A stretch of DNA of 64,000 nt from Candidatus Jettenia sp. AMX2 (GTDB taxonomy: Bacteria > Planctomycetota > Brocadiia > Brocadiales > Brocadiaceae). Under the pieces are notes generated by a model that was not told where the DNA came from, did not search any database, and saw only the letters and a list, made by a program, of their open reading frames with translations. The first letter of the stretch is position 1; each line of letters opens with the position of its first letter. Both the position numbers and the translations under genes were made by a program. The DNA is taken from contig CP129469.1 of NCBI GenBank assembly GCA_030583665.1, positions 2,223,043 through 2,287,042 on the forward strand, written 5' to 3'. This document shows positions 1-64,000 of the stretch, piece after piece.

Positions 1-1600
1 GTTCCGCTCAGTAAGAATCATCAGTATCTGTACTTTCTCAAGCCGCATACTTGGCCTTGCAAGGGATATGATTTGCGCCAGTATTTTTGGAACGGGCATG
101 GTCTGGGATGCCTTTACGGTAGCCTTCAAGATCCCCAACCTCTTCCGGCGCCTCTTTGGAGAAGGGGCTCTCAGTGCAGCCTTTATCCCTGTCTTTACCG
201 AACACATTGAAAAGCAGGGTAAGGAAGAGGCATGGAGATTTGCCCATATTATAGCCACCCTGCTTATCATCGTCCTGGGAGGGATCGTATTGCTGGGTGA
301 AGGGTATTTCTTCCTCATTCCCAAACTGGTTCATCTGCAAGAAAAATGGCAACTCATTTATAACCTGCTCATTATTATGTTTCCTTATGTGCTCTTTATC
401 TGTTTAGTAGCATTTATTGGTGCTGTTCTGAATACCGTTCACCATTTTTTTATGCCTGCATTCGCGCCCGTCGTCATGAATGTATGCTGGATTCTGGGGG
501 CTGTCCTGTCTCCCTATCTGGGGAATACCCTGGAAAAGATGGTCTATGCAGTTGCTGTCTCAACATTTCTGTCAGGACTGATACAGATACTTATTCATAT
601 TCCTGTACTAAAAAAGAAAAACATCCTCTACCGCCCTGTTCTCCGGTTTTCACATCCGGGTTTAAAACTGGTTTTAACCCGTATGGCGCCGATTGTCTTT
701 GGGCTCGCCATTGTCCAGGTCAATGTTTTACTTGACAGTATTATTGCCGTTGGTTTTTCCACTCCGCTGGGCAGGCAAGATTATTTTTCTCTTGCAGGAA
801 TTGCCATCCCTTATCCTCTCAGGACCGGCGCTGCATCCGTGCTGTACTACAGCGACCGGCTGATTCAGTTTCCCCTGGGTGTGTTTGGCATTGCCATGGC
901 TACGGCCGTATTCCCCCTCTTTTCTACCCATGCCGTACGTGGAGACTGGAGTAATTTTTCAACTACCTTCAACAAGGCATTAAAATATATCCTCTTTATC
1001 GGCATCCCTGCCTCTTTGGGAATCATTATGCTCCGCGAGCCTATCGTCGATCTCCTTTACCGGAGAAATCAATTCGATGCAGAATCTGCATACAGGACAT
1101 CACAGGTTATTTTTTTCTACGGCATGGCTATATGGGCATACTGCGGACTGCATATACTGATCCGTGCATTTTATTCCGTCAAAGACACGGTTACCCCGGT
1201 AAAAGTCGGTGCAGCGTGTGTTGGTGTTAACCTCGTTTTAAATCTCACGCTGATCTGGGTGCTGGAGGAAGGTGGTTTGGCCCTTTCCACCGCTATCAGT
1301 GCCATGGTACAAATCATTGTTTTAACCATCCTGTTACAAAAAAGACTCCGTATCAAAATCAGAAGCGAAGTTGCCGTTTGCTTACAAAAAACGGTATTGG
1401 CTTCGATAATAATGGCAGTTACATGCTGGTTTGTCCTTAAGTTGTTTCCTGATCTTAACGGAGCTGGCAGTCTCTATTTCAAAGGATTTCGTTTATTTAT
1501 TCCCATGCTATCTGCGGCAACAGCTTTCTGTGCAACCTCTTTTCTCCTCAGATCGGAAGAATTCCGTGATATGGTCAGGCTTTCATTAAGAAAGACATAA
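1..1600 (+). CDS. murJ: Lipid II flippase MurJ, 5' end outside window
   Basis: MurJ (MviN family) moves lipid II across the inner membrane for peptidoglycan synthesis. The reading frame is open from base 2. Residues encoded before the first internal ATG (position 68) already match the family N-terminus (a SRxLGLxRD-type segment, then FGTGxxxDAFxVAFxIPNLxRRLF), so the gene starts upstream of the window and position 68 is not the true start. The protein has many hydrophobic helices, as expected for the 14-helix MOP-superfamily transporter, and ends with a short basic tail. About 530 codons are visible, close to full length. No downstream partner lies on the same strand. The family call is secure. 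Confidence 0.95.
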   Translation, partial: FRSVRIISICTFSSRILGLARDMICASIFGTGMVWDAFTVAFKIPNLFRRLFGEGALSAAFIPVFTEHIEKQGKEEAWRFAHIIATLLIIVLGGIVLLGEGYFFLIPKLVHLQEKWQLIYNLLIIMFPYVLFICLVAFIGAVLNTVHHFFMPAFAPVVMNVCWILGAVLSPYLGNTLEKMVYAVAVSTFLSGLIQILIHIPVLKKKNILYRPVLRFSHPGLKLVLTRMAPIVFGLAIVQVNVLLDSIIAVGFSTPLGRQDYFSLAGIAIPYPLRTGAASVLYYSDRLIQFPLGVFGIAMATAVFPLFSTHAVRGDWSNFSTTFNKALKYILFIGIPASLGIIMLREPIVDLLYRRNQFDAESAYRTSQVIFFYGMAIWAYCGLHILIRAFYSVKDTVTPVKVGAACVGVNLVLNLTLIWVLEEGGLALSTAISAMVQIIVLTILLQKRLRIKIRSEVAVCLQKTVLASIIMAVTCWFVLKLFPDLNGAGSLYFKGFRLFIPMLSAATAFCATSFLLRSEEFRDMVRLSLRKT

Positions 1601-1686
1601 GCTCAGGTGTCTTTTCCTTTTTCTTATCAATATATTTCTCTCTGTTTTTCTAAATCTATTGCTAAATTATCCTGTATCTTCTATTT

Positions 1687-1770
1687 CAGAGAATATGAGC
1701 CGGTATTTTCAGGAACTGGGTTTGCTCTCCGGATTCATCCTCTAATCCTTCGGCTGTGCAGGCATAAATA
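1687..1770 (-). pseudogene. Remnant of an AAA_14/DUF4143 ATPase gene
   Basis: Bases 1687-1752 are nearly identical to 3851-3916, inside the intact ATPase gene downstream. Bases 1753-1770 then match 4426-4443 of the same gene. The fragment is therefore a copy of the gene's 3' part with about 510 bp deleted internally. It ends exactly where a REP-like repeat begins at 1771. It is non-coding debris. Confidence 0.75.
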
Positions 1771-1960
1771 TTGGTAGGACATGCGTCTCGCTTGTCCGCA
1801 TTGGTAAAACATGCGTCCCCGCTTGTCCATGATAAAAAACTTCCTTTAAGGCAAAATCATTAATGTCAACCGGGGACGGTTGACCTACCATGAATTACCC
1901 GCAATCACCAATCCACAATCCAAAATCGCAACATGGTAGGACATGCGTCTCGCTTGTCCG
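1771..1960. repeat. REP-like palindromes, types A and B
   Basis: Three type-A units (about 1771-1798, 1801-1829, 1934-1960) share the core GGACATGCG...CGCTTGTCC. This is an imperfect hairpin with an 8-bp stem, one T/T mismatch and a 3-4 nt loop. A type-B unit at about 1865-1884 is a perfect 8-bp hairpin (GTCAACCG, loop GGGA, CGGTTGAC). An A unit is followed by an AT-rich spacer and then a B unit, and the same composite recurs at 2857-2940. This fills most of the 377-base gap between murJ and the next gene; no gene was seen in it. Confidence 0.8.
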
Positions 1961-1977
1961 TGATGGTTATTTTCATT

Positions 1978-2760
1978 TCACCGGTAACTACCGTACAATA
2001 TATCCTTCATTTTTTTCTTAAGTCTGTGTGAAAATCTTTTATCTTTTAACATTTTTTCCAAAGGTACACGGATTTTCTCTTTTGGAGAATGTTCCAAAAA
2101 TTTAAAGATTGCCGTTATCCACTGCCGGGTGGTATTGTTTGAAGGTGTATTATATAATTCGTTAATAAGATACGGAATTAATTGCGATCTCTTATCCGCA
2201 TGCTCCAAATATCTTAAAAGTTCCTTTTTTACATAAACCTCTTCCAACGTTTGTGGAGGGGGCAACCCTTTTAAATATTTCAGTAATTGATTAGACGCCT
2301 CTTTATTGCCCATAAAAAACATCGCACCAAGACCGGATATGCCCGCTTTCCGGTCTTTCTCTAAAGGACTTTGCAATTGACGGACATATTTATCTACCGG
2401 CATAGTTTTCCAGTTGATGTTCTCTAACTGTTCATATAACACCGCTGTCTTAAAAGTTTCCGCATTAAGTTCACCGGCTTCATCCAAACGTTTCAGCTTA
2501 ATACCCAATTCGCTATTATCGTCTATTTCTATCATTTCTATTTCTTCATAATATTCACAACCTTCACGTTCACCTGGAATTTTTTTTGTGTCTATTAAAT
2601 CCTGACAGGAAGAATAATTTGAATGCTCCAGTAATTCGTCAAGAAACGGTTCGAAATCTTTATCATTCAGGCAGATACCATATTCCGTTCCTACACCCAT
2701 CTTATCAAGAAAAAACTGATTACAGTTGAAACATATACGTTCCAAAGCTTCTTTTTTCAT
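1978..2760 (-). CDS. Uncharacterised protein, Cys-rich N-terminus plus HEAT-like helices
   Basis: This 260-residue protein matches no family that I can name. The first ~70 residues carry CxxC (CFNC, residues 10-13) and three further cysteines (YGIC, SSCQD, EGCEYYE), which could bind metal. An acidic stretch around residues 70-80 follows. The last ~130 residues are helical and charged, with repeat-like segments that resemble HEAT/Armadillo scaffolds. The start codon is preceded by AAAGGTGAG. A second, internally deleted copy lies at 5472-6018 with about 90% similar flanks, so the gene was duplicated locally. REP palindromes flank it on both sides. The function is unknown. Confidence 0.75.
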   Translation of the reverse strand: MKKEALERICFNCNQFFLDKMGVGTEYGICLNDKDFEPFLDELLEHSNYSSCQDLIDTKKIPGEREGCEYYEEIEMIEIDDNSELGIKLKRLDEAGELNAETFKTAVLYEQLENINWKTMPVDKYVRQLQSPLEKDRKAGISGLGAMFFMGNKEASNQLLKYLKGLPPPQTLEEVYVKKELLRYLEHADKRSQLIPYLINELYNTPSNNTTRQWITAIFKFLEHSPKEKIRVPLEKMLKDKRFSHRLKKKMKDILYGSYR

Positions 2761-2825
2761 CTTTTATCTCACCTTTCTTAACATAACATACGTATTTGCA
2801 ATAATACGTCCCCGCTTTTCCGCTA

Positions 2826-3032
2826 TGGTAGGACATGCGTCCTCGCTTGTCCGCGATGGTAAGACATGCTTCCTCGCTTGTCCATGATAAAAAATTTCCT
2901 TTAAGGTAAAACCATCAATGTCAACCGGGGACGGTTGACCTACCAACATGACGCCTATACACAAAACATGCGTTACCACAAACAACACACCCCTTCCGCA
3001 TCACATTGGTAAAACATGCGCCCTCGCTTGTC
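2826..3032. repeat. REP-like palindromes, types A and B, upstream of the RAYT gene
   Basis: Type-A units occur at about 2826-2852, 2857-2884 and 3006-3032, and a type-B hairpin at about 2919-2938. The A-spacer-B composite 2857-2945 repeats 1801-1890, including the AT-rich spacer. These are the expected partners of the RAYT transposase encoded just downstream (3051-3533). Confidence 0.8.
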
Positions 3033-3050
3033 AGGCCAATGCATTGTGCG

Positions 3051-3533
3051 TTATTCCTTACCTATATAAAAAAGCCATTTGTAGGCAGTATAATCCCCCA
3101 CAAGCCCTGCCTTGACTGGATTTTTCAGCATATAATTGATTTTTTCAAACAACTCCCCTTTATTCCGGATGATCCTGTCAAAATTCTCATGCTGCCATAG
3201 AGGCTTTCCAACTTTATGGGCAGTAAAGCTTTTTATCCCATGCATAATTTCCGGCAGGGAATAATATGCATCCCTTGCTTTTTCCATCGGTTGAATAATA
3301 AGATGAAAATGGTCCGTGAGAATTACCGCTGCATACAAAGCATATTTTTTTCCATCCAGATAGTGAATCGAGTCCATAACAATCTCGCGGTATTCGGGTG
3401 TTAAATCCGTGCCTTTGATACAACGTGTCGTTATGAAATATACAGAATTGGGAGATTGCCAGTGAGGGAGGTGGCGGTTATAGATGGTGAATTCGGTTAT
3501 TAAATCATTTTTGTGAGGTTTTTTGTTATTCAT
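3051..3533 (-). CDS. REP-associated tyrosine transposase (RAYT, Y1/HUH family)
   Basis: This is a 160-residue member of the TnpA_REP family, single-strand nucleases thought to mobilise REP palindromes. The HUH metal motif is visible as DHFHLIIQP near residue 90. A helix with the likely catalytic tyrosine (KINYMLKNPVKAGLV) lies near the C-terminus, and WQHENFDRIIR is typical of the family. The length is normal and the frame unbroken, so it may be active. The gene sits among type-A and type-B REP units at 1771-3032 and 3591-3617. The alternative label is a general IS200/IS605-type transposase, but the genomic setting favours RAYT. Confidence 0.9.
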   Translation of the reverse strand: MNNKKPHKNDLITEFTIYNRHLPHWQSPNSVYFITTRCIKGTDLTPEYREIVMDSIHYLDGKKYALYAAVILTDHFHLIIQPMEKARDAYYSLPEIMHGIKSFTAHKVGKPLWQHENFDRIIRNKGELFEKINYMLKNPVKAGLVGDYTAYKWLFYIGKE

Positions 3534-3588
3534 TAATTAATTTCATAAGCAAAAAAGTTCCACAGCGTATCAACCATCATCATTTCCA

Positions 3589-3636
3589 TTGGTAGGACAT
3601 GCGTCCCGCTTGTCCATAATGAAAAATTTCCTTATG
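3589..3636. repeat. REP-like palindrome, type A
   Basis: A type-A unit (GGTAGGACATGCGTCC then CGCTTGTCC) lies 55 bases from the RAYT start codon. It is followed by the same AT-rich spacer seen after other A units, but the B hairpin is missing. The rest of the gap up to 3810 holds no gene that I can see. Confidence 0.75.
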
Positions 3637-3810
3637 CATTCATTTTTGTCTGTCACATCACGCAGGCATCACAAGGTATTGTTAAAAATACAAATCCGGA
3701 CACTAGTGATGAAGAATTACAACCTCCATGCCCCCCCCTTTTCGTTCGACTGTGTTCATGACGAAGTCTAAGGGGGATTTTGCTACGATCTTTCTGCGCC
3801 AGGATTCCAA

Positions 3811-5274
3811 TTATTTCCACAGCAGTCTCTCCGCCTGTCCGAGCAGGTAACAGAGAATATGAGCCGGTATTTTCAAGAACTGGGTTTGCTCGCCGGATTT
3901 ATCCTCTAATCCTTCGAAGGTTGTAACCCCAAAATCACTATCCTGTTTTGTTACCCAGTATGCACGTTTAACCTTTTTTTCAAGCCGGCAATAGGCAACA
4001 AGTCCGCTGGCCGCACTCAACTTTGGATTCTCTCTGTACTTAACTTCGAAAGGGATAATGTATTTTGGACTTCTTACGATAATATCCACCTCCTTGTCTG
4101 TTGCCGGATCGCGCCAGTAGACTATTTCAGGGATATCCCGGTAATAAAATGAGTACAGGTGACGATGGGTTGTCGTCTCGGCTATTATCCCCATCTCTTC
4201 GGAATTGGCAAGGATATCTTCCCCCCGAAGCAGAACGGCATTTCTCAATGCGGCATCAACAAGATAATACTTGTTTCTTGCCCTCAGAATTTTTTTCCCG
4301 CCCGCCTCTGCGGGTGGTAACCGATAGATCAAATTGGCTTGCTCAAGTAGTGTGAGATGATTAGCCACAGTTGTGTGTGACGTCCCAAGGGCATCAGCGC
4401 AGGTTTTTATTGCTACAATTCCGCCGCTGTGCAGGCATAAATAGATGAACAGTTTTTCAAGTTCATTGATGTTTCTGACTCCAAACAGCGCGGTCATATC
4501 TCTTTTCAGCACCCTCTCCACTACGTCTTCCCTGAGTAGCCTCTGGCAAAGATTTATATTTTTCAGTGTGGCAGTTTCAGGAAATCCCCCGACAAGGAGA
4601 TACTGCTGAAAAAAAGGAAGAAGCCCACGAAAACAATGAGCAAGATTCGGAATCTCTTTTTGAGGGATCGAAAAAAGATCTGATGGTTTCAAAGAATCAG
4701 GAATTTCAGAAAATTTCTCGCCCTGAATTTGAACAAATTCGTAAAAGGAAAGGGTAGGGATCGGGACTGTTATCCATCTGCCCACGCCACTCTCGGCAAG
4801 GCGCTCACGATGCACCACACTTGCAGAGCCTGTGGCAAGGATACGAAAACCGGGATGATGGTCAATCAGGAGCTTGGTTTCCGTTTCCCATTCCTTTGAA
4901 TACTGAATTTCGTCGAAGAGCAGGAAAGCCCCTTTTCCCCTGGGATAGATAAAATCATGATAAATATTCAGTATCTTTTGCAGACTGAGAAGTTTTATCA
5001 TAGGATGATCGAGACTAATGTAGAAGACTCCTTTAGGATCATTCCCATTCTTTATTAAGTAATCAGCAATCTGCAATAAAATGGTAGTCTTCCCAACCCG
5101 GCGCGGCCCTGATAAGAGGATGGCTCTCCTGAGGGAAGCATTCTCAAGATAATTCCTGCATGGCTCAAAGGCAAGCCTTTTGAAATCAGGACAGGTATAC
5201 GACTTGCCTGACCACCAGGGATTAAACCCGTGGAGGATGCCAATAACCTCGGTTTGATTAAAAAATTGTCTCAA
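3811..5274 (-). CDS. ATP-binding protein, AAA_14 plus DUF4143
   Basis: This 487-residue ATPase belongs to a widespread family of unknown substrate. It has a Walker A loop (LLSGPRRVGKTTILL, about residues 53-67) and a Walker B (AFLLFDEIQYSKEW, about 115-128). It continues with an ATGSAS sensor segment, and a winged-helix part where HTTVANHLTLLEQANLI is clear. The C-terminal DUF4143 region contains a PD-(D/E)xK-like core (KEVDIIVRS...IIPFEVKYRE). Such genes are often mobile and common in planctomycetes. It stands alone, with an AT-rich 190-base upstream region. Two fragments of a close relative lie at 1687-1770 and 19247-19287, showing that several copies existed. The family is secure; the biological role is not known. 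Confidence 0.9.
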   Translation of the reverse strand: MRQFFNQTEVIGILHGFNPWWSGKSYTCPDFKRLAFEPCRNYLENASLRRAILLSGPRRVGKTTILLQIADYLIKNGNDPKGVFYISLDHPMIKLLSLQKILNIYHDFIYPRGKGAFLLFDEIQYSKEWETETKLLIDHHPGFRILATGSASVVHRERLAESGVGRWITVPIPTLSFYEFVQIQGEKFSEIPDSLKPSDLFSIPQKEIPNLAHCFRGLLPFFQQYLLVGGFPETATLKNINLCQRLLREDVVERVLKRDMTALFGVRNINELEKLFIYLCLHSGGIVAIKTCADALGTSHTTVANHLTLLEQANLIYRLPPAEAGGKKILRARNKYYLVDAALRNAVLLRGEDILANSEEMGIIAETTTHRHLYSFYYRDIPEIVYWRDPATDKEVDIIVRSPKYIIPFEVKYRENPKLSAASGLVAYCRLEKKVKRAYWVTKQDSDFGVTTFEGLEDKSGEQTQFLKIPAHILCYLLGQAERLLWK

Positions 5275-5471
5275 AATTTGCCTCTAAAGTGATATATTAG
5301 CTTAAATATATATAGTATACTATAGCTATTATAGGGCAAATATTGCTTTTTGCAATTATAAAATGTAATCCAGGTTGTGCATCAGATGATACGGCAGCGA
5401 TGAAGCATTTGCCCTCCTGAACACGAGTACATGCACACAGATTTCAGCAAATGCTTTGCCCCTACTTAATT

Positions 5472-6018
5472 TCACCGATAACTATCGTACAATATATCCT
5501 TCATTTTTTTCTTAAGTCTGTGTGAAAATTTTTTATCTTTTATCATTTTTTCCAAAGGTTCACGGATTTTTTCTTTTGGAGAATGTTCCAAAAATTTGAA
5601 AATCGCCGTTATCCACTGCCGGGTGGTATTGTTTGAAGGTGTATTATATAATTCGTTAATAAGATACGGAATTAATTGCGATCTCTTATCCGCATGCTCC
5701 AAATGTCTTAAAAGTTTCCGCATTAAGTTCACCGGCTTCATCCAAACGTTTCAGCTTAATACCCAATTGGCTATTGCAATCTATTTCTATCATTTCTATT
5801 TCTTCATAATATTCACAGCCTTCACGTTCACCTGAAAATTTTTTTGCGTCTATTAAATCCTGACAGGAAGAATAATTTGAATTCTCCAGTAATTCTTCAA
5901 GAAACGGTTCAAAATCTTCATCATTCAGGCAGATACCATATTCCGTTGTTTCACCCATTTTTTCGAGAAAAAACTGATTACAGTTGAAACATATACGTTC
6001 CAAATCTTCTTTTTTCAT
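5472..6018 (-). pseudogene. Second copy of the Cys-rich/HEAT-like gene, disrupted by a 236-bp deletion
   Basis: This is a near copy of 1978-2760, with similarity running from about 5466 to 6060. The first 104 codons match the intact protein. The frame then shifts and ends after six unrelated codons, while the last ~80 codons of the family continue in another frame. The intact gene carries the 11-mer TCTTAAAAGTT twice, at 2212-2222 and 2448-2458. The broken copy has it once, at 5706-5716. Recombination or slippage between the two 11-mers removed 236 bp, which is not a multiple of three. The product is therefore truncated, and the gene is called a pseudogene. Confidence 0.85.
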
Positions 6019-6629
6019 TTTTTATCTCACCTTTCTTAACATAACATACGTACCTGCAATAAACAGACTGTCCTGAAATACAAATTTATGAAAACCAGGA
6101 GATTTATTTATGAGGATTTATTATTTGCGAAAAAATGAATTCCCGGACAAACGGTTAAAATAAGATTCTTTCCCTCTCCCTCTTAACAACCACGTATAGT
6201 TTATTGATATATCCGATGTTTTCAATACGATTTTAAAGATTTTCGCTTGATATAGATTTGCCATGCTTATAAAATGCCTAAGAGTAGAGAATAAAACAAC
6301 AGGGTGTCAGGCGAATTACTGGTAAAGGCACGAATAAATCATCGTATCTATCCGCAACCAAAATATTGAATGAGTTTTTAAGCTTCTTCTGAACGGAAGA
6401 AGAAATGGTTGGTACCGTCATTGCTATATTCTGATATCATGGTAAAATCCAACCAGCTATAGTGAAGCAGAACAACTTCGGCTTAGAGAGCATATAAATT
6501 TAGAATTCTGAGCAGAAAGAATGGCACCATATCAGTGAACAAGATTGCCTAATATTGTGTTCATGGTGATGTCGGTGTAATCGTGCTGTCAGTGAACCCA
6601 ATCGTTTAGTCTTAAAGAATAAAGTAAGC
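6019..6629. other. Gene-poor stretch, possible transposase debris
   Basis: No open frame of convincing length or composition is seen. A short plus-strand frame around 6449-6511 reads like the tail of a decayed coding region, but I cannot name it. AT-rich sequence precedes the next gene, and no clear promoter was picked out. Confidence 0.4.
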
Positions 6630-7598
6630 ATGACCCTTAAACCAATTAATCTTTTCAAGCGCAATCCTATAAATTGTCACCCATTATATGAACAATTGTG
6701 TGCACCTGATCGTATAGCTAAGGTACGCCGCCAACATATCACCAACTTGTGGCAGTGGTATTTTACGATGGAATTAGCCGATGCAAATTTCGATTCCGAT
6801 TTCCCTATCCAAACTGGACAGCGCTGGTGGGAACTTGAAACAGCTTGGTTTCTGTATAATTGTGGGTTTGACTTGTCAAAGAAACGTACAGGTTCCGATT
6901 TCCTTTGCAAACGAGAGAACATCGTGTTTGAGGTAGAGGCGGTTGTAGCTGGTCCTGGTAGAAAAGATCATCCTGACTATGTTCCGGAATTTACATTAAC
7001 CGGAAGCAGACAGTTTCAAACTAGTGGAACAATCAAAATCCCAGAACGAGAGCGGATAGAGATACTTCGCCTCACAAACTCAATCAGCACAAAAGCCATA
7101 AAGCACCTTAGTGACATAAAGAAAGGATACTCAGATCCATCAATTCCGTTTGTAATCGCGCTTTCTCCTGTTGACATGCGAGATATTATAGCAAATGGGG
7201 ATATGCCTGCTGCACTGAAGGCGGTCTATCCTATTGGTGGACAGTATCGCATGATCGATCCGGTTACCGGAGAATTTCTCCCGGGTAGAAGATGGAAATG
7301 TCGTCCGTTGGTTAATAAAAAAACACCATCCCATGCAGCAATTTCCACGCAAATATTTTGTCCTGGATGTGGTAATGAACAATCTCGTAAAGTAAGTGCA
7401 TTGCTTTACAGCACCATGAATATTTGGATACATGGCTATCCTTACTCTCCTGGTGAACATCAAAAACAATTTGTCGTGGTACACAATAATGATTGCAACA
7501 TACCTCTCATCAGGGGCACCATCAAGGCTGGTGTTGAATATTGGCTTGAGTCTACCGGAACAACAAATGAGTACGAATTAACAGAATCAAAAATCTAA
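6630..7598 (+). CDS. Uncharacterised protein with PD-(D/E)xK-like core and a Cys pair
   Basis: This 322-residue protein matches no named family with certainty. Residues 67-106 show a pattern seen in restriction-type nucleases: a helix with E70 (WWELETAWFLYNCGF), then GSDF with D90, then a strand FEVEAV with E101 and E103. If this is the nuclease core, the usual lysine is replaced by Glu103. A CPGC pair near residue 248 and a later Cys may form a zinc site. The gene is followed after 45 bases by the membrane coiled-coil gene, and then by the giant helicase gene, all on one strand. That arrangement suggests a defence-type cassette. The ribosome site is weak. The nuclease assignment is an inference. 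Confidence 0.6.
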   Translation: MTLKPINLFKRNPINCHPLYEQLCAPDRIAKVRRQHITNLWQWYFTMELADANFDSDFPIQTGQRWWELETAWFLYNCGFDLSKKRTGSDFLCKRENIVFEVEAVVAGPGRKDHPDYVPEFTLTGSRQFQTSGTIKIPERERIEILRLTNSISTKAIKHLSDIKKGYSDPSIPFVIALSPVDMRDIIANGDMPAALKAVYPIGGQYRMIDPVTGEFLPGRRWKCRPLVNKKTPSHAAISTQIFCPGCGNEQSRKVSALLYSTMNIWIHGYPYSPGEHQKQFVVVHNNDCNIPLIRGTIKAGVEYWLESTGTTNEYELTESKI

Positions 7599-7643
7599 GA
7601 ATGCGGAATATCGGATACACTAAAGAAAAAGGCTAAGAGAACA

Positions 7644-8246
7644 ATGAACTGGGAAGATGGGTTTAAATTTGCGACTGCGGTTTTAACTTCACTGGGCGGG
7701 GGCGTGATGATTGTTTTTGCATTTGCATCATGGCTTGGGAAAGTGTGGGCTAAGAGAATTCTGGCAAAAGAAAGGCATGACTTAGAAAAACTGAGAAAGG
7801 AGCATGAAGTTAAATTTTCAAAACTCCATTTAGAGAGAGCAGAAGCAATAAAAGAAATAGCCCAGAAACTTCGTGAACTGGATGATTCTTTACATTCTTT
7901 TCTCAAAGACTTTCAGCCAGCAAGCGAACCAACCCTTGAAGACAAAATCAAGGAATCGATAAAGATTCACACTGCGTTTCTTAATTTATCAAAGAAGCAT
8001 AGAATCTTTTTTAGCAAAAAGACATCAGACTTGATGCACAAGATAGCACTCCGCTCCAGAGATACATATGTTGATGTTCAAACGTATCCGGTGTCACCCG
8101 TTGACTCAGAATACAAGTTTATATCACAACTTCTAAAAGAACGCGATGAATGCTGGAAAAGGGCGAGGAAAAGCTTTTATCAAGATATGCAGCAACTAAT
8201 GGAAGAGCTTGAGGAGACATTCAGACAAATACTTGGAATAGAATAA
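7644..8246 (+). CDS. Membrane-anchored coiled-coil protein, unknown function
   Basis: The 200-residue protein has one hydrophobic segment near the N-terminus (about residues 8-31, rich in Gly, Val, Ala and Phe). A long charged helix follows (about 38-85), likely a coiled coil (KERHDLEKLRKEHEVKFSK). The C-terminal half is helical and ends in an acidic helix. No catalytic motif is seen. The topology is probably a single membrane anchor with a cytoplasmic helical body. It sits between the nuclease-like gene and the helicase gene. Proteins of this shape are known as lone hypothetical proteins, so membership in one system with its neighbours is only inferred. Confidence 0.6.
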   Translation: MNWEDGFKFATAVLTSLGGGVMIVFAFASWLGKVWAKRILAKERHDLEKLRKEHEVKFSKLHLERAEAIKEIAQKLRELDDSLHSFLKDFQPASEPTLEDKIKESIKIHTAFLNLSKKHRIFFSKKTSDLMHKIALRSRDTYVDVQTYPVSPVDSEYKFISQLLKERDECWKRARKSFYQDMQQLMEELEETFRQILGIE

Positions 8247-8452
8247 GGTCTAATAAAAAAACCTGACTTGAAATAGTCTTTTTAGTTTTAATTCAAGATG
8301 GGCACCCTTTGTGAGTTAATTATTCTTTAAACGTTTTACATTAACAGCGTTTAACAATATATTTACGTTAGGCAATAATACGATGGACTATGCTCATAAC
8401 CAACTGATTTTACTTTAATAAGATAAAACATCAACTGTGCAATTATGATTGT

Positions 8453-11400
8453 ATGGATACAACTGAATCAAATGAGGTACCTGGAATTTCCTTAGAGCAT
8501 GACAAGGTTGTAAGGCTTTTCACCTATCTGAAGGAACTTTGCGCTTTACGTACAACCCAGGTACGCAATATTGCAGATTACGATCAGGTCTTTTGGCTTG
8601 GTGACCTTCCGCACCACAAGTTGTGCCATTGTGTGTTCTGGCATTTGACCGATCCGACGATACCAACATCCGAGTATCATGCTGATTCGTGGATGGAAAT
8701 CCGCAAACCTGTGATCAAAAGTCCTCCCGAACTTCCAGAAGAATTGGAACCATGGGTCAAAGATGAGGAGCTAACAGATTCTTCGTTGAGTGAGCCAGGC
8801 TTCTACGAACAAATTCCACTTTCAGCACTTCAGGACGACTCCGATTCCGATACAGACCTAAATGTACTTGTATCAATTAACGATTATCCACACATCCTTG
8901 ATGAGTATATCAATTACATTGAAACAAAGTGGAAACATTGGGCATACGAAGATCGTGAATTACAAAAGGTTCAGAAGGCTTACAATAAACTATTCAATAT
9001 TTATCAACGGCAGAAAAATCTTGGAGAACAATATGAGGTTATTGTCGGGGCTGGACTTCTCGTATGGAAATCACCGAACAGCGGAGAAATCAAGCGCCAT
9101 ATTCTCGCCATTCAAACGAGAATCGAACTTGACAAGGACAGAGGAACATTGAGCTCAGGGCCGGCACTTGACGGCCCACAGCCGATGCTTGAATGTAGTC
9201 TGCTGGAGACTACGGACAGACCAAACCCAACTGACCTCACAGACATTGAAAAAAATATAATCTTACTGGACGGTGATCCATTGAATACTTCTGGACTCGA
9301 ACGCGTGCTGCGAGGATTCTCCCATTCGCTTCCTATTCCCGGGGATTACGCACCTTTATTTGAACATACCGGAGGAACGTCCGAAAAACCGATTGTCATA
9401 CTCGCACCTGCTTTGATTCTCCGCAAGAGAACAAGACAGACATTCGAGGCATTTTACAATCAGATAATTGATCAAATCAAGGATGGGGAGGAACTACCTG
9501 AGAATATCCGGAGGATTATTACTATTGTTGGTGATTCTCCCAACGCAGAAAAGGAAGCAGTTGTAAGACATTTGGATGCTACAACGCCAACTTTATCAGA
9601 CACTGAGCTGTATTTCCCGCTCCCTGCTAATGATGAGCAAAAACAGATTGTTCAGAAAGCAGAGCATCGACTTGGCGTGCTTGTCCAAGGACCGCCAGGC
9701 ACAGGTAAGTCTCACACAATTGCAAACCTCATATCTCATTTTCTGGCTAATGGTAAACGTATTCTTGTTACCAGTGAAACACCGCGGGCCCTGGATGTCT
9801 TGCGCAAGATGCTACCTCGAGAGATTGAAGATCTTTGCGTGGTCTGGTTAGGCTCCGATCAAGAATCGCGTGACGCCCTAAATAAGTCTGTGAAAGGAAT
9901 TATCGGGCGAAAAGAAAGCTGGAATAAGTCAAGGGATCTTAATCTGATTGACCAGTATGCACGCCAACTTGATACAGAGCGAAAAGAACAGGCAAAATTA
10001 CGACACGACTTACGAGCCGGCAGGGAGGCAGACATATATAAGCATTCAAACGTGTTCGGTCGTTACTCGGGAACGCTTCAGCAGATTGCCGAACAGATTA
10101 ATCAAGATCGTGATCAATTTCAGTGGTTTGCTGATAGACCAAGAGACGTAACTGATCCTGTTGTTACGGCAGATGAATTATTGAAGATGTCACAAATACG
10201 CCAGAAACTGACCCCTGATATTATCGAGCAACTCAAGTATCGCCTTTTTCCCTTAGAGCAGTTGATTCAACCCAATGAATTCTGCCGACTTGTGGACGTC
10301 GAACAAAAAGCCTATCTTGCGCATAAAGAGGCACAAGACAACCACAACTATCCGGGTTACGCTCAACTATCTAACCTTGACCGTAAGAAGCGGGATGAAA
10401 TCAAAGAGATGATTGAAGTGATTCTCACGGCACAGGATGCTCTTACCAGGCATTTTCATTCATGGGTGGAACATGTCTCCCGTGAAATTTTGGGGGATTA
10501 GGATCGCGTATGGCGGGAAATTCTCACTTCAACGATTGATCATATCGACCGCATTGAATATTTGCTAAATAAGTATGGCACTATGGAAGTGTCAGGCTTG
10601 GATAACAAAGACCTCCATCTCGTAAAAAATCATGCAACTGCACTCAAGAAACACTTCGAGATGGGTAAAGGGCATGGTTTCTGGATTTTCAAATCTCGTG
10701 TTGTGAAGAATAATCTCTATCTTATCAAATCTGTAACAGTTAACGGGAAATTCTGCAATAATTTACAAGCTTTAAGCGAACTTATGGCATGGATTGAAAT
10801 CTCGACACGGATAAAGAATCTCGGTGATTTATGGAAGGGGATTACAACACCCCCAATGGGAAACGTTGTTCTTCAGTGTGCTGCCTATCGTAACCTGTGC
10901 AAACCGATAGAGCAAGCGCTGGCACTGCATGATCGAATTGAGGAAATACGCAGAACATGCCGCAATTATCCGGGTATTCGTTTACCTGCATGGCATTTTC
11001 AGGACGAAGTGCAAGCTTTTGGCAAGGCCCTCAATGCCTTGAATCTTGAAGAGGAGTTTGCAACTACACAGCAGGTCTTTACCACTTTTGCCGAATTACT
11101 CACGGATTTCGCTAATTCCGTTCACAGCCATGCTTCAACCAGACAACTCCTGCGGGCAGTCAATGAAAGAGATGGCGAACTTTACCTGAACACATACGAT
11201 ATCTTGTCATCTCTTCATACTTCGGCAAATGAGTACAACTATGCTTGCGATGTTAACAGACGTTTTCATACCTGTGCCCCACTAACTTGCGACAGATATG
11301 ACAAATCCTATTCTGAACCAGCATGGAATGAGCACTTTAAGGTATTTGAGGAAGCATGGATTTGGGCCAAGACAGATCGTTGGCTCGATGAAGTAAGCGA

Positions 11401-12368
11401 CAAAGAGAGACCGAAACGAATCCGCAGAGCGTTAGAGAATTCGGTTTTGCGGGAACGAGACGCATTGAAAAACCTTGCCGCGTTAAAGGCATGGCAGCAT
11501 TGCATCTCAAGAATGGGTGAAGAAGAGAGAATGGCGCTTGAAGCATGGCAGCTTGCAGTTGGTCATACAAACAGAGATAAAAAGAAAAATGTTGAATATT
11601 GGCGCGAAATAGCACGGCAAAGGATGGATGAATGCAGACGTTCAGTGCCTGCGTGGGTGATGCCATTATATCAGGTTGTTCAGACCGTTCAGGCTAAAAA
11701 AAATGCATTTGACGTTGTCATTGTTGATGAAGCAAGCCAATCGAGTTCGATTGCCTTGCTTCTCAGGTACATTGCCGACAAAACCATTGTCGTGGGCGAT
11801 GACAAGCAGATTACACCTTCCTATATCGGCATTGATTTGAATCAAGCTCATTTCCTGCGTCGTAAGTACCTGTATGATATACCATATGCTGAGGCATTAT
11901 TGCCGGAAAGGGAGAACAGTTTGTTCTCGGAAGCAAGGCTGCGTTTTGGTAACCCGCTCCAATTGAGGGAACACTTCCGTTGTATGCCAGAAATTATTCA
12001 ATTCTCAAATAACATCTCTTACACAACAGATCCATTGATTCCTTTGCGGCAGTATGGAGCAGATCGCCTGGATCCCATACGGACAGTGCATGTGAAAGAG
12101 GGATATCGAAAGGGATCGTCTGGTGATATTGAGAATCCACCGGAGGCAGAGGCTATTGTTATGCAGATTGCCGAATGTTGTGAAGACCCGGCGTACGACG
12201 GCAAGACCTTTGGTGTTATCAGTCTTATGAGAAGCAGACAGGCAGAACTGATAAACAGCCTGCTTCTGGGAAAGAGTGGTATTGGCGCTCAGGAGATGGA
12301 GAAACGCCGTTTGGTGTGCGGACAGCCATATGACTTCCAGGGAGACGAGCGCGATGTGATACGGAATG
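8453..12368 (+). pseudogene. Giant SF1 (UPF1/Dna2-like) helicase, N-terminal part, broken
   Basis: One frame runs from the ATG at 8453 to the insertion point of an IS element at 12368, about 1,305 codons. It is interrupted by a single in-frame TAG at 10499-10501; downstream codons continue the same frame with sensible sequence (DRVWREIL...). Helicase motifs are clear: Walker A GPPGTGKSHTIANLI near codon 413, motif II VVIVDEASQSSS near 1092, motif III VVGDDKQITP, motif IV LREHFRCMPEII, and motif V region PYDFQGDERDVI just before the break. Large helicases of this type often end in a Vsr-like nuclease domain and occur in defence islands. Two lesions make it very likely inactive. Confidence 0.85.
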
Positions 12369-12409
12369 TGTCAATGAAAATTAGACATTTTTTTAAAGAA
12401 TTTAGACTC

Positions 12410-13405
12410 TCACGATAGTGTATTTTCCCGTTTTGGTTGATTAATCCATGCAGCCTGTGGTAAACGTGGAGGTTCAGGTACTTTTCCCTTGAACCGTTCC
12501 GGATGTTTTTCAAAAGCGGTCTTTAACACACGGCTTCGTTCTTTCACAATATGATCTGTACGTCCATAATGAACAGATTCGGGAGTAAAGAGTCCGATGC
12601 CTGAATGATAGTGTTTCGTATTGTACCAGAGAAAGAAATTCTTACAGAATATTCTGGAAGATTCAATAGAGGTAAAAAATCCAGGGAATTCAGGATGATA
12701 CTTAAGGGTTTTAAACTGTGATTCAGAATAGGGATTATCATTACTGACGTAAGGCCTGGAGTGGCTTTTTGTAATCCCCAGGTCAGAGAGCAGAAAGGCA
12801 ACTGGTTTAGAAGTCATACTTGATCCCCGGTCAGCATGAATAATCAGTTGTCCAGGTTGAATACCCTGTTTGTTGGCAGTCTCACGTATCAACCTTTCAG
12901 CCAGAGCCGCTTGTTCCCTGTGTGCAACCATCCAGCCGACCACATAGCGACTGAAGATGTCAAGGATCACATAGAGATAAAAATAACTCCATTTTGTTGG
13001 CCCTTTCAGTTTTGTGATATCCCAGGACCATACCTGATTGGGAGCAGTTGCCAGGAGTTCAGGTTTCTGATATACGGGGTGACGTAACAGGTTTCTTCGT
13101 TCCCTTACCTCGTGGTGTTTTTCCAGGAGACGATACAGAGTTCTTACAGAACACAGATAGACCCCTTCATCCAGGAGGGTTGTATATACTTGCCGGGGAG
13201 ACTTATCACAAAAACGCTCAGAGTGTAAGGTATCAAGTATGATGTGTTCCTCCGTGGGAGACAATGCCAGAGGTGGTTTTACCGTGATACGCCTTTGCTG
13301 AATATTTTTCTGGTAGTAGTAATAACTTGCCCGTGGGATGCCCAACGTTTCACAGGCATTTTTCATACGAATCTCTTTGGCAAGTGATTCAACGGCAAGC
13401 ATCAT
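12410..13405 (-). CDS. IS3-family transposase OrfB (DDE integrase core)
   Basis: The 331-residue protein carries an rve/DDE domain. The three catalytic acids are visible: Asp in WSWDITKLKG (near residue 130), Asp in IIHADRGSSM, and Glu in NPYSESQFKTLKY. An HTH_21-like segment (LSPTEEHIILDTL...RQVYTTLLDEG) precedes the core. Its start overlaps the OrfA stop by four bases (ATGA), which suggests translational coupling rather than the -1 frameshift common in IS3 relatives. The gene is intact, so the element may still move. Confidence 0.93.
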   Translation of the reverse strand: MMLAVESLAKEIRMKNACETLGIPRASYYYYQKNIQQRRITVKPPLALSPTEEHIILDTLHSERFCDKSPRQVYTTLLDEGVYLCSVRTLYRLLEKHHEVRERRNLLRHPVYQKPELLATAPNQVWSWDITKLKGPTKWSYFYLYVILDIFSRYVVGWMVAHREQAALAERLIRETANKQGIQPGQLIIHADRGSSMTSKPVAFLLSDLGITKSHSRPYVSNDNPYSESQFKTLKYHPEFPGFFTSIESSRIFCKNFFLWYNTKHYHSGIGLFTPESVHYGRTDHIVKERSRVLKTAFEKHPERFKGKVPEPPRLPQAAWINQPKRENTLS

Positions 13406-13890
13406 CTGTTTTCTCCTATCAGAGTGGAATGGATATTCAACATTTCTGAGATTTTTTTTTGAATCTCGATAATGGTTTCAGCCTGTTTGAGCCTTTGCTG
13501 AAGAGAATTAATTTCGCATTCAAGTTCTTTGATACGTCGTGCTGCCGGATCAGATTTTTTCTCCTTTGGTCCGCGTCGTTTTGGAGAAAGCGCCTCCAGG
13601 GTGCCACGTTCCAGTTGACGGCGCCAGGTAGTGAGATTAGACGAATAAAGACCTTCCCTTCTCAAGAGTGCTCCAATCTGCCCGAGATTTGTGCAGGCAT
13701 CGGCCTCCCGAAGGATGCGAATCTTATACTGTGCAGTAAACTTACGTCTTGCTGCTTTTTCTGACACCTCTGGGTCGGGGACACAATTGCCAGCAGGAGC
13801 GTTGGTGGAACCTCCGTTCGCCCTACGGGCTCTCTCCGGTTCCACCAACGCTTGTAAAGTATTTTCTTTGCTTTTCTCATTATTTTTCAT
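13402..13890 (-). CDS. IS3-family transposase OrfA (HTH protein)
   Basis: This 162-residue protein has a helix-turn-helix region of the transposase_8 type (FTAQYKIRILREADAC, GALLRREGLYSSNLTTWRR). A leucine-zipper-like C-terminal helix (IKELECEINSLQQRLKQAE) follows. The N-terminal ~45 residues are unusual for OrfA. They contain a palindrome-encoded insert rich in Ala, Arg, Gly and Pro (see repeat 13799-13851). It lies directly upstream of orfB with an ATGA overlap. Confidence 0.88.
   Translation of the reverse strand: MKNNEKSKENTLQALVEPERARRANGGSTNAPAGNCVPDPEVSEKAARRKFTAQYKIRILREADACTNLGQIGALLRREGLYSSNLTTWRRQLERGTLEALSPKRRGPKEKKSDPAARRIKELECEINSLQQRLKQAETIIEIQKKISEMLNIHSTLIGENR
13799..13851. 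repeat. Perfect 14-bp inverted repeat inside orfA
   Basis: GCGTTGGTGGAACC at 13799-13812 faces GGTTCCACCAACGC at 13838-13851 across a 25-base loop. The loop contains CGCCCTACGGGC. The hairpin lies within coding sequence and keeps the frame open. It looks like a palindromic element that inserted into the N-terminal part of orfA. Confidence 0.8.
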
Positions 13891-13953
13891 AGTTGTTTTC
13901 CTCCTCGCCCTACACTAAACTATTACAAGGAAAATGTCCAACTATTATAGACA

Positions 13954-14576
13954 CAGAGGGCTATCGCAACCCGGATACAGCTCTTACCGAATTATGGGAA
14001 ACCCTCGAAAGGCTCAAGATTACTCCTAAACATAGGTGGAAACCGGAGCAGAAACAGTTAGAGAGTGTTTCTGCTATAAAGGATCGTATTCCTCTATCAG
14101 TTACAATGGATGAATGTCAAGAGAATCTTGAGTACAATATTATAAAGAAAGACGAAAATGAGGGTGAGGACGCGGAAGATCTTGTGGAAGAACTTCCGGA
14201 TATAAAACAAAGACGTCTGTTTGAGGATTGCCAAAATGAAGATAGAAAGGACAAACCCCCATCATCTGTAGGGAATTTAGATGGTAGGCTTGACCGTGCG
14301 TTGGAATTTGCTCGATTGAGGAGCCAACGGCCGGAAGATAGATCTTCAACAGATATCCAAAACGCAATCGTAAATTCTTTGAAAAAGTGTCCCAATTACT
14401 CCTGTACACTTAAATCATTAACAAGCCGTGTACTGAAAGAACTTGGAGTATTGACACGTGGTAATCCTCGTTTAGAATTTGAAAGGCGTATTATACGAAA
14501 CCTTGGTGTATTGAAAAGGAAGGGAATTGTTGAGGAATACAAGGCCAGGAATAAGCGCATACGGCTTCTTGTATAG
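13954..14576 (+). pseudogene. C-terminal part of the giant helicase, after the IS
   Basis: Host coding sequence resumes right after the IS end, in a frame that ends at TAG 14576. Its first residues (EGYRNPDTALTELWETLERL) resemble the segment that closes Vsr-like/MTES_1575 nuclease domains in helicase-nuclease fusions, where an F/GxYRDP..AL..LW..L pattern is typical. An acidic linker follows, then a winged-helix-like end (LKSLTSRVLKELGVLTRG, RRIIRNLGVLKRKGIVEEY). Helicase motif VI and most of the expected nuclease domain are absent, so the junction also marks a deletion. The apparent upstream start codons lie in IS sequence. Confidence 0.65.
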
Positions 14577-14951
14577 GGAAAAAGTATACCCAATATGGCA
14601 ACTTGCACATGAATGCTATTCCTCACGATCCATAGTAATCTATAAGTGTTGTTGATAGGCTAATTCGGTTAAGTTGTTTTTTACATACGTTCAATCATTT
14701 TGTGTAAGTTGAGTCGAATGTTCACCACAAATCATGAGGTACAATACACCAGGAAACCCTTATATATTAAAGTTTTTCCGTTTTTCAGGAAGCTTTTTCT
14801 TGTAACTACTTTTACATCTCGATGAGGTAACACTCCTGGCAACTTAATATTTGGTACCTTTAGCAATGCCCGGAATTTTTCTCTGGATTGCGGTATCTTT
14901 AGACAAGGTCTCCGGTCCTTGATTTTCATTTCCATCGAACACATACCATCT
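14577..14951. other. Intergenic stretch, no gene recognised
   Basis: This lies between the helicase tail (plus strand) and the DUF1016 fragment (minus strand). Minus-strand open frames here are continuations in a wrong frame out of the DUF1016 tail. No promoter, repeat or RNA gene was seen. Confidence 0.4.
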
Positions 14952-15628
14952 TCACATTCCTCGCTTATCAACGCCTCCCAATTCCGCTTCAATCTCTTCG
15001 ATACTTGGCAGAGAGGATTTAAACTCATCGGGCAGGCTTCTGGTGATGGTGTATTCGCTTACGCCAATAGGTTTGTGAACATCCTTCAGTGCATATTCCA
15101 CAACGGTATCGTTTTTTGATTTGCAGATCAAAATGCCGATCGTGGGATTATCCTGTTCTGTTTTCAAAATACCATCATATAACTCGCTTTCGATGTGATG
15201 TGTCAACACCGCCCTGGACCAGTTATTTTGAATTGTTTTTGAATATAGAAAATCGCTTCATCTATATTTTTGCACCTGGTTATGATCGCAATATTATGTC
15301 CCCATGGAATCTGCGTTATTTGGCCAACAACCTGTTGGCTTTTTTCAAATAAAAGATACCATTGTCGCATGTATTTCAAATTAGAGAGCGAAAATCCCTT
15401 CATATCAGGAAATTCTTTCCGCAAATCGCGGCTCATTTGGTCGATAAAGCCATCTCCCCACCTGGTTTGTTTTTGCTTTTCAACAATCCGTTTTGCCAGG
15501 TCCCAATAAAGACGCAACAACTCTCGATTGACCGCAACAGCCGCTTTGATTTGCGCAGACTGAATACGTTGTTTTATCTCCTGAATAAACCGCCTGTAAT
15601 CATTGGTTTTGATAATGTTGCTTCTCAT
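14952..15628 (-). pseudogene. DUF1016 (YhcG-type PD-(D/E)xK nuclease) gene, frameshifted and deleted
   Basis: The start ATG at 15628 overlaps the ORF6N gene stop by four bases. The N-terminal DUF1016 domain is intact as far as the RCKNIDEAIFYIQK segment. There a run of five A's, where six restore the frame, shifts the reading. The right frame continues as NNWSRAVLTHHIESELY. It then jumps to the family C-terminus (NPTIGILICKSKN...SLPSIEEIEAEL). The central PD-(D/E)xK part, about 100 residues in relatives, is missing. YhcG-like proteins often accompany type I restriction genes. A second broken copy lies at 17468-17964. Confidence 0.85.
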
Positions 15629-16467
15629 ACCAGCTTCACCTTCTTCAAATTCGCCAGCATTTCCGCTGCCCCGATATCCATCTTTGAGAATGCAAACCAT
15701 TTTTTCCCGAGGTCTTTCAGTGACGCCCCGAAGTGATAAAAGGTATTACCGTCAATTATGATAAAGCGATCGTGGGAGTTCTTAAACTCTTTTATCCCGA
15801 CAGAAGGATACTGTTCATTGTATTTTTTTACATCAAGCATCAGTTGATTAGAAATTAATTTGGTCAGAAAGGTAACCGTAACGTTCTTATGCCGTTTGGT
15901 GAGATGCGTGAGGACGGTATCATCAATATAGTTGTCTATGATAATTATTGATTTTTTTGCAGTTCTGAAAAGATCGGATACAAACCGGTAAGCATCGAAA
16001 ATCTGACCGTTAAAAAAAATGCCTTGTCTTGGTTTGATTTCCTTTGCTTCTATGGCGCTGAAAATCTTTTTGAATTTTTCATCCGCTTCAAGCTTGTGTT
16101 CAAGCTGTTTCTGCTCAACTGCATCGAGCCGATAGAAAATCCTGGCATTCGCGGTAATAAACCTGCGCATGGCGATAAATGCATTAATAATTTGGATGCT
16201 TGTCCTGACAGCGGTTTCGCTTCGTAATACCGCAGAAAGCATGGCAACGCCCTGTTCGGTGAACGCATAGGATAAATATTTCCTGTGTTTTCCGCGTCCG
16301 CTGTCAAAGGTCGCAAATTGCGACCTTAGAGCGATGTATTCATCAGCAGACAGTTGAAACATAAATTCTTCCGGAAATCTCTCAATGTTTCGTCTTACCT
16401 GCTCATTCAATCTTTTTACTTCAACGCCGTACAGTTCAGCCAGATCACTATCTAACATTACCTGCAC
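15625..16467 (-). CDS. ORF6N-domain DNA-binding protein, probably 5'-truncated
   Basis: The N-terminal ORF6N domain is clear: MLDSDLAELYGVEVKRLNEQ, then RFPEEFMFQL, then YAFTEQGVAMLSAVL. The C-terminal half is a phospholipase-D-like or 'ORF6N C-terminal' region (KSIIIIDNYIDD, HDRFIIIDG) also seen in restriction-island accessory proteins. The first usable start is GTG at 16467. Family-like residues (KAEEVQDRIYTTRG) continue upstream in frame to about 16515 with no start codon before a stop at 16537-16539. The original 5' end is therefore probably lost. It overlaps the DUF1016 gene by ATGA. It is likely an accessory gene of a former type I restriction locus. Confidence 0.75.
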   Translation of the reverse strand: MQVMLDSDLAELYGVEVKRLNEQVRRNIERFPEEFMFQLSADEYIALRSQFATFDSGRGKHRKYLSYAFTEQGVAMLSAVLRSETAVRTSIQIINAFIAMRRFITANARIFYRLDAVEQKQLEHKLEADEKFKKIFSAIEAKEIKPRQGIFFNGQIFDAYRFVSDLFRTAKKSIIIIDNYIDDTVLTHLTKRHKNVTVTFLTKLISNQLMLDVKKYNEQYPSVGIKEFKNSHDRFIIIDGNTFYHFGASLKDLGKKWFAFSKMDIGAAEMLANLKKVKLV

Positions 16468-16852
16468 ACCGCGAGTAGTGTAGATTCTATCCTGGACTTC
16501 TTCCGCTTTTATGAACTTAACGCCTTCGGCGGACTTTTACTCAACACACTCCATGGTATAGTTATTACACCCTGGACATCCTACTTTTGGCATATATCCT
16601 TCGTAATATACCTATTATACTTCTACTCTTTAACTGGGACAAACACTATCGTATCATATTACCATCACCAACCTTATAACTACGCCTCCCCGCAAACCCG
16701 CTTCATTAAAATGAAAATTCCTATACAATCAAGTTATTTCCACTACAACCATCTTCACTTTTCATTGTCTGAACCTTGATTTTTCTTGATTCTTTAACCA
16801 TGGGCAACAATTTAGAATTTTGAAAAATCCCGGGAAAATATAATGAGCAATG
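16468..16852. other. Intergenic stretch, no gene recognised
   Basis: It starts with the non-initiated ORF6N extension (to about 16536). AT-rich DNA without a convincing open frame follows. The left inverted repeat of the Y1 element begins at 16853. Confidence 0.4.
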
Positions 16853-17467
16853 CAGCCCCTATAGGGGCAATCTGTTTGTAGAAATAAATGTAATTATAGT
16901 AATGCTAGCTCCGTAGGAGCGGCCTGTTCATTCTATCCACTCAAACAAATATTTTTTATCATATTTGATTTCATATTTCTTCAAAAAATCAAGATATTCT
17001 TCCTTGAAGGTTTTCTTTTTGTGATGATCCTCCTGATGGAGGATGTATTTGATAACGGCGTCTATATGGCTTCTGGAATAAGAGAATGCCCCGAACCCCT
17101 CCTGCCAATTGAATTTTCCTGGTACCCATCTGTTATCATTGATGAAATTTGATGAGCCGGCTTTTATATCTCTTGCCAAATCAGAAATTGCAATGGATGG
17201 TTTTAGTCCAACCAGCAAATGGGTATGATCGGGCATGCAAAAAATGGATAACATTTTGTGTTCGCGATTTTGAACAATGCCCGTGATGTATTTATGCAAC
17301 TCCTCCCGATACCGGCTTTGAATTATATTTAGTCTGCCTTTTACGGCAAAGACAATCTGAATGTAAATTTGCTAATAGGTATTAGGCATGGCACAGGTCG
17401 CTCCTACGGAGCTTTCCTTTTCTTTTTGCATCGATTTCTACAAACAGATCGCCCCCTGCCGGGGCTG
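16853..17467 (-). mobile_element. Y1-transposase element with nested inverted repeats
   Basis: Outer arms 16853-16885 and 17434-17467 are inverted copies with more than 80% match (CAGCCCC...ATCTGTTTGTAGAAAT). Inner arms 16907-16927 and 17393-17413 match almost perfectly around the palindrome GCTCCGTAGGAGC. The arms surround a single Y1 transposase gene. The whole unit of about 615 bp looks like a RAYT with REP-type ends. It abuts the broken second DUF1016 copy, so it probably inserted there. The inner palindrome recurs alone at 63337-63351. Confidence 0.75.
16928..17389 (-). pseudogene. IS200/IS605-like Y1 transposase with an in-frame TAG at codon 6
   Basis: From ATG 17389 the frame reads MPNTY, then TAG (17372-17374), then QIYIQIVFAVKGR and on to WIE at the C-terminus. 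The sequence around the TAG fits the family start, so a single nonsense codon interrupts an otherwise full gene of about 153 codons. The HUH motif is present (MPDHTHLLVGL), as is the tyrosine helix (IDAVIKYILHQEDHH). A shorter product from an internal ATG at 17299 would lack the first strand, so activity is doubtful. Confidence 0.8.
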
Positions 17468-17964
17468 TAAAGAGATTCATCTATGTTCTTACACCTGGAG
17501 ATAATAGCATGTAGGGCATGGCATTGCCTGCCAGATAAAATAAATTCCCACAAAATCATACTTTCCATGCACTTCCCGATTCCCGAATAGTCACCAGATA
17601 CGGGAAGGGTAGTGTTGTTTTGCTCATTTAATAATTTATCCAATTGCGTAGCAAGTTGCTTTGTAATTATATCGTTGCCTGACCAAAAGCAATACCATTG
17701 ACGCATCAGTTCGAGATTTCTCTTGGAGAATCCCTTCATATCAGGAAATTCTTTCCTCAAATCGCGGCTCATTTGGTCGATAAAGCCATCTCACCACCTG
17801 GTTTGTTTTTGCTTTTCTACAATCCGTTTTGCCAGGTCCCAATAAAGACGCAACAACTCTCGATTGACCGCAACAACCGCTTTGATCTGCGCAGACTGAA
17901 TACGTTGTTTTATCTCCTGAATAAACCGCCTGTAATCATTGGTTTTGATAATATTGCTTCTCAT
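17468..17964 (-). pseudogene. Second DUF1016 (YhcG-type) fragment
   Basis: The start ATG at 17964 overlaps the hsdM-fragment stop by four bases. Bases 17735-17981 are almost identical to 15400-15645 of the first copy. The codon GGA of the first copy (in the TRWGDGF segment) is TGA here, an in-frame stop. The sequence stays recognisable to RCKNIDE and then runs into the Y1 element. The gene is dead. This copy probably shows the original order, hsdM followed by DUF1016. Confidence 0.8.
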
Positions 17965-18200
17965 ACCAGCTTCACCTTTTTCAGGTTTTCTTTTATCAGC
18001 GTATTCAGCTTTTCTTCCTCCTTCAACTGCTCCTCAAATTCCTTCTTCAAACTGGTAAAACGCTCATTAAAATCAAAATCGTCTTCGTCATCTGGCAATC
18101 CTACGTACCGTCCCAGCGTGAGTACATAATCTAGTTCCCGAACGGTCCGAATATCATAGCTACCATTTAACACAAAACGGTGTGAAAACAAGGAATGCAT
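17961..18200 (-). pseudogene. C-terminal fragment of type I restriction methylase HsdM
   Basis: The 79 residues match the HsdM tail: SHRFVLNGSYDIRTVRELDYV, then GRYVGLPDDEDDFDFNERF, then a charged coiled coil ending KENLKKVKLV. The methylase core, including the NPPF/Y motif, is absent, and upstream DNA is repeat-rich non-coding sequence. The stop overlaps the next gene start (ATGA), as expected in the former operon. It is a remnant of a type I restriction-modification locus. Confidence 0.8.
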
Positions 18201-18667
18201 TTGTCATAGTGCACAAATAAATACAGCATTTAATGTGCAATATCAAGGAAATTTTTAGGGAATGAACAACCACAAACTAACAACCTTAAGGGGATGATAT
18301 GATTACAGATAAAAAATAAAACACGTGTAATGAGTTTATCGAACTGACAAATTTCCCATGTCACCCCTTCGGGGTTTAAAATACCTCTTATATTCTTTTC
18401 TATAATCATGACATCTCTTCGGGATTACCTCGTGAATAACTACAGATCAATTACCCCATAGGAGTGAAATGATTATAGCCAAAAGAATGACAGGATTCAG
18501 TTCAACATAGCGTGCGGCTAAGTATAGATATGCTTTATTCATGGGAAAAGAGGCAAAACGCTTTACCGCAGGTGCCCTCACCAACCTTCCAAGAAGTTCA
18601 CGTTCACTATAAATTCAGATTTTTTGGTTTATTTGATAAGCGATTACGAATGTAGTATATTGTAAAC
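18201..18667. repeat. Type-D palindromes (CCCCTTCGGGG family) in a gene-free stretch
   Basis: The hairpins CACCCCTTCGGGGTT (about 18362-18376) and CATCTCTTCGGGATTA (about 18411-18426) are each linked to an ATAATCAT/ATGATTATAG tail. A degenerate unit lies at about 18451-18480 (TTACCCC...ATGATTATAGCC). The same family clusters at 26051-26216. No gene was seen. Confidence 0.7.
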
Positions 18668-18868
18668 ATGGAAGCCGTCTTTGATGCCTCAACGCTCATT
18701 CTGCTTGCAAAAATAGAACTGTTAAGGGAAATAACAGAAAAGGCAGAAGTTATTATTCCTGCAAAAGTGAGGTCAGAGTGCCTTTTAAAAGAGGATATAG
18801 ATGCTACACTGATTTCAACGTAAAAAAATAATTGAGGACACTACTCAACGTCTGAAAGGAGGAAGCTG
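18668..18868 (+). pseudogene. PIN-domain toxin-like fragment
   Basis: The ATG at 18668 opens a 51-codon frame with a PIN-domain start (MEAVFDASTLILLAKIELL), where the Asp is a typical first metal ligand. It stops at 18823. In another frame, a short C-terminal-like piece (KKIIEDTTQRLKGGS) follows and ends with TGATG, overlapping the antitoxin ATG. A full PIN toxin has about 130-160 residues, so the middle has been deleted. Confidence 0.6.
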
Positions 18869-19166
18869 ATGGGGGTAATAAGCCTAAGATTAAAGGATAA
18901 AGGATAAAGATTTGGAGAAGATTGAAGAACTTTCCAAACTTGAATATAAGGATAAGTCAACGGTAGCCAGAGAGCTTCTTGAATACGGCTGGGAGTTTTT
19001 GATGATCAGATATTACAAGGAGGGAAAATTATCCTTAGAGGGATTCGCCAGAAAGCTTGATATTTCAATAAGTGAAGCAATAGATTTATTGGCCAAACTT
19101 GGAATAGAAGCACCGATAGAATTCGATGAGTATCTAAAAGGTTTTGAGGTTTTTGGAGGTAAATAG
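18869..19166 (+). pseudogene. UPF0175-type antitoxin gene frameshifted by a 7-bp duplication
   Basis: The ATG at 18869 follows a strong site (AAAGGAGG) and reads MGVISLRLKDKG before a stop. The local sequence contains GGATAAAGGATAAAG. Removing one 7-base unit restores MGVISLRLKDKDLEKIEEL and joins the long frame that ends at 19166 (ELLEYGWEFLMIRYYKEGK, then LSLEGFARKLDISISEAIDL). The restored protein resembles small antitoxins with a ribbon-helix-helix start and a UPF0175-like helix-turn-helix. Translation from an internal TTG (18912) would lose the N-terminal strand. Confidence 0.7.
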
Positions 19167-19246
19167 ATGTATTGCGAGCTTCTGAAACGGGCAAGGCAAG
19201 GGCAGATGACTATCAGATTTTAGAAAAGGCAATATCCGATTCGCCT

Positions 19247-19287
19247 TCTAATCCTTCAAAGGTTGTAACTCCAAAATCGCTATCCTG
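19247..19287 (-). pseudogene. Short remnant of the AAA_14/DUF4143 gene
   Basis: About 41 bases match 3905-3945 in the intact ATPase gene with few changes (TCTAATCCTTC, GGTTGTAAC, CCAAAATC, CTATCCTG). It is the second remnant of this gene family in the window. The remaining bases of 19167-19473 hold no gene that I recognise. A short frame at about 19175-19245 (ASETGKARADDYQILEKAI) may be other debris. Confidence 0.65.
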
Positions 19288-19473
19288 ATCTTTTCCCAAT
19301 AATTTCTTTTATCTCCCTTGCTTATGTATCTGATTTCTGTTACAGTCAACACCAGCGTATTTCTCTTTTCCCGGTTTATTGTTAAGAAACCCCGCAACTC
19401 CGGACAATGAGGAGAATGCTGTATTTTCTACCCCTCTTAACATTTACCAAATATTTTATACTGTCAGAGAAAT

Positions 19474-20253
19474 ATGCGACAGGATTTGACTTATATAATA
19501 AGCCTGGCAATTATCCGTTTCTACACACGATGGATGCTCAGGATGGATGTTACCTGGAAGGAATCACTCCCCACCGGACCCATAGTAATTGTTGCCAATC
19601 ATCCCAGTTGCTCCGACCCCATTTTCCTGGCATCGGTCTTTCCCCATCCTATGAGTATTCTCATCAGTGACAAGCCCTTTCTTATCCCTGTGATGGGGAC
19701 ATTTCTGCAATGGCTCGGGCAAATACCCGTGCCGGCAGGCAAAGGCAGGACTGCGTTTGAATCGGCACGGCAATTACTTGAGGCAGGCCACCCGGTTGCA
19801 TTGTTTCCGGAAGGACGCGTTAGTCCCCGTAAAGGTGGTTTTCACCCCCTGCGCACCGGTGCAGCCCGTCTTGCTCTGCTTACAAAAGTGCCTGTTGTAC
19901 CGGTTGGCATCTATCTTGAACGCAACCGCAACTATGCCATCGCCTCGATTGTTGAAGGGAAACGCACTATCAGATACTGGTGCCTGCGCGGAGTATACAA
20001 CATAACTATAGGGCCGGCAATGAATTTTGAAGGAAACGCAGAACACAGACACGATGTGGAAACCGTGTTGAAAAGTATCACAGAGCAAATTGCTCAACTC
20101 AGCCTGGAAAGCGAGCGAAGAGCGAAGGGGATCAAACAACAGCACTCAATAGGTGGAATAAAAAGGGCAATACAACTGAATCGCCTGAAAAAAGGGGTTA
20201 AGCTAATCATGCATGGTTGCCGGTACACGGGTATTTTGGGAAATTCCAAATAA
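19474..20253 (+). CDS. plsC: 1-acyl-sn-glycerol-3-phosphate acyltransferase (PlsC family)
   Basis: The 259-residue enzyme belongs to the lysophospholipid acyltransferases, which add the second acyl chain during phosphatidic acid synthesis at the membrane. The catalytic block HxxxxD is NHPSCSD (about residues 42-48). Block III is VALFPEGRVSPRKGG (about 108-122), and block IV follows as KVPVVPVGIYL. The hydrophobic N-terminus (about 1-20) likely anchors it. The length is normal. The C-terminal ~45 residues are basic and poorly conserved. It is a single gene converging on the helicase gene. It could act on other acyl acceptors, since paralogues are common. Confidence 0.85.
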   Translation: MRQDLTYIISLAIIRFYTRWMLRMDVTWKESLPTGPIVIVANHPSCSDPIFLASVFPHPMSILISDKPFLIPVMGTFLQWLGQIPVPAGKGRTAFESARQLLEAGHPVALFPEGRVSPRKGGFHPLRTGAARLALLTKVPVVPVGIYLERNRNYAIASIVEGKRTIRYWCLRGVYNITIGPAMNFEGNAEHRHDVETVLKSITEQIAQLSLESERRAKGIKQQHSIGGIKRAIQLNRLKKGVKLIMHGCRYTGILGNSK

Positions 20254-20408
20254 CAAGCAAAATCCAGTCACCGGTTTCCGGTTTAATGCCTGGCATTTGG
20301 TATTTATCAGGCAAATATGCCTTTTATACCAGGCAGCAAACCCGGTAAAGCCGGCGAACGAACACTATATCCAATACCCGACACCTTTTTCACCCTGTAA
20401 ACGCATAC

Positions 20409-23400
20409 TTACAACGGCAAGGCCTTGCCCAACCGGAGGAAGATGAACCGGAACTCAGGGTTTTCTTCGTTAAGGCATCGTTTTACTGCCTCACTATAAA
20501 TCTCTTTCTGCCGCTGGTATTTCATTATCTTATCCGGAAATGGATCACTGCCAATTTTTCCCTGCTCATTATTCCCCGCAACGGAAGTTTCTCCTGCCTG
20601 GAGTAGTTCTGGAATATCAATATGGTCTGTTTTATATTCCCCTATAAAAATACGGTTACCGGTTTTATAGAGGATATCAATTACCCCTCTCATAATTTGT
20701 CCGTTCCAATGAAGCAGGAATGGCACCTCACGCCCAAGGATCTCTGCATTCTGCAGCTCTCTATACGCCTCAGAGTCAATAAAATCCAACAGGATCTTCA
20801 TGACCTCGGTTTTTATGAACTCAAAGTCCTGAAACGGTATGGTATGGACAGATTCCATCTCCTTCCCTTCGTATTCTTCTCGCATAGAAAGGAACAAGGT
20901 GTTAATGGGTATCCCTGCGTCGCCTTCTCTTTCCAAAGGTGCGGAAGAAGGAAGTTCCGGACCGGTTGATAAACGATCCAAATTATCGTCTCCGGTAAAA
21001 ATCCACCTCATGGCCGATTCAACGGATTCGCGCAGTTCCTCTTTCGTTCCCCGGAAATCCCATTCTTTTAAGATGGCATGGCAAATGCTTCCGATCAACA
21101 GCGCATTTTGTAAATGACCCGATGCTGCATTCTCCGCTTTACTCCTCACCCCTGAGAAACCGTCCGGGATCGCATCTTCCTTAGAAGAGAGGGACGTCGG
21201 GGAAACAAAAACGGGGGTGCTGCCTGCCTCAATCATTGCCTGTCTTCTTTTTCTCCATATTTCTGCAAGCGAAGGCCAACAGGTATTCCAGTCCTCCCCC
21301 TTTTGAAATTTTAAAGGACGGCGCATGCCTTCGAATCGAAAATACTCCACAAAAATCTCTGCGTTTCCCAGAGAAATTTTTCCACGGGCAGTGGTCTTCA
21401 CCTTGTCCGTTTCCTGCAAGGTAAGCGAAGATCCACCTTCACGTATAGCACTCACTTCTTTTGAAGAAGCCCATCTATCTTCTTCTCCCTGACTGAGTTT
21501 TTCACCCAAATATGTTTCATTATCAAGCTCAATCCCCGAAATATCCCTGACAGCCTGTGCAAGCAGCCCCATATAGGATTTATCATTGTTCTTTGGTAAG
21601 CCGGTAAGAATCAGCCGCTCCCTGGCCCTCGTCATGGCAACATACAGAATGCGTTTTTCTTCTTCCCATAAACGTTCGTTTAATTTTTTTTCAATTACTA
21701 TACTCCGGAAATTCCTTACCTGCCGGCTGCCTTTGCCGATGACGATACCGGTTGCCGATGTCGTCCAGTCGAATACCGCCGAATCCAGCGCTTCGTTATC
21801 AGCCCTTACTTCACCGTGCAGGTTGGCAAGGATTACAACAGGGAACTCCAGTCCTTTTGATTTATGAACGGTAAGGATCTTTACTACATCCAGTGTCTCA
21901 TCGGAAAGAGGGCTCTCCCCTTCTTCCCTGGTCTCTTTCATCCGCACCGTAATACAATCTACGAAGGTTTTTAACGAGACACCTTTCGATTGTTCCATAT
22001 CGCATGCAATCTGGTAGAATTTCCAGAGATTAGCCAGTTTCTGTTCGCCATGCCATGCAGCCGCTGTAATTTCAGCAATATGGGTATTTTCTATAATTTC
22101 TGCAATAAGGCTGGCAACGGGTAGCATACCTGCCCGGCTATGAAATTTTTTTAAAAGACCATAAAATTCACTTACTGCCGCCGTGCAATGAAGAGGGTGC
22201 AGGTTCTCACTGAGAATTTCGCCGGAAATTTCCTTGCGGTAATCTAACAGATTATTCCTCCTGAGTTCGTAGATTTCACGGTCTGTTAACCCTACGACAG
22301 GCGAACGCAATACGCCTGTAAGGGAAACCGTATCATAGGGGTTCTCTATTGCACGCAACAGGTTCATGAAGTCAAGCACCTCCTGGGTGGTGTAAAAGTA
22401 TTTCTCGCCTTCTATGATATAGGGGATATTGTGCCGCTTAAGGGCCTCAACATAAGGCCTAACCTGGGTAAATGCGCGTAACAGTATTGCTATATCCCCG
22501 TAGTTCAATTTACGAACGCCATCTTTTGCCGCTTTATCACCGACCAGCCCGTTCTGTACCTGTTCCGTAATCCAGCGGGCAATCCATGCAGATTCAGCTA
22601 CCCGCGCTTCACCAGCCCCGGGATACTCCTCTTCCTTACCTGAAACCAGTATCATCTCAACCCTTTGTGAAGGATGGGTCTTTGACCGGTTGGCATGGAT
22701 GGGGATATAAGAAGGCTGCAAGCCTTGCTTTTCTCTCATGATCCTTTCATCGAATAGCTGATTTACCACATCAATGATCCCACCATGACTCCTGAAGTTT
22801 TCCTGTAATTTCAGGACTTCATCTGACCCGCAAACCTGTTTTACTACCTGCTCATATGCTTCAATATCCGCCCTCCGGAAGGAATAAATGGATTGTTTGG
22901 GATCACCGACAATGAAAAGCTTTCCTGGCTCAGGGACAACCTTCCGTGCTTCTGTGCTGTAACTGCCGGGCGCCTCGGAAAGAAAGAGCACAATCTCATA
23001 CTGTACAGGGTCGGTATCCTGAAATTCATCAACCAGTATGGCACGGAACTCGGATTTCAGCCTGTCACGGATGTAACGGTGTTCACTATTCCGGAGCAAA
23101 TCCCTGGTAAGGGTAAGAAGTCCGTCAAATGAAACGTACCCCTGTGACAGATAGGTCTCCCGGAAATTTCCTGCGAAGGGAAGCAGCAAATCTATCACAG
23201 TCCTTATGAACTCCGTATCGACAGCCTTCAATTTTTTTAACAGGGCATGAGATTCTTTTACCAGCTTTTGCGCCGTTTCAAACCCTCCATCCTTCCAGCC
23301 TGCTTTTGCCCCTGAGGCCTTTTTGTTCACATCGTATTCCATATTCTTTACATAAGCGGCGCCGTGTTCTTTTACCGCATCAAAAACCCTCAGCAATTCC

Positions 23401-24173
23401 TGTAGTTGTGAAACAAGATTATTGCCGGATTTTTCGCAGCAGGGGATAATCTTCACAATATCATTACAGACAGGGTCTATTATAGAATTATATGCCGCAT
23501 CGTCATCTTCCGTGAGGGAATGCAAGGGGATGGTAAATCCTGATAATCGTTTTGCCAATGCCCTGAGCGATTCGAGGTCCAGCCGTCTCAACACAGCCTT
23601 CCAGAGGGAAACACGGGGAGAAGTAAGGGTGAGCTCAGCCTCCAGCCATTTTGTCCATTCTTTGTCAAACAGTTCTTCGAAGGCATCGCCTTCATCCACG
23701 GCAAATCCGGGCATTACGCCCGATTCAACAGGATACAAACGCAGGATATAGGATGCAAAGCTGTGGATCGTCCCGATAACGGCCTTATCCATATCTTCGA
23801 GGGATTTCCTGGCACGCCGTTCAATTTCACTGTAGGGTGTCTGGTAGGTATCACGAATACCGGCGAGAAATTCCTCTACCTTTATTTTTTCATCTTCCGG
23901 GGCATGCCCGCTGATACCTGCAACGATCCGCTCAAGCTCCTCCAGTAGTCTCATCTTCATATCATTCGCAGCTTTTTCGGTAAAGGTCATGGCTGCTACT
24001 TTCCGGATGGGACTCTCTTCCGCATGAAATCTCTTATGACCTAAAAGCAGGTGCAACGTACGGTTCACGAGAAGGGTAGTTTTACCCGTTCCAGCACCGG
24101 CAGTTACCACAATATTTCTATCCTGCCCGGAAACGGCAAGCTTTCTTACTACATCATCAACAGGCTTTTTCAT
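20409..24173 (-). CDS. UvrD/AddA-like ATP-dependent helicase-exonuclease
   Basis: This 1,254-residue SF1A helicase has a C-terminal RecB-type nuclease. The motifs are: I VVTAGAGTGKTTLLVNR (about 22-38), II ILVDEFQDTDPVQYE, III LFIVGDPKQSIYSFRRADIE, IV LQENFRS, V ILTVHKSKGLEFPVVIL and VI ILYVAMTRARERLIL. The nuclease core is GVIDILYKTGNR...IGEYKTDHID, with the following YQRQKEIYSEAV helix. It is close in plan to AddA, which repairs double-strand breaks with AddB. No addB or recC/recD gene lies nearby, so the partner is elsewhere or absent. It starts at ATG 24173 with no strong ribosome site. Confidence 0.9.
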   Translation of the reverse strand: MKKPVDDVVRKLAVSGQDRNIVVTAGAGTGKTTLLVNRTLHLLLGHKRFHAEESPIRKVAAMTFTEKAANDMKMRLLEELERIVAGISGHAPEDEKIKVEEFLAGIRDTYQTPYSEIERRARKSLEDMDKAVIGTIHSFASYILRLYPVESGVMPGFAVDEGDAFEELFDKEWTKWLEAELTLTSPRVSLWKAVLRRLDLESLRALAKRLSGFTIPLHSLTEDDDAAYNSIIDPVCNDIVKIIPCCEKSGNNLVSQLQELLRVFDAVKEHGAAYVKNMEYDVNKKASGAKAGWKDGGFETAQKLVKESHALLKKLKAVDTEFIRTVIDLLLPFAGNFRETYLSQGYVSFDGLLTLTRDLLRNSEHRYIRDRLKSEFRAILVDEFQDTDPVQYEIVLFLSEAPGSYSTEARKVVPEPGKLFIVGDPKQSIYSFRRADIEAYEQVVKQVCGSDEVLKLQENFRSHGGIIDVVNQLFDERIMREKQGLQPSYIPIHANRSKTHPSQRVEMILVSGKEEEYPGAGEARVAESAWIARWITEQVQNGLVGDKAAKDGVRKLNYGDIAILLRAFTQVRPYVEALKRHNIPYIIEGEKYFYTTQEVLDFMNLLRAIENPYDTVSLTGVLRSPVVGLTDREIYELRRNNLLDYRKEISGEILSENLHPLHCTAAVSEFYGLLKKFHSRAGMLPVASLIAEIIENTHIAEITAAAWHGEQKLANLWKFYQIACDMEQSKGVSLKTFVDCITVRMKETREEGESPLSDETLDVVKILTVHKSKGLEFPVVILANLHGEVRADNEALDSAVFDWTTSATGIVIGKGSRQVRNFRSIVIEKKLNERLWEEEKRILYVAMTRARERLILTGLPKNNDKSYMGLLAQAVRDISGIELDNETYLGEKLSQGEEDRWASSKEVSAIREGGSSLTLQETDKVKTTARGKISLGNAEIFVEYFRFEGMRRPLKFQKGEDWNTCWPSLAEIWRKRRQAMIEAGSTPVFVSPTSLSSKEDAIPDGFSGVRSKAENAASGHLQNALLIGSICHAILKEWDFRGTKEELRESVESAMRWIFTGDDNLDRLSTGPELPSSAPLEREGDAGIPINTLFLSMREEYEGKEMESVHTIPFQDFEFIKTEVMKILLDFIDSEAYRELQNAEILGREVPFLLHWNGQIMRGVIDILYKTGNRIFIGEYKTDHIDIPELLQAGETSVAGNNEQGKIGSDPFPDKIMKYQRQKEIYSEAVKRCLNEENPEFRFIFLRLGKALPL

Positions 24174-24362
24174 TCTTGCGAGGAAGACATTCGTTTTTGC
24201 TCAGTGTAAACTATGCGAAGAAGCAATCGCTACTCTTTGAATAGGATCGCTATGTATAATTGATAGCCGGATAAACAACATGTACATACAGGGTTCAACA
24301 AGCTGCAAAACCTGAATCCGCCTGCAGAGAAGATACTAACTAATCTTTTGCTGAATGCCGGG

Positions 24363-25004
24363 TTAGCAAGGATACCAGTCGCGTACCACTATTTGCCTCT
24401 CCGTGTCATAGTTGTCGGCATCGCCGATGGGAAGATGGACATAACCTTCCGAGCCATGTATCCGTTTTCCTCTTATTTCGCCCGTCTTTGCCTCCTTAAA
24501 GACAACCCCTCCGATGGCCGCAACCGTAGCTCCGGTGGCAACCAGAGTCGTCGTGAGAGCAGTCGCCCCGCCAGCAGCAGCGACAAACCAGCCATCATCA
24601 GTTCCAAGGGCAGTACCCCCCGTTGCAAAACCAAGAACCACGATACCGGCAACAACGAGCGCGGCACCGAATATCTCCCAGCCGGCCCATTTCTCTTCTA
24701 CTGTATATGCAACATAGTAGTAAAGCCCCTTGGGTTGCCGCCACTTCTGAACATCCTTGGTATCCTTGCAATAACTACCCGGCGGGAGAGGCTCCTGGCC
24801 TTCAACTGTTGGTACACTGTCAGTGAATGCCACTGGCCCGCTCCGGTGCAGGTTGGTATCTACTGTCCATTCCTCTGTGTAGCTTTCCTGAAGGTACATC
24901 TCCCACCAAACACGGGCGTTTGATGTCTTGTCCTGAACGATCCTGCCACCCTTATAGGCAGCACCGGAAAGGTTTGGCGTTAACGGATTTTGCGGAACAG
25001 GCAT
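24363..25004 (-). CDS. Uncharacterised membrane protein with Gly/Ala-rich segments
   Basis: This 213-residue protein does not resemble any family I know. The N-terminal ~105 residues are soluble and rich in Trp and Tyr (VWWEMYLQESYTEEW). Two hydrophobic Gly/Ala/Thr-rich stretches follow (about 108-133 and 138-168), which resemble glycine-zipper helices. The C-terminal ~45 residues are polar. The start codon has a good site (AAAGGAGA). No signal peptide is seen. It is a single gene between the helicase gene and a long repeat-rich gap. Confidence 0.7.
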   Translation of the reverse strand: MPVPQNPLTPNLSGAAYKGGRIVQDKTSNARVWWEMYLQESYTEEWTVDTNLHRSGPVAFTDSVPTVEGQEPLPPGSYCKDTKDVQKWRQPKGLYYYVAYTVEEKWAGWEIFGAALVVAGIVVLGFATGGTALGTDDGWFVAAAGGATALTTTLVATGATVAAIGGVVFKEAKTGEIRGKRIHGSEGYVHLPIGDADNYDTERQIVVRDWYPC

Positions 25005-25071
25005 AAGGTATCTCCTTTCTTTGATTATGCGGTTGCTGGAAGGTAAATTCCCGGAAAGTCTGTAAAAAAAG

Positions 25072-25163
25072 TATAGCCAAAAGCCTCTGTTTTTCGAAAA
25101 ATACCGGATGAATCCCTGGTGTTTATTGAATTAAGCACCGAAAACCTGGCTTGTTTGGCTATA
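25072..25163. repeat. 92-bp MITE-like element, copy 1
   Basis: It begins TATAGCCAAA and ends TTTGGCTATA, so the termini are inverted repeats. A second copy of exactly 92 bp lies at 28178-28269 with about 87% identity by eye. It carries no coding capacity. It starts the long gene-free stretch after 25004. Confidence 0.8.
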
Positions 25164-26050
25164 ACTATTCAGCTATAATGACCTTCGGCAAAGTCCCCCT
25201 TAAAAAAAGGAATTGCCTCCTAAGTCCCCTTAGCAAAGGGGAATTTACGGGGTTGTAATAAAACATTAAAATGTCCCCCTAACCCTCTTTAATAAGCGGA
25301 AATATGATTAAATTAGGCCTTCGGCGACTAAAAACACATTTTCCCTCCCTTGACGGGAGGGATTAAGGGAGGGTGATCACAGATTGTTCCTTTCACCCCC
25401 ACCTAACCTCCCCCATCGAGCCTGCCTGTGCGTCACCGCACGCAGACAGGGGGGAGGAACTAACAGTTTGAAATTCCTATACATAAATTTAGCTGAATAA
25501 TTACCCAAAAAGACCCTAATCGCATCTTAGAAAACACCAGAGTATATCCGGATACAACAGGTCACGATAACACCAATGAAAACTATAATAGAAAGGATCA
25601 TAAAAAAATTGCCATATTACTCATTGCCAGCACTTTCTTCCAAAATAAAAGCAATAATATAGTAACTATGGTAAACGTTTCGGTAGTTATCGCACGGTAG
25701 TATTCAATTTGATATTGATACATGATGCCCTGTTCAGGCTATGGCAAGGAATTCCTAACTATCCAAAATTGAGATGTTCCACTCCGTTCAGCATGACAGC
25801 AAAGTCATTCTGATCAAAGCGAATATTTAATGCAAACATTATGTATCGTTGAAGTTTTATTATACACCACAAACAAACGAATAGCAAAGGACAGGGATAT
25901 ATCAAAAGAAAAAAAGCAGAACATATATTAAAATGTAAAAATGTATCCCTGAAGGTACTATACAACTACATAAGGCTTCTTCGGCAGCATCGTGTAATTT
26001 TTATCTATTAGCCCCAAAGGAAAACCATGACAATGGTTTTAACTTTTTTT
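25164..26050. other. Gene-free stretch
   Basis: Mostly low-complexity C/T-rich text typical of decayed repeats, including a CCCTCC...GGGAGG inverted pair near 25343-25375. A short segment near 25776-25798 recurs near 63418-63434 in inverted form (core CGTTCAGCATGAC). The small open frames here lack coding character. Confidence 0.5.
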
Positions 26051-26216
26051 AATCCCGAAGGGATGTAATGATTATAGCACACGATATACAAAACATTTTT
26101 AACCCCGAAGGGGTGACATTAAAAACCCATGATCATTCTATTTATCATGTCACCCCTTCGGGGTTGTTGGCCTAAGGTTGTTCATTAGCTATAATCATGT
26201 CAGCCCTTCGGGCTTT
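26051..26216. repeat. Cluster of four type-D palindromes
   Basis: The hairpins are AATCCCGAAGGGATG (26051-26065), AACCCCGAAGGGGTGACA (26101-26118), TGTCACCCCTTCGGGGTT (about 26149-26165) and CAGCCCTTCGGGCT (26201-26214). The first two point one way and the last two the other. Units often carry an ATGATTATAG or ATAATCATG tail. The family recurs at 18362-18480. Confidence 0.75.
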
Positions 26217-26343
26217 GTTTTATACCCACCTCGATTTTCCCTGTTTCACCTTCTGAAATTACTGCTGTGCGGTATTCTTGCAAGATTTCGGTTTCTTTTC
26301 TTTTTTTGATTGTTTGAAAAAATATTTTTTATAAGATACTACG

Positions 26344-26371
26344 CCTTTCCCAAGACTGCGCTTGGGAAAGG
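26344..26371. repeat. Perfect 11-bp hairpin
   Basis: CCTTTCCCAAG faces CTTGGGAAAGG across six bases. A second small hairpin GCCCTAAAGGGC follows at once (26374-26385). There is no strong T run, so a terminator role for ychF (ending 26586 on the minus strand) is possible but weak. The bases from 26386 to 26585 hold no gene; a GGCGC/GCGCC palindrome lies near 26537-26550. Confidence 0.5.
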
Positions 26372-26585
26372 TGGCCCTAAAGGGCAGTAAAAATGTATCC
26401 CTATAGCTTACTATTATAATATTCATTACATTTTAACCATGTAATTATTCTGACAAAATCGCTGTACTGCTTATATCTTATTATTATTCGATTAGTTAGA
26501 CACAAATACCTTATCAACAATAAATTGTCGATGTTTAGGCGCTAAGCGCCTATAGGTTATTGTAATTACAGGCTTACGATATCGT

Positions 26586-27674
26586 TCACACATTAAATCT
26601 GAAATGCATAATATCACCATCTTTTACCACGTATTCCTTCCCCTCCAGCCTGAGAAACCCTTTTTCTTTAATCTTTTGCTCGGAACCAAGGATGATAAGG
26701 TCATCGTAATGATAGGTCTCTGCACAGATAAAACCCCGCTCAAAATCAGAGTGGATCACACCGGCAGCCTGAGGGGCTTTCATTCCCTGTTTAATCGTCC
26801 ATGCCCTTACTTCTTTCGGCCCCGCTGTAAAATAGGTAATCAGATGTAATAAACGGTAGGCCTCACGGATTAGTTTTTCCAGACCGGATTCTTCCATACC
26901 CATTTCCTGATAGTATCCTTTTCTTTCGGCAGGTTCCATGCGGGCTATTTCAGACTCGATATCTCCTGACAGAACCACATATTTTGTATTCTCTCTTTTT
27001 GCATAGTCCGCAACAGCATCGATATAATTCCTGTCTTTCTCGAAATCAAAAACGTTCATGACATAGAGAACGGGTTTTGCCGTCATTAAGTGCAGGTCTT
27101 CTATACCTTTCTTTTCCTCATCCGTCAAGGCTAACAACCGTACCGCTTTGCCATTATTCAGCCACTCTTGGACCTTTTTCAATGTTTCTACAGCAGCAAC
27201 GATATTTTTGTCACCCGTCCTCAGGAGCTTCTCATTCTTTATCAATCGCTTCTCAATTGTCTCCATATCAGCAAGAATCAGTTCCGTATTGATAATTTCA
27301 ATATCCCGTAACGGATGTATCTCTCCTTCCACGTGGACAATATCATTCCTTTCAAAACAACGCACTACGTGTAAAATAGCATTTACGTTCTTAATATGCC
27401 CCAGGAATTGGTTTCCAAGCCCTTCTCCTTTACTAGCACCCTTCACCAAGCCTGCAATATCAACAAATTCAACAGTCGTTGGTACAATCTTTTCCGTAGG
27501 GATTACCCCGGCTATTTTTGTTAAACGTTCATCCGGCACTGCTACGGTGCCCACATTGGGATCGATGGTGCAGAACGGATAATTTGCAGAAGATGCCCTG
27601 GCAGATGTCAGTGCGTTAAAGATGGTAGACTTCCCGACGTTCGGTAATCCAACAATGCCACAATTTAAACCCAT
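26586..27674 (-). CDS. ychF: Redox-regulated ATPase YchF (OLA1 family)
   Basis: The 362-residue Obg-like ATPase binds ribosomes and favours ATP over GTP. The G1 loop is GLPNVGKSTIFNALT (about 8-22), G3 is VDIAGLVKGASKGEGLGNQF, and the altered G4 is VMNVFDFE instead of NKxD, which is typical of this family. The C-terminal TGS domain ends EYVVKDGDIMHFRFNV. The length is the usual one. It is a single-gene unit, with a tRNA gene 170 bases upstream on the same strand. Confidence 0.97.
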   Translation of the reverse strand: MGLNCGIVGLPNVGKSTIFNALTSARASSANYPFCTIDPNVGTVAVPDERLTKIAGVIPTEKIVPTTVEFVDIAGLVKGASKGEGLGNQFLGHIKNVNAILHVVRCFERNDIVHVEGEIHPLRDIEIINTELILADMETIEKRLIKNEKLLRTGDKNIVAAVETLKKVQEWLNNGKAVRLLALTDEEKKGIEDLHLMTAKPVLYVMNVFDFEKDRNYIDAVADYAKRENTKYVVLSGDIESEIARMEPAERKGYYQEMGMEESGLEKLIREAYRLLHLITYFTAGPKEVRAWTIKQGMKAPQAAGVIHSDFERGFICAETYHYDDLIILGSEQKIKEKGFLRLEGKEYVVKDGDIMHFRFNV

Positions 27675-27846
27675 AACGTAAAACTTCTCCTATTTCAGAT
27701 AATGTAAAAAAATCTCATAATTCCTCAGGTTCACTTTTCATGGCTCAGAATCCTGAACTTCAAAGCTGAACCGTTATCAAACCTTTTCTTCAGAGAGCAG
27801 GATTCCTACATCATTATTTTTGAACGAAGGTATGATTTTTTAGGAT

Positions 27847-27922
27847 TGGTAGCGGTGGAGGGAATCGAACCCCCGACGCGCGGCTTATGAGTCCGCTGCT
27901 CTACCAACTGAGCTACACCGCC
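27847..27922 (-). tRNA. tRNA with CAU anticodon (probably elongator tRNA-Met)
   Basis: This is a 76-nt cloverleaf on the minus strand. The acceptor GGCGGTG pairs with CACCGCT, the D arm is GCTC...GAGC, and the anticodon loop CTCATAA gives CAU. The T arm is GGGGG-TTCGATT-CCCTC, and the 3' ACCA is encoded. The first acceptor pair is G-T, not the C-A mismatch expected for an initiator. Positions 31 and 39 appear as an A/G mismatch. A tRNA-Ile2 (lysidine) cannot be excluded. Confidence 0.92.
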
Positions 27923-28177
27923 ATTAACCTTTTGAGATGAAGTACTCCTGAAAGTAGTATCTGACGTAATGCAAGTTCTATTTCAGACACTTCATTGTGA
28001 ATGAAAAGGATACCAACTATAACAAATATTTTCAAGTACATTCCCGTATTTTTCATCTAACGATGCATTTTTATACACCTTCATGATTCTGTTAAACCTT
28101 TCTATTGCATGCATCATACACTGATATCCAAGGATACCACATCTTAAATAAGGTTGTAAAATGTATACGGCAGGATG

Positions 28178-28269
28178 TATAACCAAAAGCTTCTGCTTTT
28201 CGAAAAATACCGGCCAAATCTCTGGTGTTTATTGGATTAAGCACCAAAAACCTGACTCGTTTGGCTATA
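28178..28269. repeat. 92-bp MITE-like element, copy 2
   Basis: It matches 25072-25163 over the full 92 bases, beginning TATAACCAAA and ending TTTGGCTATA. Both copies end in the same inverted termini and lie in intergenic DNA. The bases between the tRNA gene and this copy hold no gene that I recognise. Confidence 0.8.
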
Positions 28270-28335
28270 TTTACAGAATTGAATTGTTTATAAAAAGATA
28301 CAAGGATAATTTGACAAAAATTCAGCCAATTTGAC

Positions 28336-28364
28336 TTGACAATATTCAGAGAAGATGGTAATAT
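28336..28364 (+). promoter_or_regulatory. Sigma-70 type promoter upstream of polA
   Basis: TTGACA (28336-28341), 17 bases, then TAATAT (28359-28364). It is 337 bases from the polA start. The implied leader (about 28371-28700) has no open frame and contains a GTTAGC/GCTAAC hairpin near 28432-28453. Confidence 0.5.
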
Positions 28365-28700
28365 TTTCCAAAAGAAGCGACCAACTAACGTTTCTATTAT
28401 GTGACTGATGACAGATGGTCCAGCCCGAAGTTAGCAAGGATGCAAGCTAACCTTTCCAATTCATGTATTTTATTCTGGTATTTTCTGGGATCATAAAGTA
28501 AGACGAACCACAAGAACATTTTTACAATACTTGCTTATCCACATTTAAAAAAATAGATTATAAATATCAAATTTAAAAGATATATCACTTCGTATTTGTT
28601 AGTCTTACCCAGCAATTTTGCCTGTCTCATACTAAAATATTCCTGGCTGAATTATATGAAAGACTTTATCCAGAGCAGTTAATTACATAACCATTCCAGA

Positions 28701-31367
28701 ATGCCGGAACGATTTTTCATAATAGATGGTCATTCACATTGCTATCAAGCTTACTATGCTATTACCGCAAAGCTTACAACGCCTGACGGAAAACCAGTGA
28801 ATGCAGTGTACGGATTCACAAGGATGCTGCAAAAAATCCTCAGGGAGCAGCACCCTGATTATATCGCTATTGTATTTGACACAAAATTAACTACCCATAG
28901 ACATGCAAGCTACAGTGAATACAAGGCAAACCGTAAATTAACACCAGATGAGTTACAGAAACAAATCCCATTAATTTACAAGATAGTCAGAGCATTCCGG
29001 ATCCCTGTTTATGCAGTCAAAGGTTACGAGGCAGACGATATAATTTCTACCATGGTAAAAATACTGTCAGACAAAGATGTCGAGATTATCATCGTATCAT
29101 CAGATAAAGATATGGAACAATTAGTAAATCCAAAAGTAAAGATATTCAACGCAAAGAAGAATTTAATGATTGATCAGGAATCTATTTTCAGAGAAAAAGG
29201 TATACGTCCGGAACAAACCGTTGATGTTTTGGCTCTTTCAGGCGACGCCTCTGATAATGTGCCCGGTGTGCCTGGGATTGGCAACAAAACAGCGTTGGAA
29301 CTTATCAAAAAATGGGGATCACTGGAATCCGTTCTTCAGAATATTGACAGGATCCCAGGGAAAAAGAAACAGGAAAATTTAAGATTGTTTGCTGACCAGG
29401 CCAGGGTTTCTCAACACTTGATCAGACTTCACAGCGATGTTCCTATTCAGGTAGAAATGGACGTCTGCAGGTTTCAGAATACGGAAGATATACAATTAAA
29501 AAAACTATTCAAAAAGCTCGGATTTGTTACACTCCTGGCAGATCAGGTTACAACGGCAAAGACAGAGAAAACTCACTACCATCTTATAAATACCCCGGCT
29601 ACATTTCGTGAATTTTTTGACCTGCTGAAAGCACAAAAGGTATTTGCCATAGACTTGGAAACAACCAGTCTTGATCCTTTTGTAGCTCGGATCGTAGGCA
29701 TATCATTTTCCTGGTGTGCAAAAGAGGCTTATTACCTGCCATTGCAAGCGCCGGAACAGGCTGAACATCTGGATGCACAGAGTGTATTACCGGAAATCCG
29801 GCCAATTTTAGAGAATAATGAGATTAAAAAGATCGGACAAAATATTAAATATGATCTGCTGGTTCTCAGGGCGAATGCTATTCAATTACAAGGAATTACC
29901 TTCGATACCATGATTGCCTCTTATCTTCTCAATCCAGGCAAAAGGAATCACAATCTGGACGATATTGCCTTTGAATATCTGTCGTATAAAGTAATCCCTA
30001 TTTCGGAGCTGATTGGTTCCGGTAAAAATCAGATTACGATGGACCAGGCAGACATACATAAGGTGTGCCAATATGCATGTCAGGATGCAGATATCACATT
30101 CCGGCTAGCCGGCATTATGGAGCCTCTCCTGAAGAAAGAAGGGTTATGGGATTTGTTCCGGATGATAGAAATCCCTTTAATTTTCCCCCTTGCTGAAATG
30201 GAGTGGAATGGAATGTGTATTGATGCCCTTCTCCTAAAAGAGATGTCAGACAATTTAACGGTAAAATTACAGGAATATGAGAAAGAGATCTATGCCCTGG
30301 CCAATCATACTTTTAATATCGACTCACCGAAGCAATTAAGAGAGGTTCTCTTTGAGAAGCTTGCATTACCACACATGAGACGCACCAAAACCGGTTTATC
30401 AACAGATGCAAATGTACTTGCCGCCCTTGCATGGCATCATCCGCTCCCCAAATCGGTACTGGAGTACCGGCAGATTACTAAGCTGAAAAATACCTATATT
30501 GATGCCCTGCCAAACATGATCAATAGCAGTACCGGCCGGGTACATACAACGTTTAATCAAACGGTAACCGCCACAGGAAGACTCAGCAGCAGCGATCCGA
30601 ATCTTCAAAATATTCCGATTCGCCTCGATGCCGGCAGGCAGATACGGCGTGCTTTTGTACCTTGTGAGAAAGATATAGTATTCTTATCAGCCGATTACTC
30701 CCAGATCGAATTACGAATCCTGGCACACTTTTCTGAAGATACTGCACTATTAACCGCATTTCAGCATGATATGGATATCCATACCTCTGTTGCCTCGGCT
30801 ATTTATCACGTCTCTCCGGAACAGGTAACCCCGGAGATGAGGAGGAATGCGAAGGTAGTTAACTTTGGAATTATTTATGGACTCAACGAGTACGGGCTAT
30901 CCAGGAATACCGGCTTGTCATTGAAAGAAGCACAGGAGTTTATCAATGCCTATTTTGAATTATACCATGGTGTCAAAAGGTTTAAAGACAGGGTTGTCGG
31001 GGAAGCAAGAGACTGCGGATATGTAAAGACACTCTTTCAGCGAAAAAGGTATCTGCCCGACATTAATTCCAGCCACACAAAACGGAGAAACCTTGCGGAA
31101 CGCATTGCTGTCAATACCATCGTTCAGGGTACTGCGGCTGATCTTATAAAGGTTGCAATGAACAAGATTCATGCAGCATTAAAAAACGAAGAATATAAGG
31201 CCAGGATGATACTTCAGATACATGATGAATTACTTTTTGAGGTCAAAGAAGATACATTAGCACTAACAGCCTCTATGGTACAAGAAAAGATGGGCAATGC
31301 AGTCCGGCTACAGGTGCCCATCAAAGTAAATATAAAGACAGGAAAAAACTGGATGGAAACAGAATGA
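28701..31367 (+). CDS. polA: DNA polymerase I
   Basis: The 888-residue enzyme for repair and RNA-primer removal has all three activities. The 5'-3' exonuclease spans about 1-290 (YGFTRMLQKIL, GYEADDIISTM, SSDKDMEQL). The 3'-5' exonuclease keeps its acids: FAIDLETT near 315, GQNIKYDLLVL, and YACQDADITF. The polymerase domain shows motif A DYSQIELRILAHFSED (near 664), motif B RRNAKVVNFGIIYGLNEYG and motif C QIHDELLFEV (near 840). Proofreading therefore appears functional. The stop overlaps the coaE start (ATGA), so the two are cotranslated. Confidence 0.97.
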   Translation: MPERFFIIDGHSHCYQAYYAITAKLTTPDGKPVNAVYGFTRMLQKILREQHPDYIAIVFDTKLTTHRHASYSEYKANRKLTPDELQKQIPLIYKIVRAFRIPVYAVKGYEADDIISTMVKILSDKDVEIIIVSSDKDMEQLVNPKVKIFNAKKNLMIDQESIFREKGIRPEQTVDVLALSGDASDNVPGVPGIGNKTALELIKKWGSLESVLQNIDRIPGKKKQENLRLFADQARVSQHLIRLHSDVPIQVEMDVCRFQNTEDIQLKKLFKKLGFVTLLADQVTTAKTEKTHYHLINTPATFREFFDLLKAQKVFAIDLETTSLDPFVARIVGISFSWCAKEAYYLPLQAPEQAEHLDAQSVLPEIRPILENNEIKKIGQNIKYDLLVLRANAIQLQGITFDTMIASYLLNPGKRNHNLDDIAFEYLSYKVIPISELIGSGKNQITMDQADIHKVCQYACQDADITFRLAGIMEPLLKKEGLWDLFRMIEIPLIFPLAEMEWNGMCIDALLLKEMSDNLTVKLQEYEKEIYALANHTFNIDSPKQLREVLFEKLALPHMRRTKTGLSTDANVLAALAWHHPLPKSVLEYRQITKLKNTYIDALPNMINSSTGRVHTTFNQTVTATGRLSSSDPNLQNIPIRLDAGRQIRRAFVPCEKDIVFLSADYSQIELRILAHFSEDTALLTAFQHDMDIHTSVASAIYHVSPEQVTPEMRRNAKVVNFGIIYGLNEYGLSRNTGLSLKEAQEFINAYFELYHGVKRFKDRVVGEARDCGYVKTLFQRKRYLPDINSSHTKRRNLAERIAVNTIVQGTAADLIKVAMNKIHAALKNEEYKARMILQIHDELLFEVKEDTLALTASMVQEKMGNAVRLQVPIKVNIKTGKNWMETE

Positions 31368-31987
31368 GTGTTCAACCGAAGATTATTGGTATAACCGGTG
31401 GCATAGCAAGCGGGAAAAGCACGATCGGCCGCATGCTTGCATCGCTCGGGGCAAAATATATTGATGCTGATGAAATATGCCACAGGTTAATCCTTCTCAG
31501 GGAATACAAGAACAAAATCACAGAAAAGTTCGGGAATGCCGTCCAGGATGCCAGTGGCAGGATTGACCGCTCCAAACTTGCAGCAATTGTCTTTCAGGAT
31601 AAGTCCCGGCTGAATGATCTCTGCAGTATTTTGCATCCCCCTGTCATTGAGTACATAAGATCAAAAATTGAGGAAGCGGAAAAACAAGGAAGGCGGAAGG
31701 CTGTTGTGATTGATGCAGCATTACTGGAAGAGTCTGATCTCTCCCTGCTCTGCTATTTTATTATCTTTGTGAATAACAGTAAGGAACAACGGATGAAACG
31801 AAGCCAAACAATCAGACGATGGGCAGCGGGGGAACTGGAAAAAAGAGAACGGCTTCAACTGTCACTGGAGGAAAAGAAGAAAAGGGCTGATTACATTATT
31901 GATAATACCCTTACCATAGAGAACACCTTCAGGCAGGTAAAAGAATTTTGGAAACAATATGTAGAGGAAAATTTAGTTAAACATTAA
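31364..31987 (+). CDS. coaE: Dephospho-CoA kinase
   Basis: The 207-residue kinase carries out the last step of coenzyme A synthesis. The P-loop [17 protein letters not shown] lies at about 8-24, followed by [11 protein letters not shown] and the lid segment [19 protein letters not shown]. The family's conserved DYIIDN near the C-terminus is present (ADYIIDNT). It overlaps polA by four bases and precedes rho by 13 bases. The polA-coaE-rho order points to one operon. Confidence 0.96.
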
Positions 31988-32000
31988 GGAGGAAATTTTT

Positions 32001-33335
32001 ATGGCAGTAACGAATGGTAAAAGAGAATCTACCATCGTAGATCAGGAAACGAATGAAAAATATGAAGAAATAAAGCGCGGTGAAATGCACATTACAGAAT
32101 TGCAAAAGATGACCATCAAGGAACTGCAGGAATCGGCAAGAAAGGAAGGCATTAAAGACTATACAGGTTTGAAAAAGCAGGATCTGATCTTTAAGATCCT
32201 CAAGGAGAGAGTCAATCAGAATGGCCTTATGTACGGGGAAGGTGTTGTCGAGGTACTTCCGGAAGGATTCGGTTTTTTACGTTCACCGGATTATAACTAT
32301 TTACCCTGCCCTGACGATATCTACATCTCCCCTTCGCAAATCCGCAGGTTTGGCATACGAACAGGGGCGATTGTATCTGGTCAGATCAGGCCACCGAAGG
32401 ATAATGAGCGATATTTTGCCTTACTGCGGGTCGAGGCTATCAATTTTGAGAATCCGGAAATCATGGGAGAAAAGGTTGTTTTTGACGATCTCACTCCTTT
32501 GCACCCGACAGAGAGACTCTTTCTGGAAAAAGATGCTACGGAACTGGAGACGAGGATCATGGATTTGGTTACTCCTATCGGAAAGGGACAGCGAGGCCTT
32601 ATCGTTGCGCCACCACGTACTGGCAAAACCGTATTGCTGCAAAAAATTGCCAACAGCCTCAGAAAAAACCATCCGGAAGTATATTTAATCATTCTTCTCA
32701 TTGACGAAAGGCCGGAAGAGGTAACAGATATGGACCGCTCTGTGGATGCAGAGGTCATTGGTTCCACATTTGATGAGCCGGCAAGCCGGCATATCCAGGT
32801 TGCGGAAATGGTTATTGAAAAAGCCAAGAGAATTGTGGAATACGGCAAAGACGTTGTCGTCTTACTCGATTCCATCACAAGACTCGCAAGGGCGTATAAC
32901 ACGGAAGTACCTCACAGCGGAAAGATACTTTCCGGGGGTGTAGATGCCAGCGCACTCCAGAAGCCCAAGAGATTTTTTGGCGCAGCAAGAAATATTGAAG
33001 AAGGTGGTAGCCTTACGATTATTGCAACAGCGCTCATTGATACAGGAAGCAGAATGGATGAGGTTATCTTTGAAGAATTTAAAGGCACAGGCAACATGGA
33101 ACTGCACCTGGACAGGAAACTGGCTGATCGCAGGTTATTTCCGGCAATAGATATTACCCGTTCCGGTACCAGGAAGGAAGAGTTGGTCGTAAATCCGGAA
33201 GAACTCAAACGCATGTGGGTGCTGAGGAAGGTATTAAACGAGATGAACCCCATAGAAGCCCTGGAATTACTGAAAAACAGACTTGCAAAAACAAAGACAA
33301 ATGCCGAGTTCCTGATGACAATGAATATTGCTTAA
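32001..33335 (+). CDS. rho: Transcription termination factor Rho
   Basis: The 444-residue hexameric RNA helicase has a Rho_N helical domain (about 30-70, [15 protein letters not shown]). The cold-shock-like RNA-binding domain (about 75-150) includes [13 protein letters not shown]. In the ATPase domain the Walker A is [13 protein letters not shown], the Walker B region is [16 protein letters not shown], the Q-loop is [19 protein letters not shown] and the R-loop region is [13 protein letters not shown]. No large insertion is seen. AAGGAGG stands ahead of the start. It ends four bases from the converging mnmG gene, so both genes must terminate inside or just past each other. Confidence 0.98.
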
Positions 33336-33339
33336 TAGC

Positions 33340-35160
33340 TTATTTTCGCATTTTCCTTGTGAGGTAAATCATAAGAATGGAAACATCGGCTGGTGAAACC
33401 CCTGAAATGCGTGAGGCTTGCCCCAGAGAAACAGGACGAACTAGCGCTAATTTCTGGCGTGCTTCCTTCCTTAGTTCAGAAATGGTATGATAGTCAATCC
33501 ATGATGGAATCTTACAGTCTTCCATTTTTTTGAATCTTTCGATCTGGAGTTGCTGGCGGCAGATGTATCCTTTGTATTTTACCTCGATTTCTATTTGTTC
33601 CTTTACTTCCTTTGAAATGGAAATGTATTTTTGATCCAATTCCTTATCCATGGCGGATAATTGATCAAATGTTACGCCCGGCCGGCTCAGTATTTTTGTT
33701 AAGGTATCAGGACCTGCCATCTTTTTGTTCATGTAGTCGAGAATCTTCTCAATGGCACGTTCTTTTTTTTGTAAGGTATCCCATTGTTGTCCGGGAATAA
33801 GGCCATATTGATATCCATGCTTCATTAACCTTCTGTCGGCATTGTCCTGGCGCAAAAGAAGCCGGTATTCTGCACGGGAGGTAAACATGCGATAAGGTTC
33901 CTGAGTACCTTTTGTAACAAGATCATCAATCAGCACGCCGATGTATGCCTCTGAGCGGTCCAGGATAAAGGGATCTTTTCCCTGTATTTTGAGAGCTGCA
34001 TTGATACCTGCCATGATTCCCTGGGCGGCAGCTTCCTCATAGCCGGATGTGCCGTTTATTTGCCCTGCATGAAAAAGGTTCTCCACCAGTTTCGTTTCCA
34101 GGGTGGGTAAAAGCTGAATGGGGGGTACAAAATCATATTCGATAGCGTAACCGTATCGTACAATTTCGGCAGATTCCAGGCCCGCAATTGAATGAACGAT
34201 AGCCTCCTGAACGTCATGAGGCATGCTGGTGGAAATTCCGTTACAATACACCTCGAGGGTATGAAGTCCTTCCGGCTCCAAAAATATCTGATGCTGATCC
34301 TTTCCGGAAAAACGAACAATCTTATCTTCCAATGACGGGCAATACCGTGGTCCGGCAGACTTGATTTGCCCTGTATAAAGCGGGGCACGGTTCAGGTTGG
34401 ACTTTATGATTTCATGGGTGGCTGAATTCGTATGGGTAATATAGCAAGGAACCTGAGGACGGGTAATCTTTTCTGTTGAGAATGAAAAGGGTCTGGGATA
34501 TTCGTCCCCTGGCTGGGGAATGAGTGATTCATAATGAATCGTTCGGCCATTCAGGCGCGGAGACGTGCCGGTCTTAAGGCGGCTTGTTTCAAAACCTATC
34601 GCACGCAGCGAATCTGATAACCTTTCAGAGGAGAGTTCGCCATGCCTGCCGCCTGAAGTACAAAATTCACCTATATGAATAAGGCCCTTTAAAAAGGTTC
34701 CTGTAGTCAGAATAAGAGCCTTTGTCTCATATTTTATACCACTCTGACCAACAATCCCTTCCGCTTTTTTATTTTTTACAATAATACTATCGACGATCTC
34801 TTGTCTCAGAAAAAGATTATTTTGTATCTCCAGCTTTCTTTTCATCAGCAACTGATATGCCTTTTTGTCAGCCTGCACACGGGGGGAATGCACGGCAGGA
34901 CCTTTCTTGGTATTAAGCATCCGGAACTGAATACCTGTTTCATCAATTGTCTTTGCCATTTCCCCGCCAAGGGCATCAATTTCGCGGACTAACTGGCCCT
35001 TTGCAAGACCTCCAATAGCCGGGTTACATGACATCTGAGCAATGGTATCAAGATTCATCGTGAGTAACGCCGTCTTCATGCCCATACGTGCAGATGCAAG
35101 AGCAGCCTCACATCCTGCATGCCCGGCGCCAACTACAATTACATCAAATTTTGTATGCAT
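33340..35160 (-). CDS. mnmG: tRNA uridine-5-carboxymethylaminomethyl modification enzyme MnmG
   Basis: The 606-residue FAD protein works with MnmE on wobble uridine (xm5U34) of certain tRNAs. The FAD-binding start VVGAGHAGCEAALASARMG lies at about 10-28. The signature CNPAIGGLAKGQLVREIDAL follows, and the second family signature GTSGYEEAAAQGIMAG lies near 370. The GidA-associated C-terminal helical domain is present, ending ADVSILMIYLTRK. It starts three bases after rny on the same strand, so the two are probably cotranscribed. Confidence 0.97.
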   Translation of the reverse strand: MHTKFDVIVVGAGHAGCEAALASARMGMKTALLTMNLDTIAQMSCNPAIGGLAKGQLVREIDALGGEMAKTIDETGIQFRMLNTKKGPAVHSPRVQADKKAYQLLMKRKLEIQNNLFLRQEIVDSIIVKNKKAEGIVGQSGIKYETKALILTTGTFLKGLIHIGEFCTSGGRHGELSSERLSDSLRAIGFETSRLKTGTSPRLNGRTIHYESLIPQPGDEYPRPFSFSTEKITRPQVPCYITHTNSATHEIIKSNLNRAPLYTGQIKSAGPRYCPSLEDKIVRFSGKDQHQIFLEPEGLHTLEVYCNGISTSMPHDVQEAIVHSIAGLESAEIVRYGYAIEYDFVPPIQLLPTLETKLVENLFHAGQINGTSGYEEAAAQGIMAGINAALKIQGKDPFILDRSEAYIGVLIDDLVTKGTQEPYRMFTSRAEYRLLLRQDNADRRLMKHGYQYGLIPGQQWDTLQKKERAIEKILDYMNKKMAGPDTLTKILSRPGVTFDQLSAMDKELDQKYISISKEVKEQIEIEVKYKGYICRQQLQIERFKKMEDCKIPSWIDYHTISELRKEARQKLALVRPVSLGQASRISGVSPADVSILMIYLTRKMRK

Positions 35161-35163
35161 ACA

Positions 35164-36720
35164 CTATTTTGCATGTTCAACAAACCGTGTTTCCCGTATA
35201 ACAGTCACGATAACCTCTCCCGGATACTCCAATTGCTCCTCAATTTCCTTGGCAATATCATAACACACCTTGGCAGCAACCTTATCGTTTACCTTTTCCG
35301 GGCAAACCATCACCCGGATTTCCCTTCCTGCCTGGATGGCATAAGCACTCTCAACGCCGGTAAAGGAAGTGGCAATATTCTCAAGTTTTTCCAGCCGTTT
35401 AATATATTTCTCAAGGGTTTCCCTTCGCGCACCAGGCCTTCCTGCAGAAACGGCATCCGCAGCGCTTACCAGCACCGTATACACAGTCTCAACAGGGGCT
35501 TCCTCGTGATGGCCGGCAATTGCATTAATAACCTCGGGCCTTTCATCACAACGCCTGGCAAGGTCTGCACCAACTGCAGCATGGGTACCTTCCATTTCAG
35601 TACCTACCGCCTTACCGATATCATGGAAAAGACCGCATCGTTTTGCCAATGGAACGTCCAATTTCAATTCACCTGCAATAATACCCATAAGGGTACTCAC
35701 CTCTATCGAATGCTGTAATTGATTCTGCCCGTAACTTGTCCTGTATTTAAGCCTTCCAATAAGTCTTATCAACTCCGGATGAACTGCATGAATACCCAAT
35801 TCAAAACACGTCTGTTTTCCTGTCTCCTGAATAATTTGTTCAATTTCCTTTTCTGTTTCCTTAACGACTTCTTCAATATAGGCAGGATGGATCCTTCCGT
35901 CAAGGATGAGCTTTCCCATTGCTTGCCTTGCCACCTCGCGGCGAACACTGTCAAATCCCGAGAGAACGATTATTCCCGGAGTATCATCCACAATAACATC
36001 GATCCCTGTAGCTTTTTCAAAGGCACGGATATTTCTTCCCTCACGTCCAATAATGCGCCCTTTCATTTCGTTGTTAGGAAGTTCAATTGAGCTTACAATA
36101 TTCTCCGCAGTATGGGTTGCTGCACACCGTTGAATTGCCGAACTGACGATGGAGACAGCAGTTTGTTCTGCATTTTCTTTTGCTTCTGTTATCTTTCTGG
36201 AAATCAATTCGGAACATTTAATATCAAGCTCTTTTTCCAGCCGGTTTAATAGCAGTTTTTCGGCTTCTTCTTTTGACAAACCGGTAATTGTAAGCAACGC
36301 TTTGCTCTGCTCTTCTATGGCATTTTCAAGTTCTAACCTTTTTTCATCAAGCTTTTTTTCTTTTAATGACAGATTTGCAGAAAATGTTTCAATATATCTT
36401 TCCTTCTTTGTTAGCAACTCCATCTTCCGTTCCAGGTTATCTTCCCTTTTACTTAACCTTTTTTCATGCTGCCTTAACTCCAGCCTGGTTTCCTGCGTCT
36501 CTTTTTCAAAACTCTCCCTGCGTTGATACAGTTCAGCTTTAATGGCAACTTCGGCTTCCTTCTTAATCCTCTCCGCTTCCCGCTGCGCCTCCTCAATAAG
36601 GTTTTTTACCTTCCTCTCGCTGGCCAATTGCCTTTTCCTGGATACTATGCTGCATATAAAATATCCAAAGGCAATGCACAAAGGAGGAAGGATGAATAAA
36701 AGTAATTCAAGTATTTGCAT
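35164..36720 (-). CDS. rny: Ribonuclease Y
   Basis: The 518-residue membrane-bound endoribonuclease begins RNA decay. It has an N-terminal membrane helix (about 3-24), a long coiled coil (about 30-200), a KH domain with GRIIGREGRNIRAFEKATG (about 222-240), and an HD domain with LFHDIGKAVGTEMEGTHA (about 360-377). The C-terminal end RETRFVEHAK is typical. The length is normal. The gene pair rny-mnmG runs away from the gene-poor stretch at 36721-37496. Confidence 0.97.
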   Translation of the reverse strand: MQILELLLFILPPLCIAFGYFICSIVSRKRQLASERKVKNLIEEAQREAERIKKEAEVAIKAELYQRRESFEKETQETRLELRQHEKRLSKREDNLERKMELLTKKERYIETFSANLSLKEKKLDEKRLELENAIEEQSKALLTITGLSKEEAEKLLLNRLEKELDIKCSELISRKITEAKENAEQTAVSIVSSAIQRCAATHTAENIVSSIELPNNEMKGRIIGREGRNIRAFEKATGIDVIVDDTPGIIVLSGFDSVRREVARQAMGKLILDGRIHPAYIEEVVKETEKEIEQIIQETGKQTCFELGIHAVHPELIRLIGRLKYRTSYGQNQLQHSIEVSTLMGIIAGELKLDVPLAKRCGLFHDIGKAVGTEMEGTHAAVGADLARRCDERPEVINAIAGHHEEAPVETVYTVLVSAADAVSAGRPGARRETLEKYIKRLEKLENIATSFTGVESAYAIQAGREIRVMVCPEKVNDKVAAKVCYDIAKEIEEQLEYPGEVIVTVIRETRFVEHAK

Positions 36721-37496
36721 GTTATTTATGAGTTACTTACAGACTCATCCTCCGGATATTAATGAGAAAATTCTTTGTGGTGACAATGAATCCTGAGAAA
36801 AATGAAAACCGATGGGGCTTTTGGATGAAACAAGACCTGAGTATTGTAGGGTTGAGTAAGACAGAAATGAATAATAAGGTCTTTTGCAAGCGCTTCCTAA
36901 GAAGAAATAGTATCGCTAAATATACTATAATATGCTATATATTCTCATGGATACCCACGGTAACGTAAAAATACTCCTGTCTTACAAGGCTCTGCTACCA
37001 TAACATCCATGTTATGTTATTATCTTAATGTAATTAAAGTAAATAATCTCATTACGAAAAAATTCTTCCTACAAATCCAACGATAATAATCACCAAATAA
37101 CAAAAGTGCGTATATAGCATAGCCAAGAACAGCGCTTGTTGAAAAACAAGATACCGTATTAATACGCTGTTTTCATTCAGTTCTATAATCTTTGTTCACA
37201 AAAACTATGAAACCGGACAACCGTTACTTCTCAGATTTGATTCCTTACATTAACCAACACTATTCATTATTGCCAAGACTACCCATAAAGATACTCTACT
37301 ATTTATCAAAACTCACTTTGAAGAACAAAGAATTATCAGATAAAAACATTTCAAATAATTCTGAATGTCAAAATTTTAAACTATCTTTTTCATCAAGTCA
37401 AGGATTTTTACATCTCTTTGATAATAAAGGAGTTAAGAAATTGCAAATCAGGAAGAAACTTTTCTTTTTTGTTGTGCTGTTTTGTTGTCTTGGTGC
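36721..37496. other. Gene-poor stretch ahead of the lipoyl-protein gene
   Basis: Two plus-strand frames (36762-36968, and 37207-37500 from an ATG) exist but match nothing I know and have poor ribosome sites. The second overlaps the strong promoter at 37497. I treat both as probably non-coding. A promoter for rny should lie near 36721-36800, but none is obvious. Confidence 0.4.
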
Positions 37497-37525
37497 TTGA
37501 CAAGCAAATTATCGTTAAGTATAAT
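37497..37525 (+). promoter_or_regulatory. Consensus sigma-70 promoter of the lipoyl-protein gene
   Basis: A perfect TTGACA (37497-37502), a 17-base spacer and a perfect TATAAT (37520-37525). The leader to the start at 37609 is about 75 nt and ends with AAGGAGAACCA. This predicts strong constitutive expression. Confidence 0.8.
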
Positions 37526-37608
37526 TCAGTTCCTTAATTTACGAAGAACCTCAATATGATTTCAGTACTCCGATGAAAATAAAGCCTTAATAATTAAGGA
37601 GAACCAAT

Positions 37609-37947
37609 ATGAGAGTTGAAGTAGAATTGCCTGAAGTAGAGGATAGCGGTGACGAAGCAACTGTTTCCTTTTGGTATGTAGAAGAAGATGAAGAGGTTGA
37701 AGAAGGCGAGGACCTCGTTGAGATGATCACGGAAAAGACAACCTTCAACGTCACTGCCCCTGTATCCGGCAGATTGGTTGAAATACTCGCTCAGGAAGGT
37801 GATGTGGTAAAAGTAGGCGATATTATGGCTCTTCTTGAAACTGAAGACGAAGAAGAAGAGGAGGAAGAGGAGGAAGAGGAGGAAGAGGAGGAAGACGAAG
37901 AAGACGAAGAAGACGAAGAGGATTATGATTATGACGATGAAGAATAA
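37609..37947 (+). CDS. Free-standing lipoyl-domain protein with polyacidic tail
   Basis: The 112-residue protein is one biotinyl/lipoyl-like domain (about 1-78) followed by ~34 residues that are almost all Glu or Asp, with two Tyr. The domain has the E2-type layout: LPEVEDSGDEATV, then VEEGEDLVEMITEKTTF, then APVSGRLVEILAQEGD. Lys43 in the hairpin (TEKT) sits where lipoate is attached. There is no E3-binding or catalytic domain. Known free-standing lipoyl carriers include GcvH and LbpA, but this one is closer to an E2 domain. The partner enzyme is unknown and no dehydrogenase subunit lies nearby. The promoter and ribosome site are both near consensus. Confidence 0.85.
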   Translation: MRVEVELPEVEDSGDEATVSFWYVEEDEEVEEGEDLVEMITEKTTFNVTAPVSGRLVEILAQEGDVVKVGDIMALLETEDEEEEEEEEEEEEEEEDEEDEEDEEDYDYDDEE

Positions 37948-38042
37948 TTACCGGCATTATCAGAATGCAGTGTATTTGGTAGCATCATTCTACTCACATT
38001 TAAATTTCATCAAAAAAAGCACCTTCTCCAATAAAGATTTTC

Positions 38043-39077
38043 ATGTCTTTTAAAGTGGTATCTTGCCAGGACAAGGTCGTAAGACTCTTTAAAGATGCTA
38101 TTAAAAAAAACCGTCTGGCACATGCTTACATTTTTGCAGGTCAGGAAGGTGTCGGTAAAACGCTATTTTCAAAAGAATTGGCAAAGATGGTCTTTTGCAA
38201 ACATCCGGGTTCAGATGCGTGTGACAACTGCAATGCCTGCAGAAGGATTGAGAATAATACCTATTCGGATCTTTTTTCTATACTTCCTGAAAAAAACAGC
38301 AAAGTCATTAAGATCGATCAATTAAAGCATCTTCAGGATATGCTTACTATCAAACCTCTTGAATCTGCACACAAGATGGTAATTGTTCAATCGGCAGACA
38401 GGATGAACGAGGAAGCATCCAACTGCCTGTTAAAAACCCTGGAAGAGCCACCATTTTATGCAATCATACTACTTCTTGCAACCTCATTGGATTCTGTCAG
38501 GGACACCATCCGGTCAAGATGCCAAATTGTAAGGTTTGCTCCCCTCTCAGATGATACCATAAAAAACATTCTGGTAAATCGTTACCAAATAAATGATAAA
38601 CAAGCAGAACAATTAGCCAGCATCTCTCAAGGAAGCATAAAGAGGGCAGTATTACTTTCCAATACAAATACCCCTGAAAAAAGGGACTGGCTGATTGATC
38701 AACTTTTGAAATCAGGACTTCAAGATCATTTAACTTTTTCAAAAGAACTCTTTCAGGAGTGGCATATTCAGGAGATAGATGTACTGGAAGAAAAACGCCT
38801 CATTATAAAGGAATTGATATTCTCAATCCTTCTTTATTATCGTGATTTGCTTGTATGCAAGACAGGAGGAAGTGACATTTATAATAAGGGCCGGAAAGTC
38901 GCTCTGCTATCCAAAAGCAGTTCAATATCGGAAGATGCACTGTTTCGCATAATACAGGCAATTAAAACATCATTTGAATATCTCGATCGTAATGCGAACA
39001 TCACATTACTGGTCGAGAATATGATAGCAAAGATTTTCTATCTTCAGTTCAACAACGCACTGCAGTCACCATCATGA
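38043..39077 (+). CDS. holB: DNA polymerase III subunit delta' (HolB)
   Basis: The 344-residue AAA+ clamp-loader subunit has a P-loop-like segment GQEGVGKTLFSKELA (about 34-48). The zinc module is visible as CKHPGSDACDNCNACRR (about 54-70). A sensor region follows (LKTLEEPPFYAIILLLATS, SRCQIVRF). The SRC motif acts in trans as the arginine finger. The C-terminal helical domain is present. A related gamma/tau subunit would carry a longer tail, so delta' fits best. It converges on ileS with a 99-base gap. Confidence 0.9.
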   Translation: MSFKVVSCQDKVVRLFKDAIKKNRLAHAYIFAGQEGVGKTLFSKELAKMVFCKHPGSDACDNCNACRRIENNTYSDLFSILPEKNSKVIKIDQLKHLQDMLTIKPLESAHKMVIVQSADRMNEEASNCLLKTLEEPPFYAIILLLATSLDSVRDTIRSRCQIVRFAPLSDDTIKNILVNRYQINDKQAEQLASISQGSIKRAVLLSNTNTPEKRDWLIDQLLKSGLQDHLTFSKELFQEWHIQEIDVLEEKRLIIKELIFSILLYYRDLLVCKTGGSDIYNKGRKVALLSKSSSISEDALFRIIQAIKTSFEYLDRNANITLLVENMIAKIFYLQFNNALQSPS

Positions 39078-39176
39078 CTCATTCAGCCCCATGAGAGAAT
39101 CTCTTATATTCAATTCTCCCGGGCAGAACAAAGCCACGGCGAGCATCACTTTATCAAGCATCAAAAACATTATGTA

Positions 39177-41984
39177 TTATGCATGAAGTGAGGCAAGACA
39201 CCTATCGCACACTGTTGGATGCTCCTTATTCAATCCTACACTTTCCCTGAAGTTCCAGCACCTTTCACATTTTTGATATGGTGAAACGTTACATGCTATC
39301 CACATCTCTGCCACAGATTCCGCCTTTACTGCCTTTACAGGTACATTCTTGTCTAATTTTACCTCAGATACAATAAATAGTGTAGCAAGATCACTCTCGT
39401 AGTTTTTAAGAAATTGCCAGAGATCATGATTTTGTGTAGAAAGACTTACCGATGCCTCTAATGAATTACCAATCAATTTAGCTGCCCGTAGCTTTTCAAG
39501 CTCCCTTGTAACATCGGCCCTGATATTGATGAGTTTTTCCCATCGTTCCCCTAAGGAACTATCCGCCCAACCGGAATTGAATTCCGGAAACGTTGCCAGA
39601 TGGATGCTCGCTACATCTTCATCTTTATGAGGCGTTACAGACCATATTTCTTCTGCGGTATGAACAATGATCGGAGCAGACACCTTAACAAGGCTCAGGA
39701 GTATTCGATGTAATGCGGTTTGGGCAGCACGCCGTTCCTTTGATGATTTCGCAAAGGTATACAATCTGTCCTTTAAGATGTCCAGGTAAAAAGCACTCAT
39801 CTCTACAGAACAAAAATTATGGAGGGCATGAAAAACCCGGTGAAACTGCAGGGCTTTATAGTTTCCGTTGATATCTTCAATTAATTCCTGTGTTCTGTGT
39901 AACGCCCATCGGTCAATCTCCGGCAATTCCGCATAAGGAATACTATTTATGTTAGGATCAAAATCATAAAGATTGCTGAGAAGATATCTGAATGTATTCC
40001 GGATGCGCCTGTAAGCATCAGCACATCGCTGAATAAGGTTATATGATACATGCATATCATTCTGATAATCCAGAGATGAAGTCCACAACCTGAGAACATC
40101 TGCGCCAAAGGTCTTTAAGGCGTCTTCAACAGAGATAAAATTCCCAAGAGACTTGGACATTTTTTCACCTTTCTCATCCACAACAAACCCATGGGTTAAA
40201 ACAGATTTAAAAGGCGCCCTGCCCCAGGCACCAACAGAGGGAAGCAGTGAAAGCTGAAACCATCCGCGGTGCTGGTCGGTACCTTCAAGGTAGAGGTCAG
40301 CCGGATATGACAAATCCCTGCGTTTTTGTAAAACGGCATAATGACTTGACCCTGACTCAAACCAAACATCAAAAATGTCCATTTCCTTCTCGAACCTGGA
40401 ACCGGCACATTTTGGACATTCCGTACCAGAGGGCAGAAAATAGGATGCATCTTTATAAAACCAAATATCAGCACCTTCAAATTCAAATTTGTCTCTGACA
40501 CATTTTATCACATCGCTATTCACAAGCACATAATTACAGTCCATACAATAAAATGCCGGGATTGGAACACCCCATGATCGCTGGCGGGAAATACACCAAT
40601 CCGGGCGTTCTGAAATCATCTTTGCCATCCGGTTCTCACCCCAGGCGGGTATCCATTTTGTCTTTTTTATCTCTTCTAGTATTGTCTGGCGTAAATTATT
40701 ATGATCGAGACTGACGAACCACTGTTCAGTTGCCCTGAAAATAACAGGATTCTTACAACGCCAGCAGTGGGGGTATGAATGAATGAAATTTGTCCTGAAG
40801 AGCAACGCCCCGGTTTCCTCTAATTTTTTCAGTATGGAAAAATTCCCTTCCCTGATATTTTGTCCGGCAAACTCTCCGGCCTCATCGGTAAACACCCCTA
40901 CGGCATCAACCGGACTCAGCACAGGAAGATGATGCTTGATGCCGGTAAGATAATCCTCCTGGCCATGACCCGGTGCAATATGAACGCAACCTGTACCATC
41001 GGACAAAGTCACATAATTAGCCATAACAACTGACCCGGTCCTGTCCAGAAAGGGATGTTTATACTCCAACCCCTCTAAGGTACGGCCATGCACCTTACCG
41101 AGATAGGTGAATTCCTTAATACCAAGTGCAGACACAACAGCACCCACTCTTTCATCGGCAAGGAAAACAATTTCTTTCTTCTGTGTTTTTTGATCTACGT
41201 AACAGATAGCAGCATACTCATAATCCGGGTGAACCGCAATAGCAACGTTTGCAGGAAGTGTCCATGGGGTAGTGGTCCAGATCATAATATACGTATTATT
41301 GCTATCAACACCTTTCAAACGATCACCAACAGTTCCCTTAAGTTTAAAATTCACGTAAATTGAATGGCTTGTCTCGTTCTGGTACTCAAGTTCTGCTTCT
41401 GCAAGGGCTGTCTGACATTGGGTACACCAGTGGATAGGTTTCCGGCTTCTGTAAATGTAGCCTTTTTCCACCAATCTTCCAAATACCCCGATAACACCTG
41501 CCTCATATCGTGGCTCAAAGGTTAAATACGGGTGATCCCAATCTCCCATGATACCCAGTGCCTTAAATTGCTCTCTCTGAAGTTTTACAAATTTTTCTGC
41601 ATATTTTTTACATTTCTTTCTTATTTCCGTCTTAGTTAACTTCTTGATTTCTTCGCCGGTTTCCTGCATTACACGATGCTCAATGGGAAGTCCGTGACAG
41701 TCCCAGCCAGGAACATACGGTGCATCATAGCCTTTCATGGTGTAAAAACGGACAATAAAATCTTTTAATATCTTATTAAGCCCCGTTCCAATATGTAATT
41801 CTCCGGTAGGATATGGCGGCCCGTCGTGTAATATGTATTTTTCGTTGCATTTGCGGGTACTGCGTATCTGCTCGTACAGCTGTTCTTTTGTCCATTTTTT
41901 GCGGATATCAGGCTCTTTTTCGGACAAATTAGCCTTCATGGGGAATTTTGTAGTGGGTAAATTAAGTGTTTTCTTATAATCCAT
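39177..41984 (-). CDS. ileS: Isoleucyl-tRNA synthetase
   Basis: The class I synthetase has 935 residues from the ATG at 41984. I prefer this start because it begins MDYKKTLNLP, the usual start of the family, and has AGGAAA upstream; the frame stays open for 15 more codons. The HIGH motif is GPPYPTGELHIGTGLNK and KMSKS is present (GEKMSKSLGNFISVEDAL). The CP1 editing domain lies between them. The C-terminal zinc site is CERCWNF...CDRCLASLHA, the bacterial (IleS1-like) form. It is the last gene of the resB-ccsA-acyP-DUF167-ileS run. No T-box leader is evident. Confidence 0.97.
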   Translation of the reverse strand: MDYKKTLNLPTTKFPMKANLSEKEPDIRKKWTKEQLYEQIRSTRKCNEKYILHDGPPYPTGELHIGTGLNKILKDFIVRFYTMKGYDAPYVPGWDCHGLPIEHRVMQETGEEIKKLTKTEIRKKCKKYAEKFVKLQREQFKALGIMGDWDHPYLTFEPRYEAGVIGVFGRLVEKGYIYRSRKPIHWCTQCQTALAEAELEYQNETSHSIYVNFKLKGTVGDRLKGVDSNNTYIMIWTTTPWTLPANVAIAVHPDYEYAAICYVDQKTQKKEIVFLADERVGAVVSALGIKEFTYLGKVHGRTLEGLEYKHPFLDRTGSVVMANYVTLSDGTGCVHIAPGHGQEDYLTGIKHHLPVLSPVDAVGVFTDEAGEFAGQNIREGNFSILKKLEETGALLFRTNFIHSYPHCWRCKNPVIFRATEQWFVSLDHNNLRQTILEEIKKTKWIPAWGENRMAKMISERPDWCISRQRSWGVPIPAFYCMDCNYVLVNSDVIKCVRDKFEFEGADIWFYKDASYFLPSGTECPKCAGSRFEKEMDIFDVWFESGSSHYAVLQKRRDLSYPADLYLEGTDQHRGWFQLSLLPSVGAWGRAPFKSVLTHGFVVDEKGEKMSKSLGNFISVEDALKTFGADVLRLWTSSLDYQNDMHVSYNLIQRCADAYRRIRNTFRYLLSNLYDFDPNINSIPYAELPEIDRWALHRTQELIEDINGNYKALQFHRVFHALHNFCSVEMSAFYLDILKDRLYTFAKSSKERRAAQTALHRILLSLVKVSAPIIVHTAEEIWSVTPHKDEDVASIHLATFPEFNSGWADSSLGERWEKLINIRADVTRELEKLRAAKLIGNSLEASVSLSTQNHDLWQFLKNYESDLATLFIVSEVKLDKNVPVKAVKAESVAEMWIACNVSPYQKCERCWNFRESVGLNKEHPTVCDRCLASLHA

Positions 41985-42095
41985 ACAAGTAGAATTTCCT
42001 AAAGGTACCTGAAAAAAGTTTAAGTTCACTGCAGAAAATATCCCAATCGCAAGGGTTTTTAAAGGCCTGACTCCGGTATCTCTTGTGCTGAATGA

Positions 42096-42386
42096 TTATT
42101 CCTTATTCAGTAATGCTTTCAGTTCAGCGGGAGTGACCCCCTCGATCAGTAATCGTTTATCTCGAGAAGATTCGCCTGAAATGATATGGATAGAAGATTC
42201 GTTAACGCGGAGTGAATCGGCTAACAGTGCAATTACCGCTTTATTCGCCTTCCCTTTTTCAGCTACCTCGGCAACGGCTAACTTTAAACGCCCTCCATAT
42301 TCACCGATAATTCGAGTTTTCCTTGAACGGGGTTGCGTCCGGACAGATAAAATAACTCCAGATGTTGTTGAAACGACATCCAGCAT
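42096..42386 (-). CDS. DUF167 (YggU-family) protein
   Basis: The 96-residue protein matches the YggU family of unknown function: LSVRTQPRSRKTRIIGEYGG, then LKLAVAEVAEKGKANKAVI, then the conserved GESSRDKRLLIEG. The length is typical. It lies one base after the acylphosphatase gene and 111 bases before ileS. In other bacteria yggU-type genes also sit in mixed housekeeping operons, so the context gives no function. Confidence 0.93.
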   Translation of the reverse strand: MLDVVSTTSGVILSVRTQPRSRKTRIIGEYGGRLKLAVAEVAEKGKANKAVIALLADSLRVNESSIHIISGESSRDKRLLIEGVTPAELKALLNKE

Positions 42387-42387
42387 G

Positions 42388-42666
42388 CTAGTAAACTATT
42401 GAGAATATATCAAATTCGTCCTGGTAATCTTCCCACTGCACATCTACCTTTTCAACAACCGCACCGGCCGGACCTTTTGTGCACCATTGTACCATTTTCT
42501 CAATAGCATCTTTTTCTCCTTCAAAAACGGCTTCAACGCTGCCGTCCGAGCAGTTTCTCACCCACCCTCTGATATCTAACGTTTGTGCCTTGTCCCGGAC
42601 GGAGGAACGGAAAAATACTCCCTGAACCTTTCCATATGCAGAAATATGTCCCCTTGCCAACGGCAT
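42388..42666 (-). CDS. acyP: Acylphosphatase
   Basis: This 92-residue small hydrolase of acyl phosphates has the signature GKVQGVFFRSSVRDKA with catalytic Arg20, then GWVRNCSDGSVEAVFEGE with catalytic Asn38. The length is complete. It is the third gene in the resB-ccsA-acyP-DUF167-ileS run, 36 bases after ccsA. The physiological substrate is not known in most bacteria. Confidence 0.95.
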   Translation of the reverse strand: MPLARGHISAYGKVQGVFFRSSVRDKAQTLDIRGWVRNCSDGSVEAVFEGEKDAIEKMVQWCTKGPAGAVVEKVDVQWEDYQDEFDIFSIVY

Positions 42667-42702
42667 TTTTCCCTTTCCTCAATACGTTTCCCATCTGACG
42701 GT

Positions 42703-43557
42703 TTATTTCGCCCCGTAAATATGCTCACTATCGGCTGCTGAAGGCAGGTAATTCAGGCCCATGAAGGTAAAATTCACTATACCGAAGGAAACAAGTAACC
42801 AACAAGCCAGAATAACCGAGGCTTTTGACTTGTTAATATTCATTTTTGGTAAAACAAGAGGTGTATGCAAATAAACCAAATATGCAAACCAGGTAATTAA
42901 AGACCATGTTTCTTTAGGGTCCCATGACCAATAGTCACCCCATGCCTTTTTCGCCCACACTGCGCCTGTTACCATCCCAAGGGTAAGAAAAGGAAAACCA
43001 AAAGCAACAATTTTATAGCTTAACCTGTCAAAATTCCCGGGCAGTATCTCTTTGCCTTCCTCATCAAAACTTTTTTTATCCTTCGTTTTTTTGGTAAAAG
43101 GCTTTGTCACCAAAAAAATAATGCTAGTTACAAACGCAATTCCGAACGCACCATATCCCAGCATATAAGTGATTACATGCACAAGCATCCAGTTGCTCTT
43201 TAAGGCCGGCATAATTGGCCTTATCGTATCGTCCTGAAGCGTTGCATACGATAATATCAACAGGGTAAGGACAGAAGCCATTGTCCCTACAATCCTGAAA
43301 TTATAAATAAATTCAAAAACGATATATACAAAAGCAGTGCAACATGCATAAAAAATCAGCGATTCATATAGATTGGAAAAGGGTGGATGGCCTGCTTCCA
43401 CAGACCGCTTTATTACCAAAACCAGATTGAAACCGAAAGCGGAGATGAACATTCCCAGCGATGCCACCTTTAAAACCCTATATCTCCATATCTCTCTTGC
43501 TACATATGCGATAAATGTAATAACGTACAACATTAAAGTTATATTAATGAGACTCAT
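42703..43557 (-). CDS. ccsA: Cytochrome c biogenesis protein CcsA (System II haem handling)
   Basis: The 284-residue membrane protein has about eight helices. With ResB/CcsB it transports haem and attaches it to apocytochrome c. The WWD haem-binding motif is clear: WGDYWSWDPKETWSLITW (about 213-230). Flanking His residues are visible (MLVHVITYMLG, AYLVYLHTPL). Its start is four bases after the resB stop, so the pair forms the synthetase. System II suits an organism with many c-type cytochromes. Confidence 0.95.
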   Translation of the reverse strand: MSLINITLMLYVITFIAYVAREIWRYRVLKVASLGMFISAFGFNLVLVIKRSVEAGHPPFSNLYESLIFYACCTAFVYIVFEFIYNFRIVGTMASVLTLLILSYATLQDDTIRPIMPALKSNWMLVHVITYMLGYGAFGIAFVTSIIFLVTKPFTKKTKDKKSFDEEGKEILPGNFDRLSYKIVAFGFPFLTLGMVTGAVWAKKAWGDYWSWDPKETWSLITWFAYLVYLHTPLVLPKMNINKSKASVILACWLLVSFGIVNFTFMGLNYLPSAADSEHIYGAK

Positions 43558-43561
43558 TAGC

Positions 43562-45490
43562 TTATTCCTCCACCTCTTTTTTCTGTTTTTTTCGTAAGAA
43601 AGGCTTTACATAGAATATAAATATAACACCGAAACTGAGAGCTCCAAAACCGGCATAGGCCACAGGAATACCAGGATCCTTCACAATCTGCAAGCCAGAA
43701 AACCTTCCGGCTTCCGGATCATAACTTGATTGGTAGATAACATATCCTTTATATTTCAAAGGGTCATTTACTTTGATGGCTTTTGCTGCAACCGTTTTCC
43801 CATTCTCTTCAATTCTTAACTCGCTGACAAAATGCTTAATCGATTCCCCAGTAGACTCATACAGGAGCGCAAAATTATTATCGGGGTACCAGGTTGCATA
43901 TTTGTTGTTGGAAAACAACCAATCCTCCAGTTTGCCTCTCGGACCCTCAACTTCAACCAAAATAGCGGGAACGCCTACCTCATCCGATACTTTTACAACC
44001 TCCTCTTTCAGATCAAATGACGGAAAATAATCAGACACCATGATTAGTTTCTTTGTGTTAGCTACCGGATATTTTTCTCCAATTTTCAAGGGTGTGATGT
44101 TCTCGGCATGTTTATCCCGGATATCGGCAATTACACACTTTTCCGGCGACTGTATTATCTTTACCATATTTTTAGCTGTAGAAACACTTCCAATTCCGCT
44201 ACAGGTAAGCTTGAGATTCTTGTACTTGGAAGGGTGCATTTTATCCCAATCGGGAAATTTTTCAAATATCCAACGGGTTTCAGGTCCTTCAGGGCCGTTT
44301 ATTTCCACCTGAACAGCAGGATTATCTGCAGGTTGTTTATCCAGCGGCCGGTCATCCCCGTAATTGAACACAAATCCTAATATCTTTACAGAATAGCCAG
44401 TTCCTTCAAATGTAAGCACCTTGTCAATTTCGATAGGATATTCCAGAAGCTGGCCTCCGACACCAGCTGTTAATTTTGGCTGAACAGACCCGCTGGCAGC
44501 AATAGTTTTGTCCAATTCATCACCGGAAGGCAGCCAGATATATTCTATACGGAAGTCCTGATTTTTGTCTTCATATGAGTTGCGGTCATTCGCTATCAAC
44601 CACCCTTCAGCTTCTACCTGAAAGTCCTGGCTTCTATTCTCACCGGGGTTAGGATCATCTGTTAACTGCCATTCAACATCAGCAGCATCTTTCGAACTCA
44701 ATAATTTTACATAAACAGCAGGATTATCAGGTTTATCAGAGATATTGACAGGCTCTTGTTTCAATATCACATCCGGTATATAATCCTTTACTGTTACCTT
44801 ATATTCTGTTCCCGGTATCTGCTGTTTTTTCCTGTACTTTGTATCTAATACCTTTTGGCGGTCTTTGCTTTTTACATAGGAAACAAGCTGGAATTTTGGT
44901 TCGTTCTTTTCAAGTATAAATCTGTCCAGTGCAATAGTAAACGGCAGATCTTTTTTGATATAGTCAACCGCCCCGCCCCGCCCCATCGTCTGTGTAAGAA
45001 AATAATTTACCGATTTTCCCTCGTAAACATTTACGCCGCCTTTTACTCCGAGCTGAAATTTTATGACACCTCCCATAAGGATCAAAATCAGGCTAACATG
45101 TGTGAGGACAAAACCTGCCTGCAAAAAACTATTTTTCCATCTCTTAATAGTACAACAAATGAGATTGGCACAGAGCAATAGCAAAAGAAATGAAAACCAA
45201 TAGGAATAAAATACATTATTTAGTTGTGTTGTTGTGAATAGGGTCGCCAGAAAATATCCGTATTTTGCTGTATACTCATCAAAGGTTCTTTCCTGTAAAA
45301 TAACCGTTCCCAGTATACAGGCCACTACCATAAGCAAAATAATTACTACCGCAAGCTTAACTGAGCAGAAAAACTCCCAGACTTTACTTGAACTTGCCTG
45401 CTTGTTTACGCTGGCCTGCTGCCTTAAAACCTGTTCTACACTTTCATTTCTTTCCGTTTGTACTTTGGGTTGATTTTTTGCAATTTTCAC
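43562..45490 (-). CDS. resB: Cytochrome c biogenesis protein ResB/CcsB
   Basis: This 642-residue ResB-family protein has three N-terminal membrane helices: about 47-70 (LAVVIILLMVVACILG), 93-113 (WFSFLLLLLCANLICC) and 127-147. A very large extracytoplasmic domain (about 150-610) follows, then a last helix (AYAGFGALSFGVIFIFYVK). This is the CcsB plan, longer than many homologues (about 450-550) because the soluble domain is expanded. It is the first gene of the operon with ccsA. In the cell it should face the compartment where cytochromes c mature. Confidence 0.93.
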   Translation of the reverse strand: MKIAKNQPKVQTERNESVEQVLRQQASVNKQASSSKVWEFFCSVKLAVVIILLMVVACILGTVILQERTFDEYTAKYGYFLATLFTTTQLNNVFYSYWFSFLLLLLCANLICCTIKRWKNSFLQAGFVLTHVSLILILMGGVIKFQLGVKGGVNVYEGKSVNYFLTQTMGRGGAVDYIKKDLPFTIALDRFILEKNEPKFQLVSYVKSKDRQKVLDTKYRKKQQIPGTEYKVTVKDYIPDVILKQEPVNISDKPDNPAVYVKLLSSKDAADVEWQLTDDPNPGENRSQDFQVEAEGWLIANDRNSYEDKNQDFRIEYIWLPSGDELDKTIAASGSVQPKLTAGVGGQLLEYPIEIDKVLTFEGTGYSVKILGFVFNYGDDRPLDKQPADNPAVQVEINGPEGPETRWIFEKFPDWDKMHPSKYKNLKLTCSGIGSVSTAKNMVKIIQSPEKCVIADIRDKHAENITPLKIGEKYPVANTKKLIMVSDYFPSFDLKEEVVKVSDEVGVPAILVEVEGPRGKLEDWLFSNNKYATWYPDNNFALLYESTGESIKHFVSELRIEENGKTVAAKAIKVNDPLKYKGYVIYQSSYDPEAGRFSGLQIVKDPGIPVAYAGFGALSFGVIFIFYVKPFLRKKQKKEVEE

Positions 45491-45796
45491 AATAATAAAA
45501 CCTGAAAATAGAGTTAAGAAAATCCTGAATGGACAATGTTACAAAATTATTAAACTTTCACGTTCCTGAAGTGGTAAAATATTTGGACACAAATTTTGGA
45601 TTGTTTTACAACCTGGTTTGTGAATTATGTGTATGGCATTAACTGTGAATATCATTTACATCGATATATTTTCTAAACCAAAAACTTCTTCCAAATAATT
45701 ACGATCATCTCCTCCTGGTTGGCACTGTTATCAAAAGAAACGATACCCAAGCCCAGCTTCCACTTCGCACCTTTCCTGATTGCAGGGCGTACCTCC
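45491..45796. other. Intergenic stretch with a possible remnant frame
   Basis: On the minus strand an open frame from about 45798 to TAG 45673-45675 reads KEVRPAIRKGAKWKLGLGI and ends IIWKKFLV. This looks like the last strands of an outer-membrane-type protein. It has AAGGAGG just after the OmpA-like stop but no convincing start codon, so it may be debris of a lost gene. The rest is AT-rich and should hold the resB promoter. Confidence 0.35.
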
Positions 45797-46468
45797 TTAA
45801 AACGCAAGATCTTCTCCCTTCGGAGGTAGCGGAGCGGCTGCTGATAACACTAAAAATTCCACTCTCCTGTTTTCTCTTTTCCCTGCAGGGGTGGTATTGT
45901 TTGCTATAGGCCGATTAGGTCCGAATCCTGTAATATGAATCCTGCCTTCTGTTATACGCTCGTTTTTTGTCAGGTAATGAAATACACTCAGCGAGCGAGC
46001 GGCTGATAAATGATGATTGGAATCCCATAAATGTTTCGTTCTTACAATAGGGTCGGTATCGGTGTGGCCGTCAATTCTGAGAGAAATGTAAGGATTTTCA
46101 TTAAGGAATCTGGCCATTTTTTTCAGGGCATCCTCACCTTTTGGTTTTACCTTTGCCATACCCGAATCAAATAACACCATTTCAGGGAAGAGCAACACCG
46201 GTCCTTCCAGCGTATCCCTGACAGTAACACCTTCCCCGATAAATTCCGCCAATCTTCTTAACTTCTCCATCTCCTCTTCGCTTGCTTTCAGCTTGTGAGA
46301 CAAGGCATTCACCTGATTTCTCAGATTTGAGATTTCATCAGACTGGTCTCTTATGGTAATTGCCTGTCTTCTGTTTAAACTTCTCAGCTCGTTTAATTCC
46401 GCGCAACCTGACATCCCTATAAAAACCGGTAATGCCAAAAGCTTAACATACTTCTTGTATTTGAACAT
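45797..46468 (-). CDS. OmpA-family lipoprotein (Pal-like)
   Basis: The 223-residue protein begins with a lipoprotein signal peptide (KLLALPVFIGMSGC, lipobox Cys at about 22). A coiled-coil segment follows (about 35-75, ISNLRNQVNALSHKLKASEE). The OmpA C-terminal domain spans about 95-213, with LRIDGHTDTDPI and GFGPNRPIANN...NRRVEFLVL, the peptidoglycan-binding signature. It should tether the outer membrane or another envelope layer to peptidoglycan. Planctomycetes, including anammox bacteria, have been shown to carry peptidoglycan, so a Pal role is plausible. Confidence 0.9.
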   Translation of the reverse strand: MFKYKKYVKLLALPVFIGMSGCAELNELRSLNRRQAITIRDQSDEISNLRNQVNALSHKLKASEEEMEKLRRLAEFIGEGVTVRDTLEGPVLLFPEMVLFDSGMAKVKPKGEDALKKMARFLNENPYISLRIDGHTDTDPIVRTKHLWDSNHHLSAARSLSVFHYLTKNERITEGRIHITGFGPNRPIANNTTPAGKRENRRVEFLVLSAAAPLPPKGEDLAF

Positions 46469-46649
46469 CTTTTTCCCTCCGGCGGGTAGGCAAATAAAAT
46501 TTTATATCATAATTATTTGTTGAAGTAATAAGCACTTACAGAGAAACACCAGAGCGCATTTTTAATAAGGTTAGACTATAACATATTTATACAATTGTTT
46601 TCAAGCGTTTTTTAATGAATTTTACCCTGGTTGTACCTCACCGGTATTT

Positions 46650-47033
46650 CTATTTATATACCTGTTCCGGATCGAATATTTTGCCTTCTGTGATCCGGAT
46701 AGTGTCCTTCTCAGGAACGTATTCACGATAATAACACGTCCTGTATCCGGTATGGCATGCAGCAACCTTTTGTTCAACGGAGAAAACCAGGGAATTCCCT
46801 TCACAATCAAAAAAAACCTTCTTAACCGTTTGTATATGACCTGAACTCTCTCCTTTCATCATAAGCCGGTTCTGTGAACGCCGGAATACATGTATCTTAC
46901 CTGTCTCAATGGTTTTCACCACCGCATCCTTATTCATGTAACAGAGCGTAAGTACTTTCCCATCTGTTACATCAACGATTACCGACGGAATAAGTCCTTT
47001 TTCATTAAAACGTAACTTTTCCAATAATTGCAT
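46650..47033 (-). CDS. hisI: Phosphoribosyl-AMP cyclohydrolase
   Basis: The 127-residue enzyme carries out the third step of histidine synthesis. The signature residues are present: LTLCYMNKDAVVKTIETG, the zinc and substrate segment FDCEGNSLVF, and the Cys motif VAACHTGYRTCYYREY. It lacks a HisE domain, so phosphoribosyl-ATP pyrophosphatase must be encoded elsewhere. It follows thiE by 17 bases on the same strand. Confidence 0.96.
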   Translation of the reverse strand: MQLLEKLRFNEKGLIPSVIVDVTDGKVLTLCYMNKDAVVKTIETGKIHVFRRSQNRLMMKGESSGHIQTVKKVFFDCEGNSLVFSVEQKVAACHTGYRTCYYREYVPEKDTIRITEGKIFDPEQVYK

Positions 47034-47050
47034 GAAAACATCTCTCCTCT

Positions 47051-47755
47051 TTAATTCAATTGTACAGAAATTTTCATTTTACCTTTACACGTTGTAATTT
47101 TGTTATAGAGAGATTTTGCGGCATCCTCAGGATTGTCCGCAAGTATAATATCTGAAATAACTGCTACACCATCAGCCCCTCTCATCAGAACCATTTCTGC
47201 ATTCCTCTCATTAATACCGCCAAGGGCAATAACCGGTATCGTTATTTCGCTCTTCAGATCCCGAATTGCATCCGGCCCCACGGGTTCCAGAAGACCTGAC
47301 TTGGATGAAGTAGTGAAGATGGGACTAAAAGTAATGTAATCAGCCCCGTTTTCCTGTGCTACCAGTGCATCGTGAAGACTATGGGCAGATACGCCTATGA
47401 GTTTTTCAGAATCAAATAAACCTCTCACTATCTTACATGGTAACGACTGCCATCCTAAATGAATACCATCTGCATTTACCGCAAGGGCAATATCAACCCT
47501 GTCGTTAATAATCAGGTTTGCTTTAAAATCCAGGGTCATTCTTCTCAGTTCACCCGCTAAAGCGTAAAGTTCAGCGGTTGTTAATCCTTTTTCTCTTAAT
47601 TGCACGGTTTTCACACCGCCCTTTAACGCCAGTTCAACCGTAGTGAAGAATGGCCGTCTGCAAAGGCTCCTGTCGGTAATGAGGGTAAAGAAAAGTTTAC
47701 CCGCAAATTTGTTTTCTTCCATAAATATTCGGATATCCGGTAACCATGCTTGCAA
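47051..47755 (-). CDS. thiE: Thiamine-phosphate synthase
   Basis: ThiE joins the thiazole and pyrimidine moieties. Family motifs are TLITDRSLCRR, VKTVQLREKGLTTAEL, LIINDRVDIALAVNADGIHLG, the diphosphate-binding GVSAHSLHDAL, and IPVIALGGINERNAEMVL. The frame gives 234 residues from 47755. The ATG at 47722 (MEENKF, 223 residues) may be the real start. Neither has a strong ribosome site. It lies between purB and hisI on the same strand. No THI-box riboswitch was recognised upstream. Confidence 0.94.
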   Translation of the reverse strand: MQAWLPDIRIFMEENKFAGKLFFTLITDRSLCRRPFFTTVELALKGGVKTVQLREKGLTTAELYALAGELRRMTLDFKANLIINDRVDIALAVNADGIHLGWQSLPCKIVRGLFDSEKLIGVSAHSLHDALVAQENGADYITFSPIFTTSSKSGLLEPVGPDAIRDLKSEITIPVIALGGINERNAEMVLMRGADGVAVISDIILADNPEDAAKSLYNKITTCKGKMKISVQLN

Positions 47756-47823
47756 GGAAAGCGGGGAACCGGAATTTACGTATAATTAATACAAAATGTT
47801 TAATAATCATAAATTAATGGCCT

Positions 47824-49278
47824 TTAGACGTGTAATACCGGCAATAATTTTTTATCGGGAACATGCTCATAGCGTTCCAGAAGCGGATTTACAACCTGGT
47901 CTATGAACTCATTCACCTGTTGCGGAGCTCTGCCAATCAATTTTGCCGGATCAGCAATATCTTTAATCTTCGGCTTAACAGAGACAAAGGAAGGATCACT
48001 GGCAATCCGTTCCAAAAGGTCGTTTTTTCCTCCTTCCTCTTTTGTCCTACGGGCAGCCCCCATTGCATGTTTACGAATCCTCTCGTGAAGCTCCTGGCGA
48101 TTTCCTCCTGCACCCACAGCCTCCATCAGGATGTTTTCTGTTATCAGAAAAGGGATTTCATCGGTTAGATGACGGTTTATCACGGAAGGATACACGTTAA
48201 AACCTGATGCAACATTCAGCACAATATTCAGTATCCCGTCAGTGGCAAGAAAAGCTTCTGGAATTGAAATTCTCTTGTTTGCAGAGTCATCCAACGTTCT
48301 CTCAAGCCATTGCGAAGCAGCCGTAAAAGCCGGATTCAATGAATTGCAGATCACATAACGCGCAAGGGCGGCAATACGTTCGCAACGCATTGGATTTCTT
48401 TTATATGCCATGGCAGAAGAGCCGATCTGATCTTCTTCAAAAGGCTCTTCCACCTCTTTCAGATGCTGAAGCAGCCGCATATCATTTGAAAATTTATAAG
48501 CAGATTCTGCTATGCCAGCCAAACAAAACATAATCTGACTATCAACCTTACGGGAATAGGTTTGACCGGTTACAGGATAATAATTCTCAAATCCCATTTT
48601 TTTTGTAATAAGTTCATCCAGCCTTTTCACCTTTTCAGGGTCGTTCTGAAATAATGAGAGGAAACCAGCCTGTGTGCCTGTGGTACCTTTTGCACCATGG
48701 AATCGCAAACCATGAATTCTTGTTTCAGTTTCTTCAACATCCATAACATAATCCTGTATCCACAAGCACATACGCTTTCCAAGGGTTGTCGGCTGGGCCG
48801 GCTGGAAATGGGTAAAACTTAGCGTTGCAAGGTCTTTATATTGGACGGCTTGTCCGGAAAGCACATATATCGTGTAGATAAGTTTTTCAAGGACAATATT
48901 CAGTGCTTCCCTCATTTGTATAAGATCTGTATTATCCTGCACATAAGCACTTGTTGAACCGAGATGGATAATCCCTTTTGCCTTAGGACATTGCTCTCCA
49001 TATGCATGGATATGAGCCATTACATCATGCCTGAACTTCTTCTCGTATTCTTTTGCAACATCGAAGTTGATCGTATTCTGGAATCGTCGCATTTCCTCAA
49101 TCTGATCACAGGTAATGGCTTGTAAACCAAGTTCCTGTTGTGCTTCTGCAAGTGCTACCCACAGTTTCCTCCAGGTATTGTATTTAAATTGATCAGAGAA
49201 GATTGAACACATCTCCTTGCCTGCATACCGCACAGAAAGGGGTGATTGATATTGACTATAACAGCTTGTTGAGGACAT
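47824..49278 (-). CDS. purB: Adenylosuccinate lyase
   Basis: This 484-residue fumarase/aspartase-superfamily enzyme acts twice in purine synthesis. The signature loop is GSSAMAYKRNPMRCERI, with the catalytic Ser in it. HLGSTSAYVQDNTDLIQMR and THFQPAQPTTLGKR, with the catalytic His, are also present. The length fits the longer, eukaryote-like PurB type. It leads the purB-thiE-hisI run. The region upstream to 49363 should carry its promoter; none is obvious. Confidence 0.96.
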   Translation of the reverse strand: MSSTSCYSQYQSPLSVRYAGKEMCSIFSDQFKYNTWRKLWVALAEAQQELGLQAITCDQIEEMRRFQNTINFDVAKEYEKKFRHDVMAHIHAYGEQCPKAKGIIHLGSTSAYVQDNTDLIQMREALNIVLEKLIYTIYVLSGQAVQYKDLATLSFTHFQPAQPTTLGKRMCLWIQDYVMDVEETETRIHGLRFHGAKGTTGTQAGFLSLFQNDPEKVKRLDELITKKMGFENYYPVTGQTYSRKVDSQIMFCLAGIAESAYKFSNDMRLLQHLKEVEEPFEEDQIGSSAMAYKRNPMRCERIAALARYVICNSLNPAFTAASQWLERTLDDSANKRISIPEAFLATDGILNIVLNVASGFNVYPSVINRHLTDEIPFLITENILMEAVGAGGNRQELHERIRKHAMGAARRTKEEGGKNDLLERIASDPSFVSVKPKIKDIADPAKLIGRAPQQVNEFIDQVVNPLLERYEHVPDKKLLPVLHV

Positions 49279-49363
49279 TAGTCGATAGAATAAGCGGTTG
49301 TATAAAATTTTTCAAAGTGGTTACCTATTTTAATGGTAAAATTATAAAAAGCAATCTTTAATA

Positions 49364-49400
49364 AAAAAAGCGTTGTACCTGTCAGGTGCAACGCTTTTTT
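49364..49400 (-). terminator. Strong hairpin terminator after groEL
   Basis: A stem of about 17 bp (AAAAAAGCGTTG.ACCT / AGGT.CAACGCTTTTTT) with a GTC loop. A/T runs on both sides allow it to work in both directions. It ends the groES-groEL transcript ahead of purB. The rest of 49279-49624 holds no gene. Confidence 0.85.
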
Positions 49401-49624
49401 GCGTTAAAGATGAATTGCCGTATCAATAATTTACCTTACTCCAGCAATAATTATGAATATGCTATATTCCGGATAGTCATAAGATACTTTTTGAGGAGTT
49501 TGTACTGAGTAAAAACGAATATGTTCCCCGCAATGACTGTTGAGAAATGTCATCACGGGAAACAAACCCAACAATCTCTTCTTTTTGGAAAAGGCCGAAG
49601 GTTTATTTACCTTTACGACAGAAA

Positions 49625-51241
49625 TTAATGCCTGTGCGCATGGCCTGCGCCTTCGGCTTCTTTTTTCTCCGGAATTTCCCCAACAACAGCATTGGTTGTA
49701 AGCAGCAACGCAGAAATACTTGCACCATTCTGTAAAGCCGTTTTTACAACCTTAGCTGCATCGATAATCCCCGCTTCAACCATATCAGTGTATTTTCCAT
49801 GATACGCATCGTAACCAAAATTACCCGAACCTTCTTTTACTTTTTGAAGGATAACGGCGCCTTCAAGGCCGGCATTTTCAGCTATCTGCTGAATGGGCTT
49901 TTCGACAGCCATTTTAACAATATTTATACCAACCTTCTCGTCTCCCTTAGTTGGCAGGGTGTCCAACACCTTTGATGCCCTTATAAACGCAACCCCTCCG
50001 CCGGGTAAAATACCCTCTTCTATAGCAGCCCGTGTAGCATTTACCGCATCTTCAATACGTAATTTTTTTTCCTTCATTTCAACCTCGGTAGCTGCTCCAA
50101 CATTAATCTGGGCAATGCCGCCGGAAAGCTTTGCAAGCCGCTCCTGCAACTTTTCCCTGTCATACTCTGAGGTAGTTGTTTGTATCTCTGTTTTTATTTG
50201 TGAAATTCTTCCCTGAATTTCTTTTGGATCGCCGGCACCTTCAACGACAGTCGTCTTTTCCTTATCAATAATAATCTTCTTTGCGCTGCCCAGATCAGCA
50301 AGCTGTATTTCGGAAAGCTGTATCCCTAAATCTTCAAATAATGCTTTGGCGCCTGTAAGAACAGCAATATCACCCAACATTGCCTTTCTTCTGTCACCAA
50401 AACCCGGCGCCTTGACAGCAGCACAGTGCAGCGTGCCGCGGAGTTTATTGACGACAATGGTAGTTAACGCTTCGCCCTCTACATCCTCGGCAATAATAAC
50501 GAATGGTTTTCCTGCCTTGGCAATTTTTTCCAACAAAGGAACCAAATCTTTTATAACAGACAATTTTTTTTCATAAACCAGTATATATGGATTCTCAAAC
50601 ACCACTTCCATTGTTTCGGGTGAGGTCACAAAATAAGGAGATAAATATCCCCTGTCAAACTGCATGCCCTCAACCAAATTAACTGAAGTCGCCAGGCTTT
50701 TTCCCTCTTCCACGGTTATCACCCCATCCTTACCCACCTTTTCCATTGCATCTGCGATTTGCTCCCCAATCTCAGCGTCATTGTTTGCAGCAATTGTGGC
50801 AATTTGGGCAATTTCCTTTTTCCCTGAAATCCTGATACTCATAGAGGTGAGCTCTTTTGTCAGTGCCTCTACTGATTTTTCAATGCCTCGCTTTATATCT
50901 ACAGGATTGGCGCCTGCCATGATGTTTTTGAGACCTTCTGCATATATCGCCTCGGCAAGAATTGTCGCTGTAGAAGTGCCGTCACCTACCATGTCATTTG
51001 TTTTCGAGGCAGCCTCCCTTACCATTTTTGCCCCCATGTCCTCATACGGATCTTCAAGCTCGATTTCCTTTGCAACGGTAACGCCATCATTCACAACGGC
51101 AGGAGAACCAAAGCTTTTTTCAATTACAACATTACGGCCTTTCGGACCTAAAGTAACCTTGACGGCACGAGCCAGTTTCTCTATGCCACGTTTAACAGCT
51201 TCACTGGCTTCATGACCATAGATGATTTTTTTTGCAGCCAT
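49625..51241 (-). CDS. groEL: Chaperonin GroEL, operon copy
   Basis: The 538-residue 60-kDa chaperonin has an intact equatorial domain ([35 protein letters not shown]). The apical and intermediate segments are normal. The C-terminal tail is unusual: it ends EGAGHAHRH instead of the common GGM repeats. It starts 17 bases after groES with AGGAGG in between. A second GroEL at 54064 has a different tail, so the two may serve different clients. It is expected to form the cage with the GroES of the same operon. Confidence 0.97.
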
Positions 51242-51258
51242 TACAACCTCCTGAAATA

Positions 51259-51546
51259 TTATTCAACAACAGCCAGAATGTCATCCTCAGACATTAACAG
51301 ATACTCCTCACCACCTATCTTCACTTCTGTACCACCGTAAGAACTAAATATCACCTTGTCACCTTTTTTAACCTGAAAGCCCGTCCGCGCGCCGCTCTTC
51401 AACATTTTTCCATCCCCAAGAGCGGTAACAATGCCCTCCCTGGGCTTCTCTTTCGCTGTATCAGGCAGCACAATCCCCCCCTCCGTCTTCTCTTTAGCTT
51501 CAATCCTTTTTATTAAAATCTTATCACCCAATGGCCTTACATTCAT
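51259..51546 (-). CDS. groES: Co-chaperonin GroES
   Basis: GroES has 95 residues from ATG 51546 ([20 protein letters not shown]), with AAAGGAG upstream. The mobile loop segment ([16 protein letters not shown]) and the C-terminal [10 protein letters not shown] are typical. The frame is open back to an ATG at 51603 that overlaps the stop of the receiver gene by four bases. The 19 extra residues do not fit the family, so 51546 is chosen. It is the only groES in the window, although there are two groEL genes. Confidence 0.95.
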
Positions 51547-51599
51547 AAAACGAGACACTCCTTTCTTTTTCCACGGTCCAGTTAAAACATGTAACAGAC

Positions 51600-52022
51600 T
51601 CATTTATAAAAATAATATTTAGCAATAACCTGCTCTACGGAATCTTGTAATATATGAATATTGATAGGCTTCGGTATCAGAGTATACGCATTTTCACAGA
51701 TAAGATCTATCTGAAGTTCTTTCGATATATCCGCAGATATAAAAATACAGGGAATGAGGATCTGCATCTCTTCTTTTATGATCTTAAACGTCTCGAGACC
51801 ACTATAATCGGGAAGGTGTACATCCAGAATCAGGAGATGCACCTCTTCTGCCTTAGCAATCTTAACAGCTTCCCGTCCGCAACTGGCAAGGTAAGTAATA
51901 TAACCCTTCGTTTCAAACACATCTTTCAAACTATCACGACAGGATTTATCGTCATCCGTTATAAGAAGCGAGTAGTTCCTGGCACAGGGGTCTAATACTG
52001 CCATCATATTGAAAACCCTCAT
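51600..52022 (-). CDS. Single-domain response regulator (receiver only)
   Basis: The 140-residue protein is one CheY-like receiver domain. The acidic pocket (LLITDDDKSC), phospho-acceptor Asp in LILDVHLPDYSGLE, the Ser switch in IFISADIS and the Lys in LIPKPINI are all visible. There is no output domain. Start options are 52022, 52007 and 52004. GAGGG lies eight bases before 52007, which I favour. It precedes groES by about 53 bases, and the -24/-12 promoter at 52052-52070 reads into it. It is probably the first gene of a three-gene operon with groES-groEL. Its sensor partner is unknown. Confidence 0.9.
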   Translation of the reverse strand: MRVFNMMAVLDPCARNYSLLITDDDKSCRDSLKDVFETKGYITYLASCGREAVKIAKAEEVHLLILDVHLPDYSGLETFKIIKEEMQILIPCIFISADISKELQIDLICENAYTLIPKPINIHILQDSVEQVIAKYYFYK

Positions 52023-52051
52023 AACTAAAATTAACTTTTCCTAACAAAGCG

Positions 52052-52070
52052 GGAGCAAACTATATACCGA
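52052..52070 (-). promoter_or_regulatory. Candidate sigma-54 promoter of the receiver-groES-groEL operon
   Basis: On the minus strand TCGGTATATAGTTTGCTCC has GG and GC separated by ten bases, as sigma-54 requires, and TTTGC at -12. It matches the promoter candidate of the second groEL in 15 of 19 positions. The GC lies about 50 bases before the favoured start codon. No good sigma-70 boxes compete nearby. Confidence 0.65.
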
Positions 52071-52247
52071 AAAACTTTTGTAAATTTTCTGAATTTGAAA
52101 TAAGCCCCTTTTTTGCAAACACGAAAGAATCTCTCAGTGTTGCATTCGTCTGTCAGACAATTATTTACAGCAATACAAAACTAACGCTTCCATGTTTTTG
52201 TATACATCCACCCTCCATTGCAAGAATTCCGTTTGATTCTATTATAT

Positions 52248-52300
52248 TGCCATTTTGACACTCCAGAGCAATACTGCTTCCAATTACTGCCACTTTGACA
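52248..52300. promoter_or_regulatory. Paired palindromic operator sites upstream of the groESL operon
   Basis: TGCCATTTTGACA (52248-52260) and TGCCACTTTGACA (52288-52300) are imperfect versions of TGTCATATTGACA. They are 40 bp apart and about 180-250 bp upstream of the -24/-12 element. The same pair, in perfect form, stands upstream of the second groEL. The remainder of 52023-52523 holds no gene apart from an in-frame upstream extension of ubiA from 52443. Confidence 0.65.
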
Positions 52301-52523
52301 GATTCTAACGAGTTTCCTCATTCCATCCTTGATTAGTAATTCACATATTCATATAATTTCTAAGAATCGGGAAAACCTGCTCTTCCGGCTGTGCCATTTA
52401 CGATTTTGAGCTGTTTAATCTTGTTCTCGAGAACGTGGTGGCATGGATTACAGGTATGTACGCAGACATCAGGAGTCCCATAAAACATTTGCCACGTTAA
52501 AGAATATAGACATTGAGGTTGCT

Positions 52524-53405
52524 ATGGATATTCCGCTCATACTAAAAAAAACGGGTTCAATACTAGGTCTAATTAAATTTCCGCATACCATCTTCTCATT
52601 ACCTTTCGCTGTCATGAGTGCACTCCTTGCATCAGGCGGCTTACCGTATCCCAGACAGTTATTCTTCATTCTTGGTGCATTAATAGCAGCACGGAGCGCC
52701 GCTATGTCTTTTAACCGGTTAGTTGATACCGGTTATGACCACTCAAATCCCCGCACTGCCTATCGCGTTGAACTACAGGAAAAGATTGGCAGAAGAAATC
52801 TATGGATATTTACCATATTTTGTATTTCACTCTTTCTCGTTTTTGCATGGTTGCTCAATTATTTGGCGCTTTATCTCTCCCCCCTGGCAATTCTGATAAT
52901 TTTCGGGTACTCCTATACAAAGCGTTTTACACATTTATCTCATTTCGTGCTTGGCCTTGCATTAGCGCTTTCACCGGTAGGTGCATGGATAGGAATCAGG
53001 GGAACGATGGCATTTGCGCCTGTCTTACTGGCAATTGCCGTGGTTTTATGGACCGCCGGATTTGATATTATCTATGCGTGCCAGGACATTGAACATGATA
53101 TAAGCTCAGGATTATACTCTATTCCTAAAAAACTGGGGATCAAAGGTGCACTCATACTTTCCGGCATATTACATTTCTTAATGGTTATCGTATTACTGAT
53201 ACTTCCCATGTATACCGGTCTGGGCATAATCTATTCAGCTGGAATCTGTATTATTGCTGCACTATTGTTTTATGAACATTCACTGGTAAGACCCAACGAC
53301 CTTTCCAGGCTCAATACTGCTTTTTTTACCGTCAATGGCATGATTAGCATAGGCATAATGTGTATTACCATGATAGATATTTTTATCCAAAAGACCGGGT
53401 TTTAA
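52524..53405 (+). CDS. UbiA-family prenyltransferase (4-hydroxybenzoate polyprenyltransferase-like)
   Basis: From ATG 52524 (MDIPLILKKTG) the protein has 293 residues. GAGG precedes it, and the frame is open back to 52443, but the extra residues do not fit the family. Two Asp-rich motifs bind the prenyl diphosphate: NRLVDTGYDHSNPRTAYR (about 69-86) and DIIYACQDIEHD (about 190-201). About eight membrane helices are visible. It may be UbiA or MqnP of the futalosine menaquinone route, because planctomycetes use menaquinone. The exact quinone step cannot be told from sequence alone. Confidence 0.88.
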   Translation: MDIPLILKKTGSILGLIKFPHTIFSLPFAVMSALLASGGLPYPRQLFFILGALIAARSAAMSFNRLVDTGYDHSNPRTAYRVELQEKIGRRNLWIFTIFCISLFLVFAWLLNYLALYLSPLAILIIFGYSYTKRFTHLSHFVLGLALALSPVGAWIGIRGTMAFAPVLLAIAVVLWTAGFDIIYACQDIEHDISSGLYSIPKKLGIKGALILSGILHFLMVIVLLILPMYTGLGIIYSAGICIIAALLFYEHSLVRPNDLSRLNTAFFTVNGMISIGIMCITMIDIFIQKTGF

Positions 53406-53419
53406 AAACCTGACCCGAT

Positions 53420-53644
53420 TTATTTCCTGGCCAACAACCACATAATAAGAGAAAAGATGATGCTTATGATAATTCCCGTTGTAAGAGGAAAATAAAAAGT
53501 CATATTTTTCCTTTGAATAACAATATCCCCTGGAAGCCTTCCGAAAAACGGAACCTTACCACCAAGCATAAATAGCCCGCCAATGATAATCATAATAATT
53601 CCAAGAAATAGTAACATCTTGCCAAGTACATTCAATTCACCCAT
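53420..53644 (-). CDS. DUF2905 membrane protein
   Basis: The 74-residue protein has two membrane helices (about 6-28 and 50-71) flanking the family motif KVPFFGRLPGDI. The length is typical of DUF2905, which has no known function. It converges on the ubiA-like gene (14 bases) and diverges from groEL2, whose regulatory sites lie in the shared 420-base gap. Confidence 0.9.
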   Translation of the reverse strand: MGELNVLGKMLLFLGIIMIIIGGLFMLGGKVPFFGRLPGDIVIQRKNMTFYFPLTTGIIISIIFSLIMWLLARK

Positions 53645-53794
53645 ACTTTCCTCTCCGGATAACGAATAGCATAGTATTCTTCATTTTATTTTTAATAATA
53701 GCAAAATTCCCTACTACCTTTCAACACATGGTTGGGTTATTTTGGGCTCGTTTACAAAATTTTCTGAACATTGTATTCAAAACGCCGACCATGC

Positions 53795-53849
53795 TGTCAT
53801 ATTGACAACAAGTGGGAATTATTTCAACAAGAATGCTGTCATATTGACA
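53795..53849. promoter_or_regulatory. Paired perfect palindromes upstream of groEL2
   Basis: TGTCATATTGACA occurs at 53795-53807 and again at 53837-53849, each preceded by TGC. The centre-to-centre distance is 42 bp, four helix turns. Each half-site TGTCA/TGACA is a perfect inverted repeat. They stand about 135-190 bp upstream of the -24/-12 element, where enhancer-binding proteins usually bind. The gap 53645-54063 holds no gene. Confidence 0.75.
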
Positions 53850-53980
53850 TATTTACAACGGTGATAAATTTATTAATCATTTTTCATTAGAGCATAATGA
53901 TATTTAATCTTATTGATATACAACAACTTAACTTGCAACTTTTGAATAATACCGGATAACCGAACATGACTATTCATGCA

Positions 53981-53999
53981 TCGGCATTCATTTTGCTCC
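53981..53999 (+). promoter_or_regulatory. Candidate sigma-54 promoter of groEL2
   Basis: TCGGCATTCATTTTGCTCC has GG (53983-53984) and GC (53995-53996) separated by ten bases, and TTTTGCT at -12. It shares 15 of 19 bases with the promoter candidate of the other groEL operon. The start codon lies 68 bases beyond, with AGGAGG in between. Confidence 0.7.
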
Positions 54000-54063
54000 T
54001 TTAGGCAGGACAGGTAAGAATATAGTAATTAAAAACGAGGAATATTTAGGAGGGTACACATAA

Positions 54064-55701
<1,638 letters not shown>

Positions 55702-55751
55702 AAAGTCAGGCAACATGCCGCTCTCTTATTCATTATAACATCTCTTAAAAT

Positions 55752-55780
55752 AACAAAGCCCCGCAATGCGGGGCTTTGTT
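55752..55780 (+). terminator. Rho-independent terminator after groEL2
   Basis: A perfect 13-bp stem AACAAAGCCCCGC / GCGGGGCTTTGTT with loop AAT, followed by ATT. It separates groEL2 from the hsp20-lon unit. Confidence 0.92.
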
Positions 55781-55841
55781 ATTCATTGTTCCGGAGATTT
55801 GCCTCTCCCGGAATATTATTAAAAAAACACTCTATACCTTC

Positions 55842-55869
55842 TTGCACTTATAGTATTAAATGATATACT
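55842..55869 (+). promoter_or_regulatory. Sigma-70 type promoter of hsp20-lon
   Basis: TTGCAC (55842-55847), 16 bases, then TATACT (55864-55869), 53 bases before the favoured hsp20 start. It carries no CIRCE element or TGTCATATTGACA site, so it is controlled differently from the groEL genes. Confidence 0.6.
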
Positions 55870-55921
55870 ACAAAATTATGATATGATATGATTAATTTCC
55901 TTCATGGAGGTTGGTAATTCT

Positions 55922-56374
55922 ATGATACCAATAAATTATCCTATTGCCGGCTATAAAGCCGATGCCAAATATAATATTGAAAATATTACGAAAAGTTTTT
56001 TCTTCTTTAATAAAGATATAGACGTCAGCACATCAACACCCTGGCAGCCCCCAACAGACGTATATGAAACTCCAGATGAAATCGTGGTAAAGACTGCTAT
56101 AGCCGGAACCAAACCGGAGAACATTCAGGTTGTCTTTTCAGAGCAGACACTCACCCTGAGCGGATACAGAGCAGATCCATCAATTCATGAGAACACCTGT
56201 TTTTATCAGGTGGAAATCCGCTACGGGTATTTTGAAAGGAGTATTTCTATTCCAAAACCCATTGATGCTGATAACATTCGGGCTACCTACAGGGAAGGTT
56301 TCCTGCAGGTTGTTTTACCAAAAACAAGGCAGCAAACATCAAAAACCTTGCTTATAAAAATTAATTTTCCGTAA
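55922..56374 (+). CDS. Small heat-shock protein (Hsp20/alpha-crystallin)
   Basis: ATG 55922 is favoured because GGAGG lies 11 bases before it; an in-frame ATG at 55904 has no ribosome site. From 55922 the protein has 150 residues. The alpha-crystallin domain starts at about PPTDVYETPDEIVVKTAIAG. It contains LTLSGYRADPS and the consensus-type YGYFERSISIPKPIDADNI, and ends near LQVVLPKT. The C-terminal IxI anchor is weak (LLIKINF). It is followed after 22 bases by lon, so holdase and protease are coexpressed. Confidence 0.92.
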   Translation: MIPINYPIAGYKADAKYNIENITKSFFFFNKDIDVSTSTPWQPPTDVYETPDEIVVKTAIAGTKPENIQVVFSEQTLTLSGYRADPSIHENTCFYQVEIRYGYFERSISIPKPIDADNIRATYREGFLQVVLPKTRQQTSKTLLIKINFP

Positions 56375-56396
56375 TTACCCAAAGGTATGAAAGTGT

Positions 56397-58841
56397 ATGA
56401 CAAACAAAGAAAATAATAATCCACCGGAAGATCATACCCTGTTAGCACCGGACGCTGGTATACATACGATCAATAAACCAAACAGATTAAAAATACCGGA
56501 TGAGTTACACATCCTTCCCATCAAGGATACGGTGCTATTCCCCGGTATGGTAGCGGCAATCAATATCACCACCGAAAGAGATCTCACCATGCTGAACAAC
56601 GTTCTTGCCACCCACCGGTTTTTGGCAATCGTAGCACAAAAAGAAAAAGAGGCGAGGAACATGAAGCCTTCAGACCTCTATGAATACGGAACAGCAGCAG
56701 TAGTTCTTCAGATGCTTCGTATGCCGGATAACACTGCGAAAATACTCGTACAGGGTGCCAAACGAATCAGGGTTGATGAATATGTTCAAACAGACCCTTA
56801 CTTCAAGGCCAAGGTAACAATTATTGAGGATATTGTTGAGGCTGACAAGGAAACGGAAGCCCTGTTCAGAAATGCCAATGATCAGTTCATCCGCATAATC
56901 AATATGGTACCAACACTCCCGGAAGAACTGAAAATAGCCATTCTTAACATTGACCATCCAGGCCGTCTTGCAGACATGATTGCAGCCCATTTGAATCTCA
57001 ATGTTTCCGAAAAGCAGCAAATACTGGAAATCATCAACGTTAAAGCCCGCTTACAAAAGATAACAACCTATCTTACCCGTGAAATGGAAGTAATGGAAAT
57101 GGCATCGAAGATACAATCTCAGGTAAAGAGTGAGATGGAAAAAGGGCAAAAAGAATATTTTCTGAGACAGCAGTTAAAGGCAATACAGCAGGAATTGGGA
57201 GAAGAAGATGAGCGCTCTGTTGAAATCAAGGAATTAAAGGAAAAAATTGAAGCAGCAAAAATGCCTCCTGAAGTAAAAAAAGAGGCTGAATCAGAATTAA
57301 AACGGCTCTCAAAAATCCCTCCTGCTTCTGCAGAATATACCGTTTCCAGAACCTACATGGACTGGCTGGTATCCCTCCCATGGTCGGTCTCCACGAACGA
57401 TAACCTTGATATTTCATCAGCGCATAAGATATTGAACGAGGATCATTATGATCTGGAAAAAGTTAAAGAAAGGATTCTCGAATATCTTGCAGTCCGGAAA
57501 CTAAGACAGGATATGAAAGGTCCTATTTTATGTTTTGTCGGACCGCCGGGTACAGGAAAAACATCGGTAGGGATGTCAATCGCCCGCGCTATGGGGCGAA
57601 AATTCGTCCGCATGTCGCTCGGCGGGGTACGCGATGAGGCTGAAATCAGAGGGCACCGGCGCACTTATATCGGCGCATTGCCGGGCCGCATTATTCAGGG
57701 ACTGAAAAAAGCAGGAACAAATAACCCTGTTTTCATGCTTGATGAGATTGACAAGCTTGGAACTGATTTCAGAGGTGACCCTTCAGCGGCCCTCCTGGAG
57801 GTACTCGATCCCGAACAAAACCATGCATTCTCGGATCATTATTTAGAAGTACCTTTCGATCTTTCAAAAGTACTATTCATAACAACCGCAAACATCCTGG
57901 ATCCGGTTCCCCCTGCGCTCCGTGACCGGATGGAGGTATTGGAACTTCCCGGATATACCGCAGAAGAAAAATTGCTAATTGCAAAACAATTCACCATAGC
58001 GAGGCAGTTAAAGGCACACGGACTTACAGAAGCAGAGATTACTTTTGATGATGATGCAATCAGTACCATTATTACCGAATATACCCGTGAAGCAGGTATC
58101 CGGAATCTCGAACGGGAAATCGCTAATATTTGCAGAAAGGTAGCAAAGGCAATTGCCTCCGGTGAAAAGGATTTTGTTCACGTTACCGCTGATCAGGTAT
58201 CCGACTATTTAGGACCTTCCAAATTCTTTTCGGAGGTTGCAGAACGAACTACCGAACCCGGGGTAGCCACAGGTCTTGCCTGGACACAAACAGGGGGTGA
58301 AATACTCTTTATTGAAGCCACCAGCATGCCGGGTACCGGAAAACTCATGCTTACCGGACATCTGGGTGAAATCATGAAGGAATCGGCCCAGGCAGCATTG
58401 AGCTATATTAAGTCCAAAGCAGACAAAATGGGGATTAAAATCGATGATTTTAATAAATACGACTTTCATGTGCATGTCCCGGCAGGTGCTATTCCCAAAG
58501 ACGGCCCTTCTGCCGGTGTAACCATTGCTATAGCAATGATTTCACTTTTAAAGGGAATACCTGTTGTCCCCTATGTAGCGATGACAGGCGAAATAACCCT
58601 TCGCGGAAATATTCTGCCAGTCGGTGGTATAAAGGAAAAAGTGCTGACAGCCAAACGGGCAGGGATAACCACGGTTATTTTACCCAAAAGAAACGAAAAA
58701 GATCTTACCGACGTTCCGGAAAATGCAAAAAAGGAAATGAGGTTTCTCTTTGTAGATAAAGTAGATGACATGCTGCCTGTCGTTTTCGGAACAAAAAAGC
58801 CCGAAGAAGCCATTATGAAAGACCGGCTGGTTGCAGTCTAA
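56397..58841 (+). CDS. lon: ATP-dependent protease Lon (La)
   Basis: The 814-residue LonA protease has the N-terminal substrate domain at about 34-230 ([18 protein letters not shown]). The AAA+ Walker A is [19 protein letters not shown] (about 380-398), the Walker B is [12 protein letters not shown], and [14 protein letters not shown] is the typical linker. In the protease domain the catalytic Ser is in [15 protein letters not shown] (about 703) and the Lys in [14 protein letters not shown] (about 746). The length is normal. It is the second gene after hsp20. Confidence 0.97.
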
Positions 58842-59232
58842 ATTACCAATACACTTAATCCGGCGCTAAGGGGAAAAAATTGTTTTGTTTGTTGCCTGTA
58901 ATAACATTTCACAACAGCCATTGCTGATTTAAAGAAAAAACGGGAACCATAGATTGCACAGATTTAGAGAAAATGTGTGTTGTAATTACGCTGAATAGAT
59001 ACATAATTTCAATGTAGGGTGGGCATTACCCACCAAATAAGATCGCTTCGGTCATTGCGGGGAGCGAAGCGACGAAGCAATCTCACGACTATCCGGGACA
59101 GGGTGTCTTATCGCAGGATTAAAGAATACTTTAACGCCATTCAATGGATGAAAAGGATTTCAAAACTTACATGATAAGCATTTTGCAGTTACCGGACTGC
59201 ATATATGCCAAATCTGTGTTTTCATTTATACT
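58842..59232. repeat. Intergenic stretch with dispersed palindromes
   Basis: It contains the hairpin GGTGGGCATTACCCACC (59018-59034). A common genomic repeat (GTCATTGCGGGGAGCGAAGC, continuing GACGAAGCAATCT, 59051-59083) follows. No gene, terminator or promoter for argC was recognised. Confidence 0.6.
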
Positions 59233-60267
59233 ATGATAAAAGTCGGAATCATCGGCGCTACAGCCTATACCAGCCTGGAACTCATAAAACTCCTCCTACA
59301 TCACCCTGAAGTGAATATTGTATATTTAGGGGTGCGCAGAACAGACCGCCCCAGAATATCAGACATTTTCCCATCGCTAAAAGCAAGAATAGAACTCCCT
59401 TGCGAGCCAATCGAACAAAAAAATATCCCCGGCGGTATGGACCTGGCTTTTACCACCCTGCCACCGACAGTCTCTATGCATTATGTCCCTCTCTTTCTGC
59501 AGAAAGGAATTAACGTCATTGACTTCAGTGCTGATTACCGTTTTCGTGACAAGGCACTTTATGAAAGATGGTATAAAGCACAGCACACCGACAGCAATGG
59601 CATCACAAGAGCTGTCTATGGCCTTCCGGAGCTTTTCAGGGATGATATCAGAAAAACCAGCCTCGTAGGCAACCCGGGCTGCTACACTACTGCAGCTATA
59701 TTGGCCCTTGCACCCTTACTGGTAAACGGATTTATCTATCCCGATGATATTATTATAGATGCCAAGTCAGGTGTGTCCGGACGCGGACGTGAACCAAAGG
59801 AAGATACGCACTACTGCGAATGCAATGAGAATATCGAAGCATACAGCATCGGAGGCCACCGCCACAGCCCCGAGATTGAACACATACTTTCACTCAAAAC
59901 GAACCATAAACTTTCCATCCAGTTCGTTCCGCATCTCATCCCCATGAACCGTGGTATTTTATGTACCATCTATGTAAAACCAAGACATAAGACAGCAGAA
60001 GGGAACCCAACCCTTAGTGATGCTGAAGTCCGGAGAATATACAAAGAATTTTATACCAATGAACCGTTCATCCGTCTTAAAGAAGGAAACGAAATACCAA
60101 AAACAAAGGACGTTATCCACACCAACTTTTGTGATATTGCAACAAAGGTTACTGAAAACCGCATCATCATCCTTTCCGCCATTGATAACCTAATCAAGGG
60201 TGCATCAGGCCAGGCCGTTCAAAATATGAATGTAATGTACGGACTGAATGAAAAGACGGGATTATAG
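59233..60267 (+). CDS. argC: N-acetyl-gamma-glutamyl-phosphate reductase
   Basis: This 344-residue NADPH enzyme carries out the third step of arginine synthesis. The nucleotide-binding start is VGIIGATAYTSLELIKLLL. The catalytic Cys lies in VGNPGCYTTAAILALAPLL (about residue 150). The active-site HRHSPEIEH follows, and DNLIKGASGQAVQNMN is the conserved family end. The length is typical. No other arg genes are nearby. It is a single-gene unit converging on the TSUP permease gene. Confidence 0.96.
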   Translation: MIKVGIIGATAYTSLELIKLLLHHPEVNIVYLGVRRTDRPRISDIFPSLKARIELPCEPIEQKNIPGGMDLAFTTLPPTVSMHYVPLFLQKGINVIDFSADYRFRDKALYERWYKAQHTDSNGITRAVYGLPELFRDDIRKTSLVGNPGCYTTAAILALAPLLVNGFIYPDDIIIDAKSGVSGRGREPKEDTHYCECNENIEAYSIGGHRHSPEIEHILSLKTNHKLSIQFVPHLIPMNRGILCTIYVKPRHKTAEGNPTLSDAEVRRIYKEFYTNEPFIRLKEGNEIPKTKDVIHTNFCDIATKVTENRIIILSAIDNLIKGASGQAVQNMNVMYGLNEKTGL

Positions 60268-60343
60268 ATACGCATTCGCCTGTTCAAAGGGAAGGTCCTG
60301 ATATTTTGCAAAATTATAATCATTTCACCTTTACATTCGACTA

Positions 60344-61117
60344 TTAAACCAAAAGCCTGGCTGCAATTGCAATGACACAGATGGCAAGCACCACCCTGAC
60401 AAACCGTTCACCTTTGCTCACGGCGAGATTGCTGCCGATCCACCCTCCAAGACCGGTCCCGGCAGCTAAAACGATACCTGTTATCCAATATATCTTACCG
60501 TGCAGGAGAAACACAAATACTGAAAACAGCGCATTGATTCCAACGACAAAAACCTTGTGACTGTTTGTTTTTACCAGATTTAACCTGCCAATCATATTAA
60601 GGACCATAATAAAAAGGAAACCGACTCCGGCCTGAACGAAACCACCGTAAATTCCGGCAAAAAACATGGCCGCCATAACTGCTGTGTATCGGCTCCGACT
60701 TAATTCAGTTATCTCTGCAGCATGCATGGTTTTGCTGTATCTGCTTCGGATGGGATCCCAGAAAATGACCCCAAAAAAGAATATCATGATTACCGCCAAT
60801 ATTCTTTTAAAAAGAATATCAGAGGTTATTACAGCCAGTTGAGCCCCGATAACAGCCCCTATGCATGAAGGCACGGACAGGAGAAGGCTGGATTTAAAAC
60901 CGGAGATACCTTTCCTCCTGAATCCGGTAACTGCAAATATACTTTGAACAGTAATCGCTATACGATTTGTTCCGTTCGCCACAACCGCCGGTAAACCAAG
61001 AAAAATAAGCATTGGCAGGGTAAGGAATGAACCACCGCCTGCAAGGGTGTTGATAAATCCTGCTATTACACCAGACCCGAAAATTATTAATAATTGCCAT
61101 ATCTCCATAGAATCCAT
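60344..61117 (-). CDS. TSUP-family membrane transporter (TauE/SafE)
   Basis: The 257-residue protein has about eight membrane helices and the family start (SGVIAGFINTLAGGGSFLTLPMLI, read here in parts), with the repeated motif AGIYGGFVQAGVGFLFIMVL in the second half. TSUP members export sulfite, sulfoacetate or other organic anions, and the substrate cannot be inferred here. No sulfur genes lie nearby. It is a single gene with no clear partner. Confidence 0.9.
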   Translation of the reverse strand: MDSMEIWQLLIIFGSGVIAGFINTLAGGGSFLTLPMLIFLGLPAVVANGTNRIAITVQSIFAVTGFRRKGISGFKSSLLLSVPSCIGAVIGAQLAVITSDILFKRILAVIMIFFFGVIFWDPIRSRYSKTMHAAEITELSRSRYTAVMAAMFFAGIYGGFVQAGVGFLFIMVLNMIGRLNLVKTNSHKVFVVGINALFSVFVFLLHGKIYWITGIVLAAGTGLGGWIGSNLAVSKGERFVRVVLAICVIAIAARLLV

Positions 61118-61395
61118 GATATTATATGATCAGCAAATCACCGCTTGCCCCCGGTCACTTACCAGCGTCTTCATTGTCTTATCTCAGTATTTGTATATGA
61201 TTTATTAGCTTTATCTTGCTTAATATTTTAATTCGATATAGTCCTGCATTTCAACACTATTCTTCCGGTTTTTGTTTGACAACCTATCTTAACATATCAT
61301 AAAATATGGTGCGAATGTAAAACTTACTGAAATATGATCACCATATTTATTTCATACGATTGCAGGCAATTCAACTTTCAAAACGGGGGAATAAA

Positions 61396-61845
61396 ATGAA
61401 GAACACCATAATTGCAATCACGGTCATCTCATTCCTGCTTGCCTCTTGTATTGTTTCGGCTAATGATCAAGACAACGGTTCAAGAGAGTATAATGAAAAG
61501 CAGCAGCGTGAAGCATACAAATACCAAAGAAAGCAAGAACAGGAAAAATTGAGACAGCAAAGAAAATTACAGATAGAAGATCAAAAAGAACGAAGAAAAA
61601 CTGAACGGGAAGCCAGAAAAGCCGAACGGGAAGCTATGAAATATAAGAAAAAGCAGGAACAGGAAAAACTGAAACAGCAAAGAAAATTACAGATAGAAGA
61701 TCAAAAAGAACGAAGAAAAACTGAACGGGAAGCTATGAAATATAAGGAAAAGCAAGAACGGGAAACACAAAAGCGCCAGAAAGAGCTACAAAAAGAAACC
61801 CAAGATGAACAGGAAGAAATTCTGCATGAATCACCAGTAGAGTAA
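61396..61845 (+). CDS. Lipoprotein with 40-residue Lys/Glu/Gln/Arg repeats
   Basis: ATG 61396 is chosen because GGGGGA stands upstream and the signal peptide starts there. The first ~20 residues are a lipoprotein signal (IAITVISFLLASC, lipobox LASC). The remaining ~130 residues are nearly all Lys, Glu, Gln and Arg in about three repeats of 40 residues (KYQRKQEQEK...TEREAM). The second repeat copies the first at the DNA level over about 85 bases, 120 bp apart. A long single helix or coiled coil is expected outside the membrane. No family was recognised. A hairpin terminator follows at 61967. Confidence 0.75.
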   Translation: MKNTIIAITVISFLLASCIVSANDQDNGSREYNEKQQREAYKYQRKQEQEKLRQQRKLQIEDQKERRKTEREARKAEREAMKYKKKQEQEKLKQQRKLQIEDQKERRKTEREAMKYKEKQERETQKRQKELQKETQDEQEEILHESPVE

Positions 61846-61966
61846 AAAAAGGACGTGAGTCACACAAAAAGGGTTTTGGTAAGCAACTCAATGCCATTAA
61901 GTTAAGGGTTGTTTTGATCAAAACAACCCCCGAAATCCCCCCCTTTGCTAAGAAGATTAGCAGTCA

Positions 61967-61994
61967 AGCCCCCATTGTTAATGGGGGCTTTTAC
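61967..61994 (+). terminator. Hairpin terminator after the repeat lipoprotein gene
   Basis: An 11-bp perfect stem AAGCCCCCATT / AATGGGGGCTT with loop GTT, then TTTA. It lies 122 bases after the lipoprotein stop and 71 bases before the end of the converging flavoprotein gene. Confidence 0.7.
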
Positions 61995-62064
61995 CGCAGG
62001 TAACTTAATTTAATGACATTGGTATGCAGCTTGAACCTTTTTGTGTGAACTTCCTTACAGATTG

Positions 62065-63129
62065 CTAAGATATCTTCCTTTTTACAGACATGAGTTCTCT
62101 TCCCGCAATCTTTGAACCCATCCTCCATGATAGCTTTGTTTGCTTTCTCTCCCGTTCTGTTAATTCCGAATAGCAGTCAAGCACATTACTCCCGGATCTG
62201 ATACCTTTCGTTATTGCTTCTGCCGCAAAGAGACCTGTTAACAATGCGCAGGATATCCCTTCACCAAAGGCGTGGAGAAAGCCAGCTGCTTCCCCAACCA
62301 AAAGCACATTTCCCTTTCCTAAATAAAAATTACCGGTCGTGCACATATCATTGCCAAGACAACTGACCTTTCTCACTAATTTTCCAACCTTTAAGCCAAA
62401 CCTGTTTTTTAACATCTCCGAATATTTCAGAAGGTATGGGTATATCCTGCCCCCTTTCCTTACTGCCGTACCAAAAACCTGCAAGCCGTCTTTCACGTTA
62501 TACCATGCATAAACATCACCATAGGATAATTCCAAAAAACCGTGGTAGAAATAAGGATCCAACCCTGAATCGCCTTCGTAATAATTCTGATATGCCACAA
62601 ACCATCCTAGCCCCTGTTCACATCCCGGATCAAGGGTTGCCCTGATTATGGATCTGCTACCTTCTGCGCTTATCAGATATTTACAGGAAATGATTATTGC
62701 CCTGTTATTGACAGCATCATAGCACTCTACCTTCACGAAATTACCAAAATCATCAAACCCTTTTAAAGAACAACAATCCTTTACTTCTGCGCCGGAAATT
62801 TTCAAAAGCCAGTTGTCATATGCTGAACGCCATACGTTCGGTGCACCATTACCGTTCTTGTGAAAGGGCCAATCGGTAAAGTTTTTACTATCCTCCCAAA
62901 GTCTTACTCCCTTTAAAAGACTTGGTGTAACATATGCCGATTCAGGGATTTTGCCAAAATATTCTTCGGTGATATCCTGTGCTTCTTTGAAAATAATCCC
63001 CGAGCACATTTTATATCTGGGGAGCTTCTTCTTTTCCAGTACCAAAACCTTTAATCCCTCGTTTACCAAATATCTGGCTGAGGCTGCACCTGAAGGGCCA
63101 GCCCCTGCAATTATAACATCGTATTCCAT
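62065..63129 (-). CDS. Geranylgeranyl-reductase-family FAD oxidoreductase
   Basis: ATG 63129 (MEYDVIIAGAGPSGAASA) is the likely start, giving 354 residues; an open extension reaches 63219. The Rossmann FAD motif GxGxxG is at the N-terminus. The GGR-type segment PRYKMCSGIIF has a Cys at the family position. The second FAD block is NVLLVGEAAGFLHAFGEGIS. Family members reduce isoprenoid chains of archaeal lipids, chlorophyll or menaquinone. The substrate here is unknown; a menaquinone side chain is a reasonable guess. It is a single gene. Confidence 0.88.
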   Translation of the reverse strand: MEYDVIIAGAGPSGAASARYLVNEGLKVLVLEKKKLPRYKMCSGIIFKEAQDITEEYFGKIPESAYVTPSLLKGVRLWEDSKNFTDWPFHKNGNGAPNVWRSAYDNWLLKISGAEVKDCCSLKGFDDFGNFVKVECYDAVNNRAIIISCKYLISAEGSRSIIRATLDPGCEQGLGWFVAYQNYYEGDSGLDPYFYHGFLELSYGDVYAWYNVKDGLQVFGTAVRKGGRIYPYLLKYSEMLKNRFGLKVGKLVRKVSCLGNDMCTTGNFYLGKGNVLLVGEAAGFLHAFGEGISCALLTGLFAAEAITKGIRSGSNVLDCYSELTERERKQTKLSWRMGSKIAGRELMSVKRKIS

Positions 63130-63336
63130 GTGTTCGTGATACCCCTTGATAAAAAACCTGACATCTGTTAAATTGATAGATAAATGAGATGCATTGGATA
63201 GCTTGGCCTTCATGGACATAACTATCGCTCAAGACAATTTCCAGACAACTAACCTGTATGGTGTTGTTTTTCTGCTCTATTCTCCCAATTCCTGCAATAA
63301 AGTCAACGTCATTTTCCGGATATGTAAATACTGTAT

Positions 63337-63351
63337 CGCTCCTACGGAGCG
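63337..63351. repeat. Type-C palindrome
   Basis: CGCTCCTACGGAGCG is a perfect palindrome. The same core forms the inner arms of the Y1 element at 16853-17467. The rest of 63130-63533 holds no gene that I recognise. A TCATGCTGAACGG segment (63417-63429) recurs in inverted form near 25786. Confidence 0.7.
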
Positions 63352-63533
63352 TTGTTCCCGTGTTTCGTTTTTGCTATTTCTATTTCACCCATACTGAGCT
63401 GTTTTTCTGCTTTTGTCATGCTGAACGGAATGAAGCTTCCCAACTCCGGGTAGTTTGGAATTCATGAATATGAAATTATGCTTACTGTGATTTTATTTGT
63501 GGTGTGAAATTTCTACACATTCAAATCAGGCAA

Positions 63534-64000
63534 ATGTCAATACAAACATTTACTTTTACTGCCAGGGACAACACACACACCCTGTTAAATTTTATCACAC
63601 AAAACCTTTCTGTATCAAAAAAGAAGGCAAAACGGCTACTTGACAAGCGAAAGGTTTTTGTAAATAAGAAACGGGTCTGGATTGCTTCCTATCGGTTACA
63701 AAGGGGCGATGTTGTTGAGGTGTTTCCTGAGGAAACACAACCTCCGGTGTTTTCAAAAGATTTTCTCCTATTCCGGGACGATTATTATTTAATCGTATCA
63801 AAGCCACCACACATCTTAACAAATGGCCCGGGAAGCCTTGAGAAAAGCATAAGAAAACTTTTCCACCATGATGGCATTCAGGCTGTTCACCGGCTAGACA
63901 AGGATACTTCCGGCGCTGTTATTTTTGCGTTCACCGATGAAGCCTTTGAACGCATGAAGGCTTTATTCAAAAAGCATTTTCTCAAAAAGATTTACAGGGT
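63534..64000 (+). CDS. RluA-family pseudouridine synthase, 3' end outside window
   Basis: ATG 63534 (MSIQTFTFTARDNTHTLLNF) opens a frame that runs off the window after 155 codons. An S4-like RNA-binding domain covers about 1-65 (LSVSKKKAKRLLDKRKVFVN). The catalytic domain begins LIVSKPPHILTNGP, and the RluA motif HRLDKDTSGAVIFA carries the catalytic Asp. RluA members modify rRNA or tRNA uridines; RluC/D-type subfamilies have this S4 domain. The target cannot be told without the rest. Confidence 0.92.
   Translation, partial: MSIQTFTFTARDNTHTLLNFITQNLSVSKKKAKRLLDKRKVFVNKKRVWIASYRLQRGDVVEVFPEETQPPVFSKDFLLFRDDYYLIVSKPPHILTNGPGSLEKSIRKLFHHDGIQAVHRLDKDTSGAVIFAFTDEAFERMKALFKKHFLKKIYR

Follow-up and report, generated by a model that had tools for sequence, protein, structure and literature searches.

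A free-standing E2-type lipoyl-domain protein with a conserved promoter in anammox bacteria, and its planctomycete family of probable lipoate carriers

The window analyzed here is the whole stretch of 64,000 nucleotides at G000:C1:2223043-2287042 in the 3.46-Mb single-contig genome of Candidatus Jettenia sp. AMX2. It encodes a small free-standing lipoyl-domain protein, called the carrier below, which is followed on the same strand by holB (Table 1).

Table 1. Features of the carrier locus, in window coordinates
Feature	Position	Strand	Basis
Promoter TTGACA-N17-TATAAT	37497..37525	+	12/12 consensus; conserved in relatives
Ribosome-binding site AAGGAG	37596..37601	+	Sequence; AAGGAG-like site retained in Brocadiaceae relatives
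Free-standing lipoyl-domain protein, 112 aa	37609..37947	+	PF00364, 2e-13; orthologues across Brocadiales and Planctomycetota
E2-type lipoyl domain, residues 1-78	37609..37842	+	Profile match, solved-structure matches, AlphaFold2 model
Lys43 codon, predicted lipoyl attachment site in beta-turn	37735..37737	+	Alignment and model
Acidic tail, 34 residues (32 D/E), disordered	37843..37944	+	Composition; AlphaFold2 model
DNA polymerase III delta' subunit (holB), conserved downstream neighbour	38043..39077	+	TIGR00678, 6e-58

The Pfam family PF00364 (Biotin_lipoyl) matched residues 4-75 with 50.4 bits, the curated cut-off being 22.1. The best partial NCBIfam matches were E2 components, and the closest solved sequences were E2 lipoyl domains. 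The AlphaFold2 model was a barrel (pLDDT about 80-90) in which Lys43 occupied the hairpin turn between strands 35-40 and 45-49. Thus, the single E2-type lipoyl domain with Lys43 described by the first-pass annotation was borne out, as were its acidic tail of about 34 residues, its perfect promoter and its ribosome site. The carrier shares fold, Lys position and sequence similarity with E2 lipoyl domains such as that of Thermoplasma acidophilum (2l5t, 38% identity, structure search), but it is encoded by a separate gene and lacks a subunit-binding domain. It consists of this one domain, with no catalytic 2-oxoacid_dh domain, and is not an E2 acyltransferase. The GcvH family PF01597 (GCV_H) was not among its Pfam matches, and the PF01597 matches of the genome lay elsewhere. 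That the protein carries biotin instead is barely conceivable. Biotinyl domains belong to the same Pfam family, and BCCP domains were returned by the fold search among the structure neighbours that came after the E2 lipoyl domains. However, the MKM turn motif of biotin carriers (BCCP) was absent, the lysine being set in lipoyl-type DKA/EKT motifs (TEKTTF in the window and TDKA in outgroups), E2 proteins were the best sequence matches and the linked genes concern lipoate, not biotin.

The promoter was exact, with its 17-nt spacer, in 28 of 28 Brocadiaceae carrier loci, which rules out a chance match as its source, and these promoters had common flanking sequence (CTTGACAA..AGTATAAT). Among the Scalinduaceae carrier loci it was exact in 11 of 12, with a 16-nt spacer. 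The carrier loci of family f2 had no TTGACA-N17-TATAAT promoter, and the gene there lies inside an operon. The whole window genome contained 13 exact matches to TTGACA-N17-TATAAT, including one site counted twice in overlapping contig ends, versus one match to the reversed pattern. The carrier promoter is under selection, and the carrier is probably expressed at a high level and abundant.

The tail of the window's carrier was disordered in the model (pLDDT about 52). The 28 Brocadiaceae tails varied from 12 to 46 residues with 75-100% Asp/Glu, and were encoded by a mix of GAA, GAG, GAT and GAC codons; their charge is kept while their length drifts. Ten consecutive GAR (Glu) codons are found once in the 3.46-Mb genome, at the carrier, so that the tail is not an ordinary trait of this genome. 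The alignment showed no acidic tail in Scalinduaceae and most other orthologues. Judged from these sequences, the tail is a Brocadiaceae trait and not among the common features of the wider family; it is therefore an added feature, one that the basic function cannot require.

The first-pass annotation had proposed a search of relatives for the gene and its neighbours. Orthologues were detected in most of the Brocadiales genomes searched, in relatives within the class (families f6-f9) and, when 294 evenly sampled genomes were screened, across many further families of Planctomycetota; lpd, lipB, lipA and holB recurred beside them. Family f1 is Brocadiaceae, f4 contains Scalindua and f2 is Ca. 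Bathyanammoxibiaceae, to which its member Bin_313 has been assigned (PMC10467342). Many of the relatives are metagenome bins, and genes in GC-rich loci were called mechanically, with backing from tblastn. In a tree of 73 domains, the carriers separated from the E2 lipoyl domains (support 93/91). This suggests a single carrier branch apart from the E2 lipoyl domains, a split that is tentative because the tree was built from 81 columns with a midpoint root. The family was defined as stand-alone domains of the carrier branch linked to lipA, lpd, lipB, metVF or holB; the window gene encodes such a domain, lies in that branch and has holB directly downstream.

The gene neighbourhoods were compared across the family, and a neighbour missing near a contig end was not counted as evidence of absence. 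Among the loci examined, 48 had holB behind the carrier in the same orientation. Upstream, also on the same strand, were LipA in 22 loci (eight families), Lpd in 16 loci (five families) and LipB in 11 loci (four families), the identities of key neighbours having been checked against NCBIfam (TIGR01350, 3e-143; TIGR00510, 3e-105). Tmk followed the carrier in eight loci. Complete lpd-lipB-lipA-carrier-tmk-holB sets were found in three loci (L241, L242 and L244), and several f9 genomes displayed the order lpd-lipB-lipA-carrier-holB. The lipA stop overlapped the carrier ATG in Ca. Bathyanammoxibiaceae and in L211. MetV and MetF were encoded downstream of the carrier in four loci of three families, MetV directly after it, as lpd-carrier-metV-metF in L209 and L212 and as carrier-metV-metF in L243 and L245. 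Families such as f41 and f88 had no lip or lpd gene near the carrier. In three f41 genomes (L253, L254 and L255), the gene behind the carrier encodes an ApbE of the FMN transferase type, and L213 has such a gene upstream; in total, four genomes have it next to the carrier or close to lipA.

In the window's own family, Brocadiaceae, neither Lpd nor LipA adjoins the carrier. The earlier statement that no oxidoreductase is adjacent thus holds for the window but fails in relatives, where Lpd lies upstream. Since linkage to lpd, lipB and lipA is found elsewhere, this absence is a local peculiarity of f1 and f4, and the earlier conclusion that the pathway is unknown missed a linkage that is conserved outside Brocadiaceae.

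From these arrangements, the carrier is most likely a lipoylated, diffusible E2-type protein turned over by Lpd, belonging to a family whose commonest setting is an lpd-lipB-lipA-carrier-(tmk)-holB operon; we give this reading a probability of about 0.6. It rests on that operon and on the carrier-metV-metF setting, which is twice preceded by lpd. LipB and LipA would place lipoate on the hairpin lysine (Lys43 in the window), and Lpd would oxidize or reduce the lipoyl arm with NAD(H), both steps being suggested by gene linkage. As a diffusible carrier, the arm would transport two electrons in dithiol form or an acyl group, and electrons or a group would pass between it and another enzyme. The gene has parted from lpd and lipA in Brocadiaceae and Scalinduaceae, where it retains holB behind it and has the strong promoter of perfect consensus; the tail was added in Brocadiaceae. 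The mobile and probably abundant lipoate carrier put forward by the first-pass annotation is supported by the exact promoter, by the linkage to lpd, lipB and lipA and by conservation of the lysine.

The same annotation had made its reading depend on conservation of Lys43 in orthologues. With one copy taken per genome locus, Lys occupied the attachment site in 70 of 81 aligned copies (about 86%), while 10 were non-Lys and one, from G051, was ambiguous because of an insertion at the site. The lysine was present in all copies sampled outside the class. The non-Lys residues were E in six f2 genomes (the ambiguous copy being the seventh), N in two Scalindua and S in two f6 paralogues; since these groups sit apart from one another in the tree, about three losses were counted. 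Conservation thus held for most of the family and failed in some lineages, where purifying selection nevertheless continued. The dN/dS values were 0-0.13 within the K-less f2 copies and about 0.20 in the Scalindua pair, compared with 0.01-0.07 among Brocadiaceae pairs, which argues against pseudogenes in Ca. Bathyanammoxibiaceae. The K-less loci still adjoin lipA, with overlapping genes, and in f2 also lpd. In f6, the K-less, acidic-tailed copy precedes holB and in L216 also follows lipB and lipA, and the K-bearing copy is placed with lpd and metV-metF.

Because the lysine was lost about three times under retained purifying selection, part of the carrier's role may not need the cofactor. These losses, the persisting overlap with lipA and the strongly acidic surface and tail are consistent with a lipoyl fold whose main job is free of lipoate, such as a scaffold or regulator binding lipoyl synthase, Lpd or another partner. 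We regard this as unlikely, since the lysine persists over great distances. Moreover, the f2 genus g18 is the most diverged, and one of its genomes (G042) has lpd-lipA-holB and no carrier, which suggests decay after loss of the lysine. In the K-less f2 lineage, there may be either a second, cofactor-independent role or a protein in the course of being lost.

The window genome encodes LipB and LipA beside a PDH E1a-E1b-E2 operon, and GcvH and Lpd are also present; therefore, lipoate is available. An E2-type domain in a genome with a PDH operon could serve the pyruvate dehydrogenase complex in trans as an additional lipoyl domain. This is highly improbable, as the carrier was never beside a PDH operon in the loci read, and a PF00198 E2 was not detected in six Scalindua genomes having the carrier (G035, G038, G041, G052, G056 and G057), which indicates that the carrier is independent of PDH. 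The Scalindua genomes without a detectable E2 retain GcvH, and most also have a LipA match. Nearly every Brocadiales genome encodes a second GCV_H protein of about 160 aa with a weaker score besides the canonical GcvH (in the window genome at G000:C1:1869108-1869461).

The linkage to lipB and lipA could also reflect a relay in lipoate assembly, in which the carrier first receives the octanoyl or lipoyl group and hands it on to E2 and GcvH, the part that GcvH plays in Bacillus subtilis. We consider such a relay very unlikely, because canonical LipB and LipA modify their clients directly, no amidotransferase was seen among the carrier neighbours, the linkage to lpd would be left unexplained and the K-less carriers would be unable to relay.

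For the preferred reading, a lipoylated carrier turned over by Lpd, the MetV/MetF pair is the best lead to a partner enzyme, being the most suggestive recurrent enzyme pair beside the carrier in three families. MetV had no NCBIfam match; its name was assigned from the sequence and from a position ahead of MetF. Searching with the Pfam profile PF12225 found one such MetV-type protein in most Brocadiales genomes, and when linkage was checked metV/metF were not linked to the carrier in Brocadiales, lying elsewhere. That the dihydrolipoyl carrier couples NADH via Lpd to methylene-tetrahydrofolate reductase (MetV/MetF), and that this was inherited and made abundant in anammox bacteria, is a doubtful proposal. 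If it is true, electrons would enter one-carbon metabolism or the Wood-Ljungdahl pathway by a route that depends on lipoate. In several Brocadiales loci (L267 at G000:C1:3210256-3224537, L269 and L274), MetV/MetF adjoins an FAD/NAD oxidoreductase of about 690-710 aa, a candidate electron donor of methylene-THF reductase in anammox bacteria.

To our knowledge, few proteins carry lipoate other than those of the 2-oxoacid dehydrogenases and of glycine cleavage. LbpA disclosed a new role for the lipoate cofactor. The LbpA of sHdr sulfur oxidizers is a free-standing single lipoyl protein linked to its own lipoate-attachment genes, with a dihydrolipoyl dehydrogenase gene joining the linkage in archaea (PMC6067878). 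The carrier, too, stands alone with one lipoyl domain and shows genetic linkage to lipoate-attachment genes. However, LbpA resembles GcvH and is tied to hdr genes and to special ligase and radical-SAM enzymes, whereas the carrier is E2-type and tied to canonical LipB and LipA and to Lpd; neither hdr nor lipoate-ligase genes were seen among the carrier neighbours read. P64K of Neisseria (1gjx, among the fold matches) is an Lpd with a fused lipoyl domain and so pairs the two in a similar way, but carrier and Lpd are two genes with LipB and LipA between them, and are not adjacent in the window's family. GcvH is also free-standing, but it has about 130 aa and its own Pfam family, and one is encoded separately in the window genome. 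By this comparison, the carrier would work most like LbpA and the Lpd enzymes with a fused lipoyl domain, and, being E2-type and separately encoded, would be a member of neither class. A search of the available literature found nothing on lipoyl domains in anammox, on free-standing lipoyl proteins or on lipoyl with MTHFR and Lpd; papers on anammox with lipoate and on Kuenenia with lipoyl were unrelated by title and abstract. A second LbpA-like family, with its own lpd-lipB-lipA operon in planctomycetes and a conserved promoter in anammox bacteria, would point to an undescribed lipoate-dependent step. Anammox bacteria are important for global nitrogen, and the carrier neighbourhoods yield a short list of candidate partners.

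Two further observations concern the genome. Its contig ends (G000:C1:1-13309 and C1:3446727-3460033; L287 and L288) repeat each other over 13.3 kb with 99.985% identity. The chromosome is probably circular, with its overlap left untrimmed, and genes within the repeat are counted twice because the ends overlap. The window also encodes two GroEL-like proteins within about 5 kb, one of them beside a GroES-like gene (49625-51241 and 51259-51603 on the minus strand, 54064-55701 on the plus strand), all named from the start of their sequences alone.

What the first reader, a model, noticed from the sequence alone, without database searches (positions are those of the whole stretch)
52052..53999. 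Two groEL loci share a -24/-12 promoter and paired 13-bp palindromes
Seen: TCGG(T/C)AT-type elements with GG-N10-GC spacing stand before the receiver-groES-groEL operon (52052-52070, minus) and before solo groEL2 (53981-53999, plus), matching at 15 of 19 bases. Each has two upstream sites of the type TGTCATATTGACA, 40 and 42 bp apart, about 135-250 bp from the promoter. Established: sigma-54 promoters need exactly this GG/GC spacing and enhancer-binding activators at distant, helically phased sites. Inference: an unknown enhancer-binding protein controls both chaperonins. Bacterial groE is usually under HrcA/CIRCE or sigma-32, and neither signal was seen here.
Basis: partly seen in the sequence, partly recalled or inferred. 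Interest (0 to 1): 0.85.

Follow-up and report, generated by a model that had tools for sequence, protein, structure and literature searches.

The report
Sigma-54 enhancer switch for bacterial chaperones
In this anammox bacterium, and in many other planctomycete genomes, genes for protein-folding chaperones carry the same unusual control region, a sigma-54 promoter with a pair of enhancer palindromes at fixed spacing, so a control circuit that we could not find described probably runs protein quality control there in place of a usual heat-shock switch.

Summary
Both groE promoters have GG-N10-GC elements matching at 15 of 19 bases, each with two TGYCANNNTGRCA sites 40 or 42 bp apart. In the 3.46 Mb genome such pairs occur at three places (about 0.001 expected): the two reported, and a third before groEL3-groES-groEL4. 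All three groE loci therefore carry pair plus -24/-12. The pair recurs in 83 of 392 Planctomycetota genomes (reversed control: none), nearly always 40-46 bp centre to centre. Of 60 sampled places outside the anammox family, 58 precede groEL, groES-groEL (often behind a stand-alone receiver), dnaK or hsp20. rpoN is present. HrcA was not found in this genome, nor convincingly in its family. The best candidate activator is an NtrC-type regulator with its kinase beside pnp; relatives sit directly upstream of pair and dnaK in two other families. A different, GAF-like activator is linked to the pair in two further families, so the activator's identity is only moderately sure. Sigma-54 promoters at planctomycete chaperones were predicted in bulk in 2025 (PMC12316311); the enhancer code, its spread and the candidate activator appear new.

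The parts
52052..52070 (-). -24/-12 element TCGGTATATAGTTTGCTCC of the receiver-groES-groEL1 operon; GC lies about 32 bp before the receiver start codon
   Evidence: sequence; pattern match at a conserved position in relatives
52248..52260 (-). palindrome TGTCAAAATGGCA (minus-strand reading), promoter-proximal enhancer site
52288..52300 (-). palindrome TGTCAAAGTGGCA (minus-strand reading), promoter-distal enhancer site, 40 bp from its partner
51600..52022 (-). stand-alone receiver-domain protein, 140 aa, first gene of the operon
   Evidence: Pfam Response_reg over nearly the whole length
51259..51603 (-). groES (true start probably at 51546, internal ATG)
   Evidence: ORF and BLAST against chaperone references
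49625..51241 (-). groEL1, 538 aa
53795..53807 (+). palindrome TGTCATATTGACA, promoter-distal enhancer site of groEL2
53837..53849 (+). palindrome TGTCATATTGACA, promoter-proximal enhancer site of groEL2, 42 bp from its partner
53981..53999 (+). -24/-12 element TCGGCATTCATTTTGCTCC of groEL2
   Evidence: sequence; conserved in relatives
54064..55701 (+). groEL2, 545 aa, without groES next to it

Best explanation
The elements are control regions of a sigma-54-dependent chaperone regulon. RNA polymerase with RpoN waits closed at the -24/-12 element. An NtrC-family activator binds the two palindromes (C)TGYCANNNTGRCA(G), about four DNA turns apart, as two dimers, assembles an AAA+ ring, reaches the promoter by looping and opens it by ATP hydrolysis when a stress is signalled. 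All three groE loci of this genome (four groEL genes) are controlled in this way, and HrcA/CIRCE plays no part. Most likely activator (about 0.55 on its own): the response regulator of the kinase/NtrC-type pair beside pnp (L334:7370-8731 and 8735-9610; genome 2,062,369-2,064,609). The receiver encoded first in the groES-groEL1 operon probably tunes the circuit by feedback. Shown: the sequence elements, their conservation, the gene association, rpoN, no HrcA found. Inferred: use of sigma-54, looping, activator identity, inducing signal, receiver role. The confidence given is for sigma-54/enhancer control, not for the activator's identity.
For: Three pair places in the genome, all at groE loci, about 0.001 expected. 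In class relatives every pair-bearing locus read has a -24/-12 element at a set distance and then groEL or receiver-groES-groEL. Phylum sample: 83 of 392 genomes with a pair, reversed control none; 58 of 60 places read precede chaperone genes, -24/-12 match on the chaperone side in 46 of 57 and on the other side in 5 of 57. Promoter consensus over 135 units GGCAT-N5-TTGCT with A 94%, TTGC 91-100% (GG and TGC were required by the search). rpoN present, 16 full activators present, HrcA not found. Activator: relatives of the pnp-linked regulator lie directly upstream of pair and dnaK in two families and group with it in a tree.
Against: No transcript or binding data. 11 of 57 phylum places lack a match to the strict -24/-12 pattern (at least one has a looser GG-N10-GC). 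Another activator type (GAF-like N-terminus) is linked to pair plus groE in families f24 and f59. Presence of the candidate's HTH family does not track the pair: it is nearly universal in the phylum, and a few pair-bearing genomes lack a match. Most phylum genomes have no strict pair.
Confidence: 0.82

Rival explanations
1. Same sigma-54 enhancer switch, but the activator in this genome is another of its 16 NtrC-type regulators, and lineages use different activators on the same DNA code.
For: GAF-like activators with HTH NKSRVT..IPRQTLYNK lie upstream of pair plus groE in families f24 and f59; the candidate HTH family is present with or without the pair.
Against: No GAF-type relative was seen among the own EBPs; the own genome has one regulator with the IG..TLYRK helix found next to pairs in four separate loci.
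Confidence: 0.35
2. The pairs are operators of a repressor or of a sigma-70-type activator, and the GG-N10-GC elements are incidental.
For: Palindromic 13-mers in pairs also suit repressors; sigma-70-like hexamers exist near both genes.
Against: -24/-12 elements recur at set distances on the chaperone side across the phylum; sites lie 90-200 bp upstream, far for a repressor; sigma-70-like matches are at shuffle level (13 found, 13.9 expected).
Confidence: 0.07
3. The sites belong to a NorR-type nitric-oxide regulon (NorR sites are GT-N7-AC from memory, which these palindromes fit), chaperones responding to nitrosative stress.
For: Resemblance to a recalled site consensus; anammox cells handle nitric oxide.
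Against: The best candidate activator has a receiver, not a GAF domain; the same code precedes dnaK and hsp20 in planctomycetes that are not anammox bacteria.
Confidence: 0.06
4. Chance or recent duplication of one promoter region between the two neighbouring groEL loci.
For: The two loci are about 2 kb apart.
Against: A third locus 1.8 Mb away has the same arrangement; about 50 genera share it with diverged sequence between the sites.
Confidence: 0.01

Closest known systems
Predicted sigma-54 promoters at chaperone genes of Planctomycetia and Bacteroidota (PLoS One 2025, PMC12316311)
   Same: Sigma-54 promoters predicted, by scoring matrix, at GroEL, GroES, DnaK, DnaJ, GrpE and IbpA genes, enriched in Planctomycetia with fewer in Phycisphaerae.
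   Different: No mention of anammox genomes, palindromes or upstream activating sites in its text. The paired enhancer code, the receiver gene, spread to other phyla and a candidate activator are added here.
HsfBA of Myxococcus xanthus, activating the heat-shock gene lonD (described in PMC9109919)
   Same: Kinase plus NtrC-like response regulator directly controlling a heat-shock gene.
   Different: Target is lonD and secondary-metabolite genes; groEL there is described as under sigma-32 and HrcA. The Myxococcus binding site was not compared.
MXAN_4468, orphan receiver beside groEL2 of Myxococcus xanthus (PMC9040617)
   Same: A stand-alone receiver encoded next to groEL; it lowers groEL expression when phosphorylated.
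   Different: Works through HrcA and its own gene sequence; HrcA was not found here.
Chlamydia hrcA-grpE-dnaK operon with tandem sigma-66/sigma-54 promoters (PMC8762339)
   Same: Sigma-54 promoter at a chaperone operon in the PVC group.
   Different: HrcA represses the operon there; no paired enhancer code is described in the passages read.
HrcA/CIRCE
   Same: Inverted repeats control groE.
   Different: CIRCE is TTAGCACTC-N9-GAGTGCTAA near the start site; no such element and no HrcA found here.

Membership tests
Sigma-54-dependent promoters | GG-N10-GC (-24/-12) element | tested here: met
   at all three groE loci; conserved in relatives
Sigma-54-dependent promoters | rpoN gene in the genome | tested here: met
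   one PF04552 match, E 3.5e-61
Sigma-54-dependent promoters | transcription starts about 12 bases after the GC and depends on RpoN | not testable with these tools
   needs transcript mapping and a mutant or in vitro transcription
Enhancer (NtrC-type) controlled genes | palindromic activator sites about 80-200 bp upstream, on one helix face | tested here: met
   135 promoter-linked units, centre spacing 40-43 bp in 125 of them, most 90-200 bp from the promoter
Enhancer (NtrC-type) controlled genes | a specific bEBP binds the sites | tested here: inconclusive
   candidate from gene neighbourhood, HTH signature and tree; no binding data
HrcA/CIRCE regulon | hrcA gene | tested here: not met
   no PF01628 match in this genome; one marginal match within a 1197-aa frame in 33 family genomes
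HrcA/CIRCE regulon | CIRCE element before groE | tested here: not met
   best match 6-7 mismatches of 18 in the window and around the third groE locus, none at groE
Sigma-32 (RpoH) regulon | rpoH gene and sigma-32 promoter before groE | not tested
   only a sigma-70-type consensus scan was run, at shuffle level
NorR regulon | activator with N-terminal GAF domain sensing nitric oxide | tested here: not met
   for the candidate activator only: it has a receiver domain
NorR regulon | GT-N7-AC sites | tested here: inconclusive
   the palindromes fit the consensus as recalled, but the consensus was not read in a source

The most novel reading that the evidence does not exclude
A dedicated kinase/NtrC-type pair with sigma-54 forms an ancient chaperone (heat-shock) regulon across Planctomycetota, with members in Poribacteria and Zixibacteria, which stands in for HrcA/CIRCE in anammox bacteria; a co-transcribed orphan receiver gives feedback.
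Probability: 0.45. Interest if true: 0.85.

Novelty: new variant of a known kind. Interest (0 to 1): 0.72.

Why it matters
How planctomycetes and anammox bacteria control their chaperones is little studied, and HrcA/CIRCE does not explain it here. A defined DNA code (paired CTGYCANNNTGRCAG, centres about 41 bp apart, plus -24/-12), a short list of target genes and a named candidate activator make the question directly testable. It would put chaperone synthesis under an ATP-driven, probably phosphorylation-gated switch, an unusual logic for a stress response, and would explain how several groEL copies are controlled together. The motif also lets others find the regulon in new genomes by a simple search.

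Tried and rejected
Self-regulation of the activator: no TGYCANNNTGRCA site in the roughly 3.5 kb around any of the 16 EBP genes. Orthology by whole-protein search with the first groE-linked activator (L072): dominated by the AAA domain, uninformative for this genome. Presence/absence profile of the candidate HTH against the pair: not discriminating. A Desulfovibrio sigma-54 regulome paper searched for the motif: nothing. The first whole-genome pattern missed the third groE locus; a second pattern found it. A treekit run stopped on overlapping groups and was replaced by FastTree. L303 (gap 23) is taken as chance; L249 has only a receiver gene downstream.

Full report
What was checked. The -24/-12 elements agree at 15 of 19 bases. 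The groES-side palindromes are TGCCATTTTGACA and TGCCACTTTGACA, so the shared consensus is TGYCANNNTGRCA rather than TGTCATATTGACA. At the window's base composition about 12 single sites and 0.001 pairs are expected in the whole genome.

Genome context. The window lies in one 3.46 Mb contig. Same-family genomes include contigs titled Candidatus Brocadia and Candidatus Kuenenia (L114 and G014, L088 and G030 agree in contig length and position), so the host is an anammox bacterium of that family; its genus is not named by the tools. Pair searches over the genome give three places: the two reported ones and 475912-475965, upstream of groEL3-groES-groEL4 and then dnaJ, with GCGGCATTATCTTTGC about 116 bp before the start codon. 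The search found four groEL genes; all lie downstream of such a region.

Conservation. In the class, 37 of 75 genomes have a strict pair, most of them in the anammox family. Three classes repeat: gap 27 before receiver-groES-groEL, gap 29-30 before groEL2, gap 28-29 before a third groEL. Across the phylum 83 of 392 genomes have a pair, and the reversed control gives none. Some genomes without a strict hit have a pair with one mismatch or with TGCCA halves, so 83 is a lower bound. In family f3 a single palindrome and a conserved -24/-12 remain before groEL2. Sixty places outside the anammox family were read: 57 precede a chaperone gene by automatic annotation (GroEL first 25, receiver-GroES-GroEL 15, Hsp20 8, GroES-GroEL 6, DnaK 3), one more is groEL near a contig edge, one has only a receiver gene, and one (gap 23) looks like chance. 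A -24/-12 match stands on the chaperone side in 46 of 57 and on the other side in 5 of 57. Outside the phylum, pairs precede receiver-dnaK in two Poribacteria MAGs and hsp20-dnaK or hsp20 in Zixibacteria MAGs, and a DegP/HtrA-like gene (named from its sequence only) in a deltaproteobacterial MAG. MAG labels can be wrong through contamination.

Mechanism. Pair, distance and -24/-12 together are the anatomy of an enhancer-dependent sigma-54 promoter (established knowledge). rpoN is single copy and 16 full NtrC-family activators are present. Spacing between palindrome centres is 40-43 bp in 125 of 135 units and 46 in six, about four helical turns, which suits two dimers on one face. The extended site is CTGYCANNNTGRCAG. 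HrcA was not found in this genome; in its family one marginal match turned up inside a much longer frame. CIRCE is not seen. Sigma-32 was not tested properly.

Activator. Four activators that end within about 130 bp upstream of a pair (two planctomycete families with dnaK downstream, one deltaproteobacterium, one Peptococcaceae) all have a recognition helix of the type IG..TLYRK, against roughly one in six of the distinct activators collected by then. Numbers are small, and the last two loci stand before oxidoreductase-like genes, not chaperones. This genome has one activator with that helix, a REC-AAA-Fis protein with a HisKA kinase directly before it and pnp next door; the same neighbourhood recurs in relatives. 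In a tree it groups with the two dnaK-linked activators and with the best HTH matches from other pair-bearing genomes (support 0.94); as those matches were chosen by HTH similarity, that part is partly circular. A second activator type with a GAF-like N-terminus (by resemblance; Pfam did not name it) lies upstream of pair plus groE in families f24 and f59. I put about 0.55 on the pnp-linked regulator for this genome.

Receiver. The 140-aa protein before groES is a bare receiver. The same gene order recurs widely, and receiver-dnaK occurs in Poribacteria. In Myxococcus an orphan receiver next to groEL2 lowers groEL expression through HrcA (PMC9040617). As HrcA was not found here, feedback on the kinase or activator is more likely; this is inference.

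Known work. A 2025 promoter-matrix study reports sigma-54 promoter enrichment at chaperone genes in Planctomycetia and Bacteroidota (PMC12316311), and its text does not mention anammox genera, palindromes or upstream activating sites. A 2004 paper on enhancer-binding proteins of Pirellula is cited in PMC2754498 but is not held, so its overlap with this finding is unknown. HsfA of Myxococcus is a precedent for an NtrC-like activator of a heat-shock gene (PMC9109919). Rhodopirellula induces GroEL, DnaK and Hsp20 on heat shock (PMC2754498), but whether its genes carry the pair could not be checked. Only openly licensed papers were searched.

Verdict.

Noticed in passing
L345:5912-11477 (genome C1:475912-481477), outside the window: Third groE locus, groEL3-groES-groEL4 followed by dnaJ, with the same pair and -24/-12 element.
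   Followed up: yes
L334:6840-7115 (genome C1:2061839-2062114): The last 91 residues of the candidate activator (end of AAA lid plus the Fis HTH) are repeated as a separate reading frame just downstream of its gene, together with flanking DNA; it could make a small DNA-binding competitor or be a decaying duplicate.
   Followed up: partly
L271-L278 (genus g80, family f33): Pair with a wider, constant 46-bp centre spacing and -24/-12 at a constant distance before an hsp20 gene in all eight species read.
   Followed up: partly
L091 and L094: In a deltaproteobacterial MAG and a Peptococcaceae strain the pair overlaps the end of an activator gene and precedes oxidoreductase-like genes, so the same DNA code serves other regulons.
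   Followed up: partly
L078:2055-2108: Deltaproteobacterial MAG with the pair and a -24/-12 element before a DegP/HtrA-like protease gene (named from its sequence only).
   Followed up: no
L055, L057, L065, L067, L074, L081, L084 and others (Alicyclobacillus sp. ALC3): Many arrays of TGTCANNNTGACA repeated about every 41 bp, scattered over the chromosome; unrelated to chaperones and unexplained.
   Followed up: no
window 55904-58841: An hsp20 gene and lon follow groEL2 on the same strand, behind a GC-rich hairpin with a T-rich end near 55755-55785; no palindrome pair precedes them.
   Followed up: no
window 5194 (+), 6411 (+), 34861 (-): Three further strict GGYAYN5TTGC elements in the window, not examined.
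   Followed up: no
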